Positions 1-64,000 of a stretch of DNA of 64,000 bases are shown here, piece after piece. The notes under the pieces are model-generated. The model saw only the letters and a program-made list of their open reading frames with translations, was not told where the DNA came from and did no database searches. The stretch comes from Incurvaria masculella. Lineage: Eukaryota; Arthropoda; Insecta; Lepidoptera; Incurvariidae. Within the stretch, counting starts at the first letter, position 1. Each line of letters opens with the position of its first letter. Location of the stretch: positions 7,006,001 to 7,070,000 of the forward strand of contig OX335657.1 of NCBI GenBank assembly GCA_946894095.1, given 5' to 3'. The translations under genes were made by a program, and so were the position numbers.

Positions 1-1675
1 GGTAATTTTAGGGAAACTAAAATCACCTTCATTTCGCAATTTTTTTTTCATCACTTCGACGAAATCTACTATATGTATGTACCTACAGCAATTGCTGTTT
101 TAAAATTTCTAATGGTTTTGTTTCTGTCACTAGATCACCCACATTATATTAAGTCAATTGTGAATCGAAACTGAATAGTATTTCTTAAATACTCATCATG
201 CTTTACATCGAACCACATTATGTAATCTTTACATACTTTTACTAGAAAAAACAAATTTGAGGTCATTATAATCTCAATACTCTGCCATAGAAAACTATGA
301 CGGATAGGTGGAAAGCTAATAACATCAGCGTAGGCTGCCTGTCTAAAACAAATAAATAAGCAAAGCTGTAAACCAACGTATTTTAATTAATGAAATATCT
401 AACCAAGCTGGTTTCTTTCGACTAAAGGTGCCTTGAATAAAATATGAAATAATATACGAATTCTTCCATTATTAAAATTTACTTTATAATTGTTTTGCTA
501 CAATTCGGTTGAGTTCGCTGATTGATGGCAGCTAACCGGTCAGAGTACGATTTAATTTAAAACTATTTTGACCCTAAAATAATAAATAAAATCACAAGGC
601 ACAAGAGTTTGAACTGAACTAAATATGAAATTTAAACGAGTGCCTAAGCCATTTACGAGGAGTCGCTCTTATGCTCTACTGAGCTGTGTTGGAAGAGCGA
701 AAGCGCAGTGATAATCCAAAGTCTCAACATTTACAGAAGCTCCAAATCGAGTTTATTTTTACACTCTGCTCTCGTCTACGGGCGACTTTCCTTGCATTTT
801 CCTTTTGCTCACTAATAAGCTAAGGAAACTGGGATAATGAGACGCGGCGAGACGGGCCGAACGAAATTACAAACATAAGCTGTAAAAAGCGACCCAGCAA
901 TTTGTTTTCCGAGTGAAATTATTCATTTTTTAGTAGAGAGTAAGAACGGCATCGTAAAAAGTGGTCCAGAAAGTGCTTTTTCGGGAGCGGTTCTAGTAAA
1001 TTTAACCAATAGACCAAGAGTGGGCTTTAATGCGATAAAAAATATTTTAGTTTGTCACATTTGCAACGTATGCCTTATGATGTAAGTAGGAACGGTGGCC
1101 GTACCGAAGAACCAAATGAGCTCCGATAGCTAAATACATCTAATTTCGCAAAACCACACTTATGGTGGCACCATATCAGCCGATTTAGAGACTATTGCAG
1201 AGCTATCAACCTTAGAGCTATCAAGACTCCCAAATTGAAGGAACAAGGAAAGGTACTCGTCGGTAAACATAACCTGACAGTGCGACAGTGAAACGAATTT
1301 CAGAAACGGTGGGTTCTCAAATTTGAAACACAAAACGGTGCTCTGATTCTCTGTGTCATCTGTATCGAAAATAAGTTAAGCTGGGGATGAATATGGGATG
1401 CAAAATCTTAGTGGTTGTCGTAAAAAAATGAGTTGGCATAAATTGAATAATTTAAAAAGTGCGTGTACACCCAAGAGGAAAACGAATGAATAAACGGTAT
1501 TATGGCAGAAATTGTGAATATTATTATTTGGTGGGAAATACTTTCCAAGATTGATTAGGTTTTTTTTTATCTTGTCACACATTCAGCCTCAAGGACCAAT
1601 CCGAGCGATGTTTTGAAACGGCAATATTATTTATGTTTACAGTTCCAGCTAATATAATGGTGGAACTAATATTCC
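1..1675. other. AT-rich non-coding DNA
   Basis: No convincing exon, RNA gene or full-length repeat was seen here. The only open frames are short and lack splice context or recognisable motifs. Confidence 0.6.
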
Positions 1676-2225
1676 GGGAGGTCACGACATTTTTGGTCAC
1701 GATAAAGTAAATGGCTGAATCTGGGTTCACATGTTAGAGACCGACCCTCTGATACTAAATATGTCGGTCTGCCTGCGCCAAGTGGTTGCGTTACCTAGAT
1801 TGGCTATATAAAATATATGTTGGCATGTACCTGCTGATGAATATACTGATTGTCTAGAAACAATAATAACTATTAATTATGCACCAAAAACCATTCGGTT
1901 TTTTAATTAAATACTTATATATACCTAAACTTATGTCTGTAACCTAAATCTCCTATATCTACGAAATGCAACCAAAAATTTGTTCAGTTTTTATATTGCT
2001 AACCAAGTATGTACTGATACTTTCATACTTTGTCATTTGCATCCATTTACCTTATCATATATATTTTTTGTCACCATAACGACTTTTTCAGGCGCCTTAT
2101 CTACGTAACGCAACCACTTGGAACAGGCAGTCCGACACATTTAGCTTCAGAGGGTTGGTATTAATCCCCTGAACCCAGTTTCAGCCATTTACGTTATCGT
2201 TACCATTTATGTCGCGACCTCCTAG
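1676..2225. repeat. Diverged fold-back element with ~130-bp inverted arms
   Basis: The left arm (about 1676-1803) and the right arm (about 2093-2225) are inverted copies. Both carry AAATGGCTGAA, CTGGGTTCA, ACCCTCTGA and CCAAGTGGTTGCGTTAC in mirrored order. Identity is roughly 75-80% by eye, and about 290 bp of AT-rich spacer separates them. There is no ORF inside. It is probably an old non-autonomous DNA transposon (MITE). The exact ends and the target duplication are unclear. Confidence 0.7.
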
Positions 2226-2534
2226 TCTATAAATGCATTTGGTATTATGTACGACTGACATAAAAACAACTTAAAGGTATCTCATAAACTAACTGAATTC
2301 AATAGTGTCAATATTACCTTATTTTATGTTAGTTTTACTGTAATACAATTTTAGTACACTGTTGTCGTTCTAACGTGAGTGCAGAGTTGGTAAATATAAC
2401 TTGCGGGCAGTCGCTGACTGAGCTGTACATGAAGATAAATTGCATTTCTCAATATCACCACACCTTGTTGGGTAAACCGATCGATATCAGCCGCTTCTGC
2501 TGAATAGTTCACACGAAACGTGCTGGAACATTTT

Positions 2535-2820
2535 TAGGGTTCTGTACCCAAATGGTGTCAACGGAACCCTATTACTAAGCATTCGCTGTCCGTCCGTCCA
2601 TCCGTCACAGGGCTGTATCTCATGAACCGTAGTAGGTAGGCAGCTGAGTTGAGCTGAGATGAGCTGATTTATTTTGCCGCTATAACAACAAATAGGTAAC
2701 ATAAAAAAATTATTAAAATTAAATAATAACAAAAAACCATTAGTTTTTTGTGTTAAGTCTTGTACGATGGAACGGAACCCTTCGTGTGCGAGTCCGACTC
2801 GTACTAGACCGGTTTTTTAA
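2535..2820 (+). repeat. (GTCC)n-bearing lepidopteran short element, copy 1
   Basis: It begins AGGGTTCTGTACCC, has a short degenerate GTCC run, then the conserved TGTATCTCATGAACCGT and CGCTATAACAACAAAT blocks, and ends GAGTCCGACTCGTACTAG-ACCGGTTTTTT. The same layout recurs at 9236, 10374, 13510 and 20101. It is non-coding. This copy is fairly diverged. Confidence 0.8.
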
Positions 2821-4878
2821 CATTGTTATTAAATTTTTTTTAATTCAACAACTGCTGGTCACGGAGATATTTAGTTGCTGCTCGAAAGGTTACGACTCGT
2901 CCGTCCGTCCGTTTCTCCATCAGACCCAATTTTATCAGAGTTTTAATGGGGAAAACTTTGAAACCTTAATGAATTACGAATCGAGACATTTTTTTAAGCC
3001 AACGTGAGCAAAAATACTAAAATGTGACTAGAAATATATTAACTTTGCCCTGTGGAGCATAACTAAGATAACTCATATAAGCATTTGCATCCTTTTTTTA
3101 TTTTCAAATTCTAAATTTAAATGTATTTTAATGTTTGTAATACCGCGTGTCTGAGAGGTTTTCTTACAATATAGGAACACACATGTATCTTCTTGAGTAT
3201 TACAGGTATTACATAATTGATGACTTACTATATATGTACTTACTATATATTGACAATATGAATTACATTGACTAAGATATTCTATTCAAGATTTTATTCC
3301 CATTTTTTTATTTTATTTTATTGATGTATGCTAGTCGAGCATTTAAAACTTTTAGAAGCTTTTTTGTTATAGATTAATATTTTTAATAGATAAATCTTAC
3401 ATCTAGCAAGGAAAATAACTTACGGAGGTTTTGTTTTCTTTTCGCGTGGTATACCACAAGATTTTTATCTTAAGGGCCTGGTACTAGCCAAATCGCAAAG
3501 TTAGACGAGGCACCCCAAGTTAACTAACTAAGTCTGACGATTATAAGTGTCATTCTTACAATATATGATTCCTTGTCTAAGAATTGAATTATTTTCGTTA
3601 ATGTATGTTTCCTTTTTCTATTTAAAATACATTGCGGAAACGGTGTCCATTTCCGAACTTTTTTGACTAAATGTAGAAATCTAAAAGCAAATGGAATTTT
3701 TTGTTTATGCATATATGCTGTATTTGCTTATATCTAGAAATCGAATTACTTTCAGATTTCTAATGAGAAAAATCAACTATTTTATTTTTATTATTATTTA
3801 AATAAATGATGGAATAAAAAAATATTAACAATCCATTATCAGTCTGGAGTTCTATTTGGATTTGCTGAAGCGTTTCACTACATATTATTACATTTGTTAT
3901 AAAGTGCATTTGTATGGCGCGAGTAGTTGGCTAGTCCTAGCGCCTTAATTTAATATATTTCAACATTTAACATTACATTGCGATTAGATAACAAAATACC
4001 CCAGGTTTATGTTAACTATCTAAGCACCAATGAATACAATAAAAAATATCCAACTTGATTTCTAGTAATGATTTATTACTAGAAATAAAGAATATTAAAA
4101 ATAATGCAGAGTAAACATTTTTGCAAATTTTGCGATTATAAAGTGCTGAAAAGAGTCGAATGTTATGAATTGGTGCATCTTTTAAACTTTCGTGTGAATC
4201 CCGTACCGTGGTGGCGATACGCCTGCGGGAGTGACATGAACGCTGTATTGAAGGCTCACTCGACGACTGACACAATCTCTAAATCAAATAACGCTACTAC
4301 CGCGCACACTAACAATACTTGTCATCTTCTGTCACGCTCATCCCACAGCTCATTGTCACACGGTGAGGGTGATGTATTCACTCATAGAAGAGGCTTACAG
4401 GACAAAACATGTGCTCAGGAAGTCATTTTGACAGCGCCTGTGGTCTAGTCATACTCTCTCCCAAAATCATGCCAAATAAGATTGTGTATAATTTTCATAA
4501 TTCCTATCGAAAAAAATTAATTTGGTTAAATAGTTTGGTTTCCGTAATATGGTTAAAATGCACTTCATTAGACGCTTCAAAAAAATATTTATTGTATCTT
4601 TATAGCGTACAAAAACCGTAGCTTTGATTTATGGTTGTTATTTTTCATAGGATGCGGTGTTAGGACGACGGTCCATCAAATACACCTTCGATCAGACAAG
4701 AACAGATAGCCAGAGCTAGCAACAAATCGTCTTCAATCAGAGCTCCCAGCGTCTCGGTCCGCAAGCAATACATAACGGCGACATGCCATTACCTCGTGAA
4801 AAATGTCGGCTGCTCGCCATTTTGTCTAGTTTCACGAGAAGAGTACTGACATTTTGTACCTATTTATACCTACTATTT
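2821..4878. other. AT-rich non-coding DNA with possible remnant of a short inverted-end element
   Basis: Nothing coding is supportable. A weak inverted pair, GGCCTGGTACTAGCCAA near 3475 against GGCTAGTCCTAGCGCC near 3928, could be the ends of an old ~475-bp DNA element. A short extra GTCC run lies near 2900. Confidence 0.4.
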
Positions 4879-5292
4879 ACGCGGCTTGTAGCCTAGTAGC
4901 GCGGTGACTTGCCTAGCATACCAGAGGCCTGGGTTCAAATCCTCGCCCCGTTCATGCACAACTTTCTCGTTCTGAGTTGGATAAGTGCATTTCGTCACGA
5001 ATGCGAGCGGCTCCATGGTTCGGAATCCATGTAAAACTGTATGTCTCCTTGGTAAATAGGTGGGAGCGTTTAAGACCGCCCGAGTTGGTACCATCGTATT
5101 GGATGGAAAGATGGTCGAAGCGGCAATGATAAATTGACCGTGTTCCTGGATGGACATCCAGTTCAACGTAGCCGTGCTCATAAAGGGAAGGTCCTGGCAT
5201 GGCACCTAATTCCTTCGGGAATGTGGTGTATTGGGCTAATATCAAAACGGTAATTTTGTGGTATTAGCCATCCATGTCAGGTTGCATAAAAA
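4879..5292 (+). repeat. tRNA-headed SINE, near full length
   Basis: The head carries Pol III internal promoter motifs: an A box TAGCCTAGTAG and a B box GGTTCAAATCC. A body of about 330 bp follows (TTGGATAAGTGCATTTCGTCACGAATG, GGTCCTGGCATGGCACCTA, GTATTAGCCATCCATGT) and the copy ends in an A run after TTGCAT. Relatives lie at 27111 (+) and 61829 (-). The last ~230 bp match the body of the 5S-headed SINEs in this window, so two promoter types share one tail. Confidence 0.85.
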
Positions 5293-5488
5293 AAACCATC
5301 TAAGAACCTTTTTGGTTCTGTTAGGTGTAAAACTAGATATTAATTAACTATATAATCACCTCGCAATTCGCGGAAGGATTGGTGGTTAAACCCATTGAGT
5401 ATAGAAAAATGCGAGTGGCAGCGTAGCCACTATTGCCGTTACGTTAGCGTCTCGGCCAGACAGTTCGCTATACGAATTCGCTCACTCC

Positions 5489-5660
5489 TTTTTTTATGTA
5501 ACTGGACATGGATGGCTATTACCGTACTGACCGTAAGATATTAGCCTAACACACCACATGGGAACTAGGTGCCATTCCAGGAACTTTCTTATGTTGCTCG
5601 GCTACATTGAACTGGATTGAAAACACGGACAACTTCCGCTTCGACCATCGTTCATTCAAT
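5489..5660 (-). repeat. 5S-rRNA-headed SINE, 3' half (split by a LINE)
   Basis: On the minus strand this is the poly(A) end and distal body of the SINE seen intact at 19091 and 45767. It stops at TTCATTCAAT and resumes at 6693 after an inserted LINE fragment. Confidence 0.8.
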
Positions 5661-6692
5661 CGTTCAACATTTAATAAACAAACTAAATACATTGAGCAAT
5701 CCAGATCAGAGTTTAGAATAAATGAAAACGGTGTCCCACAGGGTAGTATTTTGGGACCACTACTATTCTTGCTATACATAAACGATTTGCCAAATATTTC
5801 AAAACACCAATTCATACTATTTGCTAATGCTACATCGGTTGTAATAAAATGTGAAAATCTAGAGACATACGAAACAGAAATAAACAATACCTTATCTTCT
5901 ATAATAACGTGGCTTAGAAAAAATGGTTTGAAAGCGAATCTAAGCAAAACTAAATTCATGCAGTTTCACACATACCAAAGATGTCCTTATGCCCTTAATA
6001 TAACATATAATGGTGAAAAACTTGAAGTATGAAATACATAAAGTTGCTTGGGTTACATCACGATAGCCACTGTAACTGGAAAGATCATGTAGAATCGGTC
6101 TGTACAAAATTAAACAGGTTTGTTTATGCAATAAAACGCTTGTGGCACGTATCTAATAGGGATTCAGCTTTGACCGCCTATCATGGATATGTTAGCTCAG
6201 TGCTCAAATATGGTCTACCACTTTGGGGTAACGCAACTAATGCAGACAGAGTATTTAAGATGCAAAAAAAAAATCATTCGCTCTGTTTGTGGTGCAGGTT
6301 ATTTCGATAGTTGCCGACCTCTGTTTAAAGAGTTAAATATAATGCCGTTTCCCTGCTTGTATATTTATGACATATGTAATTTTGTGAAAAGAAATCAACA
6401 TTATTTCAATTTAGTAAGCTCCAGTCATTGCTATAACACACGGTCGGGACATAATCTTACCCTTCCAAACACAAAGCTCGCAGTATTTAAAAAAAGTGTG
6501 TACTACATAAGTGTAAATTTTTTTAACCATATACCAGAGACACTGAGACAATTGCCATATTTTAAATTTAGGAAAAACTTATATAAGTGGCTCATAGAAA
6601 AAAGTTTTTACAGTGTCCAAGAATATTTTGGAAATGTACTGGAAATGTACGATCATGACCATAATTGTAACAAAATAAATATTTCATATCAT
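5661..6692 (+). pseudogene. 5'-truncated Jockey-type LINE fragment inserted in a SINE
   Basis: The frame from about 5664 encodes reverse transcriptase motif PQGSILGPLLFLLYINDLP, then a FANA motif where catalytic F/YADD is expected, so both catalytic aspartates are gone. Downstream frames (about 6029-6690) give the usual carboxy-terminal region of Jockey-group ORF2, with motifs such as YGLPLWG, SCRPLFKELNI and YNTRSG. Frame changes occur near 6030 and 6260. The insertion is flanked by TTCATTCAAT (5651-5660) and TTCATTTCAAT (6693-6703), which reads as a slightly diverged target site duplication. It is a dead, 5'-truncated copy. Confidence 0.8.
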
Positions 6693-6902
6693 TTCATTTC
6701 AATGCGATCGTACCAACGCGGGCGGCATTAACCCTACCACCTAGTAAGCAAGGAAGGGGACCTACAGTTTTACGTGGAATCGGAACCACAGCCTGCCTCA
6801 AAGGTTGAAAATGGTCACCCATCCAGAACCTAACCGCGATCGGAGGTGCTTACTCAGCTTATCGAATCGCAATGCGTCGCACACTGAGCTTCCGAGGCTG
6901 AC
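6693..6902 (-). repeat. 5S-rRNA-headed SINE, 5' half (split by a LINE)
   Basis: This continues the SINE interrupted at 5660. It covers the central part and the degraded 5S-derived head, ending at CCGAGGCTGA. It is older than the copies at 19091 and 45767, with many substitutions in the 5S-like part. Confidence 0.75.
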
Positions 6903-7857
6903 TCCTGTGAGCCTGAGAGATATTATATACGCCTGACGCGGGGGAAAGTTTGCGGGGACGCGGTGCATGCGTGCACCATGCTTGACAGCTAGTAGCAGGA
7001 CGAGAGTGACATAGAAAAAACGTCAGATAGGATTGAATGCTCGTGAAGTACAAACTACCCACCTAGCTCACCCATGTCACATTGGCGTGTACAACAGATA
7101 TGTATTATAATTTAAAGTGTTTCTGACACTATATTTTGCATTGGATTCTGGCCGGAACTTCTCACAACTGGAATTGCAAGTTACATTTGAAATCGTTTTT
7201 TAAAATTATCGGGAAAAATAAATAAAAAAAACAGCACATGAGTCTTATTTCCGAACACGCATGAGAATACGGCATGAGAGGCGGCAACAGTAAGCCGCGC
7301 TGGCAAGTCGAAAGGAGTGTGCTGGGCAGGGCGGCGGCATGCGGCGCCCTCGCTACACGTGCACAAGGCTCTACGCTTCCGGTTACAATCAGCAGTGTTG
7401 TGCCTGTGTCGATATAAGCCGATTACGATAATTTTAATTTCATGAAGGTGTTTCGCACGTTTTTCGTAACTCACAAATATTAAATAGAGTTTGAGGTATG
7501 GTTGATTCTTTGACTAGCACAGTCTTTGACTAGTGCGGAGGGTAGGATTTAAAAATTATATATAACAGCCGAAGTTGTTTCAACTACAGTGTATACCAAT
7601 TATTTAAGGTACTTGTTCATTAAAATGGTTTCTCTTTTTAAATATGCCTATATTAGCTTTATATAATAATACATATGTACGTTGCAAAGTTTTTATTATG
7701 TATGTAAAATGGCTTCCTGAAATAAAGATTTTAAGCATTTGGTTGCAAATATGAAATATAGCCAACAAGCTAAGCCATCTATGGTACTACCCAGTTACAA
7801 TTAATTTGCGTAAATTACATTGTGCTAATTCAGTGAATCAGCTCAACTCGATTATAC
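6903..7857. other. Non-coding DNA with a small CpG-rich patch
   Basis: No supportable gene. A short GC-rich patch around 7260-7390 stands out from the AT-rich surroundings, but it has no splice sites or motif that would make it an exon. Confidence 0.4.
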
Positions 7858-9010
7858 ATAAAATATTTTTAAATAAAAAAAGGACCGCCTTCAAAAAAGC
7901 GGAACTAAAAAGCAAAAAATAATTGGTTACTTTTAATTAATGTACGACAAGCTATTTTAATACTAACTAATTATGTACAATTTCTTAATTTGTAATCATC
8001 TTTTGAAGTCGGTGCCTTGGGTAGAGTTCACTCCGCACGCTGCTGACCGAACAGACACAATTTCAGCCGAACACACCCGAAGTCTACGAGAGCGTAAACA
8101 ACCTGAGTCAGCAATGATTGCTCCACAGAGCATGCTACCTGGAGATGCCCTTAGCGTTGGTTTACGTGCAAGCTGATATCGATACAGCAGCGCAGCGTAC
8201 TGAAATTGGGTTTTAACGATTATTAGTACTTTCGGCTTTATAAAGGCCAGGCACTGGTGAAGGAGTTGGTAAGTTAATTCGTGCTCTGTGGATTGGTGCT
8301 TCCTACGACATCGTTGTCTGAACGAAACGATTTCTGCCGAAATTGGTGAGATATGTACCTACTAACCGCACACTCGTTTTGACACGTAGTTCAGAGCAGA
8401 CACCTCAAACTCGCTACCAATAGTTTTCTGTTCTTTTTTATATTTGTATTTTTTTTGTTTTGTGTTATGTAGGTATTTAGGCAGAATACAAAGTACAAGC
8501 CTAAATATTTACCATATACATAAGTAGTCGTTGTTTTTATATTGGTTTGTTTGTTTAGTTTGTACAGTTTTCTTGTAAATATTTAGTTTTTACTGTGTGT
8601 ACCTAACACAGTAAAAACTAAATATTTACAAGAAAACTGTTAGTTTAATTTATAAGGAATATTTAAATTACAAAATACTTGCCTAAATACCTACTTACAT
8701 ACGTTTTTCCGACCTGTTTGTTTATTTAATTTTTGATCTTGTGTTTTTTCTTTAAGTAGGTTAATGTAAGTAGCTACCTACTTATATTTCTTTCTTAGCC
8801 ATAGATAATATTAATCTAACTACTTACAGCCCTTATAGAACGTCTACCCAAGGCACCGACTTCAAAAGATGATTACAAATTAAGAAATTGTACATAATTA
8901 GTTAGTATTAAAATAGCTTGTCGTACATTAATTAAAAGTAACCAATTATTTTTTGCTTTTTAGTTCCGCTTTTTTGAAGGCGGTCCTTTTTTTATTTAAA
9001 AATATTTTAT
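7858..9010. repeat. Large palindromic element with perfect 168-bp inverted arms
   Basis: Arms 7858-8025 and 8843-9010 are perfect reverse complements over 168 bp (outer end ATAAAATATTTTTAAAT, inner end GGTGCCTTGGGTAGA). The interior is partly palindromic as well: GTAGGTATTTAGGCA near 8470 mirrors TGCCTAAATACCTAC near 8680, around a perfect hairpin at 8564-8640. No transposase is encoded. It looks like a non-autonomous fold-back element. Perfect arms imply a recent origin or arm homogenisation. Confidence 0.85.
8564..8640. repeat. Perfect 35-bp stem hairpin at the centre of the palindrome
   Basis: Arms 8564-8598 and 8606-8640 pair without mismatch around a 7-nt loop (GTACCTA). A transcript from either strand would form a long uninterrupted duplex. 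Confidence 0.85.
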
Positions 9011-9235
9011 TTTTTGCTTTTTAGTGGTGGCGTAACTTTTTGACTCAAGGTGAGCGAGCCATCCTGCTCAGCTTCACATACAAAGTGGAAAGAAGATGAT
9101 GCGCACCTCACTATCTTATGCGAACCCTCTAAACTGTTACTTAACCCTACAATGAACGAGCATTATGAGAAATGAAACCATTGAGAAATCTCATTTCTGA
9201 CGACAGGTAGACCGGTACCTATCTGGATTCATGAG

Positions 9236-9340
9236 TTCACGGTTCATGAGATAGAGCGCTGGGACAGACGGACGGACGGACGGACAGCGGAAGCTTAGTA
9301 ATATAGTATCCGTTGGTACCCTTTGGGTACGGAACCCTAA
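9236..9340 (-). repeat. (GTCC)n-bearing short element, copy 2 (partial)
   Basis: This is an inverted partial copy containing GGTTCATGAGATA, a GGAC run, and the terminal GGGTACGGAACCCTAA. Only the first third of the element is present. Confidence 0.8.
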
Positions 9341-10035
9341 CAAAGCAAAACTACGAATGTCCAGAACCGCTGAGCTTCTGAACTTCTCATCCTTCCACTG
9401 TTCCGGAGAGTCTGTTTCTTGCGTATGTGTTGTATGAAAATGTGTACATATCGGTCTCGTGTATCCCCTTAACAGTTGAATTTTGTAAAATCACAAACGA
9501 TCCTTTTCGTCATAAAAAGGAGTCACTGAAAAATCGCCTAAATGTGTTCATTTTGACCTGTTTTACCCCCCTAATAGAAGAATTTTCAAAAATATTCTCT
9601 TCGTAAACATTCCCATCTCAAACAAAACCTACTCTGACATTTCTGGGTTCAGCGGCTCTAGAGATAGAAATGTGTACAATTTGCCCTCTTTTACCCCCTT
9701 CAATGCCCCCAACAGTTGAATTAATAAAAATACCTCTCATATTGAGCAATCTCACCCTTAAAGAAAGCTACTGTAACTAAAAAATTACATTTCTGGGTTC
9801 GCGGGCTTAAGAAATTCGATGTTTGTGTTATTTAAGTACCAAACCACTGAACCGATTTTTATAAAAAAAAAATGGGACCAACTAGAAAGTATACCCTTTC
9901 AAACAAAAAAAGATTTTTTCAAATCGGTTCAGGGGTCTTCGAGTAATCGGTGAACATACATAAAAAAAAAAAAGAGAAAAAAAAAAAAGATTCCGAGGAA
10001 TTGAGAACCTCCTCCTTTTTTTCGAAGTCGGTTAA
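9341..10035. repeat. DNA-transposon-like remnant ending TTCGAAGTCGGTTAAAA
   Basis: No ORF. It holds repeated phrases (ACCCCCTTCAATGCCCCC, CATTTCTGGGTTC twice, CCACTGAACCGATTTTTAT, AAATCGGTTCAGGGGTC), then an A-rich tract and the end CTCCTCCTTTTTTTCGAAGTCGGTTAAAA. I infer an old non-autonomous mobile element, class not determined. Confidence 0.45.
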
Positions 10036-10124
10036 AAACACAATAAACTCACAAGTAATGTTAAATATGTAGATACATCAGTAAATCTAGACTAGAGCCA
10101 AACGATAAACATGTTTAATCGTGA

Positions 10125-10313
10125 TTAATTTGAGTTTCGGCGATATCTACATTTGAAGCATTGTAATCAGATTTTGAAAATATTCTGAAAAAGTATTGGT
10201 CGTGACGTTCGTCGGAAGCAGGATACTTTACTTTTACAGTATACTTTTTCAGATTATTTTCAAAATCTGATTACAATGCTTCAAATGTAGATGTCGCAAT
10301 AAACTCAAATTAA
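10125..10313. repeat. Fold-back MITE, ~72-bp arms
   Basis: Left arm 10125-10195 and right arm 10240-10313 are near-perfect inverted copies sharing ATCTACATTTGAAGCATTG and TAATCAGATTTTGAAAAT. A ~45-bp loop lies between them. No coding capacity. Confidence 0.85.
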
Positions 10314-10373
10314 TGAGATAACGGTAATGTCTTATCCATTAAATACACAAAATTATCATGTATAATCGTTTTT

Positions 10374-10672
10374 AGGGTTCCGTACCCAAAGGGTGAAAAC
10401 GGAACCCTATTACTAAGCCTCCGCTGTCCGTCCGTCCGTCCGTCCGTCCGTCTGTCCGTCTGTCACAGGACTGTATCTCAGTAACCGTAACAGGTAGACA
10501 GCTGAAATTTTCACAGATTGTGTATATTTATTTTGCCGTTATAACAACGATTAAAAAATAATTAAAATTAAAGGGGGCTCCCATACAACAAACGTGATTT
10601 CTTTGTATTTTGTGGTTACGATGGTACGGAACCCTTCGTGTGCGAGTCCGACTCGCACTTGGCCGGTTTTTT
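10374..10672 (+). repeat. (GTCC)n-bearing short element, copy 3 (full length)
   Basis: It runs from AGGGTTCCGTACCCAAAGGG through a run of GTCC/GTCT repeats and TATAACAACGA to TGCGAGTCCGACTCGCACTT and GGCCGGTTTTTT. It is about 300 bp. It is the best-preserved plus-strand copy, with no ORF. Confidence 0.9.
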
Positions 10673-10679
10673 AAGTCCA

Positions 10680-10880
10680 CCGAGCAGGTGCAGCCCTACG
10701 TCGGCGGTCGGCGAGCGCGGTACATTGGCTGCGTCGCGCGTCGGCGGCGTAGTGGCGACGGCCGCGAGATGAAAAGAGCCTAGTTGTCGGCGACGCCACC
10801 GACCGGTCTCAAGGACACGTAATTGCTACACCGCGTCGCGTCGCCTCGGCATCGCACGAGCGTAGCGAAAAACACACAAA
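10680..10880. other. CpG-rich block, function unknown
   Basis: A GC- and CpG-dense stretch with repeated GTCGGCG/GGCGACG phrases lies directly beside copy 3 of the GTCC element. It might be a 5' exon or promoter island of the gene whose coding exon is at 11514-12449, or part of a repeat. No splice site or ORF decides between these. Confidence 0.3.
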
Positions 10881-11080
10881 TGAGGGCCTATTGCCAACGC
10901 TAACATTGAGTTCAGGTGTGAATATTTTTTACCTATTTCCGTTTTTACCTTGTACATGGCCTCCTAACACCCACAATTTCTAGAAAATAGTGAGTAAAGT
11001 AAAGTAATTTAAAGGAGTGATAACACCTGATTGCATTCATTTTCATAATAGAGTAAGTTTTGGGATTTCAATAACGTGAA

Positions 11081-11243
11081 AGATGCATTGATGGTCTGGC
11101 TATATTTGAAGAAATAACGGTAAATATCTGACGCTCATATTCTGTGTTCAAGCTTTTTTTACGATATTTGCCTTGTATGAGAATACAAAGATCTAGAGAC
11201 TTAAAAATTTATCTTTAAATTATAGCTAGACCATCAATCTACA
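11081..11243. repeat. Small fold-back element
   Basis: GATGCATTGATGGTCTGGCTATATTTGAAG near 11082 is mirrored by ATAGCTAGACCATCAATCTAC near 11221. Arms are ~37 bp and imperfect, with a ~90-bp loop. It lies ~270 bp 3' of the host exon on that exon's strand, so it is inside the presumed intron. Confidence 0.65.
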
Positions 11244-11513
11244 TATTTACTTTTTTCATCATCGAAATTCGTTGTGGTTATTTTTAAATATAATTAAATG
11301 TTGTATACTTAAGCCATTTTCAGACTGAATAAAATTGGAGTATGTCACGCCCTTAAGCTTGAAAAGAAAACAAAATCGAAAGAAGCAATTTAATAACGTT
11401 ATGAAAGGTTATTGAAACCACCGAAGTAGTGCCTATTATACCAAATGTTCAATGAAAAATCCACAGTATCATATAAATCATTTGCTCGAAACGGAATGCA
11501 ATGAACGACTCAC

Positions 11514-12449
11514 CCGCTTGTTGTCCCGGAACTTGAGCCAGCTGCTGATGATGCTCTGGTCGGGCTGCGGCGGCACCTCCACCTCCAGGATCTCGTCCTC
11601 GGGGTCCAGCGCCGACGCCGCGTACCCGTGCAGCGGAGACCCGAACATCGCGCCCCCGGCCTCGCCCCCCACGCTCCGGGCCGGCGACGAGAACTGCCCC
11701 CTGCGCCCCGGCACGGGAGAGTTCGCGTAGCTCTCCCCCTCCGACTTCCTCTTCGTGACCGGGCTGCACGTGTGCGACTGCAGCCCCTTGCACACGTGGT
11801 CGCTCCGCCGCGACATTATCGGCGTGTTCGGTCCCGACAGCATGTGCGCGAGTCCCGCGCGCCGCATCACCAGCGGCGAGCTCGCGGGCCCCCCGAGCTC
11901 CTTCCGCAGCTCGTTGCGCAGCTGGAGGGTGCGGCGCGGCGTGTCCGGGAACTCGAAGGCGACGCTCGGGTGCATCGCGCCCGGGGAGCCGCAGAGAGCG
12001 CGGCGCGGGCCCGGCGGACCGTCCGCCAGCTCGACGGAGACCTTCCCCCGCACGCCGCTCGGGTGCGTCGTCAGGATGGTGTCCCTCGCGTGGGTGCACC
12101 CGGAGCGGTGCAGCTCGGGCAGGTCGCGCCGCCTGGAGCTCATCTCGGCTCCCTGGCCGGCGATTTCCGTCCGACGTAACGATCGGTGGCCCGTCACGCA
12201 GGCTTCGCCCGGGTGCATCGGCGCGCGGTCCCCCCGGCTAATGGCGTTGCGTGCGGGCGGGTCGTTAGTCCCGGCCCGGCGGGGCGCAGCGCCCTCGCGC
12301 TCGCGATTATCCGGACACCAATACCGTGAGTCCCAGAATCTAGACGCGCATCGCCCTGGAGAGGTCACGTCAATGATTCCGGCGCCTCAACGAAGCATCG
12401 GTTAATTGAGAGGGGGCGGACGCTCGACGCTCTCTCCCGCGTAGTTCAT
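11514..12449 (-). CDS. Coding exon of an unidentified host gene (Ser/Thr-Pro-rich, probably nuclear)
   Basis: This is the strongest host coding exon in the window. On the minus strand a pyrimidine-rich acceptor CTCTTTTTCAG ends at 12450, and the exon closes at 11514 in front of a textbook donor GTGAGT (11513-11508), phase 0. The long frame is open throughout. The likeliest start is the ATG at 12143 (purine at -3), which gives 210 residues to the donor. An in-frame ATG at 12218 has a weaker context, and a short upstream ORF opens at the exon edge. The protein is basic and disordered-looking, with at least seven Ser/Thr-Pro sites, several followed by Arg/Lys (for example SPVTKRK, DTPRRT, SPVPGRR). 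That suggests CDK/MAPK-type phosphorylation. The last ~40 residues are acidic, then FRDNKR. I do not recognise the family. The 3' exons must lie below 11508. Confidence 0.75.
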
Positions 12450-13190
12450 CTGAAAAAGAGGAACGACATTTGAATATTAATTCGTTTAGGGATGAAATAA
12501 TTCGGGGGTTAAACGTTCAATTAGAATCTCTCGGAGGCGCAAGTTCGCAATAAAGAGTTCGTTCGAGTAATAACGGCAGTGTCTCATTGTTGTTTATTGG
12601 GTTAAAGCCTTCGCAGAGTGCGCCATAATGCCGAATTGCGGAGGGCCTAATGGAAGGAAATTATAAGGGTTCTTGGAATCGTAAGTATCTCGGGGCTTTG
12701 GTATTCAAACGTTACGTCAGTGACCGAAGAAGTGACACTTTGTTACTTGGCATAAAAATCTATGAAACCCATTTTTAACGTTTTGGTTTTAGCAAAATCT
12801 TTTTTTTTTCCAATTTATTCAAGACCGATGAAAGCCTCGAATTATTTCCAAAACCAAGTGTCACGGATAATCCAAATAATTTAATACAACCTGTATGTTA
12901 AAAATATTACTACTCTAACCACCAAATAGTATACTGTTAATGCAAGTTAAGTTTTCAGCGAAGTATTTGTGACAAGATTAGCAATGCGTGGACAGGGAAA
13001 CAATGATCTTAATCTAGGGTTATTTATAGCAAAGTCATGCAGAACATAGCGCCGTTTCCAGAAGGTTATAGGGTGCCATCACTCGCATCATCTGCGAGCA
13101 TAGCACTTGCATACATCCCTACATATATGCTCTTCGATTTCGCGTGAAACAACCCAGTTGATCCTATTTACTATTTACTTATTTGGCTTT
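12450..13190. other. Presumed intron upstream of the host exon
   Basis: AT-rich sequence on the 5' side of the exon at 11514-12449 (minus strand). No second exon with good splice sites was found in it. Confidence 0.4.
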
Positions 13191-13275
13191 TTTATTATGT
13201 AACTGGAAATGCATTGCTTATACCATACCTAATGGTCGTGAATCATGATATAAGCCCAATATACCACATGGAAAC
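13191..13275 (-). repeat. SINE tail fragment
   Basis: TTATGTAACTGGAAATGCATTG and CCCAATATACCACATGGAAAC match the distal body shared by the tRNA- and 5S-headed SINEs, in reverse orientation and diverged. Confidence 0.6.
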
Positions 13276-13509
13276 AGATTGTAACTATCATACAAAATAT
13301 GTATTTGCTAGCCTTATACAGGGCTGCCCTGAAAATCAATATCAAGCGGCCGCTGGGTGAAAGGCCAGCATATTCCAGTTCTTGTAAAGAAAAACAAGAT
13401 TCAAACAAACTTATTTTTATTTCTAAATCCACGACGTGCATGGATAATTGTGACTGCATGGTTATTTGCCACTGAACCAAGTAACATTGATTTTATTCTT
13501 GTTTTTTAC

Positions 13510-13836
13510 AAAAACCGGCCAAGTGCGAGTCGGACTCGCACACGAAGGGTTCCGTACCATCGTAAAAAAAAAACAAAAAAAAACACGTTTTTTGTATGGG
13601 AGCCCCCTTTAATTTTAATTATTTTTTAATCTTACCTATTTGTTGTTATAGCGGCAAAATAAATACACACTCTGTGAAAATTTCAGCTGTCTACCTGTTA
13701 CGGTTACTGAGATACAGCCCTGTGACAGACGGACAGACGGACGGACGGACGGACGGACGGACGGACGGACGGACGGACAGCGGAGGCTTAGTAATAGGGT
13801 TCCGTTTTCACCCTTTGGGTACGGAACCCTAAAAAC
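13510..13836 (-). repeat. (GTCC)n-bearing short element, copy 4 (full length)
   Basis: An inverted full copy running from AAAAACCGGCCAAGTGCGAG to TACGGAACCCTAAAAAC, with a GGAC run of about twelve units. It lies on the 5' side of the host exon and probably within its intron. Confidence 0.9.
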
Positions 13837-13853
13837 TATAATAATTTGACATT

Positions 13854-14145
13854 TCACCAGTAGTCACTTGACGTTGAGTTTCCGGACACCTTCATAAAAC
13901 CATTTCGAGATCTGACAAATTTAGTTCCTCGCCCAACGTTCTCGTCTAAGCGAAAACACTTTTCATCGCCCATAAACATCAAATGAGAGCTCTCCCCGCA
14001 CACATAATTTCTAATCAAGCGTCCGACACGGGCGGGGGTCGGCGGGAGGCGCGGGGGTGCGACGCGGCGGCGGAGAGGGCGCGGGGCGCGGACTGCTCGC
14101 TCCGTCATTTCGAGGACTATTATCTGCTACATTATTTGCATGAGG
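13854..14145 (-). other. CpG-rich block, possible 5' exon
   Basis: A dense CpG island-like patch (about 14020-14110) inside AT-rich DNA carries an 84-codon minus-strand frame with an Arg/Pro-rich start. It could be the first exon or promoter of the gene at 11514-12449. A candidate donor TG|GTGAAA near 13860 is poor. I see no domain, so the coding call is withheld. Confidence 0.25.
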
Positions 14146-15308
14146 ACCCTCTGCCCGCAAGACGTCGCAGTTTACGCCTTCCTGTTATTTTTATGTTCCT
14201 CTCGGGTCGTGTATGGAACGGAGGAAGCATGTTACGAGGGCATCTAATAATTAAATTATGTGTTGAAATGTTATGTAAATATTTTGGATTGTAACAGATA
14301 GCACGTTCTTACGCATACTTATACGCGGCATGCCAGGTTGGAGAACCAGTTAAACAAGAAATTTAATAGAAAATATGGTTTTTCATCCGGGCTCTTTAAT
14401 TAGATAATTAAATTATACTATCGTTTCTTATACAAAACTGGCGTCTATTCATTAAATTTAATTTTGAAATTGTATATTAATATTTGTGTATTATAACTGA
14501 TTCCACGTTCTTAATTTAGTAAGGTTGGGGAATACTTGTGAGACGAATACAATGGTAAGACATATATCGGAGGATGATCTTTACCGTCGTCATTAGCACT
14601 CATAATTACTGCTTTTCACTGTGGGCGTCGTCGGTGGGTAATGTTAGATGAACTTGTCAACTCAATCAGATTATAATAGTAACAGTTATAACACAGTAGG
14701 CACTTATATCAGAACGCGAGATGGTTTAGTGACAACCGCACGCGCCGCTCGCGAACAGAAAAGTGAGAGACTAATCGACCGCACGCGCGTTACTAACTCC
14801 ATTGAGCGCCACCAGTGGCGCTGGCGTCCCGGATATGACGACGATAATATTCCGATTGCGTCACATATGTGTTTTCAGTGAGATAGTGTGCTACTATCGT
14901 TTCTTACACAAAACTGGCTACTAGAAAATTCTTTGTAACTTAATCGCCTAAAATACTTAATCATAGTAGTCCAGACCATTGTGCATGTGATTAAACGAAG
15001 ACGACAAACATTTTGTATCAGTGCCTAGTTATCTGACTGTAAGATTTGATTAGATTAGATAAATCTTAATCGGTGGTTGACAAAAGGTAGTATGCAAAAT
15101 TTGTGTCATATATTTTTAATTTTGCTGCTTAAGCAAAAGAATCTGGGACTGAATTTTATTTAAAATAAAATGTTATAACACAGCTTTATATCATTTTAAT
15201 AATCAGATTAGTAACATTTAACAATCAGTAATAACGAGCTCTGATACTTAGAGCAATGAATTAGTTATATTCGGTAAAAGTCTAACATTTTATAGATTAA
15301 GCACAGTG
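14146..15308. other. Non-coding DNA with a short direct repeat
   Basis: ACTATCGTTTCTTATACAAA at about 14417 recurs at about 14893 (one change), each followed by ACTGGC. Otherwise no feature could be supported. Confidence 0.4.
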
Positions 15309-15798
15309 TTAGTCTTTTAAGACCCCCACTATCCCATTGTCAGTCGCCACTTTTTCTCTTTCAGCACGAGTCGGCTTATCTTTATGCAGAAGCAAAGTGG
15401 ATCCCGTCACACAATGCTTAAACATCATGTATTCTCCTAATTTCTTCAACTGAATTATGGAAGAAACCGTTCTCGTTGTAACTTTTCAGTGGCAATGCTA
15501 CCGGTGTTCTTGACATTTTAATAGAATTATTAACTTTGTCCCAATTGATCGAAGGATTTTAAAATAACTTCTTGAGAGATTTAACGTCTTGAGGAGTTAC
15601 GGAGTTAAACTCAAAATGTCGCACGATGCCATTGTCGTCTCTCATTTCTTGCGGGCCATACACGACGTCCCAGTTACCGGTCAAGGCGCTGCTGTTGAAT
15701 ATATAGCTAGAGTCAAAGGTACAGAATCCGAAAGGGTCGGCGCCGCAGAGCACAGGCGCGATCAAGATCGCAACGAACGTAGCACGAAACATGTCCAC
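15309..15798 (-). pseudogene. Secreted lipocalin-like gene, broken
   Basis: The frame opens at 15798-15793 (two Met codons) with a clear signal peptide (RATFVAILIAPVLCG). It continues with LTGNWDVVYG, which has the Gly-x-Trp motif of lipocalin N-termini. It stops at a TAA (15561-15559), but the same frame continues for ~46 more codons to 15418. A shifted frame then runs from 15428 to a stop at 15309. That last part (KHCVTG, then a stretch ending NGIVGVLKD) resembles the lipocalin C-terminal helix region. The whole is ~163 codons without introns and is shorter in the middle than usual lipocalins of 170-190 residues. One stop plus one frameshift point to a pseudogene or sequence errors. Known lipocalins bind small hydrophobic ligands outside the cell. 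The family call is inference from two motifs. Confidence 0.5.
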
Positions 15799-15960
15799 TG
15801 ACGAGACTTATTGCACTGATGTTGATCCGACGACAGACAATAGTTTGCTTGCCAGCTATAGTTATAACCACGGAGGATAGAGAGGTTATAACGAAAGTGA
15901 TTACCTTTGCCCGGGCAATAAATACAAATCGGATTATAACAAGGTCGACTTGTGAGTTAG
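15799..15960 (-). promoter_or_regulatory. Possible promoter of the lipocalin-like gene
   Basis: Upstream of the start on the minus strand there is GGTTATAACTATAGC (TATA-like, about 15855) and an ATCAGTG initiator-like sequence near 15820. Both match arthropod core promoter style (TATA plus TCAGT). The spacing is longer than ideal. Confidence 0.3.
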
Positions 15961-16294
15961 GGTGGGATGACTTTTTTTTTATTTTTCCATTTTAAGAAAC
16001 GATTCGAAATTACAAAGGATTCAAGATTTTTAGCTATGTACGATTCCAACCCAGATCTTTATTAAGGCTCCATTGCCGCCGGATTTTCTTTAATATTTCT
16101 TGCATTCTAAAAGCGTCTCGTTGAGAATTTTGGATCGGAAAATCTGCAGCTGTGTATGGTTATCATAGCAAATGTACTGAGAACACATTTTGCGTTTTGC
16201 GAATTGCGGATTTATTGAGAAATGTGCATGTATGTCAAGATAATATTAAATAAGTGATTTTAATGAATATGAATAAAATATCACTGAAGGAAAA
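15961..16294. other. AT-rich non-coding DNA
   Basis: Nothing recognisable was seen. Confidence 0.4.
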
Positions 16295-16352
16295 TTGGAG
16301 TGGCGTATGTCCAGCAGTGGACGCAAACAGGCTGACTGACTGACTGGTTGAC
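16295..16352 (+). repeat. 3' end of an RTE-type LINE
   Basis: TGGAGTGGCGTATGTCCAGCAGTGGACGC encodes the terminal tryptophan-containing motif of RTE ORF2 and is followed by (TGAC)n, the usual short-repeat tail. The same end occurs inverted at 32720. Confidence 0.6.
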
Positions 16353-17245
16353 TTTTCAGATCTAGAGATATCCTAATTTTAAAAGTGCATCCCCCACGTA
16401 TTGAGGCTCGCTACATTAAGGACAAGTGGGTATTCCTTCTCAACTCCACTACTAAACACACACCCGCCCACTGCGTCCAAGTGCCGTGCGTGTGTGCTCT
16501 TTCTATCGCTTACCTTGTGGACTCGGTGGACAGTGAAGCCTCAGTAAATTGATCAACTAATGCTTTTGTAGACTGGCAATCAGTAGGATCTTTTTTATCT
16601 TGTTTAAGACATCGATTTTGATTGCTTTGATTATTTGTGATACTCTAAAAAGTAAGTAATCTTTACCTCGTTCAATCTTGTTCACTTGTAACGTATTTAT
16701 TTTATTCCTAAAATTCAAATTAATAAAGCAAATAAAATTCGAGAAATCGAGTAATTTTGATGTTAACTGAAATATAAAGTTTACTTAAAACAAACTGATG
16801 GGCTGGACGATGTAAGAAGTGTTTAAGATTAATAAAATCTCGGTTTTATAAGGATTTTCAATTTAATATCAAGTTTAAATATCCATACGACCTTTTAATA
16901 TGCTTTAACCAGATCCCAATATGTTCGTTTCTTATTCGCCTTTTCTAGACTTCATTGTACTTATCATACATTACATTATCATCATGTATATGTTAATGTT
17001 ATATTAATTTCAATGTTACAGGTCCCAGATTGTTTTTGATGATCGATTAGATAAATTATAAAAGTACATACTATAATACACACATTTCCTGCTCGTACTC
17101 TTTACATGATGTTCGGATACCCCAGATCTGTACTAGTCGGGTGCCAAACCAGTCCAAGCCTGCAATATCAAGTCGAACTTAGCCTTGCACCCGTAAATGA
17201 CACATTAGCTTAAACGCCCGTCAGTCAAATGTCTAATTTGCTTAA
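16353..17245. other. AT-rich non-coding DNA
   Basis: No supportable feature. Confidence 0.4.
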
Positions 17246-17787
17246 GGTGGCCCAACCCGGCGGGCCTAACTCATTCGCGGGCGCGGTACAAAACCGTACT
17301 GTTGCGCTCTGGGACCTTCTCTGTTTGAAAGAATAAGACAGGCTCCGTGATGAAGAAGATGCAACATGTCCACAAAAAAGACAATGTGCATAGTGTATGA
17401 TTTGGTAAGATTTACGAAAATTTTAATTTCAAAACGACTTATAGCTAAAAGTAAACCACGACCGCTGCAGCCAAAAATCTAACAAAAACCAAATAGATTA
17501 TAAATCTTGATTAAAAAAGCTATGTCTGATGACTAATCTTTTTAAGATGTTCTTACTTTATCATTGCGTAATCCACCTCCAAAGTTATTTTATAAAGCGT
17601 GCGAAAAATTCGAACTTTCGGACCTTATTACTTAGAAACCAAACACAATTTTACAATGCCAATGGTCATCAGACATCTAGTTCGATCAAATAAAGCTATT
17701 TTGAGCAAAATTTTGGGTCTCTGACAAGAAATATGGGCGTGATCTTCTTTCCCCTTTTGTATGGGGAGATGAGCGGGATGGGCCACC
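17246..17787. mobile_element. Non-autonomous DNA transposon with TTAA target duplication
   Basis: The termini are GGTGGCCCAACCCG on the left and the inverted GGTGGCCCATCCCG on the right (one mismatch in 14). TTAA flanks at 17242-17245 and 17788-17791. TTAA duplication is the hallmark of piggyBac-type elements. The terminal bases differ from the classical CCC start, so superfamily assignment is tentative. At 542 bp with no transposase ORF it depended on another element. Confidence 0.7.
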
Positions 17788-18669
17788 TTAAATAATAGCG
17801 TTCGGCCGTTTCTCCGTACTGACCCCGTCGTCGTCGGCGTATGTGAAACTACAAATTACTGTCTTCAAGTTGTTTCGTGTCATGTAAATTGTTGACTTTC
17901 GAAAAAACGAATAGAAATCGTAGCTACATACAGTTTTAATGAATGAAATTACACGTATTTTCTACTATTCTTTCTCTGAAAAATTCTTTTCGATCGCTTC
18001 AGTGAAGTAAATTACCGTTTTCAAGTAAAGTGCGACCGTGAGCTAGCGTTCTCAATTATGGTGCTAACAAAAGATGCGTTACTGAAAGGTCTACAATACA
18101 CCAAAACAGTTTGTCGCTTTTAATGCGTTAATTATTAATGCCAATTTATAACCGTTTCATTTAGGATTTTTCTCAATAGAATATTAAACTTCTCGAAAAC
18201 GAAAAGAGATAGCAAATAAGTTATCTTGGAGAATTTTAAACGATATCAATCTATTTTCGATAGGATTATAATGAAGGAAAGATGATTACCCCTTTCAGAG
18301 ACACTTTTTTGGGCATTTTGTTCAATATTAGTCATTTGTCATATCGAGACGACTGTTAGACATCGTTTCATTCAAGAAAAAGATGATGTGTAATGTGATT
18401 TTTTTTATTATTTTGATATCAAATATAGTTTAAATTATGTTTTTCCAGTATAGAATAATCTGAAAACCAACATTTTATTAATAACTGTTTAAGATCTCCA
18501 CGTAAAGATAACCGTCGTGAGCATGCAATAGAACTTGTGTTTACAAGAAGTCAAATACTACACATTTCTTGTGCATTTAAGTGATTAAGAATTTTGTTTT
18601 GTTAAGCGCGTCGTAAGGCGTACGTCAGGAACTAATAAAGTGCCCGACGACATTGGTCAACAACAATTG
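17788..18669. other. AT-rich non-coding DNA
   Basis: No supportable feature. Its 3' border is an antisense LINE fragment. Confidence 0.4.
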
Positions 18670-19090
18670 ATCACTATGTGGTCGTCAATATGTAGAGTTG
18701 TTCCCTGGAAGGTCGGAACCGCACTGAACGGGGTCCGCTTCGTACTGAATACGCATGCCTGTGTCTTGCTCGCGTTAAACTCGACGAGGTTCTGGGGACC
18801 CCATCCGGAAACTTTTTCTAGGGTATCTTCGAATCTAAGCGACGCCTATCCTCCTCCACTTCAGGCCGGCTTGCGGTCTAGTGACTGGTGCACCTGGCTA
18901 GCACCGTACTCTCATCTGCGAAGCAATCAATGTCGCCCAAATTGAATCTGGTCATTCATTTGCAGCAGAAAAAGGGTTGGGGACAGCACAGAGCCCTGCG
19001 GTGCGCCAGCATTTACGGACATGGATTTAGAACTGCAACCGTCAACCAAGACCTTTATGCTGCGGCCATGCAGGAAGTCGGCGATGAAAG
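18670..19090 (-). pseudogene. LINE reverse transcriptase fragment (R1/Jockey-like), antisense
   Basis: Read on the minus strand it encodes FIADFLHGRSIKVLVDG, then APQGSVLSPTLFLLQMND and, after frame breaks, VSGWGPQNLVEFNAS-like and QACVFSTKRTPFS-like segments of a non-LTR reverse transcriptase. The catalytic ADD region is frame-broken. The same family occurs in sense at 22975. It ends exactly where the poly(T) of the 5S SINE begins. Confidence 0.75.
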
Positions 19091-19479
19091 TTTTTTTTTT
19101 TTTTTATGTGACCGGACATGGATGGCTAATACCAAAAGATCTGTCATGGTATTAGCCCAACACACCACATGGGAACTAGGTGCCATGCCAGGACCTTCCT
19201 TATATTGCACGGCTATATTGAACTGGATGGAAAACACGGACAATTTTCATTGCCGCTTCGACCATCGTTCATCCAATGCGATGGTACCAACCCGGGCGGG
19301 ATAAACCCTACCACCTAGTAAGTAAGAAAGGGGACCTACAGCTTAACGTGGAATCCGAACCACGGCCAGCCTCTCTCAACGGTCGAATGGTCACCCATCC
19401 AAGACCAGACCGGACCCAGCGTTGCTTAACTTCGGAGAGCGATCGCCGAAGTGTCGCGCCACTGGGCCACCGAGGCTGA
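19091..19479 (-). repeat. 5S-rRNA-headed SINE (SINE3-like), full length
   Basis: On the minus strand the head contains GAAGTTAAGCAACGCTGGG and TGGATGGGTGACC, which correspond to the 3' half of arthropod 5S rRNA including the internal A and C control boxes. The body (CCGGGTTGGTACCATCGCAT, GGTCCTGGCATGGCACCTAG) and an A-rich tail follow. It is 389 bp and has the same structure at 45767. It is non-coding and its mobilising LINE is unknown. Confidence 0.85.
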
Positions 19480-20100
19480 TGATGATGAGCTATAATAATA
19501 ACGAGACAGTGTTGTAAACATTATAAACATCATAATTATCTAACAAATAAAGGGCCCTAAAAACCTACCTACCTTTAACTTATAACTTTAACACCAATGT
19601 TCTTTAAAAAAACATCACAAGCTTAAAGTCCTTAATAAATAAAATTGTATTTTGAATTGGTGTTGAAGAAACATCTTTCCGACTAAAACTTTTACATTAA
19701 GGACCTTTCAGAAATCAGCTTGTTTTATTTCCACCGAACAAAGTTCGGCCCGCGGCATCCGGACAGCATTGTTATCATAAACCGTGAACCGAAATCGAAA
19801 TAATAAATTGTTACCTCGGCATTGGTATATTTTGGGTTATGGCCAAATGGTGTTTCGTGAAAAAATCTTGGTTCAGAAACCATTCTCTAGTGTTTTTAGC
19901 GAGCAAAAAAAAACCTCGCTATTGTTACGTCTATTCACACGTTTTTTACTATTAATTTAAATGTGTTTATATTTTACATATATTCGGATAGAAAGTATCT
20001 TTCAATTGAAAACCAATAATATACATTCACAAAATCTCATCGAAATCGGTTGGTTGGTTTTGGAGATTAGCGTGCACGAACATAGTGAAACCTGATTCTT
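19480..20100. other. AT-rich non-coding DNA
   Basis: Apart from a possible old mobile-element phrase (ATCGAAATCGGTTGGTTGG, about 20040) directly before the GTCC element, nothing is seen. Confidence 0.4.
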
Positions 20101-20357
20101 AGGGTTCCGTACCCAAAAGGTGCCAACGGATGTTTCCATCCGTCCATTCGTCCGTCCGTCCGTCCGTCCGTGCGTCCGTCCGTCCGTCTGTCAAAGTGTG
20201 TATTTCTATTGCCGCTATAACAACAAAGGCAAAATGAAAATTATATTGAAATTAAAAAAGGCCCCCACACAATAAGCGTGATTGAATTGTGTTAAATCTT
20301 ATACGATGTTACGTCACCCAACTGATCGAGTCCGACAAACACTTGGCCGATTTTTTT
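20101..20357 (+). repeat. (GTCC)n-bearing short element, copy 5
   Basis: AGGGTTCCGTACCCAAAAGG, a GTCC run, GCCGCTATAACAACAAA and a degraded CTTGGCCGATTTTTT end. A central block is missing compared with copy 3. Confidence 0.85.
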
Positions 20358-22599
20358 ATGTAACTATAACTAATCACTGACTTGACACACCAAAAGAACC
20401 ACCAGAGTAACGAGCCCATCGCTGTGTCACTTAGCTATACCTAGAAATCTGAAAACACCACCAAAGTGGGTTACCTCCCAATGTTTTCACCGCGATGTTT
20501 TCCCCTTTTCTTAATCTGGAGCATGAGCATAACAATATTTTATTTGGTGATAATATCTAAAGTTAAATACCCTTGTTAACACGTAAACTAATTAGGTAAC
20601 TCAAGGGGTTGCTGTTACCCCTTTTTCGCGATGCGGAACAAGATTATGGCTAATGCGTTTACACCTATAAATTAAATGTGGTTTAACTTTTGGGTCATTT
20701 TAACTGTATTTTTCATCTAAGATTATACCCATAACCTAACATTTTGTATCACAAATCATCTCAGGTATACTTTAAGGATTCAGAAACATACATATTTTAG
20801 TAAAATATAGCAATAAACATTCAAATGAGTTTATTTCAAAATACGCAGGGATACTTATGGAAATCTTCTACAAAGGTCGGAGGTAATTAAAGCTTTACCT
20901 TTTACGGAGTTAATTGTCATAATTTTCATCTTAACCTTTTTAAGTGGTTATTCTTGTACTGTTGTAATTTTTTAATTAATAATTATTACAATTGTTCCAT
21001 GCATTTATGTTTTTTATAACCAAGCTCATACTATTTTAACAAATGAACGGCACTTTATTGATTATTCTCATAACTTTGAAATTTGCTATTCCTTTTACCG
21101 ACATAAACATTTCTAATGAAAAACCTGATATAACTTACACCAAAGAAAATAAAAAGCCCACTAATGAACTGAAGAGACAAACCATCTACTACAGTTTTTA
21201 TTAAATGTAATAGTTTAGTTTTAAAATTGGACGCGAAGCTCGATGTTAATTCAGTTTGCAGAGATTAACTGCATCAGATGTATCATATCAACCTGTCCTG
21301 GATGTTTGCATACAACGCTTCACCCAACGCAATCTGCCACTAATGGATGACGTCACGAAATCCGAATGATGACGCACTCGAAAGCGGTCAGTCGTGAATC
21401 AATCAGCTAGGATAAGTCTGTTTTCAATTGCTATGAACCCCTGGTCTAATTCGTGGTGCAATATATCCGAATTTAATTACGCCTGACATGGTAAATATAA
21501 TATTTGTAGTAAACAGAGCAATATTTATTACGTTATACTCAATAGAACTTGCAATATTTCCCTATCGCGCCAAGTCTATTGAGATAAATTAAAATTATTA
21601 GCGGTTTTTTCAGTAAGATTAAATATAAGAAATGCTGATTTGATACAGGTCTACATTGCACTGATCTTTGGGCATGTCATCAAAAGTTAATTTGTTTAAG
21701 TGCTACTTCAAATAAATATGTGTCACCCCCAACAAGTTTCCATATACAAATTGACTTATCGATGTTACACGTAATGTACTTTTACCCGTGGTGTGTTACA
21801 TGATGTACAAACTTTAGGAATGTATATTGCTTTTAAGCGAATAATGTAAGTTATTGCATTAATCAAGGCAAAGATAAAGTCTTGCGGGAAGTATTGTTCG
21901 CATCAGTGGGTCGGTTTAGCTAAGAACCTGCTTGGCTTCTTAAACTCGATACGTATGTCGACAACCCCGTAGTATCATCCAACTATGAAGGAATGTATGG
22001 TTTTTCTCTTTGTGTTTTCTTTACCATAGAGAACGCTCTTCAAAGCTCTATAATGCCATGTTTCCGTCCCATTTATATATGAGTGATATATATTGGGAAT
22101 GACCTTTGATCCGTGACTTTGAGGACACCCGTTTACAATAAAGTCTTAATTATCACCTCCATAAACAATAAAGTAATTTTTTATTCAAGCAATTTTATTC
22201 AAATTGCATTTAATATTTTGAAAGTTTGTTGTAAATTGATATAGCTGACTGTATACTTAAGTGGGTTTCTGGATTCCAGAACCCACAAAGCACTCAGAAC
22301 ACAATATATATGACGTAACACGATTTCGACCATTACCCGCTTTGCAGCGAGTAATCCCGACAGATACAACAACATTCATTAAATGTCAATACATTTTCAA
22401 TTTATTGAATCGAGCAAAAAATAATTAACTTTACAGATAGACTGTCGCTTAACAGTGACCGAATTATCAACATAAATTAATGTTATCCTTTTCTCTTCGC
22501 GTACTTTTCTGTCGTATGTGGGAATTCAATACTACATAGCTTTTAACACCTTTAATTTATTTAGTTGCATATATGTGATGCCTTTGAATCCTGATATGG
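20358..22599. other. AT-rich non-coding DNA
   Basis: About 2.2 kb without a supportable gene or full repeat. A small imperfect hairpin (GTGGGTTTCTGGATTCCAGAACCCAC) lies near 22260. Confidence 0.4.
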
Positions 22600-22690
22600 T
22601 CCTGGCATGGCATCAAACTCCTTTGGGCATGAGGTGTGTTAGGTAAGCATCACGACAGTACATAGATGTGATACTAACCATCAATGAAAT
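22600..22690 (+). repeat. SINE tail fragment
   Basis: GGTCCTGGCATGGCATC, GAGGTGTGTTAGG and GTGATACTAACCATC match the shared SINE distal body in sense orientation, diverged and lacking any head. Confidence 0.55.
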
Positions 22691-22974
22691 ACAGAACTAT
22701 GGGATTTCCCATTATTTACAAGAAAAACTAATTATTTGTCCAGGTTATTAATTCCATTCAACATATGATGCTCTCTTTCAGAAAATCTTGAAAAATAATA
22801 GGCAGTTTGCAAAATTAATTTCACATTGTGCCGTGCAGCGATTTAAAAAGCTAGCGCATCGGATAGGTATGTTCCATCTCTCTCTAACTCGCGGTAGTTG
22901 TGTTTAAATTGATTTCTCACTTCCACACTGTGTTCGTCTCGTGAGCGCAGCGCTCGTGCAAGGTGTGTGGTTAA

Positions 22975-23430
22975 ACCACTTCTTTTTTTGCTGCAAATTA
23001 ATGATCTGCTAAATTTGGGCGGAATTGATTGCTACCCACAAGACAGCACGGGGCTAGCGAGGTATAACAGGCACCAGACCACAAGCCGAGCTGAAGTGGA
23101 TAATAGACGACGACGCCTCGTTGTTAGACTCGAAGAGACCATGGAAAAAGTTTCCGGATGGGGTCTCCACAACCTCGCCGAGTTTAACGCGAACAGGACA
23201 CAAGCGTGCGTTCAGCGTAGAAGGTATGTCGACTTGCTAGGCCGCAGTGAAAGACGTGCTTTCTGGTTGATGATCGTATATTCACTGGTAAAACATTGGC
23301 ATGCGCGCGCGGCGCACGTAAAGATACATAGCGCTGACAACGCATGTGTCTGTGCACTGTATGAGTGCACCGCTACATGCGTATTCAGTGCGAAGCGTAC
23401 TCCGTTTAGTGTGGTTCTGACGGGGGAACA
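22975..23430 (+). pseudogene. LINE reverse transcriptase fragment with an internal insertion
   Basis: One open frame of 158 codons covers PLLFLLQINDLL, GGIDCYPQDSTGLARY (a catalytic ADD replaced by PQD), RAEVDNRRRRL, EKVSGWG and EFNANRTQACV, all landmarks of R1/Jockey-type reverse transcriptase. After QACV the family normally continues directly to FSAKRTPFS. Here ~165 bp (about 23206-23370) separate them, although the frame stays open. It is the same family as the antisense copy at 18670, and it is dead. Confidence 0.75.
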
Positions 23431-23439
23431 GCAGAACGT

Positions 23440-24002
23440 CTAATATGCAGATCGTATAATGTCATATTTTAACAAAATTTTAAAACCATGCACAACGTAT
23501 AATCGGCATAATTTTCATCGGGTATAATTTTATACGTAGTGCATGAAGAAGTTTAAAAAATAAAATTACTTATTTCTCCATGCATAACGTATAATAGTCA
23601 CAACGTATAATATTATGATCTTTATTTAACAAAAAAAGAAAACCATGCATATCCTATAATCCAAAATCTTTTCATACGATAAGCGCCCTTATATATATAC
23701 ATTTAAAGCGTATACTCGCACGTAACGTTTCGACCGTCTCAATTAGCGTAAGGTGGCCTTTCGAAATTGTAGCAAATATCGATTCGTAGCAATTTCAGCC
23801 TTAAATGTATCGTTATTAGGGCGCTTTATGCAGTGCTTCTTGGCATATTATACGTTCTGCATGGTTTTCTTTTTTTGTGAATTCATGTTAGGAATATTAT
23901 ACGTTGTGACTATTATACGTTCTGCATGATGCAGAGTTGATTTTATTTTTTAACTTGATTCATGCACAACGTATAACATTATACGTTGTGAATATTATAA
24001 GA
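23440..24002. repeat. Array of direct and inverted ACGTATAAT motifs
   Basis: At least nine copies of (C)AACGTATAAT or its reverse complement ATTATACGTT, most next to TGCATG or CACAAC/GTTGTG, are spread over 560 bp, some back-to-back around 23570, 23900 and 23975. A related piece reappears at 26751-26812 after two composite repeat units. This looks like one non-autonomous element with repeated subterminal motifs, split by the units at 24003-26750. Confidence 0.6.
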
Positions 24003-25540
24003 CTAGCTGCGGTACCCGGCTCCGCTCGGGTTAGTGTCGGCTAAATTATTTCATGGATAAAAAGTAGCCAACATGACTGATCCAAAATATGGTCAAACTG
24101 GTCCAGGACAATGTATCCATCTACAAAATTTAATCAAGATCGTTCGAGCCGAAATAGCATGATTTAATGAGAAACATCCAATAATTCCCATTTAGAGCTT
24201 CGTTGATATTTGGTGGCTATTTAAAAAAAAAGCATTTGCCGCCTTTCTGCACTTGCACTGCTGCATTGCTTACGTGGGTAAGTTTTGCGTGGACTTCAAC
24301 CCACAGCCAGCCTCAACATCGAAATCAGTAACCCATCTCGAACCTGACTGCTCCCAGAGATGCTATGTATTGATAAAATACGCACATAAATCGGGTAAGT
24401 GGTTCGCAAGTTATAAGAATTTAACACTCACTACTCACCCTACTGGTAATGAAGCGTTATATTGTGTAGCTACAATCCGATGTAGATACAATCCGCATCT
24501 AAATCGAGTAACTGGTTCTCAAGGATTTTATTCTATTGGTCGCACCTCTGGCGATATAGCGTGATGTCAAGTAGGCCTAAAGTTGCGGGAAATACCAAGC
24601 CGTACTTCGGTACAATTAGTAAAAGTAACCTCCTGCCGCTCCCCCCCTCCAGCCGCCGCCCTCCCGCCGAGCCGTGCAGAGCATTGCAGTTTGTATGACA
24701 GCCACATCTTAGTGTAAGCAAAACTGAATTATATTTAGCCTATTCTAATTCCCGGGTAGTTAAATGTACGTGTACTAAGTTTCATCTCATTCGGATAATT
24801 GGTTTAAGAGTTATGGAGGAACATACATACATACATACAGAAATGATTTCTAAAAATCGTCAATTTAGTTAAAGTATCATAAAGAAAGTCTACAAACGTA
24901 ATATCTTATAAAACAAAGCAACGTACTCCATTAACAACCCTTACAGATTTATTATTAGTATAGATTTTACATTATTATTGCTGTTGTGTTATTCACGTTA
25001 AAATCAATGAACCAAAACAACCAAAAAAGGACCAATTACTTACCTACCTACAGCCTATAATAATTTAAATAAAAAATAAGTATCTTGGTGAATGAAACAA
25101 ATGAACAAAATGAAACAAAAACTGCCAATAACTAATCTTTGGCTTAATAAAGTACAATGCGTTTTTAACAAATCCCTAGTGCCTTGAAAAGTCGCGCGTC
25201 TTCCCATTCCGTCGTCCATTTCTTCCCCCCCCCCCCTCAGCCGCCGCGCGTCGCACCGCCCGCCCCGCCCCGCCGCCCGGCTCCTCTCCCCTTGCTGTGA
25301 AGTAGCGCTACCGGCATCGTTTTCGCAGTCCCGTGAAAGTTCTTAAGCCCATGGGCACAATATCTTTATAAATTGTAGCCTATGTGTTATTCTGATGTAT
25401 AAGCTATATTATTGTAAAGTTTCATTACAATCCATTCAGTAGTTTTTACGTGAAAGAGTAACAAACATCCATCCATCCATCCATCCATCCATCCATCCAT
25501 CCATTATTACAAACTTTCCCCTTTATAATATTAGTAGGAT
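24003..25540 (+). repeat. Composite RTE-like repeat unit A
   Basis: It starts CTAGCTGCGGTACCCGGCTC and ends with (ATCC)n then TTTATAATATTAGTAGGAT, the style of an RTE-derived 3' end. Inside are an antisense 5S-SINE fragment (about 24270-24375), a GC-rich tract (about 24629-24680 and 25216-25290) and an extra ~370 bp (about 24780-25150) that unit B lacks. The extra part itself ends like a small LINE tail with (ACAT)n. No functional ORF. Confidence 0.7.
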
Positions 25541-25591
25541 ACTGTCGTCGTATTTTAAAAGGGTTAGTCGACATACCTAATTATGGACGTA

Positions 25592-26750
25592 CTAGCTGCG
25601 GTACCCGGCTCCGCTCGGGTTAGTGTCGGCTAAATTATCTCATGGATAAAAAGTAGCCCACATGACTGGTCCAAAATAGGGTCAAACTGGTCCAGGACAA
25701 TGTATCCATGTACCAAATTTAATCAAGATCGTTCGAGCCGAAATAGCATGATTTAATGAGAAACATCCAATAATTCCCATTTAGAGCTTCGTTGACGTTT
25801 GGTGGCTATTTAAAAAAAAAAACATTTGCCGCGAGAACCTTTCTGCACTTTCACTGCTACATTGCTTACCTAGTAAGTAATGTGTAACGTAGGTAAGTTT
25901 TGCGTGGACTCCAACCCACAGCCAGCCTCAACATCGAAAACAGTAACCCATCTCGAACCTGACTGCTCCCAGAGATGCTATACATTGATAAAATACGCAT
26001 ATAAATCAGGTAAGTGGTTCGCATGTTATAAGACTTTAAGACTCACTACTTACCCTTCTGGTAATGAAGCGTTATATTATGTAATCTATAAGTTTTTAGT
26101 AGAATCAGGCTAGACGTAGATACAATACACATCTAAATCGAGTAATTAGTTTTCAAGGATTTTATTCTGTTGGTCGCTCCTCCGGCGATTTAGCGTGATG
26201 CCAAGTAGTCCTAAAGTTGCAGGAAATACCAAGCCGTACTTCAGTAAAAGTAAGCGCTGCCGCCGCAAAGCCGAGCCGTGCATAGCATTGCAGTTTGTAT
26301 GACAGCCCCATCTTAGCGTAAGCGGAACTGAATTCTATTTAGCCAATCCTAATTCCCGGGTAGTTAAATGTACATGTACTAAGTTTTACAAATCGCTAGT
26401 GCCTTGAAAATTCGCCAAACGGACACCAAACAGTCACGACGTCTGCCCTCCCCCCGCCGCCGCTCCCCGCCACCGCCCCCGGCTCCTCTCCCCCTAGTGT
26501 GAAGTAGCGCTACCGGCATCGTTTTCGCAGCCCCGTGAAAGTTCTAAAGCCCATGGGCACATAAATTGTAGCCTATGTGTTATTCTGATGTATAAGCTAT
26601 ATTATTGTAAAGTTTCATTAGAATCCATTCAGTAGTTTTTACGTGAAAGAGTAACAAACATCCATCCATCCATCCATCCATCCATCCATCCATCCATCCA
26701 TCCATCCATCCATTATTACAAACTTTCCCCTTTATAATATTTATTAGATA
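25592..26750 (+). repeat. Composite RTE-like repeat unit B
   Basis: This is the second copy of unit A in the same orientation, 50 bp downstream. It has the same CTAGCTGCGG start, the same embedded antisense 5S-SINE segment (about 25860-25990), the same GC-rich tract and the same (ATCC)n tail, but not the ~370-bp extra block. Sharing the embedded SINE argues for duplication of a composite, or a composite family, rather than two simple LINE insertions. Confidence 0.7.
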
Positions 26751-27110
26751 TGCATGGTTTTCATTTTTTGGAAAAAAATACTATTATACTTTGTGAATAT
26801 TATACGTAATGAATACGACTCGTTCTGACCTTCCTAGGCTTGGCTCCTTGGATTCGATACAGTGTCGAGCCGTGCGTCTCGTCGACGATTCCGAAGTATC
26901 CTAAGGGATGTAGGGTATTTCTCTGTATTATATCGTATTTACATTGGAGAATGCTCGTCAGAGCTGCATAACCCTGTACCTCCGTCAAATTTCTAGCTTC
27001 ACTAAACGCGGAACAGGGAGAAAATACACATATTTACAGTCGACATTCCAAAAATAAGAATCCACCTATCTTCTAGATCCTTCATATATAGGGTCGGAAA
27101 ACATATATAC
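26751..27110. other. Distal end of the ACGTATAAT element, then non-coding DNA
   Basis: 26751-26812 resumes the TGCATGG / GAATATTATACGTAATG phrases of 23440-24002. Nothing further is recognised up to the SINE. Confidence 0.4.
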
Positions 27111-27479
27111 GGGTTGGTATAGAGGCTAGAGCAGTTGCCATTCATGTGAGAGTTTATGTGTTCAAATGGTCGCCCCGGTCATGCATCACTTTCGTTCTCT
27201 TTCTGAGTTGGATAGCTGCATTTCGTTACGAATGCGAGCTGTTTTATGGTTCGGAACCCATAAAACTGTAAGTCCCTTCCCCATACTAGGAGGTAGGGTT
27301 CAGGCCACTGACGGCAATAAAAAATTGTCCGTGTTTTCCATCCAGTTCTGTGTAGCCGTCCTCGTAAAAAGGGAAGGTCCTGGCATAGCAATATCTTCGG
27401 GAATGTGATGTATTGGGCTAATATTATAACGGTAGTTGTGTGATATTAACCATCCATGTGAGGTTGCATTAAAAAAAAA
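27111..27479 (+). repeat. tRNA-headed SINE, older copy
   Basis: A degraded tRNA-like head (GTGTTCAAATGG in place of the B box), then the full body TTTCTGAGTTGGATAGCTGC, ACGAATGCGAGCTG, GGTCCTGGCAT, and GTTGCATT plus A run. Confidence 0.8.
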
Positions 27480-28776
27480 CATTGAACAAGCAGTGTAATG
27501 GCCGCCCAACACATACCAACTAAGCAAAAATCTCATTGAAAACGTTATGAACCTCGCACGAACAGATAATTTGGACGAGTTGAAGAGAGCGTGCCGTGTC
27601 ACTCTCGCTTGGAGCACAACACACAACACACACCACACAACAAACATCGACCCGAGCAAAATTAAATTTCGCATTCAGCAACCGGCAAATAGGGAATTGG
27701 CCTTTTTGTGCGCTCCTTTGTTGCCGGCTCAGCAATAAGGATCTATTCTTGTGAAACTCACTCGTAGACTCGCTGTAATGGCAAATTATAAGACGAAAAT
27801 TACGATCAACGGCTACCCACAATTTCTATTATAGCACCCACCAACGTTATTGGAATTTCTTGCACCCCTTCAATAATCCCTACTTATATTATAACTGCGA
27901 AATTGAGTTGGTTTGTGTGCCCTTTCACGAAGTAAAAGAGCACGGAATCACGGTGATTGTTTTGCATAGAGCAAGTTTAGTTTAGATATTGTCACGAGCG
28001 GAATTGAATCTAATAAATATTCCTTAATCATAAAAAAACATTATTCGTCGACTTCTTGGGGCGAGCCCAGACTATTTCATCTCTAAATTCATAGTCATGT
28101 ATTATTAGCTAATATTTGTCCATACCAAATTTATAGCAAATAATTTCAGCTAATTACAACTAATTACAAAACCGTCAACCATAGATTCTCGGTAGCGATA
28201 AATTAAATCTACGTCTACTCCATAAATACATTAATACAAAAATAATCGCAATGTATCACACTCTGGTGGCGCATTCATAGTTGCTCATTCGAACATATCC
28301 GGTAGCTATGTCGTCGCTGTAGCTAAAGTTTTTTTAAACTAAATAATGGAAATAATTTCGCTAACTTTTCGGAGAATATTCCCAAAGTGATCGTAAAGTT
28401 CCTCCAGTATGGGCATTTAAATACCACGGTCCATCCCTTTATGGCGTCTTTTGCCTATTTACATATAAAATATGTCGGGGAACGTAAAGCGGTCGACAAT
28501 GTGGGGCCAGGCTGTAGCGTCCAGCGCCCCCTCCCCCCTTTTCGCCATTGTTTTTTCAGCTTGTCGTTAGATGCTACTGCCAAATATTGCACAAAACATT
28601 TTTTTAGGAGAATGAAGCATTGGTTATCAAACGTGTACATTAGATAAAAAACCTAAGGAGATGTGCCTTCTAAATCAGTGTCACATAGAATACAGTGGAG
28701 ACCCGCAATCTACAATTTTCTAAAACTATATTTTGACGGGTGCATACCAACCCAACTTAAACGTGCATGACACTTA
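27480..28776. other. Non-coding DNA
   Basis: AC-rich low-complexity sequence occurs near 27615-27650. No gene is supportable. Confidence 0.4.
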
Positions 28777-28964
28777 GGGCTGATTTTTAAATAGTCTGAT
28801 AAACAACATATGCTACAGTAAGTCCATATGTTTATTAGTAAAATTATAGTCAGATAAATATGATAGAAGATATAATTCTCCGGCTATGACAATCCGTCTT
28901 TTGACAAACGTGAATTTTTACTATCAATCCGATAAGTACTATCTGGGGATTGAAAAATCGGCCC
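28777..28964. mobile_element. PIF/Harbinger-like MITE, 188 bp
   Basis: The inverted ends are GGGCTGATTTTTAAAT and, read inverted, GGGCCGATTTTTCAAT. TTA flanks both sides (28774-28776 and 28965-28967). A TWA target duplication and GGG-starting ends are characteristic of PIF/Harbinger. No transposase. Confidence 0.7.
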
Positions 28965-30551
28965 TTACAAATATAGACCCAAACTTCCTGGAGGGTTTAT
29001 GTTGTTGGTAACTGCCTTGGCAAACGCATTTCGGGAAAACATTCGTACAGCGGCTATGACACGACGTGCGACCGGCTTCGCATATTATGTACTTATGGGG
29101 GTAAATTCCACATGACATTTCTCTTTCCTTTTCTCTTCTGTGGATTAAACTATCTCAGGGCAGTTACAGTATAATATTTACGGTACGTGTGGTGGTTCGA
29201 ATATGATATCGATTCGACTGATTTTTAACCCGTGGTTCCAAATTTACTGGTATACCAAAACTACTATGATTTCTATAATTTGTTTATTATTGAATACCCA
29301 AAAGTTTCGTTAGTAAAAAAACTGTGTATCCATCTATATATACATATAACCTGCATTCTCTGATAATAATCGGTAATATAAACTTGCAACAGCACGTTCT
29401 GCCTGAAGAGAACCCATAAAATCCCACGTAGAACCGTTCAACTTTCCGCAAAAGTGCATTCCTGAATAAGTCTTGCTCGAGACGGATTCCACCGGGTCCT
29501 GTTCGTAGGACATTTTGCATTCATAATGTATTTATCTTAGGAAATCTATGCAGATTGGATTTTCCGATTCACGAGGGCATCATTCGGGAAATTGCGAGAG
29601 CATTCGGAGATTTGGTTTGTGCGCGGCCTGCATATCATCGCAGCTGCATTTTTCATCCTCTGTCACCAACAAGAAAAGGTTATTTCTCGTTGTCTGTCAC
29701 ATTGCTGGGATATTTTATGCATGGGCGTTATTTTATACAAATATATTTATATTTTGTACATGTTGGGTGATTGTTATTTAAGGAATTTGAAAGTATTACT
29801 GCTTTACCGCAGTTTTGCTCATTAAAACAATGCGCTTTTGGATTTCTCAAGATAATTTCTACTAAACCTACTTGCACCAAAAGCGCACACCTATGCAATA
29901 TTTCGTGATAATTATATTTGTAAAGTAATATTTTTCTTAACCAATGACACAAGACTTTTTCTTAATTTTAGATCTCTGCCATATCCTTATTTGGTCATGG
30001 TTAAATGAACTGGATATTTAATGTTTGTTTAGGATTGTGTAAGATCCACTCTTACGTTTATAGGGGTTTGATATTTGCGTTCCACTTTGTCTCTAGAATC
30101 TAGAAATAATTGCAAGTTTTTTCCACTACGCCAAAAAATTTATCATTACGTTATTATTTCGCGTTGAGCAGACCAAAAAGTTGCTTCTTAAAACATTTGT
30201 AGAATATTTCCTATACGAAATCGTTCTGACTGGTGCTGACGTTTTCATCTCTTCTCTTTCTGTATTATTATACTTATATAAAAAAAACGTCTGTCCACAT
30301 GCGAGAGATAATCTCCGTAACCACAAAACAGATCAAGATTCGATTTAAACCAATTTAAAGAGAACATCGCGGAGCACGCATTAAGGTACATACCATCACG
30401 CTAAATATCCTAAGGGCTGAGCAATTTCAATGAAATTACTCTCAAACAAAATTAATACCATTCCGTTGCGTATGGTGGCGTTACTTGCGGCGTCATTTTG
30501 ACCGCTCTCTCTAAAATAGAAACGATTCACTATTTTCGCACTGAATGTCAG
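28965..30551. other. Non-coding DNA
   Basis: Three overlapping short frames at 29548-29825 share no recognisable domain and were not accepted as genes. Confidence 0.4.
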
Positions 30552-30820
30552 AAAGCGGATGGCGCAGGGCTGAATACCGACTCTTCTATACGTATTTTGT
30601 TCGGGAGGGTATAGGTTCGAATCCTGATAGCGTCAATTTTTTTCCGTTTTTTACATTTTATTGTATTTTGTATACAGTAAGATTTATAACATAAAAGTAA
30701 CACAATGAGTTAGCAAGTAGTAATGAAGAAAAGGGGCCATCTCAGCATAAGTTGCATTTCACTCAGTGAGCAGCAACGCTGATTTACGTCTGGTCCCTAA
30801 AACAATAAAATAAAAAAACA
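30552..30820 (+). repeat. Candidate tRNA-derived SINE of a second type
   Basis: The head has TGGCGCAGGG (A box) and GGTTCGAATCC (B box) at tRNA-like spacing. The would-be acceptor arms do not pair, so it is not a functional tRNA. It is followed by a T run, an unrelated body and an AATAAAATAAAAAAAC end. Confidence 0.45.
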
Positions 30821-32187
30821 AATCCTGTCGAAACATTAAAAAATGAGAGGAAAAAAAGAGAAAACCAAATATCAAAAAGTATTACACACACATCCGTTTG
30901 AAACATAAATCACATTTGAAGAAAAGGGTAGAGATGGCGCCACGTGTACTCTCATAGAAAAGAATAACTTCTATCCGGGTAGAGATGGCCCCACGTGTTT
31001 ATGTAGTCGATTAGTTATTAGCGATTAGAAGATCATGGCGCGATAGATGGCGCTGTGAAATTAAATATTTTATTGAAAATTACAGCAAGACCGAAATTCT
31101 GCAAATATTTTCGCCGCAACTATTTACTATGCCATTATATAACTTTATAATTATATTATTTGCTTTCTGTGTACAATAACTTTGTTTATGAAAGAACAGC
31201 ATTAAATAAGGCATGCATGCCTTATGGGATACTATCTTTTTCTCAAAGAAGATCGTGAAACGTATGAAAATTTGTATGGGTAACCCATAATATCTTCAAA
31301 ATAGGTATATTCGAGACTCCCTAATTGTACCTCATTTGTATCGCATGCAATTTTAGGACTAATTAGCATCGCATAGAAGGAATGCATCATCGGGGCGTTA
31401 AAATTGTCGTGTTTTATGTAGATCAATTTTAACGTGGAAGTACGTAAGTAAGAAGTAAAATATAATAAATCAGATAAAAATGTATGCTGCCTTTACTGTT
31501 ATTTTTACGAAGTTCGTCATTTACTTCCAGCAAACAGATGGTGTTATACAAATCACTATTAACAGTCCCCAAAGCAACAGTCTGCATGCCTGTCTGTTTC
31601 ATCTTACGGCGCACATCATTTATGTTTTTGTTGTATAAAGCTGACCATCACGAAATTAGTCACAAGATTGACGCGATAGTCCCCTTTCATGGTGTGAAAT
31701 CGCCAAAAGCAAGTTTGAGTCCGAGCAAGGATTTGCTGAGCCGTCAAATTACACTTAAAATCGTATCAAATAATGCTATGAACATATTCATAAGTTAATA
31801 CCATGGTGATATACCTATAGACACGCATTTTTTTTAAATGACGCCACAATGCAAAAACAAGTCACAGTAAGACAAAACAAACAAGTCAAAATAGCCTAAG
31901 AACCGATTGCAGACCGAGAGGGATGAGTTAATCAATGTTCAAACACGTCACTTTCAGTGAACCGCATCGAGTTCCTTCCATACTATCCATACAAAGTGAC
32001 TTGTTTAAGGTGACGATGATTTTAATTTTTCTCCCTTTCGTGCAGTTTAAGTGGCCAGTTCCGAAAACTTATAGTGCGCCCTATGTATTATAAATGGGAA
32101 TGTTAGAATATTTCTTATTTAATTAATGCATATCGGCTCCACCCGTTAAGATTAAAAAGTAGCAGATAAATAACATATATTATTTAT
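30821..32187. other. Non-coding DNA with a short duplicated AGATGGCGC motif
   Basis: GGGTAGAGATGGCGCCACGT at 30926 is repeated at 30977 with one change, and GATAGATGGCGCTGTG follows at 31042. A perfect palindrome TAAGGCATGCATGCCTTA lies near 31207. A minus-strand frame at 31429-31614 has no recognisable domain. Confidence 0.4.
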
Positions 32188-32296
32188 TGACCAGCCTTTA
32201 CGACCTGGGCTACCTACTTTTTATCTAGGAAATAATTCAGCTCGACATCAGTCCAAAAGGACATGGACCCCAGCGGAGCCGGGTACCGCAGCTAGT
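32188..32296 (-). repeat. RTE-like repeat head fragment
   Basis: An inverted copy of the CTAGCTGCGGTACCCGGCTC head that starts units A and B, truncated after ~110 bp. Confidence 0.6.
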
Positions 32297-32634
32297 CTGA
32301 TATATAAGTCGGCTCTAAGTCATCGATGTATCTGCAAAGATAAAAGATGAACTAGATCTTTTACTTGCGGCAGTTCGATAAAAATATTTTGACTTCCTTT
32401 ACATCCTAGTAATGTGTTATTTAATCGTCTTATTTTAATTGTTATGGATTGATCGTTGACGAATTCTAAACAATCCTCAGGTTTTATTTCTTCCCTTGGG
32501 GATTAAACTGTCTGTAGCGTTAAAATTAGGACAAACCTAGCTGCGCGCCACCGTATGCACCCCGAATGCAAACTCAATCAGATCGAATCGGAATAATTCT
32601 GCATACTTTGTAAGGGAAGGACTTGGTACGTTCT

Positions 32635-33243
32635 GCAGACCTATTCCTGGAATTCCGTAATAAGAATAAGGAATCCTTAGTCTTTCCAAGCGATATTCTT
32701 GACGAAAAGATTCCGGAGCATAGTCAGTCAGTCAGTCAGCGTGTTTGCGTCCACTGATCGACATACGCTTCTCCAATTTTTCTCCAGTCCTCCTGGCCCT
32801 CAGCGGTACAAAACCACTGATTTGCGCCGACGCACTTGATGATGTCGTCCCACCTGGCGGGTGGTCTTCCCACACTCTGTTTTCCTGTCCACGGCCGCCA
32901 GTGCAGGACACGGTTACTCCAACAGTCATTGTCTCTCGTTAGCCGACGTAGCCAGCGCACTGCCACTTGATCATAGCCACCCGGTGTCCAATATCAACTA
33001 CTCAGGTACGTCGGCGTTTCAGACCCGTACGTCATAACCAGAAGGACGCACTGGTCATATATTTTGGTCTTTAAATTTTGCGGAAGGTCAGACTTCAGAG
33101 CGAATTTAAGCTTTCCGATGCATAGTATTTCAATTTAATCAAAGTTTTCCGTCGAAAAAATCGCTTCGATAACTTCTACAAAATCGGTTTTCTAGACTCC
33201 GTTTTCCTGATTCCTGATTACGGAATTCCAGGAATAGGTCTGC
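32635..33243. repeat. 27-bp perfect inverted repeat around an RTE fragment
   Basis: GCAGACCTATTCCTGGAATT... at 32635-32661 is exactly mirrored at 33217-33243. Adjacent sequence (AAGGAATCC / GATTCCTG) suggests that longer decayed arms once existed. Confidence 0.7.
32720..33120 (-). pseudogene. RTE-type LINE ORF2, C-terminal fragment
   Basis: On the minus strand the frame 32966-32736 encodes WLRRLTRDNDCW, then VGRPPARWDDI and DWRKIGEAYVDQW. These are the diagnostic motifs of the last ~80 residues of RTE/BovB ORF2 (RPP-RW-D...; W--LGEAYVQQW). Upstream sequence (to about 33120) is a decayed reverse transcriptase end. A (GTCA)n tail flanks it at about 32722. The copy is inactive and 5' truncated. 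Confidence 0.8.
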
Positions 33244-34380
33244 TGGACAGTCTACCAGAGAAGACGCACGTGAGTATTGTTTTCACCCAAGGAGCCAGCT
33301 AAATCCGACTGTAAGGTTACGGATAACCTTTGTAAGCGGGTTCAGGAGAACGAGTAACTAGAGACATACCCTCTCAAAGGGATGACAGAATTCTACCGCC
33401 CAGAATAGGTAGAGGTCTAGGAGATTAAAATCAATCACAAAATATATAATAATAATAAAATTATTTATTTTCACACACAACAGTACAATAATTGGTATAC
33501 AGTGGCAAATATTAAACACAAAATATGAGGATTTTGCATTAGCCATAAATAAACAGTGAGGTTAATTTCTGGGTTCTTATCACAATATTTTTTACGGAAA
33601 CAGCCAGGTGTACGAAAATTGTGGCAATCCCGTGTGTATGTTATTGGTCGCCATATCCTTTGCGGGGCGCGAGCGTGTCTTATGAAGAAAGTTGGTCCTC
33701 GAAAGTTGCGCCCGCAACCGGGCTATGCTCGCGTGCAACTCGCTAATCGCATGCTATTGTATCCGACGCCATTGTTGCCGTATGGTAACGACTTAGTTGA
33801 GTTTTAATACTGTAAGTACACCCTTGTTAATGTAGGATCCTAAAGTTTGAATTAATCGTGTGCGACTTATTGCGAAACGAGCGCACTTCCTCAGCTTAGT
33901 ACATTCATGCAAGAAAGTTGCATTCCCTTACTTGCAATGTACCGCAAAGTACTCGTATTTTAACATTTCCAAATAAGTGAGTACCCGTGGGGTCTCCCAC
34001 ATATCCAGAGAGCACGTGTATTGCCAGGAAATATAAATGGATCGATTGATACCAGGATAAAATTGAAACCGATATTCGTTTTTAAGTAATAGATGATAAC
34101 GAAGGAGATATGGCTTTTAGCGCCCCTAATATGACAACAGCTGTATCCCGAACTGAAATATACATGCCACGTGCAAACATAGTCGTAAACGTATTGAAGG
34201 TTTTGCGTGTGTGGGAACTGCACGCTTAATTCATCCTTAATTCGCCATCAATTGAATGGACAACATCGCGGTGGCGATGTTTCGACTGTGTGGCATACGA
34301 CGCGTCGCCAGATTCCCATACAATTATATGTTCAGTTTGATCATACAGCGGCGACGTAATATCGACCGCATGCCACTTGT
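33244..34380. other. Non-coding DNA
   Basis: No domain was recognised in the short frames (33556-33807, 33960-34223), and no repeat boundary was found. Confidence 0.4.
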
Positions 34381-34560
34381 CCTTCCTCTCTATTCAGTGG
34401 TTAACACTTACTGTTTTCCGGTGTAGCAAATCGGATTTCGCCGACATGTTTCGCCTGGTGCATCACAGGCTTCTTCAGGACGGTGGCTAAGCTGGAGCAA
34501 CGTACAACCGCTCGGCCTGTCAAACGTCAACTGACGGCCATCGGCTGCGAAGATTGTATC
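34381..34560 (-). repeat. Penelope-like remnant with a hammerhead-ribozyme-like core
   Basis: Minus strand: CTGAAGA (34478-34472), then GCCTG-loop-CAGGC, then GAAAC-ATGTC-GGCG. This fits the hammerhead order C3UGANGA9, stem II, GAAA, very short stem III (AC/GU), GUC cleavage triplet, and stem I (GGCG pairing with CGTC just before CTGAAGA). One extra A sits between A9 and stem II. Minimal hammerheads of this kind are known from Penelope-like retroelements. No Penelope ORF remains here. Confidence 0.45.
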
Positions 34561-35220
34561 GGCGGGTAGGCTGCGACACGCCAGCGTATGAGGCTAGTCC
34601 GAAATGTTGGTGCAGCATGGACAAATACGGCTGCGTACAGCAGGCGCAAAACTTTAATGCCGCTGTATGTACCTGCGCAGTAGCCGAATTTTAAGTCAGC
34701 GCGGTGTGCGTGCGGGGCGCGGGGAGGGAAAAATGATGGCCCACCCACCACGCCACCTCGTTACCCTAGCAACCGCTTGTTTGCGCCCGCGCCTTCCCCG
34801 CAGCCATCCCCACAATCCCCGCTCTGTCTATGGAGCGGGGGTTTGTACACTCAATTAAATAGTTAGGTAGTGGATCTTGTGGTTTCATTATAATATTTTC
34901 GGTACCTACAGTTATGTAGTGTTTAGTTCGTGAAGTAATATTTTTCTAGATGTATTATAAAAAAAATAACTCGTCTAAGTGAGAACGGAGTAAGTCGGAT
35001 TTAATTGACGGAAAAAAATAAAAAAAGATCCTTTATAAAAAAGAGTAAAAATATGTTTTCTTGTATTCATCGTAAGTAATAATTGAATTGAATAATACTT
35101 CATGACTCTGTATGTTTGTAAACATATATAAAAACTTTGTTTAAAAATCCTTGGAATTAATAAAATATACTTCTTATATTTTTTAGTATGTGACTACTTA
35201 GTAGATATGCGAGTATAATC
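34561..35220. other. GC-rich patch then AT-rich non-coding DNA
   Basis: 34680-34850 is GC-rich and ends in an inverted pair CCCCGCTCTG/GGAGCGGGGG. The rest is AT-rich. No gene seen. Confidence 0.4.
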
Positions 35221-35225
35221 AACCG

Positions 35226-35498
35226 TGTCTGCGCACGCGCAAACCCCATGAGTTCGCGGCCCCCCCGCCCGCATACTTCACCACATCGTCTCCGCCGCTG
35301 CCGCCGCCGCCGCCGCCGCCGCCACTGAACCGCGCGCTATCTCTCGCGAGTTGCCTATGGACACCCAGCTACGTACGACGCCGACATGGCCCGCGCAGCA
35401 GCGACTCAAAAGTTTATTTTGTATATCGGTGTACTATCGAAATAAACATCATCGTTGAAACATTACGAGACCATCATTTCTTTGTTCCTGCGGGGACA
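35226..35498 (+). repeat. BEL/Pao 5' LTR
   Basis: TGTCTG...GGGACA, 273 bp, containing a (CCG)n stretch. The copy in the 3' LTR totals exactly 175 + 98 = 273 bp once the nested insertion and its 4-bp duplication are removed. AATAAA (about 35440) is a plausible poly(A) signal. Confidence 0.95.
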
Positions 35499-35501
35499 AA
35501 A

Positions 35502-35518
35502 TTGGCGACCGTGACAGG
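35502..35518 (+). other. BEL/Pao primer binding site
   Basis: TTGGCGACCGTGACAGG, three bases after the LTR, has the TGGCGACCGTGAC form common in Pao-type elements. I do not assign the tRNA. Confidence 0.8.
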
Positions 35519-36105
35519 ACAAGAAACTACGAAACAAGAATCCATGTGGAGGACACGCGAACCGGCCATTCGGACAAACAAGACACAGGAAGTTACGCCC
35601 GATCCGGTATCTGTATCCCATCCATATTCTTGCCTACAACCTACAACCCGTAAAAATTGGGTTTCGCTTTGCTTCAATTTGCGTAAACGGTTAATTTGCA
35701 TGAAACAATTGCTCAATATTGCTTAAATAAGTTAAAAGAAAAATGTTTGTTCTCTCATAATGTTCTAAACATTACATTAAATTCATTTATACGCTTCCAT
35801 TGGCTAAATTGCTAAATGTATGTACACAAGCTTGCTTTCCTATTCGCTGCATTGAAACAAGAACTCAATCATAGTTAAATCAGTTTAAATTGTTGATGTG
35901 AATCGTCCGACATTTTGTTTACTAGATAGATGCGCGCGCCGCTGCCGCTCGCGCTCGCTGCAGCCGAACCGCCTCGCCGCGCCTGCGCACCGCCATCTAG
36001 CGAGCGAGCCATCTAGGTATATGTATATCAGTGTGTAGGCATATGCGCATTTCAGGTGAGTGAAATTTTACGTGGATTTGCTTGCTTCATTCGTTTTGCT
36101 TTAAA

Positions 36106-36480
36106 ATGGCTTCAGATCTTAAGGATTTAGTTAAGAAGCGTAGCATTATAAAAGGACGTGTCACAGTATTTAAAAACTATTTGCAACATTTGCAAGATTG
36201 CGATTCTCCTAGTAAGGCACAAATAAACGAATTAAGTACCAGATTGAATAAGTTTGAGTTACTGTTTGAAACATTTGATACTACGCAGTCAGAAATTGAG
36301 TTAATTTCCGAAGATTTAGACACACAGGGGCGGGAAAGGGAAGAATTGGAAAACAGTTTTTTCAATTTAATTGGTATTGCGCAAGAATTAGTTGGGCCAA
36401 GTAAAGTTGAGTTGCAACGTCAAATTGATGCAAGCTCAAGCAGTTCGGGCCATACTTCTGCTTGTACAGTAAAAACATAG
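36106..36480 (+). pseudogene. BEL/Pao gag, N-terminal part
   Basis: It starts at the ATG at 36106 (TAAAATGG, good context). It encodes a mostly helical, charged segment (MASDLKDLVKKRSI...) with heptad-like stretches typical of Pao-family Gag N-termini. It stops at 36478-36480 after a run of A bases. The continuing Gag sequence (LPRYDGNYSKW) is in another frame from 36482, so a single frameshift near 36470 separates them. Confidence 0.85.
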
Positions 36481-36481
36481 C

Positions 36482-38863
36482 AATGTTAAGCTGCCAACGA
36501 TAAAATTGCCAAGATATGACGGCAACTACAGTAAGTGGTTAGAGTTCCGTGATACATTTTCTTCGTTGATTCACACGAATCATAATATAGATGAAATCAA
36601 TAAGTTTCATTATCTGAGGGCTTCCTTGGAAGGTAGTGCCTCCTTGGTTATAAGGTCTTTGGAGTTTTCGTGTAAAAATTATGAAGTGGCCTGGCAATTG
36701 CTTTGCGAGAGGTATGACAATAAACGCCAATTGGTTAATAATCATCTTAAGTCATTATTTAGTGTGGAGCCTTTGTCGAAAGAGTCAGATACGTCGTTGC
36801 GATACCTGGTGGATCATGTTTCAAAAAATTTACGAGCCCTCAATACTTTAGGCGAGCCAACTGACAAGTGGGACACTTTGATCATCTACATGGCGGCTAC
36901 GAAGTTGGACGACATAACATCACGTAAGTGGGAGGAGCATAAAAATACAATAAGTAATTCTCCTACGCTAGAGAATTTCTTTAAGTTTCTGCGCAGTCGC
37001 GCTAACATTCTAGAAAGTTTGAGCACAGACAGGAGTAACAAAAGTGATAAACAGGTAATAAACATGGGCAAAGGCCATAAACTAAAAAGATCTTTTGTCA
37101 CTTCTGCTGGTGAAAATAGTGCTACCTGTACTTTGTGCTCGGGTGACCACAGACTATATCAGTGCATTCAGTTTAAAGACATGAGTATCGAGAAGAGAAA
37201 TCATGAAGTATTGAGATTAAAATTATGTTTAAATTGTCTTAAGGGTGGTCACCTCGCACATCAGTGCCACCTAGGTCCATGTAAAATATGCAAAAGGAGA
37301 CACAACACATTATTACATAGAACACATTATAAGAGAGAACAACAAGAACAACAACAACTACAACAACCACAACAACAACCACAACCACAACACCAACAAC
37401 AACAATCACAACACCAACACAAAACAAGTATTGAAACAACACCAGTGTCGTTATCTTCTTATAACACAGAGCAGGTGCTGCTGTCCACAATATTGGTGGA
37501 AGTTGTAAACAAAAGTACAAGTCAGACGGAAATAGTCCGTGCATTATTGGACAGCGGTAGCCAGTCTTCATTTATATCAGATTCTATAAAACAGAAGTTG
37601 AGCTTGTCGTGTGAAACGATAAAACCTATATGTGTATCAGGTATAAACAACGGTGCCCTATCAGTAGAACAACGTTGCAACTTTACAGTGAAATCACGAA
37701 CAAGCTCTTACCAAATGGATTTATCATGTCTGGTTATTCCAAAAATTACAAATAAGTTACCTAGCTGTAGAATAAACCTGCAAGGTCTAAATATACCTTC
37801 AGATTTGACACTTGCGGATCCGAGTTTTCATATTCCCTCAGAAATTAACCTACTGCTTGGGGCTGACGTATTCTGGGATATAATATGTGCACAACAAATA
37901 AAGCTAGGGCGAAACAAACCCATTTTAAATTATTCAAGGTTTGGCTGGCTGGTTGCAGGGCCGATTGGTGGTTTGACAACTGACCGACTGAGCTGTAACT
38001 TTAGTCATGACCAGCTCGCCAAGTTTTGGGAGCTTGAGGAGCTCACCAATCCAGCTTCACATAGTGAGTGGACTGATGAAGAAAAGGCATGTGAAACTCA
38101 TTTTATACAAACATCACGACGTCTCCCCAATGGTAGGTTCAGTGTACACATACCTTTCCGCGATTCTCCGCAATTATTGGGCAAATCATTTGCCACGGCT
38201 GAAAAACGATTTTTATCTCTGGAAAAACGACTAAAAAATAAGCCCGTGGAAAAGAATATGTACACAGAATTCATAAATGAATACGAGCAGTTGGGACACC
38301 TTACAGAAATACCAAGCCTTCCCGAATTTTACTATGTTTTGCCTCACCATGCTGTGATCCGAGACAAGAGTGAGACGACAAAGCTACGAGTGGTCTTTGA
38401 TGCGTCAGCCAAGACGTCATCAGGTGTATCTTTGAATAGTATACAGATGGTAGGTCCAACAGTTCAGGATGACTTGCTATCTATTTTGTTACGATTTCGA
38501 CAGCACAGGTACGTCTTAACTGCCGATATCGAGAAAATGTATCGTCAGATCAGTGTTGGCGAAAGTCAAAGGAACTTACAATTGATTCTATGGAGGGAAG
38601 ATGAAACTCAGCCACTAAGGATCCTACAATTAAATACAGTAACTTACGGTACATCATCTGCACCATTTCTGAGTACTAGGTGTTTGATTCAGCTGGCAGA
38701 TGAATGTACTGACTCGACAATAAAAGAGGTAATTAAACACGATTTTTACATGGATGATTTGCTTACGGGTTCTTCAAGAGTTAAACTATGTTCAACAGTC
38801 AGTCTCGCAAGTGCTATCATCAGCAGGGTTCAATCTGAAAAAATACCGAACAAATGTTTCTGA
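36482..38863 (+). pseudogene. BEL/Pao gag-protease-reverse transcriptase segment
   Basis: In order it encodes the Gag core LPRYDGNYSKWLEFRDTF, a zinc knuckle CLNCLKGGHLAHQC followed by CKICKRRHNTLLH, a Gln/His-rich low-complexity linker (37340-37420), aspartic protease RALLDSGSQSSFIS, and reverse transcriptase with LRVVFDAS and the catalytic FYMDDLL (about 38745-38765). The true frame is lost just after YMDDLL, between about 38770 and 38800, and continues in the segment from 38754. Gag packages the RNA. Protease and reverse transcriptase mature and copy it. Confidence 0.95.
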
Positions 38864-40685
38864 TCAATTAAAATTGATCAATGAACCGAGCAATGAATCG
38901 AATAATAGTAACAAGCAACGCTACGTAAGCAATACACTGAAACAATGTGATAAAAACAAGACAATTGATCAATGTTATGATCAATCAAAAGCTGAACATT
39001 TGTACCTGACTGACCAAGCATCTAGTATCTTAGGATTGGGTTGGACACCTTCAGAAGACCATCTACGTTTCGATATTAAAACTGAAAGTGTCCAACATGT
39101 TACAAAACGTACAATTTTGTCCACTACAGCGCGAATATTTGACCCACTGGGCTTGCTAAGTTTATGTACTATCCGCCCAAAAATTATATTGCAACAATTG
39201 TGGTTAAGTAAACTTGATTGGGACGATCCCATTCCTAACGAAATAAAAACCCAGTGGATCGAATTTTATAATAACCTGCATCATCTTTCATCCCTAATGG
39301 TACCAAGGCACATAATGTGTTCAGACCCTAAGTCCATCGAGTTGCACTCATTTTCCGATGCTTCTGAAGAAGCGTATGGTGCGTGCGTGTACATTCGATG
39401 CGTAGACCGCGACGGCAATGTCACAGTGAAGCTATTATGTGCAAAAGCACGAGTTACGCCACTAAAACCCATGACAGTTCCAAAACTTGAGTTGTGTGGT
39501 GCCTTGCTTTCAGCCCAGCTATGTACAAAGGTAAGCACAGCGCTAAGAACTGAATTTTCACGCTGCGTGCACTGGACTGATTCAATGATAGTGATAGGAT
39601 GGTTGCAAGTTATTACTAAGAAAATGCAAACATTTGTAAAAAATCGTATCGGCCAGATAAGAGAATTAACTGATTCAAAATCATGGAGGCATGTTCCCAC
39701 ATCACAAAACCCAGCTGACTTAGCGTCCAGAGGTTTAAGTCCAGATAAAATTAACGATGCAATTTTGTGGTGGGAAGGCCCTCGTTTTCTGTATGACCCA
39801 GAAGCTAGCTGGCCTGAGCAAAGGTGTTTATTGGAAAAAGATTTACCAGAACTTAAGGTTCATGCAGTTCAAACAGACACGATTGCTAAAATTATCGTGT
39901 TCACAAACTATTCTACCCTTACCAGATTAAGAAGAGTTTTTGCATTTGTACTAAGGTTCATTTTCAACTGTAAAAATAAACAAGGTAAAATCACAGGTCC
40001 TCTGACCAAAATTGAACTCGAGCGATCTCTTCTGTCATTGTCAAGATTATCTCAAAACCAATCATTTACAAGTGAAATAAAAGCATTATCAAAGGGAAAA
40101 GAACTACATTCTAAATCGTCAATATTACCATTGTCGCCCTTCATTGATTCAGAAGGTATCGTTCGAGTGGGTGGACGCATAAAAAACTCACCATTTGAGT
40201 ATTCCAAGAAACATCCAGTACTGTTAGATTCAGACCACCATTTTACAAAGTTGCTGTTTCTACACGAGCATATTCGTCTTATTCATGCAGGTCCTCAACT
40301 TCTATTGTCCACTATTCGGGAAAACTTTTGGCCAATACGAGGTAGGAATCTTGCTCGAAGCACTGTTCGCAACTGCTTGCAATGCAAACGTCTCAAAGGA
40401 GAAACAGTCACGCCTATTATGGGAAACTTACCACCTCAACGTGTTTCACCAGGGTTTGTTTTCCAAACTGTTGGCACCGACTTTGCCGGTCCATTCCTAA
40501 TTAAGGATAAGAAAGGACGTGGTTGTAAGATCACAAAATGTTACCTTTGTGTATTTGTATGTCTGACGACAAAGGCTCTCCACTTGGAAATTGTTAGTGA
40601 CCTAAGCAAGGATGCTTTCATTTTAACGTTAAAACGGTTGATAGCTCGCATGAAATATTTTGCGATAATGGGACAAATTTTGTAG
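38754..40685 (+). pseudogene. BEL/Pao RT end, RNase H and integrase N-terminal part
   Basis: From about 38800 this frame carries LSSAGFNLKKYRTN (RT thumb side), then ILGLGWTP, TARIFDPLGLLS, the RNase H aspartate in HSFSDASEEAYGACVY with VPKLELCGALL and HWTDSMI, and integrase zinc-binding region HEHIRLIHAGPQ...CLQCKRLKG. The catalytic core start VGTDFAGPF follows. The frame ends at 40683-40685. The next catalytic aspartate motif is in the shifted frame, so a frameshift lies near 40645-40670. Confidence 0.93.
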
Positions 40686-41380
40686 GAGCTAGCAATGAAA
40701 TAGGACAGTTTCTAAAGGCCAATAATCGAGATTTCATTGAATATGCGGCCAATAAAGAAATCAAATTTACTTTTTCGCCACCTTATGCGGCAAATTTTAA
40801 TGGTCTGTCTGAAGCTGGCGTTAAGTCAGCCAAAAATCATTTGAAAAGAATATTAGGTAACACTCATTTGACGTTTGAGGAACTCACTACTCTAGTTGCG
40901 CAAATTGAAGCGATTCTGAACTCAAGACCTTTAACTCCTCTCTCATCGGATCCTCACGACCTGTCCCCTCTGACTCCAGGGCACTTCCTGATTGGACGTC
41001 CATTGACATCACTGCCGTCGCCACCTCTGCTGGAGATCAACCCAGGAAGATTAAACCGCTATCGACTTTTAGAACAGTTGCGGCAGCACTTCTGGGTGCG
41101 CTGGCAACAAGAATATCTGGCGGAGCTACAACAGCGCAGCAAGTGGCGCACTCGTCAAGCGGAACTTCGTCAAGGAGACATGGTCCTTATCAAGGAGGAT
41201 CATCTACCGCCTCTCAAGTGGCACCTAGGTCGCATTCACCGTCTGTTTCCAGGCTCTGACGGGGTCTGCAGAGTTGCAGAGGTGATGACTTCAAAGGGCA
41301 TCATCCGGAGAGCATTAAATCGACTATGCCCTCTTTTTCTACAGAACGAGACATCGTCGACGATGAGGTCCAAACATTAA
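40686..41380 (+). pseudogene. BEL/Pao integrase C-terminal part
   Basis: The frame is open from about 40670 without its own start codon. It completes the integrase core (SEAGVKSAKNHLKRILG with the catalytic Glu) and the usual C-terminal block NSRPLTPLSSDP, LTPGHFLIGRPL, HFWVRWQQEYL, VLIKEDHLPPLKWHLGRI. It ends in a stop at 41378-41380. The purine-rich tract AGGGGTGGGCAGGA lies directly before the 3' LTR. Confidence 0.9.
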
Positions 41381-41411
41381 CTTGAAGCCTAGCCTTCAGG
41401 GGTGGGCAGGA

Positions 41412-41586
41412 TGTCTGCGCACGCGCAAACCCCATGAGTTCGCGGCCCCCCCGCCCGCATACTTCACCACATCGTCTCCGCCGCTGCCGCCGCCGCCGCC
41501 GCCGCCGCCACTGAACCGCGCGCTATCTCTCGCGAGTTGCCTATGGACACCCAGCTACGTACGACGCCGACATGGCCCGCGCAGCA
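41412..41586 (+). repeat. BEL/Pao 3' LTR, left part
   Basis: The first 175 bp of the LTR match the 5' LTR and stop at GCGCAGCA, where the nested element begins. Confidence 0.95.
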
Positions 41587-44500
41587 TGTAATGAATCCAC
41601 CCTCCTACAATAACTTTTTTCGGTCGGACTCCTACATAAATGGCAACGTAATCGTCTGAGGATCCTACATTTCCGTAGACGTTCAGATTCAAGCTAAATC
41701 GTCAAATTATATTTCATAGAGTTTATTATTTATTTCACATGGTCATAATTAATTTAGAAAACCTTTTATCGGTAGATAATGTCATTGTAAAGATGTACAT
41801 GTCAGATTTGGTTCATGAAATTTACTTTCAATGAATCGTCATGTGCACTTATCAGATTCATTGAATTCTAAATATACAGTGTCGGACTCCAAAGCTTGTG
41901 ATTTTGGATGCTCGCTTAAGGGATCCCTTAGACTCTAAAAGAGCCTCTCAATGGCCATCGACACTCACGTATATCCGACACTGATATATGTAATCGATTC
42001 AAACCGTATTGAATGGGTCCTAATTCTTATCTAACCGATCAATGTCGTAAACTTTAGATATTGTTCAATCATTTATTTAAAATTGGAAGTTGTGGGCCCA
42101 CATTAGAAAGTTATAAGTATTTCTTAATAATGATAATACATTTATCCACGACTGTTTTGAGTGCAACAAACAACCCAGAGTAATAGGAAGTCAATTATTC
42201 GAATCGCGGTGACCTGTAACGCCTTAGTTCACCAATAGATAAATTGACATATTTAAGGTTATTATACGTACTGATGATGAGTATTACCGGCATATTTATA
42301 TGAATGGTTAGCTTATATACTGATCATAAAATGTGTTTTAACATCAGTTCAGCCAACATAATAGATTAAGGAGAATAGGCTGCATAAACACTTTAATCAG
42401 GGGCTAAATGCGCAATAATAGCAAATCAATGTAGTAATAAAATCCATTAAATCTCTTTTAAAGGCTCAATACACAGTAAGAGAAGATAATAGATGAATTA
42501 GTCTTTATAAGACCACCTTACCAAATGCTTGCTCCATGGCTCAATACACAGTGTCAGCAAACCATTTGGCAATATATTTTAAAACCCATTAAAACTCTTT
42601 TAAAGGCTCAATACACAGTAAGAGATGATAATAGATCAATCAGTCTTTATTAGACAACCTTACCAAATGCTTGCTCCATGGCTCAATACACAGTGTCAGC
42701 AACCCATTTGGCAATATATTTTAAAACCCATTAAATCTCTTTTAAAGGCTCAGTACACAGTAAGAGAAGATAATAGATTGATTAGTATTTACTAGATTTA
42801 TTATATTATATTAAAGTTGATACGGCATTTAAACAACCACTCATAGAAATAGAACATTTACATTCGTGTAAATATTTTAATCCGACTGCAGTACATTGAG
42901 TACTGCATCCAATGCAAAAATATGTCAAAACGTTCAAGGATGACAGTAACATTATCTTGGTATAGTAATTTTATATTCATTTCCAACCAGCTCTGGAACG
43001 AGGTTCTCAGTTTAGATGGTATTCATATCACCCCTACTCATCTCTAAAATCAAAGCACCATTCAATACTAAGCTGATCTGTAGTTAGGTTTCGAATGTTG
43101 ATGAATTATATACCTAACCCATCCGTTTGTACCTTGTGTATTACAACAACGGCTCTATTCCCAAAACCCTGAATACATACCGCATAAGATGTACACATAT
43201 ATATTTAAAGTCTGACCAACTTCGGTATGGCTCGGTGTTTGTAGGCTTAATAACATTAATGATAATTTGTAAACAATGGAAGTTATACTTTGTATTTATG
43301 TAAACCCTCATCGACACTAGGATAGTCAAAATATGATCTCCCCTTTTTATATTGTTATTCTGTTTTTAAAGAGAATAGGAAACTTCAACAATAGATCAAG
43401 GCAATTGCAATTTAAATAAGGTAGCACCGAAATGTAACCAAAACTCAAGAAAACAACAATGTATTAGATGTGATTTTTCCGAGTCTAAAATCCCCTTAAT
43501 TCGTCCAACATTCATACAACCTTCTTGAACGACAGTTCGCCACGTTAAACTCATAGAAATCCGTAAACATATACGGTTACTTATATCTAGCTCACGGTTA
43601 ATCATTCATCACATAAATTTACTTATTTTTAACTACCTAACTCGGATTAATCACAACATGATTATTAAGTAAAACAATAAACAATCTGATCTATAGTAAA
43701 TTTAACTTATTTCAGCACTACCTTTTATAATTCGGTGTATCGGCATCACATGGGTAGACTGATCCTATCAGAAATAATCTGGTTTCTATGTATCTTGTTT
43801 CATGCGATTCATTTGGGTATTGTAGGCAGGCTACAAAAACATAAATCTATGTAAATGTAAAGCAATATGCTTTCTATAACAGAAACAGTCAGTAACTGTA
43901 AATATGGTTTATTCTTCTATTCAATTAGGTGTAAACAAACATTCATTATGAATGTCTAAGGTGAAAATAAGTTAAATTTATCTGGATGAAAACTTAGTGC
44001 TGTACCTATTTAGGTGCAGCCAGGCCTAGGATGGTAGACGCACAAGTTGGTGAACCCTTCAAAGATAATAGCTTGTCCAACACCAACATGTATACACCAT
44101 TACGCCTTCTTCCAAAAAGGATTGGCTGATATGATGTATTTTAAGTTATGTGCATCTTCCAATCGCAAATTTACTTATATCTAACTAATCTCTGCCTCAA
44201 TTACTCCGAATGCCAAAACAAGATAACTTCCGAACCTTTCAGTCAGCGTCTACACTACATCAACACACAATCTTACAATTTCAAATATCAAAATAATGTA
44301 TTCATATAACTTTGAAGCAAATTTAATTATTTTGAATCCATTCTAACATTAATAAATCAACATTTCAAAAGCTATGAGGTTTGGTTGACTTTTTTGGGTG
44401 GGAATACCTTAATTAGCAATACTGGAAGCATTTAGACTCCACGTTGATTTTGAATTTGAAAAGATAACTAACTGCTAATGAATTCTCACAAGCTTCGTCT

Positions 44501-45307
44501 AGTATCATCCAGTTGATCACATGTTTCTAGTCTTAACTAATTACTTCATGAAAGTTCGAAACGAATCCAGATTAATAAAACAAGCTAAAACCCACTCACG
44601 TCTCCCGAATGCTCGATACACAACGTCTTAAATCTAAGGTTACGTTAATAATGCCTTGTCTATTGTTATAACCAATTAAATATAGTCACAATATAATATC
44701 CGTTAGCATTTAACCAACGAAACAAATGCTTCCTTTCAATGTTAAACTTTGGCCAAACCTTAAATAAATGGTTTAATTCAATAACTTCCAATTAAATAGT
44801 GCTTTGATTTAGAAAGAAATAATAAAGAGTAATAATCGACTCACGTAATTCTGCTACAGTTTCACACTCGCGATAGTAAACAAACAACTATGGCGCGCGG
44901 CGGCGCGGACGCACTGGTAGTCGTCCTGCGCAAGCGGCATCCGAGGCACGAATGCTTTCGCTGCGTGTCGTCGCATGAACGATAGGTATAACCAAACAAC
45001 GCAAATCCGCAGGTGCGTTGACGTAAACAAAGCATCTATATTGACCTATGTATGTATTAACAACTAATGTAGCGTTATCGCCATAATCACCAAAACATTA
45101 TTATTTATGTGGAGTTCAATATCTCTAATAACTTTTATAAAATTCTTTAGAATAAATTATGTTTTATTATTTACTGAGTGAGGTAATATCAAAAGTATTA
45201 AAGATGTATTTATTTCGATACAAACTAGTTTTGTATTCGAAATGTATGTATGTCTCTTCTGCTGTAAATGATTTAATATTTATTTTGAATAGGTTGGTCC
45301 CATTACA
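41587..45307. mobile_element. 3.72-kb nested insertion, TGTAATG...CATTACA, class unknown
   Basis: It splits the BEL 3' LTR and is flanked by AGCA (41583-41586 and 45308-45311); removing it and one AGCA restores the LTR exactly. The ends are a perfect 7-bp inverted repeat with looser similarity to ~17 bp (CCACCCTCC against CCAACCTAT). No ORF over ~70 codons. A 142-bp tandem repeat lies inside (42444-42800) and a GC-rich patch at 44890-44980. Two readings fit. One is a non-autonomous DNA transposon with 4-bp duplications. The other is a giant solo LTR, since the gypsy LTR here has the same TG...CA style (TGTAGC...GCTACA) and also a 4-bp duplication. Confidence 0.85.
42444..42800. repeat. 142-bp tandem repeat, ~2.5 units
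   Basis: Units start at 42444, 42586 and 42728 (CCATTAAA(T/A)CTCTTTTAAA). Each full unit carries GGCTCAATACACAGT twice, once before AAGAG and once before GTCAGC, giving five copies in all. Confidence 0.9.
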
Positions 45308-45311
45308 AGCA

Positions 45312-45409
45312 GCGACTCAAAAGTTTATTTTGTATATCGGTGTAATATCGAAATAAACATCATCGTTGAAACATTACGAGACCATCATTTCTTTGTTCCT
45401 GCGGGGACA
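45312..45409 (+). repeat. BEL/Pao 3' LTR, right part
   Basis: The last 98 bp of the LTR, GCGACTCAAAAG to GGGGACA, follow the nested element. AATAAA lies at about 45351. The target duplication AACCG follows at 45410-45414. Confidence 0.95.
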
Positions 45410-45414
45410 AACCG

Positions 45415-45766
45415 TGTAGCAATTAATTAAAGAAAGATATTTGCAAAACATAACTACTTTATAAGCATACTGCGAGGCTGGAAATGAACCAGAATGCAAA
45501 CATCCCGCGCACAGTAGGTTTTCCTCTTTTCTTGAATGAGTTATTGGATTTTCTTAACTAATGTATTGATTCAACTGTGCTTTACGGTTGATTCTACATG
45601 TGTTAACTTGTGCTTATGTGTGTAAATACTATATTCGTTAAAACATTGAAATTGTACACTTAGTTTGACTGTACTTGCGCAAGCCTAGCGATCGAGCGGC
45701 ATTAAAGATTTGCTCCTACTGTACACGCATAACTAACGATATCAGTTTCCACGGCTGGTTTTCCTG
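45415..45766. other. Host DNA between BEL and SINE
   Basis: AT-rich, nothing recognised. It is the right flank of the BEL insertion site. Confidence 0.5.
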
Positions 45767-46157
45767 TTTTTTTTTTATTTTTTATGTGACTGGACATGGA
45801 TGGCTAATACCACAAGTTCTGTCATGGTATTAGCCCAACACACCACATGGGAACTAGGTGCCATGACAGGACCTTCCTTATATTGCACGGCTACATTGAA
45901 CTGGATGGAAAACACGGACAATTGTCATTGCCGCTTCGACCATCGTTCATCCAATGCGATGGTACCAACCCGGGCGGGATAAACCCTACCACCTAGTAAG
46001 TAAGGAAGGGGACCTACAGCTTAACGTGGAATCCGAACCACGGCCAGCCTCTCTCAACGGTCGAATGGTCACCCATCCAAGACCAGACCGGACCCAGCGT
46101 TGCTTAACTTCGGAGAGCGATCGCCGAAGTGTCGCGCTACTGGGCCACTGAGGCTGA
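45767..46157 (-). repeat. 5S-rRNA-headed SINE, full length
   Basis: Nearly identical to the copy at 19091: T run, TATGTGACTGGACATGGATG, body, 5S-derived segment (CACCCATCCAAGACCAG, GCGTTGCTTAACTTCGG) and CTGAGGCTGA end. High similarity between the copies suggests recent activity of this family. Confidence 0.88.
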
Positions 46158-46221
46158 CAAAAGAGTCCTGTATGTTGTCTTTTATGATGCGGGGTCCAGG
46201 CTGATGAGAGCGTCATACTGC

Positions 46222-47604
46222 TGTAGCGTCCGCCGCGCCGCCTTATGACGTAACGATACCAGGGGCGAGATTATCTTTTTGCATTGAGTGCGAGACAAGG
46301 ACGCAACGGCATCGCTCCCAGCAAGGTGCGAGCGAGATGCTGCACCGGATCTCGGCACTGGTGCACAAACAGCGCCGTTTGAGTTAAATTCGTTAGACAC
46401 AAGACAAGGACGCAACAGCAGCGCTCCCAGCAAGGTGCAAGCGAGATGCTGCACCGGATCTCGCCACTGGGGCCTTAGCGACGCCGATTGGGAATGTCGA
46501 AACACGCGGCAATCCTCCGCCGCGCCGCCCGCGGGACACGGGCAGAAGCGGGCAGCACCTTGAGACGCACGGTCGCGCCACGTGCTCCGACGAGTGCGGG
46601 TCCCGAGGCCGCGGAGTCAGGCGACATGAACAAAATGTGAAAACTTTCGCTCCCAAAAGTTGGTTGAGCTGTCCGCGTACCACCCTTCGCGAATATCGGC
46701 GCGCCCGCCGTGCCGCCGTGTTCCGTATCCGTGTGAGCAGCCGGGCGTGATCTACTTCGAGGCCACACCCACGCCTTCCGATGTCTTCAGCCCGTGGACC
46801 AGCAGCCACAGCTTCCGCCGTGCCCTGTCACAGTCGCCGGTCCGACATCTTCAACACGTAGACCCACCACCACAGCGTCGCCGTACGCCTGCTGGATCCC
46901 CGCACGGTACCTATACTCTAACGCCAGCCCCCCCGTAGAAATCTACGATGAAACCGCAAAGAGCGTCTATCAGGACCACCCATTGAAGCAGGACACCGCC
47001 CATTCGACTACGCACGACCTCGGACCCACCCCGAGCTCCCGGCATGGAACCCCGGCCATTTGGATATTAGGTTAGGCTAAGGCCGTGTTAGAACACCGCC
47101 TTGATTGTTAATTATTTATAGTCTTCTTTGTGCTTCTAAATATAGGCTATTTTAGGTAGATGGTTAGATCGCCACAGCCCAATTTTCTTAATTTGTAGGT
47201 GTCTTAAATAGGACAATGCCAGGGTGTATTTTTGATTGTCTGTTTGTGTTTTGTGCCTCAAATGGTCTATAATTTATTACATCTTTTTTGTACCTACTGT
47301 AGTCTGTTAATTCGCTATTCATCGATTCCCTACAAATTCACCCATTCCCAACCTGTGAACAGCCTCCCCCACACGCTGCAGAGCTGCCACCAAGTACATT
47401 CATGAGATCCCTCCTCTACACATCACACTTTATACACCGGCGTAACCACCTGGATATCTTGTAGCCTAATTAAATTACAACGAACCACCGGAAGATCCCT
47501 GGGCCCTTGAAACCCTATATATGTCTGTCGGTCTGTCCGTGGCAACCACTCCTACTTACTCATTTCTTCTAATGCATCACACCCTTTAAATTAAAAAGGC
47601 TACA
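46222..47604 (+). repeat. Gypsy 5' LTR
   Basis: TGTAGCGTC...AAGGCTACA, 1,383 bp. It contains two imperfect 109-bp direct repeats (GACAAGGACGCAAC at 46294 and 46403) in a GC-rich 5' half. The open frames seen here on both strands recur only because the LTR recurs and have no domains. Confidence 0.95.
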
Positions 47605-47621
47605 ATTGGCACCCGAACTGG
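47605..47621 (+). other. Gypsy primer binding site
   Basis: ATTGGCACCCGAACTGG directly after the LTR. It is the expected tRNA-complementary site, but the tRNA is not assigned. Confidence 0.75.
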
Positions 47622-48391
47622 TTTATTTTAATTTCCTATTTGTATATATTAATTATATTTATTTTATTATGGTACGCCTCACTTGTTTTATACACTACAA
47701 ATTAACTCTCCATTTCAGCCCTGACGGTAAGCAAATAGCGAATTAACAAAACTGAATATTAAATGTGTCAATAACGAGTTGTGTCCACCAACGTAATAGG
47801 TATATAGGTACTTACGCACGTTATTTCATTTTAGAATATCGAGTCTTGCAATAGCGCACGAAGGCGGTAACTCTCGCTCTTATAGGTGTGCACTGTTTCC
47901 TTAGGTTTTTAGGTCATCATATATTGGAAGCCGAGAGCAGAGCATATTCTTTGTCTTTCTCTCATTTCTTATAAATATAGCTTATAGCACGTTGCGCGTG
48001 GACAAATCGCGAGCACGTGAGCACGCGACCGGCCAGTCCCGCGATCCGGAACTTCTTGGGTTAGTATGAAACAACGAAATATAAAAAACTGAAATGTGCT
48101 GTTTCATTTAAGTGTATAATTTTATGTGTTCTTGATGCTTATGTATTGTGTGTGTAAATAACGTGTGTGAAATTTTTTTTTCTTCTCGCTTTATTCTCTT
48201 GCGTTGAACACGTAGGTTATATTTGGAAGTCAGGTTAACTACGTGCTTATTGTTAATCACTCGTTAAAACAAACCTTAATCTGTAGTTATCAGGCTTTCG
48301 TCTCGTTCGATCTAGTCGCGTGTCGCGTTAACGGAAATTTACGTAATTTTTTTTTAACTCATTTTAAGTAAGTTATTATAGGTACTACAAA
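47622..48391 (+). other. Gypsy 5' leader
   Basis: A 770-nt untranslated leader between the primer site and gag. No long ORF. The packaging signal is expected here but not identifiable. Confidence 0.6.
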
Positions 48392-49735
48392 ATGGAAAGC
48401 CAGGACCATTCCGTGTGCATTGACATGCCAGAGGACCAATTAATGATGTATGACAATCAATCCATAAATTCACAGTCGGAGGTTAATGTTGTAACACGTA
48501 GTGGTGGTGATTATGGACCCAGTTTTTTTTCCTTGGATAACGAATCCAACCAGTCATCTTCAAGTACCGTGGTAAAACCAGAAGGTCTCCACGAAAATTG
48601 TGTGTTCAATAAACATTACTACAACTTATCGTCCTGGAATCTAAAATATAGTGGTGAAACAGATGTACGTGAATTCATTGCCCGTGTCGAAGAGCTTACT
48701 TATGCGCGGAAATCTAACTATGACATCGTACTGAGATGTTTCATTGATTTGTTGTCGGGCACCGCTTTGAAATGGTTCCGTACCGTGAGGGATGGAGTTA
48801 CGAATTGGGACCAGCTTAAGAAAGCCTTGTTAGAGGAGTACGATAATATCGACTACGTTTTCGACACGGAATCCCGTATTCGCTCGTTAAAACAAAAACC
48901 TAACCAGAAGTTGTCAGATTTTGTAACAGATGTGAATGATTTGGCAAATAAAATCAAGGGTCAAATTTCCGATATCATGCTTTTCGAAATAATAAAACGA
49001 AATATGTTACCTAAGTACAATCAATGTCTGATTTACGGTACGATTAAAAATACTTGCGACCTTCTGGCGTATGGTAAGAAAGTTGAACGTTTTAATAATG
49101 AGGCCCCCTTCAGTAATATCAAATCAGAGGTGTCCAAAGTTAACAGTTATATTCCTAAAGCCGAGACAGTGTCGACTTCAAACACAAACGCTTGTCTCAA
49201 ATGTAAAAATACGGGCCATTCTTTTAAAAACTGCCCGAATATTTTAATACCTATCTGCTTTGACTGCGGCAAGCTAAATGTCACGTCCAAAAATTGTCCC
49301 ACATGTGCCGCGAAAGATAATCAAAATTCGAGGTCTACGCCTCAGCCCCACTCTCGGTTCACATCTCGTGCTGAAGTGTCACACCCACGCAGCGGACAAC
49401 AATACCCGCCGTGGTTTAACAATAATGCAGGCCAATTTAGTGTTAGGCAACAGAATCCTCCAACTTATATTAACAACGCCAACAATAATAATTTTAATGG
49501 CGGTCAACATCCTCGTTTTAGGCCAGTCTATTCAGGCCAATACAATAACTCTTACCGTCCTAGGGGTCAACAATACCGACCTTATTATCCGAACGCGAGT
49601 CACCCCCCGGCGACTCACTTTCACTCATCGAACTACGCCGATAGCGCACGCGAGCTGCCGCATAACAATATTCGAGCGATCGAGGCCCCCCCATCCCCCC
49701 CTCAATCTTCCGCTTCTCATACAAAAAACAGGTAA
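48392..49735 (+). CDS. Gypsy Gag polyprotein
   Basis: An intact frame of 447 residues with ATG in good context (AAAATGG). The middle carries the capsid-like retrotransposon Gag core (YSGETDVREFIARVEEL, LSGTALKWFRTV, about residues 85-135). A CCHC zinc knuckle, CLKCKNTGHSFKNC, starts at about residue 268, and a second Cys-rich motif without the His, CFDCGKLNVTSKNCPTC, at about 289. The tail is rich in Asn, Pro, Arg and Tyr. Gag assembles the particle and binds RNA. The last codons overlap the -1 slippery site, so a minority of ribosomes should continue into pol. Confidence 0.95.
   Translation: MESQDHSVCIDMPEDQLMMYDNQSINSQSEVNVVTRSGGDYGPSFFSLDNESNQSSSSTVVKPEGLHENCVFNKHYYNLSSWNLKYSGETDVREFIARVEELTYARKSNYDIVLRCFIDLLSGTALKWFRTVRDGVTNWDQLKKALLEEYDNIDYVFDTESRIRSLKQKPNQKLSDFVTDVNDLANKIKGQISDIMLFEIIKRNMLPKYNQCLIYGTIKNTCDLLAYGKKVERFNNEAPFSNIKSEVSKVNSYIPKAETVSTSNTNACLKCKNTGHSFKNCPNILIPICFDCGKLNVTSKNCPTCAAKDNQNSRSTPQPHSRFTSRAEVSHPRSGQQYPPWFNNNAGQFSVRQQNPPTYINNANNNNFNGGQHPRFRPVYSGQYNNSYRPRGQQYRPYYPNASHPPATHFHSSNYADSARELPHNNIRAIEAPPSPPQSSASHTKNR
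49723..49729 (+). promoter_or_regulatory. -1 ribosomal frameshift site A AAA AAC
   Basis: The heptamer is in phase with gag (aca-AAA-AAC-agg-taa), one codon before the gag stop at 49733. Slipping back one base gives an open frame from CAG at 49729 straight into protease. It fits the X XXY YYZ rule used by many retroelements. A downstream stem or pseudoknot is expected but was not worked out. Confidence 0.88.
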
Positions 49736-51225
49736 ACGCACCGGCGACTTATACCTCCTCGGAAGAATGGCATGACTGGTTAAAATTTGTTCATGACTTT
49801 CCGAAAGTTAGCCCGGTGCTATCAAACCAACATGGCGATAGGAGGCCTTACGTTCATTTCAAGTTAAATAATAAGGATTTTACAGCTCTATTAGATAGTG
49901 GAGCCGAGATAAATGTGTTTGGTAATAATTCACATCTTGAAATACTGAATATGGGATATACTTTAGACGAGTCCAAAATTTGTTCCGCCTCTACGGCAGA
50001 CGGGACTAAACAATTTAGTCCAGGCTCAATCCATTGTAATATCGTGGTCGACGGCATTGAAATTCCACTTACTTTTGAAGTTATTCCAGAAATTAAATCT
50101 GATTGCATTTTAGGCACAGAATTTTGGGAAAAGTCCGGTCTATCAAAAAAAATTTCCGGCTGTATAAATAAAAAAATCACTTTCCCCATTCCGTCAGAAT
50201 TTCAGATTTCTTCATTTAACATTGATGGGGCCATTAAAAAAATTAAAGATATTATTTCCAGCTTAGATATCATTAAAAGTAAAATTTCTAGCTTTAACAG
50301 CCCCCGTTCGAGCAAACATTATAAGTTGTTGGATGAATCACTTACTAAGTTATTGTTAGCTTTGGACGACATTCCGTCTAATAATAACCCGGACATTAAG
50401 TCGGCCCGCAAAATAGCCGTCGCTTCTGTGCAAGAGTCAATAGATGTCTTAGAACGCAAAGCGTATCGGCCGAATTCTCCCCCGCCCACCCTCCCTACGT
50501 ACGTGCCGCTCGCGTCGGTCGGTGAAACCAAGCCTTCTTCCGGAGCGCTCAATGCCACACATCGCGCTCAGAGCGCACAGCCCCCGCATTCTGTTTCTAA
50601 CGCGCAACAGCTGCATTCTATTTCTAACTCGAGTAATTGTAAACTTTCTCCAGATGAACAATTAATATTAAATAAAACGATAGAAAAGTTTGAGTCCATA
50701 TCTTTTGAAAAATGTGGCCTAGGTCGAACGCATCTTCTTGAATATGAAATTGATACGGAAGGTCCTCCAATCAAACAAAGGTTCTATCGCATGTCACCCT
50801 ACAAACAAAAGTTAGTGGACCAATTAATAGATGAAATGATAGACTTGGATGTTCTGGAACCATCATCGTCACCCTGGGCCAGTCCTGTGTTAGTAGTACC
50901 CAAGAAGGACAACTCCTTCCGCCTTTGCATGGACTCTCGTAAACTAAACGCTGTTACAAAAAAATGTAGTTATCCTCTCCCTCGCATAGATAACATTCTT
51001 GATAATTTAAAGGACGCAAAATATATTTCTTCCATTGACTTATCTAAGGCATTTCTTCAGCTCCCTCTGGCAGAATCGGCTAAGGAAAAGACAGCGATTA
51101 TCTCACAGGGCCGAGGCTTATTACAATTTAAGGTGGTCCCTTTTGGGCTATCTAACGCACCCCAGAATTTACAACGCCTGGTCGATGCGTTACTAAAACA
51201 GTTTTGCCAATCGATATCACATTGA
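49729..51225 (+). pseudogene. Gypsy Pol, N-terminal part (protease and start of RT), truncated
   Basis: It is entered by -1 frameshift from gag. It encodes aspartic protease FTALLDSGAEINVFG (catalytic Asp near codon 27 counted from 49816), a ~170-residue linker, and the start of reverse transcriptase (SPWASPVLVVPKKD, LCMDSRKLNAVT, SIDLSKAFLQLPL, PFGLSNAPQ). At 51195 the pol sequence is replaced by the element's own 3' region and the frame ends at 51225, before the catalytic YLDD. Polymerase, RNase H and integrase functions are therefore missing from this product. Confidence 0.92.
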
Positions 51226-51884
51226 TGTAAAGATTATCATTAGTAACATTTTGGTTAGCTTCAGTATTAATTATTACTTTTGCACTGTCAATTATAGTTC
51301 AGCAATTAATGTTATAGTCACTGTGACATTCTGGTCACTTTGTTAAATGTCTAGGGTACTTAAATTCTTTTTTTTTTTTGCTTGTTTTTTTTTGTTTTTT
51401 AAGTAACCGGGTATTATAGCGTCCGCCGCGCCGCCTTATGACGTAACGATACCAGGGGCGAGATTATCTTTTTGCATTGAGTGCGAGACAAGGACGCAAC
51501 GGCATCGCTCCCAGCAAGGTGCGAGCGAGATGCTGCACCGGATCTCGGCACTGGTGCACAAACAGCGCCGTTTGAGTTAAATTCGTTAGACACAAGACAA
51601 GGACGCAACAGCAGCGCTCCCAGCAAGGTGCAAGCGAGATGCTGCACCGGATCTCGCCACTGGGGCCTTAGCGACGCCGATTGGGAATGTCGAAACACGC
51701 GGCAATCCTCCGCCGCGCCGCCCGCGGGACACGGGCAGAAGCGGGCAGCACCTTGAGACGCACGGTCGCGCCACGTGCTCCGACGAGTGCGGGTCCCGAG
51801 GCCGCGGATTCAGGCGACATGAACAAAATGTGAAAACTTTCGCTCCCAAAAGTTGGTTGAGCTGTCCGCGTACCACCCTTCGCG
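51194..51884 (+). repeat. Misplaced copy of the gypsy 3' region and LTR start inside pol
   Basis: 691 bp match 57401-58092: ~220 bp from just before the 3' LTR plus the first 470 bp of the LTR. The visible differences are one T in a T run and LTR base 2, where TG becomes TA (51416). It carries T at the LTR position where the two LTRs differ, like the 3' LTR. The junctions have 2-bp microhomology (TA on the left, CG on the right). After it, pol resumes 465 bp upstream of where it stopped. Confidence 0.92.
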
Positions 51885-54458
51885 CATCTTCTTGAATATG
51901 AAATTGATACGGAAGGTCCTCCAATCAAACAAAGGTTCTATCGCATGTCACCCTACAAACAAAAGTTAGTGGACCAATTAATAGATGAAATGATAGACTT
52001 GGATGTTCTGGAACCATCATCGTCACCCTGGGCCAGTCCTGTGTTAGTAGTACCCAAGAAGGACAACTCCTTCCGCCTTTGCATGGACTCTCGTAAACTA
52101 AACGCTGTTACAAAAAAATGTAGTTATCCTCTCCCTCGCATAGATAACATTCTTGATAATTTAAAGGACGCAAAATATATTTCTTCCATTGACTTATCTA
52201 AGGCATTTCTTCAGCTCCCTCTGGCAGAATCGGCTAAGGAAAAGACAGCGATTATCTCACAGGGCCGAGGCTTATTACAATTTAAGGTGGTCCCTTTTGG
52301 GCTATCTAACGCACCCCAGAATTTACAACGCCTGGTCGATGCGTTACTACCAGGTGCAGAATTCGATGACCATGTGTTTGGTTATCTAGACGACCTAATT
52401 ATAATTTCCAACAATTTTGCAGACCATATTTCTTACCTTGACAAAGTTTACGAACGTTTACATTTCGCTAACCTAACAGTTAACCTAAAGAAGTGTGAAT
52501 TTCTAAAATCTGAGCTGAAATATCTTGGTTACGTTATAAACGAGTTCGGCTTAAAGACTGACCCAGCCAAAGTGGAGGCAGTGAAAAACTTTCCAACACC
52601 CAAATGTGTCAAAGATGTACGCAGTTTCTTAGGACTAGCTTCCTACTACCGCCGTTTCATCAAAAATTTCTCTACTATTGCGGCGCCCCTGTCCAATCTC
52701 ACAAGTTCCATCTCTGAAAAATATTCAAAATTTAATTGGACACCTGAGGCAGAGGCAGCCTTCGTAAAATTAAAATCCGCCCTCACTTCAGCCCCAGTTT
52801 TATGTGTTCCCAATTTTGAAGCCCCCTTTTTCCTCCACTGTGATGCAAGTTTAGTGGGAATTGGTTCAGCAGTTGTACAAAAGGACGCAAATTTTCAGGA
52901 ACACCCCGTAGCTTACTATTCGAGAACGCTAACAAAACAAGAGCAAGGTTTTTCTACCACCGAAAGGGAATTACTTAGTATTGTGGAAGCTACCACACAT
53001 TTTAGACATTACCTAGAAGGAACTCATTTCACGATTGTGACTGACCATGAAAGCTTGAAATGGTTATATAAACTCGAGAACCCCACGGGCAGGCTCGCCC
53101 GTTGGTCTACTAGGCTCTCGCAATTCTCCTTTGATATCGTCCACAAGAAAGGCAAACTCCATGTTGTCCCGGACGCGTTGTCACGTATTAAGATCGAAAG
53201 TGTAAACTCATCCAACCCAAACGTTCCTATAACTGATGAGTGGTTTTTGAAAATAAAAAATAGTATACAAAAATCACCCGCTAGTTACCCGAACTTTAGG
53301 TTGGAAGACGATAAGCTCTTTCGTTTTTGCAAACCTAAATTCAATCTTTTAAATTCATTTTCATGGAAAGAAGTTATTCCCGCTGACCATATTAAACAGC
53401 TAGTAACTGCTACTCACGAGAGCCCTCTATCGGCACACCTTGGCCCATTTAAATGTTTTAAAAAGTTACAACTGAATTATTACTGGCCCAACATGTTTCC
53501 TTCAATCAAATCAATCTTAAGTTCGTGTGAAGTTTGTTTGGCATTTAAAGCTAATAATCAGCTACCCCATGGTAAAATGTTATTTCAGAAGAAGGTCTAC
53601 GCTCCAATGCAAACATTAAGTTGCGATCTCATTGGTCCTCTGCCGAGGTCTTATTCAGGACACGCATACTTGCTTACTGTAGTTGACATTTTCTCCAAAT
53701 TTGTATGGTTATGCCCACTTAGAAAAGCCAATAGTAAGTCAATAATTAAATTCATTGAAAATGAGATTTTCCTAGTCTATGGCGTGCCATATTGTATGAT
53801 AAGTGATAATGGCGTGCAGTTCGTCTCTAACGAGTTTCAGGCACTTTTAAAAAGGTATAATATCCCTAAATTTTTCAAAAATTGTGTCTATTTCCCACAA
53901 AACAATCCAGTGGAAAGACACAATCGTACCATTGAATTAGCCATTGCTTCTTATGTTGAGACAGACCATAGAAACTGGACTAAAAATTTACCTAAGATTC
54001 AGGCAGCTTTAAATAGCCATGTCAGCTTAGCCCATGGGTTTTCACCCAATTTTGTAATGACAGGTAGAGAACTCATCTTCGATGGTCGATTCCATAAATT
54101 TGCAGATTTCACTAAATTAGAGGAGTTAATTATCGATGGTCGCGACGAATGGACCACTAGCTTAAAATCATTGGCAAGCGTTTTTCATCAAATCCAAGCG
54201 AACCTGACTCAAGCATATCAAGCTAATGCCAAACGCTACAACCTTCGTCGTTCAGTGATACATTTCAATGTAGGTGACATAGTCTGGCGTCGATCCCATG
54301 TTCAATCGGACGCCGCTAAATTCTTTTCAAATAAATTAGCCCCTCGTTTTATTAAATCTGTGGTCCTTGAGAAAAAATCTGAAAATACATACATTTTGGG
54401 CAACATGGATGGTTCCAAGGCAGGCCTAATACATGTGAGTGATATTATTAAATACTAA
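51885..54458 (+). CDS. Gypsy Pol, RT-RNase H-integrase part
   Basis: 51885-52349 repeats 50731-51195 exactly as far as read, then pol continues uninterrupted. From the ATG at 51945 (837 codons): RT with FGYLDDL (Y147-D150), RNase H with FFLHCDAS (D300) and TDHESLKWL, integrase zinc-binding HLGPFKCF...CEVC, and catalytic D561, D621, E657, which gives an exact DD35E spacing. It ends at 54456-54458. The domains look intact, but this part is cut off from gag and protease, so it could be translated only by internal initiation. Confidence 0.93.
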   Translation, partial: HLLEYEIDTEGPPIKQRFYRMSPYKQKLVDQLIDEMIDLDVLEPSSSPWASPVLVVPKKDNSFRLCMDSRKLNAVTKKCSYPLPRIDNILDNLKDAKYISSIDLSKAFLQLPLAESAKEKTAIISQGRGLLQFKVVPFGLSNAPQNLQRLVDALLPGAEFDDHVFGYLDDLIIISNNFADHISYLDKVYERLHFANLTVNLKKCEFLKSELKYLGYVINEFGLKTDPAKVEAVKNFPTPKCVKDVRSFLGLASYYRRFIKNFSTIAAPLSNLTSSISEKYSKFNWTPEAEAAFVKLKSALTSAPVLCVPNFEAPFFLHCDASLVGIGSAVVQKDANFQEHPVAYYSRTLTKQEQGFSTTERELLSIVEATTHFRHYLEGTHFTIVTDHESLKWLYKLENPTGRLARWSTRLSQFSFDIVHKKGKLHVVPDALSRIKIESVNSSNPNVPITDEWFLKIKNSIQKSPASYPNFRLEDDKLFRFCKPKFNLLNSFSWKEVIPADHIKQLVTATHESPLSAHLGPFKCFKKLQLNYYWPNMFPSIKSILSSCEVCLAFKANNQLPHGKMLFQKKVYAPMQTLSCDLIGPLPRSYSGHAYLLTVVDIFSKFVWLCPLRKANSKSIIKFIENEIFLVYGVPYCMISDNGVQFVSNEFQALLKRYNIPKFFKNCVYFPQNNPVERHNRTIELAIASYVETDHRNWTKNLPKIQAALNSHVSLAHGFSPNFVMTGRELIFDGRFHKFADFTKLEELIIDGRDEWTTSLKSLASVFHQIQANLTQAYQANAKRYNLRRSVIHFNVGDIVWRRSHVQSDAAKFFSNKLAPRFIKSVVLEKKSENTYILGNMDGSKAGLIHVSDIIKY

Positions 54459-54713
54459 AAAAAAAAATTAATTAAAACTTTTGTTGAACTGGTTTGCATT
54501 TCTTTGATATATTTGGTCATAAATTTAAACAATAACTTTAAGTAACAATAAGTTACAAAATTTTTAAATGGTTAAATTCTCTATTAAATTGTATCTTGTG
54601 TCACACGCCCTAAAAAGGAGCCAGGTGTCAAGGGATACATGGATGACGGTAATTCTTGGAGAAGTTTTTTTAGTAAAACAAGCTATACTCCAATAGTTAG
54701 GTTAGGGTCGGTC

Positions 54714-55340
54714 GTGCGCGGTTGTTTTTTTTGGAATATTTTTCGAACGCACGTTAATATCTAAAGCCTTATTGAAAAAATATCCCGTGAACGGTATTGG
54801 CAAGGGAATTCACGTTAATAAATAAAAAGCCCTATCCTTGCTCACGGACGGTTACGTGGGAATCCGTGTTATAAATCTAAGCCTTATCCCGCATCTAGGT
54901 GTTCGGTCACAAATCATGCCGACACACTACCTAGGTTAGATTCGTTTTGGTATGTTTATTTAAGTTTTAGTATATGTCTTGTTCTTGGAAAATTTTGTCT
55001 TTGGAAAAAAATATATTTTGTCTTTTAAAAAAAAAAATGTGCTTGTGTCACAATGTACTATTGGGTACACGTGTGTCCTGGGCGATATGGAACGCGGTCG
55101 AGTTAACGTTCTTTGTTATAAATTAAAGCCTTATCGACTCACCGGTGCGCGGTTTTTTATGGTATTTTTGAAACGCACGTTAAACGCCCAAGCCTTATTC
55201 AAAATATCCCGCAGGACGGTTTGTTGAGAATCCTGCGTAGCAAAAATAAAGCCTTATCTCTCAAACTTATGTGTACGGTCACTCTTGTGTCGTCACAGCT
55301 GGAGGCGGTTGTAGAACCTCCATATAAATATAAGCCTTAT
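54714..55340 (+). ncRNA. Array of seven covarying stem-loop units (CGGT...GAA / AAGCCTTAT)
   Basis: Units: 54714-54772, 54787-54835, 54843-54887, 55090-55134, 55145-55198, 55210-55257, 55301-55340. Each has a 5-7-bp stem, CGGT at the 5' side of the loop, GAA or TAA at its 3' side, the paired stem strand, a 10-16-nt AT-rich spacer and AAGCC(T/C)TAT. Stems are GTGCG, GTGAA, ACGGA, GAACG, GTGCG, CAGGA and GGAGG, each perfectly paired. A looser eighth unit may lie at 54895-54935. Conserved loop edges with changing but paired stems indicate an RNA structure under selection, perhaps a packaging, export or protein-binding element. The role is inference. Confidence 0.8.
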
Positions 55341-56662
55341 CTACACTCCACATTGTTCGAATCCGTTAAAATCAGTTCGACAAATTCTTAGTTAGGTTAG
55401 GGTCTTTCACAGACGTCCGCGAAGCAAACCAGCCTCGCGTTCGTCGGGTTTTTTTTTCTTCTCTCTCTTTCTTTTACCTCCACCTCACTTAACCTCACCC
55501 CTCACCCTATTCCCTAGCAAGCTTGCGCCCTCCCACCCTAACACCAACCACCTTACCCAACCCAGTATGATAGATAATTTAAAAGAAAGGATACGACAGG
55601 ATAAGTGAATGATGATGTAAGCAAGTGGTTCCTACCCTTTTCCCCATATCTGTCCTCTGTCACTAGTAAGTGGTCTCAACCGAGTCACTTACGTAGACAA
55701 GGCATACAGCGCATTCACCGCGCTTTATTTTATGTTAGTTCTTTTGGTTATTCTCTATTTTTTTTTCTCTTTTCTTTTTTTTTTCTTTTAACAGCTATAG
55801 TGTACTGTAACGGGCAACACGTCGCGTCAGACACGTTCAGCTGAAAACACATAATGGTGTATTTCGTGATAGATGCCGCCTCCCATGAGGGGGGCAAAAT
55901 TCTATAGAATCTCTAGGTGCAGGCCATACCCCATTTAACGCTTCTCGACAGGCGGTGCACTAGGCACCTACCTAGGGCCAAGATGAGACACGAGACAGTT
56001 CGCGTGTCTTGATCTGAAGGGGTTTTACGAGTTCTCACTCTGAGGCTCACCAATTACAACCAGTTTTTTTATGTTAAGTCGGCATAATAAGACTGGTTGG
56101 GTTGCATTATTTAGTTTTAAGTTCCAAACAACCATACCCTCCCAACACATGTTCTCTGTACATACCTGTATATAAAAATACTTATAAGTCGTATTTAGAT
56201 AAAATTTACTCTAGGTAAGAACAAGGATATGACATTTATAAAGCGTCCCTTATAAAAAGGCACTTATTATTTTGGATTTTGAGCGTCTACGGGTTAAATG
56301 TTAATGACGTTTCCCATAGGATTCTATTCGGTTAATGTAAACCATTTTGAAGACTGCTGAGTCTTATTTGCCAAATCATTTCATGTGTCTCAAAACGCGT
56401 TCGTGAGTGTTGGTAAAACTTTCGTATTAATTGTACAATTGTAAATATTGCTAATTTTAGTTTAAACTTAAAATTAATTTATAGGCGCACAATAGCGACC
56501 AATAAGAGTAGGAACTCTAAATAAATATGGCATAGTGAGCCACTGAACATATAAACTCTCGGAAAGACAAAATTAAACACGGATTTTGAGAAAATTCAAA
56601 TTGTATTAAGATATAAACATGCTAATTATATAAATACAATTAAAATACTTAAGCGTAGGTAC

Positions 56663-56692
56663 TTAGTTAGTTAGTTAGTTAGTTAGTTAGTT
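56663..56692. repeat. (TTAG)n microsatellite
   Basis: Seven TTAG units. It is not the insect telomere repeat TTAGG. Confidence 0.9.
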
Positions 56693-56821
56693 CGCGTTCA
56701 GAGTGACACATCTTAAGTAGGATGTCGCTAGACACATTATAGTATTTAGAAAGTATACGGAATGTTAGAAATATAATGTCCGGAACACACAGTGGTTCCT
56801 ACTATCGCTTTAATAATGCTG

Positions 56822-57190
56822 GTGGACACAACTTCGCTTAATAATGTTTTCTCATACTTGTCTTAATCCTTATTATTGAAAATACACTCAAGGACAAAAC
56901 TTCCTTTATTGATGTTTTTTTTTTTCTTAAATTATTTGTCTTAATTCTTATTATCGAAAGTACACTCATAGATACAACTTCTTTAGTGATGTTTATTTTT
57001 ATACGTATCTCAATTTTCCTTATTATTGAAAGTACACTCAAGGACACAACTTGTTCTCTTTATGCCTTGCTTTTCTTGTTTTTATTTAAAAAAAAAAGAC
57101 ATTCATGAATATAATTTCGGCTAGTAATGTTTCTTCTCATACTCGTCTTATACTTTTTATTAATAATGAAAGTCAACTTAAAGGATATAA
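56822..57190. repeat. ~80-bp diverged tandem repeats
   Basis: About five units share CTTATTATTGAAA, GTACACTCAAGGACACAACTT and a T-rich stretch, with spacing 73-85 bp. Confidence 0.8.
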
Positions 57191-57622
57191 GTCATTGGGC
57201 TGTGGCTTCCATAGGATTGTAAATATGTGTTAGCTTGTACATGTGTGTAAATATTTTACTGATTGATAAAAATGTTACTTATATGTTAATGTCATAACAC
57301 TGTGTTCGATATTAATTCTATTTCTGTTGTCATTTAGATGTTTTAGCATTCCATTGGGCTTGGCTTATAGTATTGTAAACCTGTTGAATGTCTAGAAATT
57401 TAAAACAGTTTTGCCAATCGATATCACATTGATGTAAAGATTATCATTAGTAACATTTTGGTTAGCTTCAGTATTAATTATTACTTTTGCACTGTCAATT
57501 ATAGTTCAGCAATTAATGTTATAGTCACTGTGACATTCTGGTCACTTTGTTAAATGTCTAGGGTACTTAAATTCTTTTTTTTTTTTTGCTTGTTTTTTTT
57601 TGTTTTTTAAGTAACCGGGTAT

Positions 57623-59005
57623 TGTAGCGTCCGCCGCGCCGCCTTATGACGTAACGATACCAGGGGCGAGATTATCTTTTTGCATTGAGTGCGAGACAAG
57701 GACGCAACGGCATCGCTCCCAGCAAGGTGCGAGCGAGATGCTGCACCGGATCTCGGCACTGGTGCACAAACAGCGCCGTTTGAGTTAAATTCGTTAGACA
57801 CAAGACAAGGACGCAACAGCAGCGCTCCCAGCAAGGTGCAAGCGAGATGCTGCACCGGATCTCGCCACTGGGGCCTTAGCGACGCCGATTGGGAATGTCG
57901 AAACACGCGGCAATCCTCCGCCGCGCCGCCCGCGGGACACGGGCAGAAGCGGGCAGCACCTTGAGACGCACGGTCGCGCCACGTGCTCCGACGAGTGCGG
58001 GTCCCGAGGCCGCGGATTCAGGCGACATGAACAAAATGTGAAAACTTTCGCTCCCAAAAGTTGGTTGAGCTGTCCGCGTACCACCCTTCGCGAATATCGG
58101 CGCGCCCGCCGTGCCGCCGTGTTCCGTATCCGTGTGAGCAGCCGGGCGTGATCTACTTCGAGGCCACACCCACGCCTTCCGATGTCTTCAGCCCGTGGAC
58201 CAGCAGCCACAGCTTCCGCCGTGCCCTGTCACAGTCGCCGGTCCGACATCTTCAACACGTAGACCCACCACCACAGCGTCGCCGTACGCCTGCTGGATCC
58301 CCGCACGGTACCTATACTCTAACGCCAGCCCCCCCGTAGAAATCTACGATGAAACCGCAAAGAGCGTCTATCAGGACCACCCATTGAAGCAGGACACCGC
58401 CCATTCGACTACGCACGACCTCGGACCCACCCCGAGCTCCCGGCATGGAACCCCGGCCATTTGGATATTAGGTTAGGCTAAGGCCGTGTTAGAACACCGC
58501 CTTGATTGTTAATTATTTATAGTCTTCTTTGTGCTTCTAAATATAGGCTATTTTAGGTAGATGGTTAGATCGCCACAGCCCAATTTTCTTAATTTGTAGG
58601 TGTCTTAAATAGGACAATGCCAGGGTGTATTTTTGATTGTCTGTTTGTGTTTTGTGCCTCAAATGGTCTATAATTTATTACATCTTTTTTGTACCTACTG
58701 TAGTCTGTTAATTCGCTATTCATCGATTCCCTACAAATTCACCCATTCCCAACCTGTGAACAGCCTCCCCCACACGCTGCAGAGCTGCCACCAAGTACAT
58801 TCATGAGATCCCTCCTCTACACATCACACTTTATACACCGGCGTAACCACCTGGATATCTTGTAGCCTAATTAAATTACAACGAACCACCGGAAGATCCC
58901 TGGGCCCTTGAAACCCTATATATGTCTGTCGGTCTGTCCGTGGCAACCACTCCTACTTACTCATTTCTTCTAATGCATCACACCCTTTAAATTAAAAAGG
59001 CTACA
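57623..59005 (+). repeat. Gypsy 3' LTR
   Basis: 1,383 bp, the same length as the 5' LTR, with one visible substitution (58017 T against 46616 G). It is followed by the CTGC target duplication. Confidence 0.95.
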
Positions 59006-59080
59006 CTGCCATCAAGGTTAAAGTTCATATTTCTTGAGATTTAACCGAAAGTGTTGACAGACAAAATTCAATAAAAACAC

Positions 59081-59175
59081 TTAAAGGCGTGATAACACCT
59101 GATTGCACTCAATTCCATAGGGGCTTAGATGAAAACATATTTTACATAAAACGCAATCGGCTCTTATCGCGCCCT
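59081..59175. repeat. Short palindromic MITE
   Basis: TTAAAGGCGTGATAACACCT at the left end is loosely mirrored by GCTCTTATCGCGCCCTTAAA at the right, giving a ~95-bp element. A relative of the left end occurs at about 11010 (AAAGGAGTGATAACACCTGA). Confidence 0.55.
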
Positions 59176-59524
59176 TAAAGAAAATATTATGTAACTGTAT
59201 TCATTCGGTCAGTTCACATCGAAGTTGCAACAACTAAGCGTACGCAGCGTTATGAAATATCAAAAGCGTCCGCTAATTTTGCATTCGCAAGCCATTGCAT
59301 GCGGTGTAGACCTTTTCAATTTGTACGTAAAGTTAGATTGGAAAAGTTGTATGGACACAGAGCGGGGGGAAGGGGGGCGGCAGACAAGGGGTGCAGCGAG
59401 TTACAGAATGTCTCGGTCACAAGACGTGCTACCGTCGTCCTACTCTCGCTATACATGTGCTGTCGTCACAATACGGGTGCGCTCTTTGTTTTCATCCATA
59501 CGCAATGGGGAGGACGGCTGCCAA

Positions 59525-59740
59525 ACTTTACCACTAGATGGCGCCACATAAAACTATGCCAAGGTTTCATTTCAAGGTTATAGGCTATTGACCAATTAAA
59601 CTGAGTTAATATGAATATCTACCTTGAAATGGATATAAAACACGGACAATGTGAATGCCTGTGATTCGCGAGTAAACATAACCTCTACGTGATAGCTTGG
59701 CATAGTTTTATGTGGCGCCATCTGGTGGTAAAGCTTTGCG
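59525..59740. repeat. Fold-back element with two opposed CTCF-like motifs
   Basis: 59526-59563 and 59698-59735 are inverted ~37-bp copies with one mismatch. Each contains CCAC(T/C)AGATGGCGCCA, close to the insect CTCF core, on opposite strands and pointing toward each other. The ~135-bp centre has no ORF. Confidence 0.75.
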
Positions 59741-59756
59741 CCGAGCAACCCATTGC

Positions 59757-59994
59757 TTGGCGTCTCGTAGCTCAGTGATGTAGGGACTGGCCTCCAATGC
59801 CAGAGGTCATGGGTTCGATTCCCGCCCGTTTATGCAGCACTTTATTTCTCTTTCTGAGTTGGATAAGTCAATTTAGTCACGAATGCGAGCTGTTTTATGG
59901 CTTCAATAAAGTGGTGCGTGAATCGGGCGGGGGTCAAAGTCATGACCTCCAGTATGGAGAAAGTCCTGCGCTTTTAAGCTACGAGCCGCTTATA
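59757..59994. repeat. Inverted head-to-head tRNA-SINE fold-back
   Basis: The left arm is a tRNA-like SINE head (GTAGCTCAGTGATG, GGTTCGATTCCC) plus body start GAGTTGGATAAGTC. The right arm is the same head inverted (GGGTCAAAGTCATGACCTCC, AAGCTACGAGCCGC). Arms are ~85 bp with a ~65-bp loop. Confidence 0.7.
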
Positions 59995-61828
59995 TTAAAC
60001 GGTTTTATTTATTTATTAATATTTTAATAGTTTCTTTTCCTGAAATCAATGAAGCGACCATCGAATAATGTTACGTTTCAAAATCGACGGCAATTGTCGC
60101 AAACAAAAGAAGATACCGTTAATGTTACCACTCTTCGCAGACTAACCAAGGATTAACTAGCCTCAAATAACATATAAAAGTCTGATAAATATGCATAGTC
60201 TGAGTAATTAAATATAACGATAAGAAAGAATTAAAAGATAAATGGTTAACGAAGACATCAAACACGAACGCAGCCTGTTTTAAGTTAAACACAACTTGAT
60301 TCCTCCAGCTAATATAGTTTCCAACTTCACGACATATCAGCTCGATTTAGCTTCATTAAATATATCGTGAGCTGAAGGCTTTAGCGCAGCTACCGATATA
60401 GTGTTTATTGGGTAAGTTAGGAGTTAAGGACTTAAGCTTAGTGGCAAAACTCGGGTAGCAGCAGCGAAGTTGTATTTCGGAGCCAGTACACCCACTTACT
60501 AAGTCTTTAAAGAGATCTTGTCACGATGTGGTGTGTTTTGTACCGATACCAACTCTTTTTCCTTAAGGGTAAGGCAGAGATGCGGTATTTCTTGCAGCAT
60601 TCTCTTACTTCGTCTGAAGGCATGCATATATTCTTGTGGGGTCTTTTACAATGTGGTCATGGGATCCTGGTAATTATAAACTTATTTCAATGTGATTGTA
60701 TAAATGTTTATGAAACTTTCGTAGCAAAGTTGCGTCTAAATGATCGAAAGACTACGTTTTATTACCTCAATGCTATTACGAAACATGAGCTGTGCGTATA
60801 TGTACAGCACATGCGTATCACAAGCTCCAAATAGAAAAATATTGTACCAATCGATGCCTTTGACTGCTTAACTCGCATTAAAATTATTGACTTGTATGCC
60901 CTTCATAAATCATATGATTGTATGCAAACCTAAGTTGGTTCGTAAGGGCGCTCGTATTTTCAAACCGGAATGCCCGTGCCTTTTTATATTTGCCCATAAC
61001 AAGCCATCTTCGAAGGTACTTGTGCCATGCCTGATACTTCCCTTAATACAAGGAAAACTCAGACAATGATTAGCAATCGCTTTGACCAGGGATACAGTAG
61101 TCTTGTTAAATGCATGTAGCGCTTAACGTGGTGGAAGAACCTAGTTTCCGTAAAGTTATTATCACTCAAGCATGCCGTTGCAGGCAATGGAGCAAGCATA
61201 AATTCGTCATGACGACACACGAGCCTGAAACTCCTAAGTCCAGTGCCTCGGGAACTCTCCAAAATAGCTCATGTAACGTAAATCATTGGCCCCAATAACG
61301 GGTTCGGCCCGCGAGCTGGGGGTGACTTTAATAGGAGTCGGCACTCCGCGAGTTTGAGAACATAATTTCGTCGTGTAATTATTCGGAGGCCGCTTACTGA
61401 AACGCGTAGACTGCGTGTCGGGTTTTGAACCTGTTAGGGGCGATGTAACCAGAGGGAACAAACGATATCTTTATTATTTACAATTACATATCCAATTTTT
61501 CCACGAATAATATTTTCACAAAATTAAAATTACAATATAAATTAATGTAATATTATAATTGATTAGGCACAGAATAAACAATAGGAGTTTAAGCATTTTA
61601 ATTAGGTTATACATTTTTTGATTTAACGGTAATTAATATATCTTGTCATGTTTTAATATATTTCAAAAACGTTTACATAAGTGTAGCTCTATACGCATGT
61701 ATTTTTCCGAAGCTATTGGTAGTATAATGAAACAAGTTTAAATAAGTTGTGTATAAAATATATCAAATTATCTGCCTTGAATTGTGAACTGTTTCTATGG
61801 TACACGGAAAGTATACAAATAAAAAAAC
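59995..61828. other. Non-coding DNA
   Basis: No gene or repeat could be supported. The frames at 60526-60834 and 61059-61461 have no domain and no splice context. Confidence 0.4.
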
Positions 61829-62190
61829 TTTTTTTAATGCAACCTGACATGGATAGCTAATCCCATACAACTACCGTTATGATATTAGCCCAATACACCA
61901 CATTCCTGAAGTAATTAGGTGCCATGCCAGGACCTTCCATATATGAGCACACGGACAATTTTTTATTGCCGCTTCGACCATATTTTAATCCATTGCGAAC
62001 GTAGTGGGACAAAGGAATCCATGTAAAAATTCAAATTTTTCATGGATTCTGATCCATGGAGCAGTAGCATTCGTGACGGAAATGCACTTATCCAACTCGG
62101 AAAGAGGAAGAAAGTGGTCCATGAACGGGGCGAGGATTCGAACCCAGATCTCTGGTATGCTAGGCAAGTCCCCGCGCCACTAGGCTACGA
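61829..62190 (-). repeat. tRNA-headed SINE, full length
   Basis: Minus strand: head with TAGCCTAGTGGCGCGG (A box region) and GGTTCGAATCC (perfect B box), the body with TCCGAGTTGGATAAGTGCAT, GGTCCTGGCATGGCACCTA and GCCATCCATGTC-like tail, then an A run. It has the best-preserved head of the family here. Confidence 0.85.
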
Positions 62191-64000
62191 TGAACATCGT
62201 TACAATTAAAAATCTATCATACTAGTGTACCAACTTGGTTCTGGAGGTATCCATGCGAATGTTACCTAACCATTTAACAAAGATTTCCTACATTGTCATA
62301 TAAATTATTGCGTGAACAAACCATGCTGTGCTTAACATATTTGCGCGTAATATATCATTTACAATGTGGATAAGCGCGAGCTTATTATGTGACTAAATTC
62401 CTTACATTGAATCACTCGTGGATGTTTCAATGTTCGCTTCAGAGTCGTTGTCATAGAAGCAGACTTCAAAGTGATAGTAACGCATATAAGATATTTGCGT
62501 TTACGTAATCATATTTGCATGCTCTGCGTAATATGTTGACACATGTTATCTTCATCAACCCAATTATTTGGTTCATAATTGGATGTAAAGGGGTTAAGCC
62601 CGGTAGACATAGATTATATAGTGTATATCAGTACATTTTGGATTTTGCTTGTTTGTCAACTTTTTAATTGTGGTGAAGTTCTATATTATGTAAGGTAGGC
62701 TGGTAGATAATGACTTATCCATTAAGTTCTACCTATTGTACATCTTAATTAATAAAAAAATATGTATATTATTATTATTATTAAGCAGCAATCAGCCAAA
62801 GATTGTTTTGTCCTAGCAAATAGCGAAGATCGAGTGTGGCGTCTCCGTTTCAGATTAGGCAAAATTGCTTTCGTATGTTCTCCTCTAGGTCGCATTTCTC
62901 AACTGATTCTCGTTAAATTTTGTGCGCAGGTTCAATAATTATTTCTATATTTGAATAGAGTTAATTTTTGAAAATTCAGAGAGCCGCAAGTTATATTAAC
63001 TTGAATCTAAATAGATATAAAATATGTGTATTGTAAAATTGTCACTTTATATTGCGGCCCGATCTCCTAAACTAACCAGACAGTTATGAACCACGAAGGA
63101 CCACTAGGAGTAACAGACATATTCTCAGAGTGACCTTAAATATAACTGCAGCTGTGAAAACCCTAATAGATAACATAAGATGAATTAAAATTTAACCAAA
63201 TATGTTCTGTTTCATTGTAAAATAAATGTTAATTTGGAAATATTCAGTGGTCAGAAGTTCACCGCTCAAATCATGCATGCGGTTCTAAAGCGGTTATGAG
63301 ACAATAGCTACTTATTGATAATTGTATGTATGTTCCCACTTACGAGAATCAGTAATTGCTCGTGCACACCCAACACTTGGATGCCCTACAAGCCTCCGGT
63401 GCCAATCGGCGGTGAGCAAATGTAATAGCTTCCGGTTGGCTAGGCGCGCTGATTACTTCCGGTAGTTCCGGCACTGGTGGCTGGTTATGTCAACCGTTAC
63501 AACTGTAAATGCAACTACCAAATATATCTCGTTTTTTTTATTTCGTGAGCAGTATCGTCTAATGAGCTTAACCTGTTCCATAACGTCACATATTAAAAGG
63601 CAGTCTGCGCAGACATGATACATTTATGAGGAAAATAGAAACTCCAGTAATTTAAAGGGTTGTATGCATTAACTTAAATGGCGACCCGGTCGTTCTTCGC
63701 CATTTCTTCCCCAAAAATAGGAAATTACAAACAAAAACTGTATTGACAAACACTCTAAGCAGTTATGTAACTATATATATAATATCTTTAATAATTCTAA
63801 TTGTTTGGTTTTTGTTACTATTTATCAGTTATCTATTAAATGTCTTAAAATGTGTAAAATAATTATGAAGCATGAAGCAAAAGGTTGCTCATTTTGTAAA
63901 TGACACTTTTAAATAAACAAGTTGGAACAGAAATTGCGACAACACCGTAAATGACTTTTTGACACACACACCCCCCTGACAGATTTTATCAGACACTGTA
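62191..64000. other. AT-rich non-coding DNA
   Basis: Nothing recognisable was seen to the window end, apart from short simple repeats (ATT at about 62768, AC at about 63961). Confidence 0.4.

What the first reader, a model, noticed from the sequence alone, without database searches (positions are those of the whole stretch)
54714..55340. Seven tandem stem-loops with perfect stem covariation in a retrotransposon 3' region
The units share CGGT at the loop start, GAA/TAA at the loop end and AAGCC(T/C)TAT downstream. The stems GTGCG, GTGAA, ACGGA, GAACG, CAGGA and GGAGG differ and each is paired by its own complement (three extend to 6-7 bp). Loop length varies from about 8 to 29 nt. Covariation with fixed loop edges means the RNA fold, not the DNA sequence, is conserved. 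I know of no named gypsy element or RNA family with this form. Roles to consider are dimerisation/packaging, nuclear export, Gag or host protein binding, or translational control of the genomic RNA.
Basis: partly seen in the sequence, partly recalled or inferred. Interest (0 to 1): 0.92.

Follow-up and report, generated by a model that had tools for sequence, protein, structure and literature searches.

The report
Tandem RNA pseudoknots in a retrotransposon
The non-coding tail of a young insect-type retrotransposon carries seven small RNA knots in a row whose two stems keep pairing while their letters change, so the RNA shape is what is kept; the same design, with other letters, is found in a sister element, and its job is not yet known.

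Summary
The window holds a Ty3/gypsy LTR retrotransposon (LTRs 99.9% identical). Its 3' non-coding region has seven units, each with a 5-7 bp stem, CGGT at the loop start and AAGCC[CT]TAT downstream. Only the own partners give full stem pairing (2 of 5040 permutations tie; two units share a stem). Each unit is therefore an H-type pseudoknot; its invariant letters should meet at the junction of the two stems (inferred). In the same genome a sister subfamily (pol 79% identical in DNA) has a different array in which the stems are kept with other letters, clearly in some units, weakly in others. Rfam has no match in the array. The closest analogues are the upstream pseudoknot domain of tobacco mosaic virus and, by position, retroviral transport elements. 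I think it is a multivalent protein-docking platform acting on export, stability or translation of the genomic RNA. The fold rests on sequence evidence; the function is inference.

The parts
46222..47604 (+). 5' LTR (TG...CA); flanking target-site repeat CTGC at 46218-46221 and 59006-59009
48392..49735 (+). gag ORF with two Cys-rich (zinc-knuckle-like) motifs (motif call by eye)
51945..54458 (+). RT/RNase H/integrase ORF; its stop is 255 nt before unit 1
54641..54693 (+). degenerate unit U0: S2 TTGGAG/CTCCAA kept, S1 decayed (in 12 other loci a form of S1 is held by G-U pairs)
54713..54779 (+). pseudoknot U1: S1 54713-54718/54748-54753; S2 54739-54746/54772-54779; CGGT 54719; AAGCCTTA 54764-54771
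54786..54842 (+). pseudoknot U2: S1 54786-54791/54809-54814; S2 54799-54806/54835-54842
54843..54892 (+). pseudoknot U3: S1 54843-54848/54863-54868; S2 54856-54861/54887-54892
54895..54934 (+). long plain hairpin B1 (no AAGCC)
55089..55140 (+). pseudoknot U4: S1 55089-55094/55107-55112; S2 55100-55104/55136-55140 (weakest S2, 5 bp)
55145..55204 (+). pseudoknot U5: S1 55145-55149/55174-55178; S2 55166-55172/55198-55204
55210..55264 (+). pseudoknot U6: S1 55210-55216/55231-55237; S2 55224-55229/55259-55264
55270..55297 (+). plain hairpin B2, similar to B1
55300..55345 (+). pseudoknot U7: S1 55300-55305/55317-55322; S2 55310-55315/55340-55345
57623..59005 (+). 3' LTR, 2278 nt after U7

Best explanation
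The array is a cis-acting RNA element in the 3' non-coding region of the genomic RNA of a Ty3/gypsy retrotransposon: seven H-type pseudoknots, in two runs of contiguous or nearly contiguous units. Each unit reads S1 (5-7 bp) - CGGU.. - S2 (5-8 bp) - one or two A - S1' - AU-rich spacer - AAGCCYUA - S2'. Shown here by sequence evidence: both stems pair within each unit with changing letters, and the same design with other letters exists in a sister subfamily. Inferred from H-type geometry: CGGU (just after S1) and AAGCCYUA (just before S2') lie together at the S1/S2 junction, perhaps with a GG-CC contact, so every unit shows the same face on helices of different sequence. Inferred function: a multivalent docking platform. 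Seven identical faces bind several copies of one RNA-binding protein, most likely a host factor that promotes export, stability or translation of the full-length RNA, in the manner of the tobacco mosaic virus upstream pseudoknot domain or of retroviral transport elements, of which one described example sits in the same place.
For: S1: 35 of 35 inner pairs, 2 of 5040 permutations tie. S2: duplex energy and pair count of own partners are the unique best of 5040 permutations; 46 pairs against at most 37 in 20000 base shuffles. With four sister units added (11 units): S2 64 pairs, maximum of the sampled permutations 60; S1 55 of 55, maximum 49; 0 of 100000 sampled permutations reach either (swaps of identical S1 stems would tie but were not drawn). 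The four sister units alone: own order is the single best of 24 for S2 (18 pairs; next 17) and for S1 (20 of 20; next 17). The third unit of sister L070 against U3: three S1 pairs and two S2 pairs change on both sides, and one S2 pair changes on one side (T-G to T-A). U4 against its counterpart in L077: two S1 pairs change on both sides, and S2 has different letters, still paired. In L098 unit 2 both S2 strands are one base longer than in the window. Array DNA is 89.5% and 90.8% identical between subfamilies over 181 and 163 bp, while pol is 79%. In 40 same-family copies (the window's own among them) core sites vary at 2 of 263, other sites at 15 of 345 (p 0.011). Position between the last ORF and the 3' LTR matches a described transport element (PMC11379458, abstract and passages). 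[quoted passage not shown]
Against: No binding, probing or expression data; the protein partner is a guess. Nested folding gives no excess stability; competition of S1 with S2 could explain this, but no pseudoknot energy model was run. A test for strand by G-U against A-C pairs does not decide (46 against 47 S2 pairs). S2 is weak in part: U4 has 5 pairs; of the four sister units only sA beats every foreign strand; sB (5, best foreign 6) and sC (3, best foreign 6) do not, sD (4) and U5 (7) tie. U0 has lost S1, so units do decay. The 89-91% identity of the array could come partly from recombination between subfamilies. The five variable sites at 54707-54711 may be few events, which weakens the p of 0.011. 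The CGGU-AAGCC contact does not vary and so has no covariation support.
Confidence: 0.42

Rival explanations
1. The pseudoknots are Gag-binding sites for packaging or assembly: seven copies of an exposed GG-bearing junction bind the zinc knuckles of nucleocapsid.
For: Gag carries Cys-rich knuckle-like motifs (by eye); the array is part of the genomic RNA; repeated identical faces suit assembly. For avian sarcoma/leukosis virus a packaging defect from 3' untranslated mutations is cited in PMC3856414 (reference title seen).
Against: Packaging signals usually lie near the 5' end (recalled). The constant letters are a long motif (CGGU plus AAGCCYUA), more than a knuckle needs. Not tested.
Confidence: 0.22
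2. The units block 5'-to-3' decay by Xrn1 (xrRNA-like), leaving a stable 3' RNA.
For: Tandem pseudoknots in a 3' region; xrRNA_D also joins variable stems and a variable pseudoknot to near-invariant loop letters, and two of three nucleotides just upstream of the 3' pseudoknot strand are conserved (PMC6299227, passages), as AAGCCYUA is here.
Against: xrRNA_D has two helices, P1 and P2, besides the pseudoknot; here there is one. No xrRNA family among Rfam matches at E<=10 in 2.5 kb. Seven blocks in one RNA would be unusual.
Confidence: 0.14
3. The units are a new self-cleaving or ligand-binding RNA: a small conserved core at the junction of two variable helices, like pistol or preQ1 (resemblance recalled).
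For: About 12 nearly invariant unpaired letters at one junction, free variation elsewhere.
Against: Seven cleavage sites would destroy the genomic RNA; no ribozyme or riboswitch family among Rfam matches at E<=10; an insect retroelement is an odd place for a riboswitch.
Confidence: 0.06
4. The repeats are a DNA feature or neutral tandem repeats that pair by chance.
For: The scored copies within the family are 97-100% identical, so they say little; nested folding is unremarkable.
Against: Two crossing helices with compensated changes among units and in a sister subfamily; double-stranded DNA binding needs no such pairing.
Confidence: 0.03

Closest known systems
Upstream pseudoknot domain (UPD) of tobacco mosaic virus and relatives
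   Same: Pseudoknots in the 3' untranslated region of a plus-sense RNA; the source reports that the TMV domain stimulates translation in a way replaceable by a poly(A) tail (PMC5382211, passages). Binding of eEF1A to it is the title of a cited paper (reference list of PMC12847506). That the UPD is three consecutive pseudoknots, and furoviruses have more, is recalled.
   Different: A retrotransposon RNA, not a plant virus; 2.3 kb from the 3' LTR; no tRNA found in the window; no Rfam match in the array. The conserved sequence reported for those pseudoknots (Leathers 1993, title only) could not be compared: the paper is not held.
Retroviral constitutive/RNA transport elements (CTE, RTE)
   Same: Structured RNA that acts in cis on unspliced RNA; [quoted passage not shown]
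   Different: Known CTE binding of TAP/NXF1 is to a structured stem-loop (PMC3856414, passages), not to tandem pseudoknots; no binding tested here.
xrRNA_D (dianthovirus-type Xrn1-resistant RNA)
   Same: Helices and pseudoknot supported by covariation, near-invariant loop letters, conserved letters just before the 3' pseudoknot strand (PMC6299227, passages).
   Different: Two helices P1/P2 there, one here; plant viral RNAs there; tandem here.

Membership tests
Ty3/gypsy LTR retrotransposon (host element) | LTRs, gag, PR-RT-RNase H-integrase order | tested here: met
   RT/RH before integrase in ORF 51945-54458; among the 120 relatives listed the one with an organism name is from Plutella xylostella, 49%
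H-type pseudoknot | loop of hairpin S1 pairs with the downstream strand (S2) | tested here: met
   sequence evidence only, no probing
Upstream pseudoknot domain (UPD) | consecutive pseudoknots in a 3' untranslated region | tested here: met
   linkers of 6, 0, 4 and 5 nt within runs; the two other gaps (196 and 35 nt) hold hairpins B1 and B2
Upstream pseudoknot domain (UPD) | directly upstream of a tRNA-like 3' end | tested here: not met
   array ends 2278 nt before the 3' LTR; ARAGORN finds no tRNA (run with bacterial settings, and it does not model viral tRNA-like ends)
Upstream pseudoknot domain (UPD) | conserved sequence of that family | not tested
   paper not held
xrRNA_D | helices P1 and P2 plus pseudoknot | tested here: not met
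   one stem besides the pseudoknot stem
xrRNA_D | resists Xrn1 | not testable with these tools
   needs an enzyme assay
CTE/RTE transport element | position between last ORF and 3' LTR (as in the example) | tested here: met
   array 54713-55345, pol stop 54458, LTR 57623
CTE/RTE transport element | exports unspliced RNA | not testable with these tools
   needs a reporter assay
Any Rfam 15 family | covariance-model match | tested here: not met
   window 54000-56500 at E<=10: one hit, mir-630 at 55631-55545 on the - strand, outside the array, 17.7 bits against a gathering score of 90; whole window at gathering: 0; L096 and L098 at E<=1: four hits, all below gathering. Rfam models hold no pseudoknots (recalled)

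The most novel reading that the evidence does not exclude
A class of RNA motif not described before, one compact pseudoknot with a nearly invariant two-part junction core (CGGU plus AAGCCYUA) between freely evolving helices, used in tandem by a lineage of insect-type retrotransposons as a multivalent handle for host or Gag protein: a tandem-pseudoknot strategy in a retroelement, known so far (as far as I recall) mainly from plant RNA viruses.
Probability: 0.4. Interest if true: 0.8.

Novelty: new variant of a known kind. Interest (0 to 1): 0.66.

Why it matters
Long 3' non-coding regions of LTR retrotransposons are often left unexplained (my impression). Here one contains a structured RNA with two covarying, crossing helices per unit and a near-constant core, in many closely similar copies of the genome (40 scored of 161 candidates), and, by nucleotide identity, its first 160-180 bp are conserved better than the polymerase gene between two subfamilies. 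It gives a testable handle on how such elements get their genomic RNA exported, translated or packaged, and a defined motif for searching other insect genomes.

Tried and rejected
Viral contigs: a two-unit motif scan gave 12 loci; those with many AAGCCYTAT (L001, L003, L006) look like CRISPR repeat arrays. Hits to a looser unit scan occur in four of the 12 (L002, L008, L010, L012; L008 is a simple GGTTCCA-type repeat), and none holds the tandem units. Pol in viral contigs: no locus with the single protein, one distant relative (L013, 33%) with the alignment, which has no units. Gag in the protein database: none at E<=0.001 among 1679 candidates. Pistol- and twister-like resemblances came to mind (recalled) and are not supported by Rfam. 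The CGGU-AAGCC contact is invariant in pairing letters and so untestable by covariation. Strand choice by G-U pairs was inconclusive. The pattern of two AAGCCTTAT at other spacings found 3 family copies, 8 places of a 34-bp minisatellite without CGGT, and one other place. Six loci of other gypsy families of the same genome (L066-L069, L090, L093) show no such units by the scan within about 1.5 kb past the matched pol piece; the looser scan gives only a hit on the opposite strand of L090 (two loci share it). Papers: ten searches; others returned none, and 71, 91, 98 and 118 showed 15 of 103, 15 of 19, 8 of 26 and 8 of 19. By title and start of abstract none listed is about tandem pseudoknots in an LTR retrotransposon. 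That is no proof of absence from print. Passages were also seen in PMC10976276 and PMC8503643; they add nothing decisive.

Counting notes: one search counted S1, CGGT, GAA and AAGCCYTAT as core (1 of 196 core sites against 21 of 455, p 0.007); one search recounted with S2 included and homopolymer runs set aside. Both counts include the window's own copy twice (as reference and as L014). Rows against: a U6 S2 change in L060 shortens S2 to 4 pairs (L060 was not among the 40); in L043 a U4 change turns A-T into G-T; in L077 a U1 S1 change turns G-C into G-T; L073 lacks the third unit by the scan; the loose pseudoknot scan also gives chance hits (10 in five shuffles of the window, one strand; in the window 10 on + and 6 on -).

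Full report
WHAT THE ELEMENT IS. The window lies in a 552-Mb genome of 31 contigs that is not named. At 46222-59005 sits a Ty3/gypsy LTR retrotransposon: LTRs 46222-47604 and 57623-59005 are 99.93% identical over 1383 bp with CTGC on both sides. Gag is at 48392-49735, a protease/RT piece at 49816-51225 and RT/RNase H/integrase at 51945-54458. Among the 120 Pol relatives listed (of 4430 scored E<=0.001) the one with an organism name is from Plutella xylostella, at 49%, which fits a lepidopteran host but does not prove it. The region of the finding lies 255 nt after the pol stop and ends 2278 nt before the 3' LTR.

CHECK OF THE OBSERVATION. Seven units were found by an explicit scan. Each has 5-7 pairs around a loop that begins CGGT (the five inner pairs are Watson-Crick in all seven, 35 of 35), and each has AAGCC[CT]TAT downstream; the window has no other copy of that 9-mer on either strand. 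Re-dealing the 3' arms among units gives 21.4 pairs on average and reaches 35 in 2 of 5040 orders, because two units share a stem. RNAalifold on a plain MAFFT alignment finds the stem, with both-sides changes in 5 of 5 predicted pairs; three of the pairs are broken in one sequence, which I put down to U4 being misaligned there. A covariance model of the seven has no further hit below E=3 in the window.

THE SECOND STEM. Folding single units with their 3' flank showed the loop pairing with the letters after AAGCCYUA. Tested directly: duplex energies of loop against own downstream strand sum to -55.9, the lowest of all 5040 pairings (mean -31.2). With the strands anchored (0-3 nt before S1', 0-3 nt after AAGCCYUA) own pairs number 8, 8, 6, 5, 7, 6 and 6, in sum 46; the permutation mean is 25.6 and no other order reaches 46; 20000 base shuffles reach at most 37. 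S1 and S2 cross, so each unit is an H-type pseudoknot: S1, CGGU.., S2, one or two A, S1', an AU-rich spacer, AAGCCYUA, S2'. Units follow each other with linkers of 6, 0, 4 and 5 nt; two larger gaps (196 and 35 nt) hold plain hairpins B1 and B2. That the nested fold is no better than shuffles, with four of seven S1 stems at 0.04 or less, fits a competition between S1 and S2, which nested folding cannot show together; I did not run a pseudoknot energy model.

RELATIVES. A DNA search of the own genome scored 40 of 161 candidates, all 97-100% identical, the window's own copy among them. In these 40, homopolymer runs set aside, S1 varies at 0 of 84 sites, S2 at 1 of 87, CGGT at 0 of 27, AAGCCYTA at 1 of 56, and the sites outside the core at 15 of 345; core against other 2 of 263 against 15 of 345, Fisher p 0.011. 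A search with a Pol relative (44 of 2412 candidates scored, 30 loci fetched) gave a sister subfamily of ten loci (L070-L079); pol of L070 and L077 is 79% identical in DNA and 88% in protein to the window's. Their arrays begin with the same two units but go on differently. The third unit of L070, in the position of U3, has S1 CGCAGGA/TCCTGCG and S2 GTGATA/TATCAC: against U3 three S1 and two S2 pairs change on both sides and stay paired. L077 and its like have further units, one of them the counterpart of U4 by flanking sequence, with two S1 pairs changed on both sides and an S2 of other letters. In L098 the S2 of unit 2 is one base longer on both strands than in the window. Eleven distinct units taken together: S2 64 pairs against a maximum of 60, S1 55 of 55 against 49, 0 of 100000 sampled permutations reach either (orders that swap identical S1 stems would tie but were not drawn). 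Taken one by one the sister evidence is uneven: the four sister units alone have their own order as single best of 24 for both stems, but of the four only sA beats every foreign strand in S2; sD ties, and sB (5 against 6) and sC (3 against 6) do not; sC has 4 pairs when the register is let slip by one. The first 160-180 bp of the array are 89.5% (L070) and 90.8% (L077) identical to the window's, more than pol at 79%, while most of the remaining 3' region does not align; selection or recombination could do this.

DECAY. A unit U0 upstream of the array (54641-54693) keeps S2 (TTGGAG/CTCCAA) but has lost S1 in the window; in 12 other loci an S1 is held with G-U pairs, and its counterpart in L070 has both stems (GGAAGA/TCTTCT and TGGGG/CCCCA). 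So units can die, which makes the upkeep of the other seven more telling.

MECHANISM. What is nearly constant is unpaired: CGGU at the start of the loop (CGGA in two sister-type units) and AAGCCYUA just before S2' (varied in its last letters in sister units). In an H-type pseudoknot with one or two nucleotides between S1 and S2 both stretches lie at the junction (inference from geometry). Seven such faces on helices of free sequence suggest one ligand bound many times. I hold a host RNA-binding protein acting on export, stability or translation to be the likeliest (0.42 for the whole statement), because the element sits where a transport element of a retrovirus is described (PMC11379458, abstract and passages) and because pseudoknots in a viral 3' region are reported to stimulate translation (PMC5382211, passages). 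Gag binding, a block to Xrn1, and a catalytic or ligand-binding RNA are the rivals, in that order. None has been tested.

NOVELTY. Rfam has no match in the array at E<=10 or in the window at gathering; in two sister loci four hits lie below gathering scores. Ten paper searches list nothing that by title or abstract start is about tandem pseudoknots in an LTR retrotransposon (several lists were capped). Pseudoknots in a 3' region are known from plant viruses; the motif, its core and its host are new as far as these searches go.

Noticed in passing
window 49816-51225: A BAG domain (PF02179, 42.8 bits, residues 153-214) lies between protease and reverse transcriptase of the Pol ORF, unusual for a gypsy element as far as I recall; one paper search found nothing on it.
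   Followed up: partly
window 50729-52349: Pol of this copy is interrupted: a 691-bp piece 99.7% identical to 57401-58092 (end of the 3' region plus start of the LTR) sits at 51194-51884 between two identical 467-bp stretches.
   Followed up: no
window 56867-57087: A second tandem repeat of 72-78 bp in the same 3' non-coding region, two or three diverged copies, with possible hairpins by eye.
   Followed up: no
window 54694-54709 and 55389-55404: An identical 16-mer TAGTTAGGTTAGGGTC flanks the array on both sides.
   Followed up: no
G000:C8:16602737-16684005: At least 13 copies of the sister array lie on contig C8 at a mostly regular spacing of about 5.36 kb, so part of a sister element seems amplified in tandem.
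   Followed up: no
L055-L058, L061, L063-L065: A minisatellite with a 34-bp unit that begins AAGCCTTATTCAATATAAAGG occurs in several places; its matched stretches hold no CGGT and it is probably unrelated.
   Followed up: partly
window 35226-41586: A BEL/Pao-type element (DUF1759, Pao peptidase) bounded by identical 175-bp direct repeats.
   Followed up: no
window 57560-57622: No purine-rich tract is seen just before the 3' LTR, where a polypurine tract is expected; the stretch is T-rich.
   Followed up: no
window 54895-54934 and 55270-55297: Two similar plain hairpins (B1, B2) stand in the gaps of the array; a comparable hairpin follows the fourth unit in L077 (by eye).
   Followed up: partly
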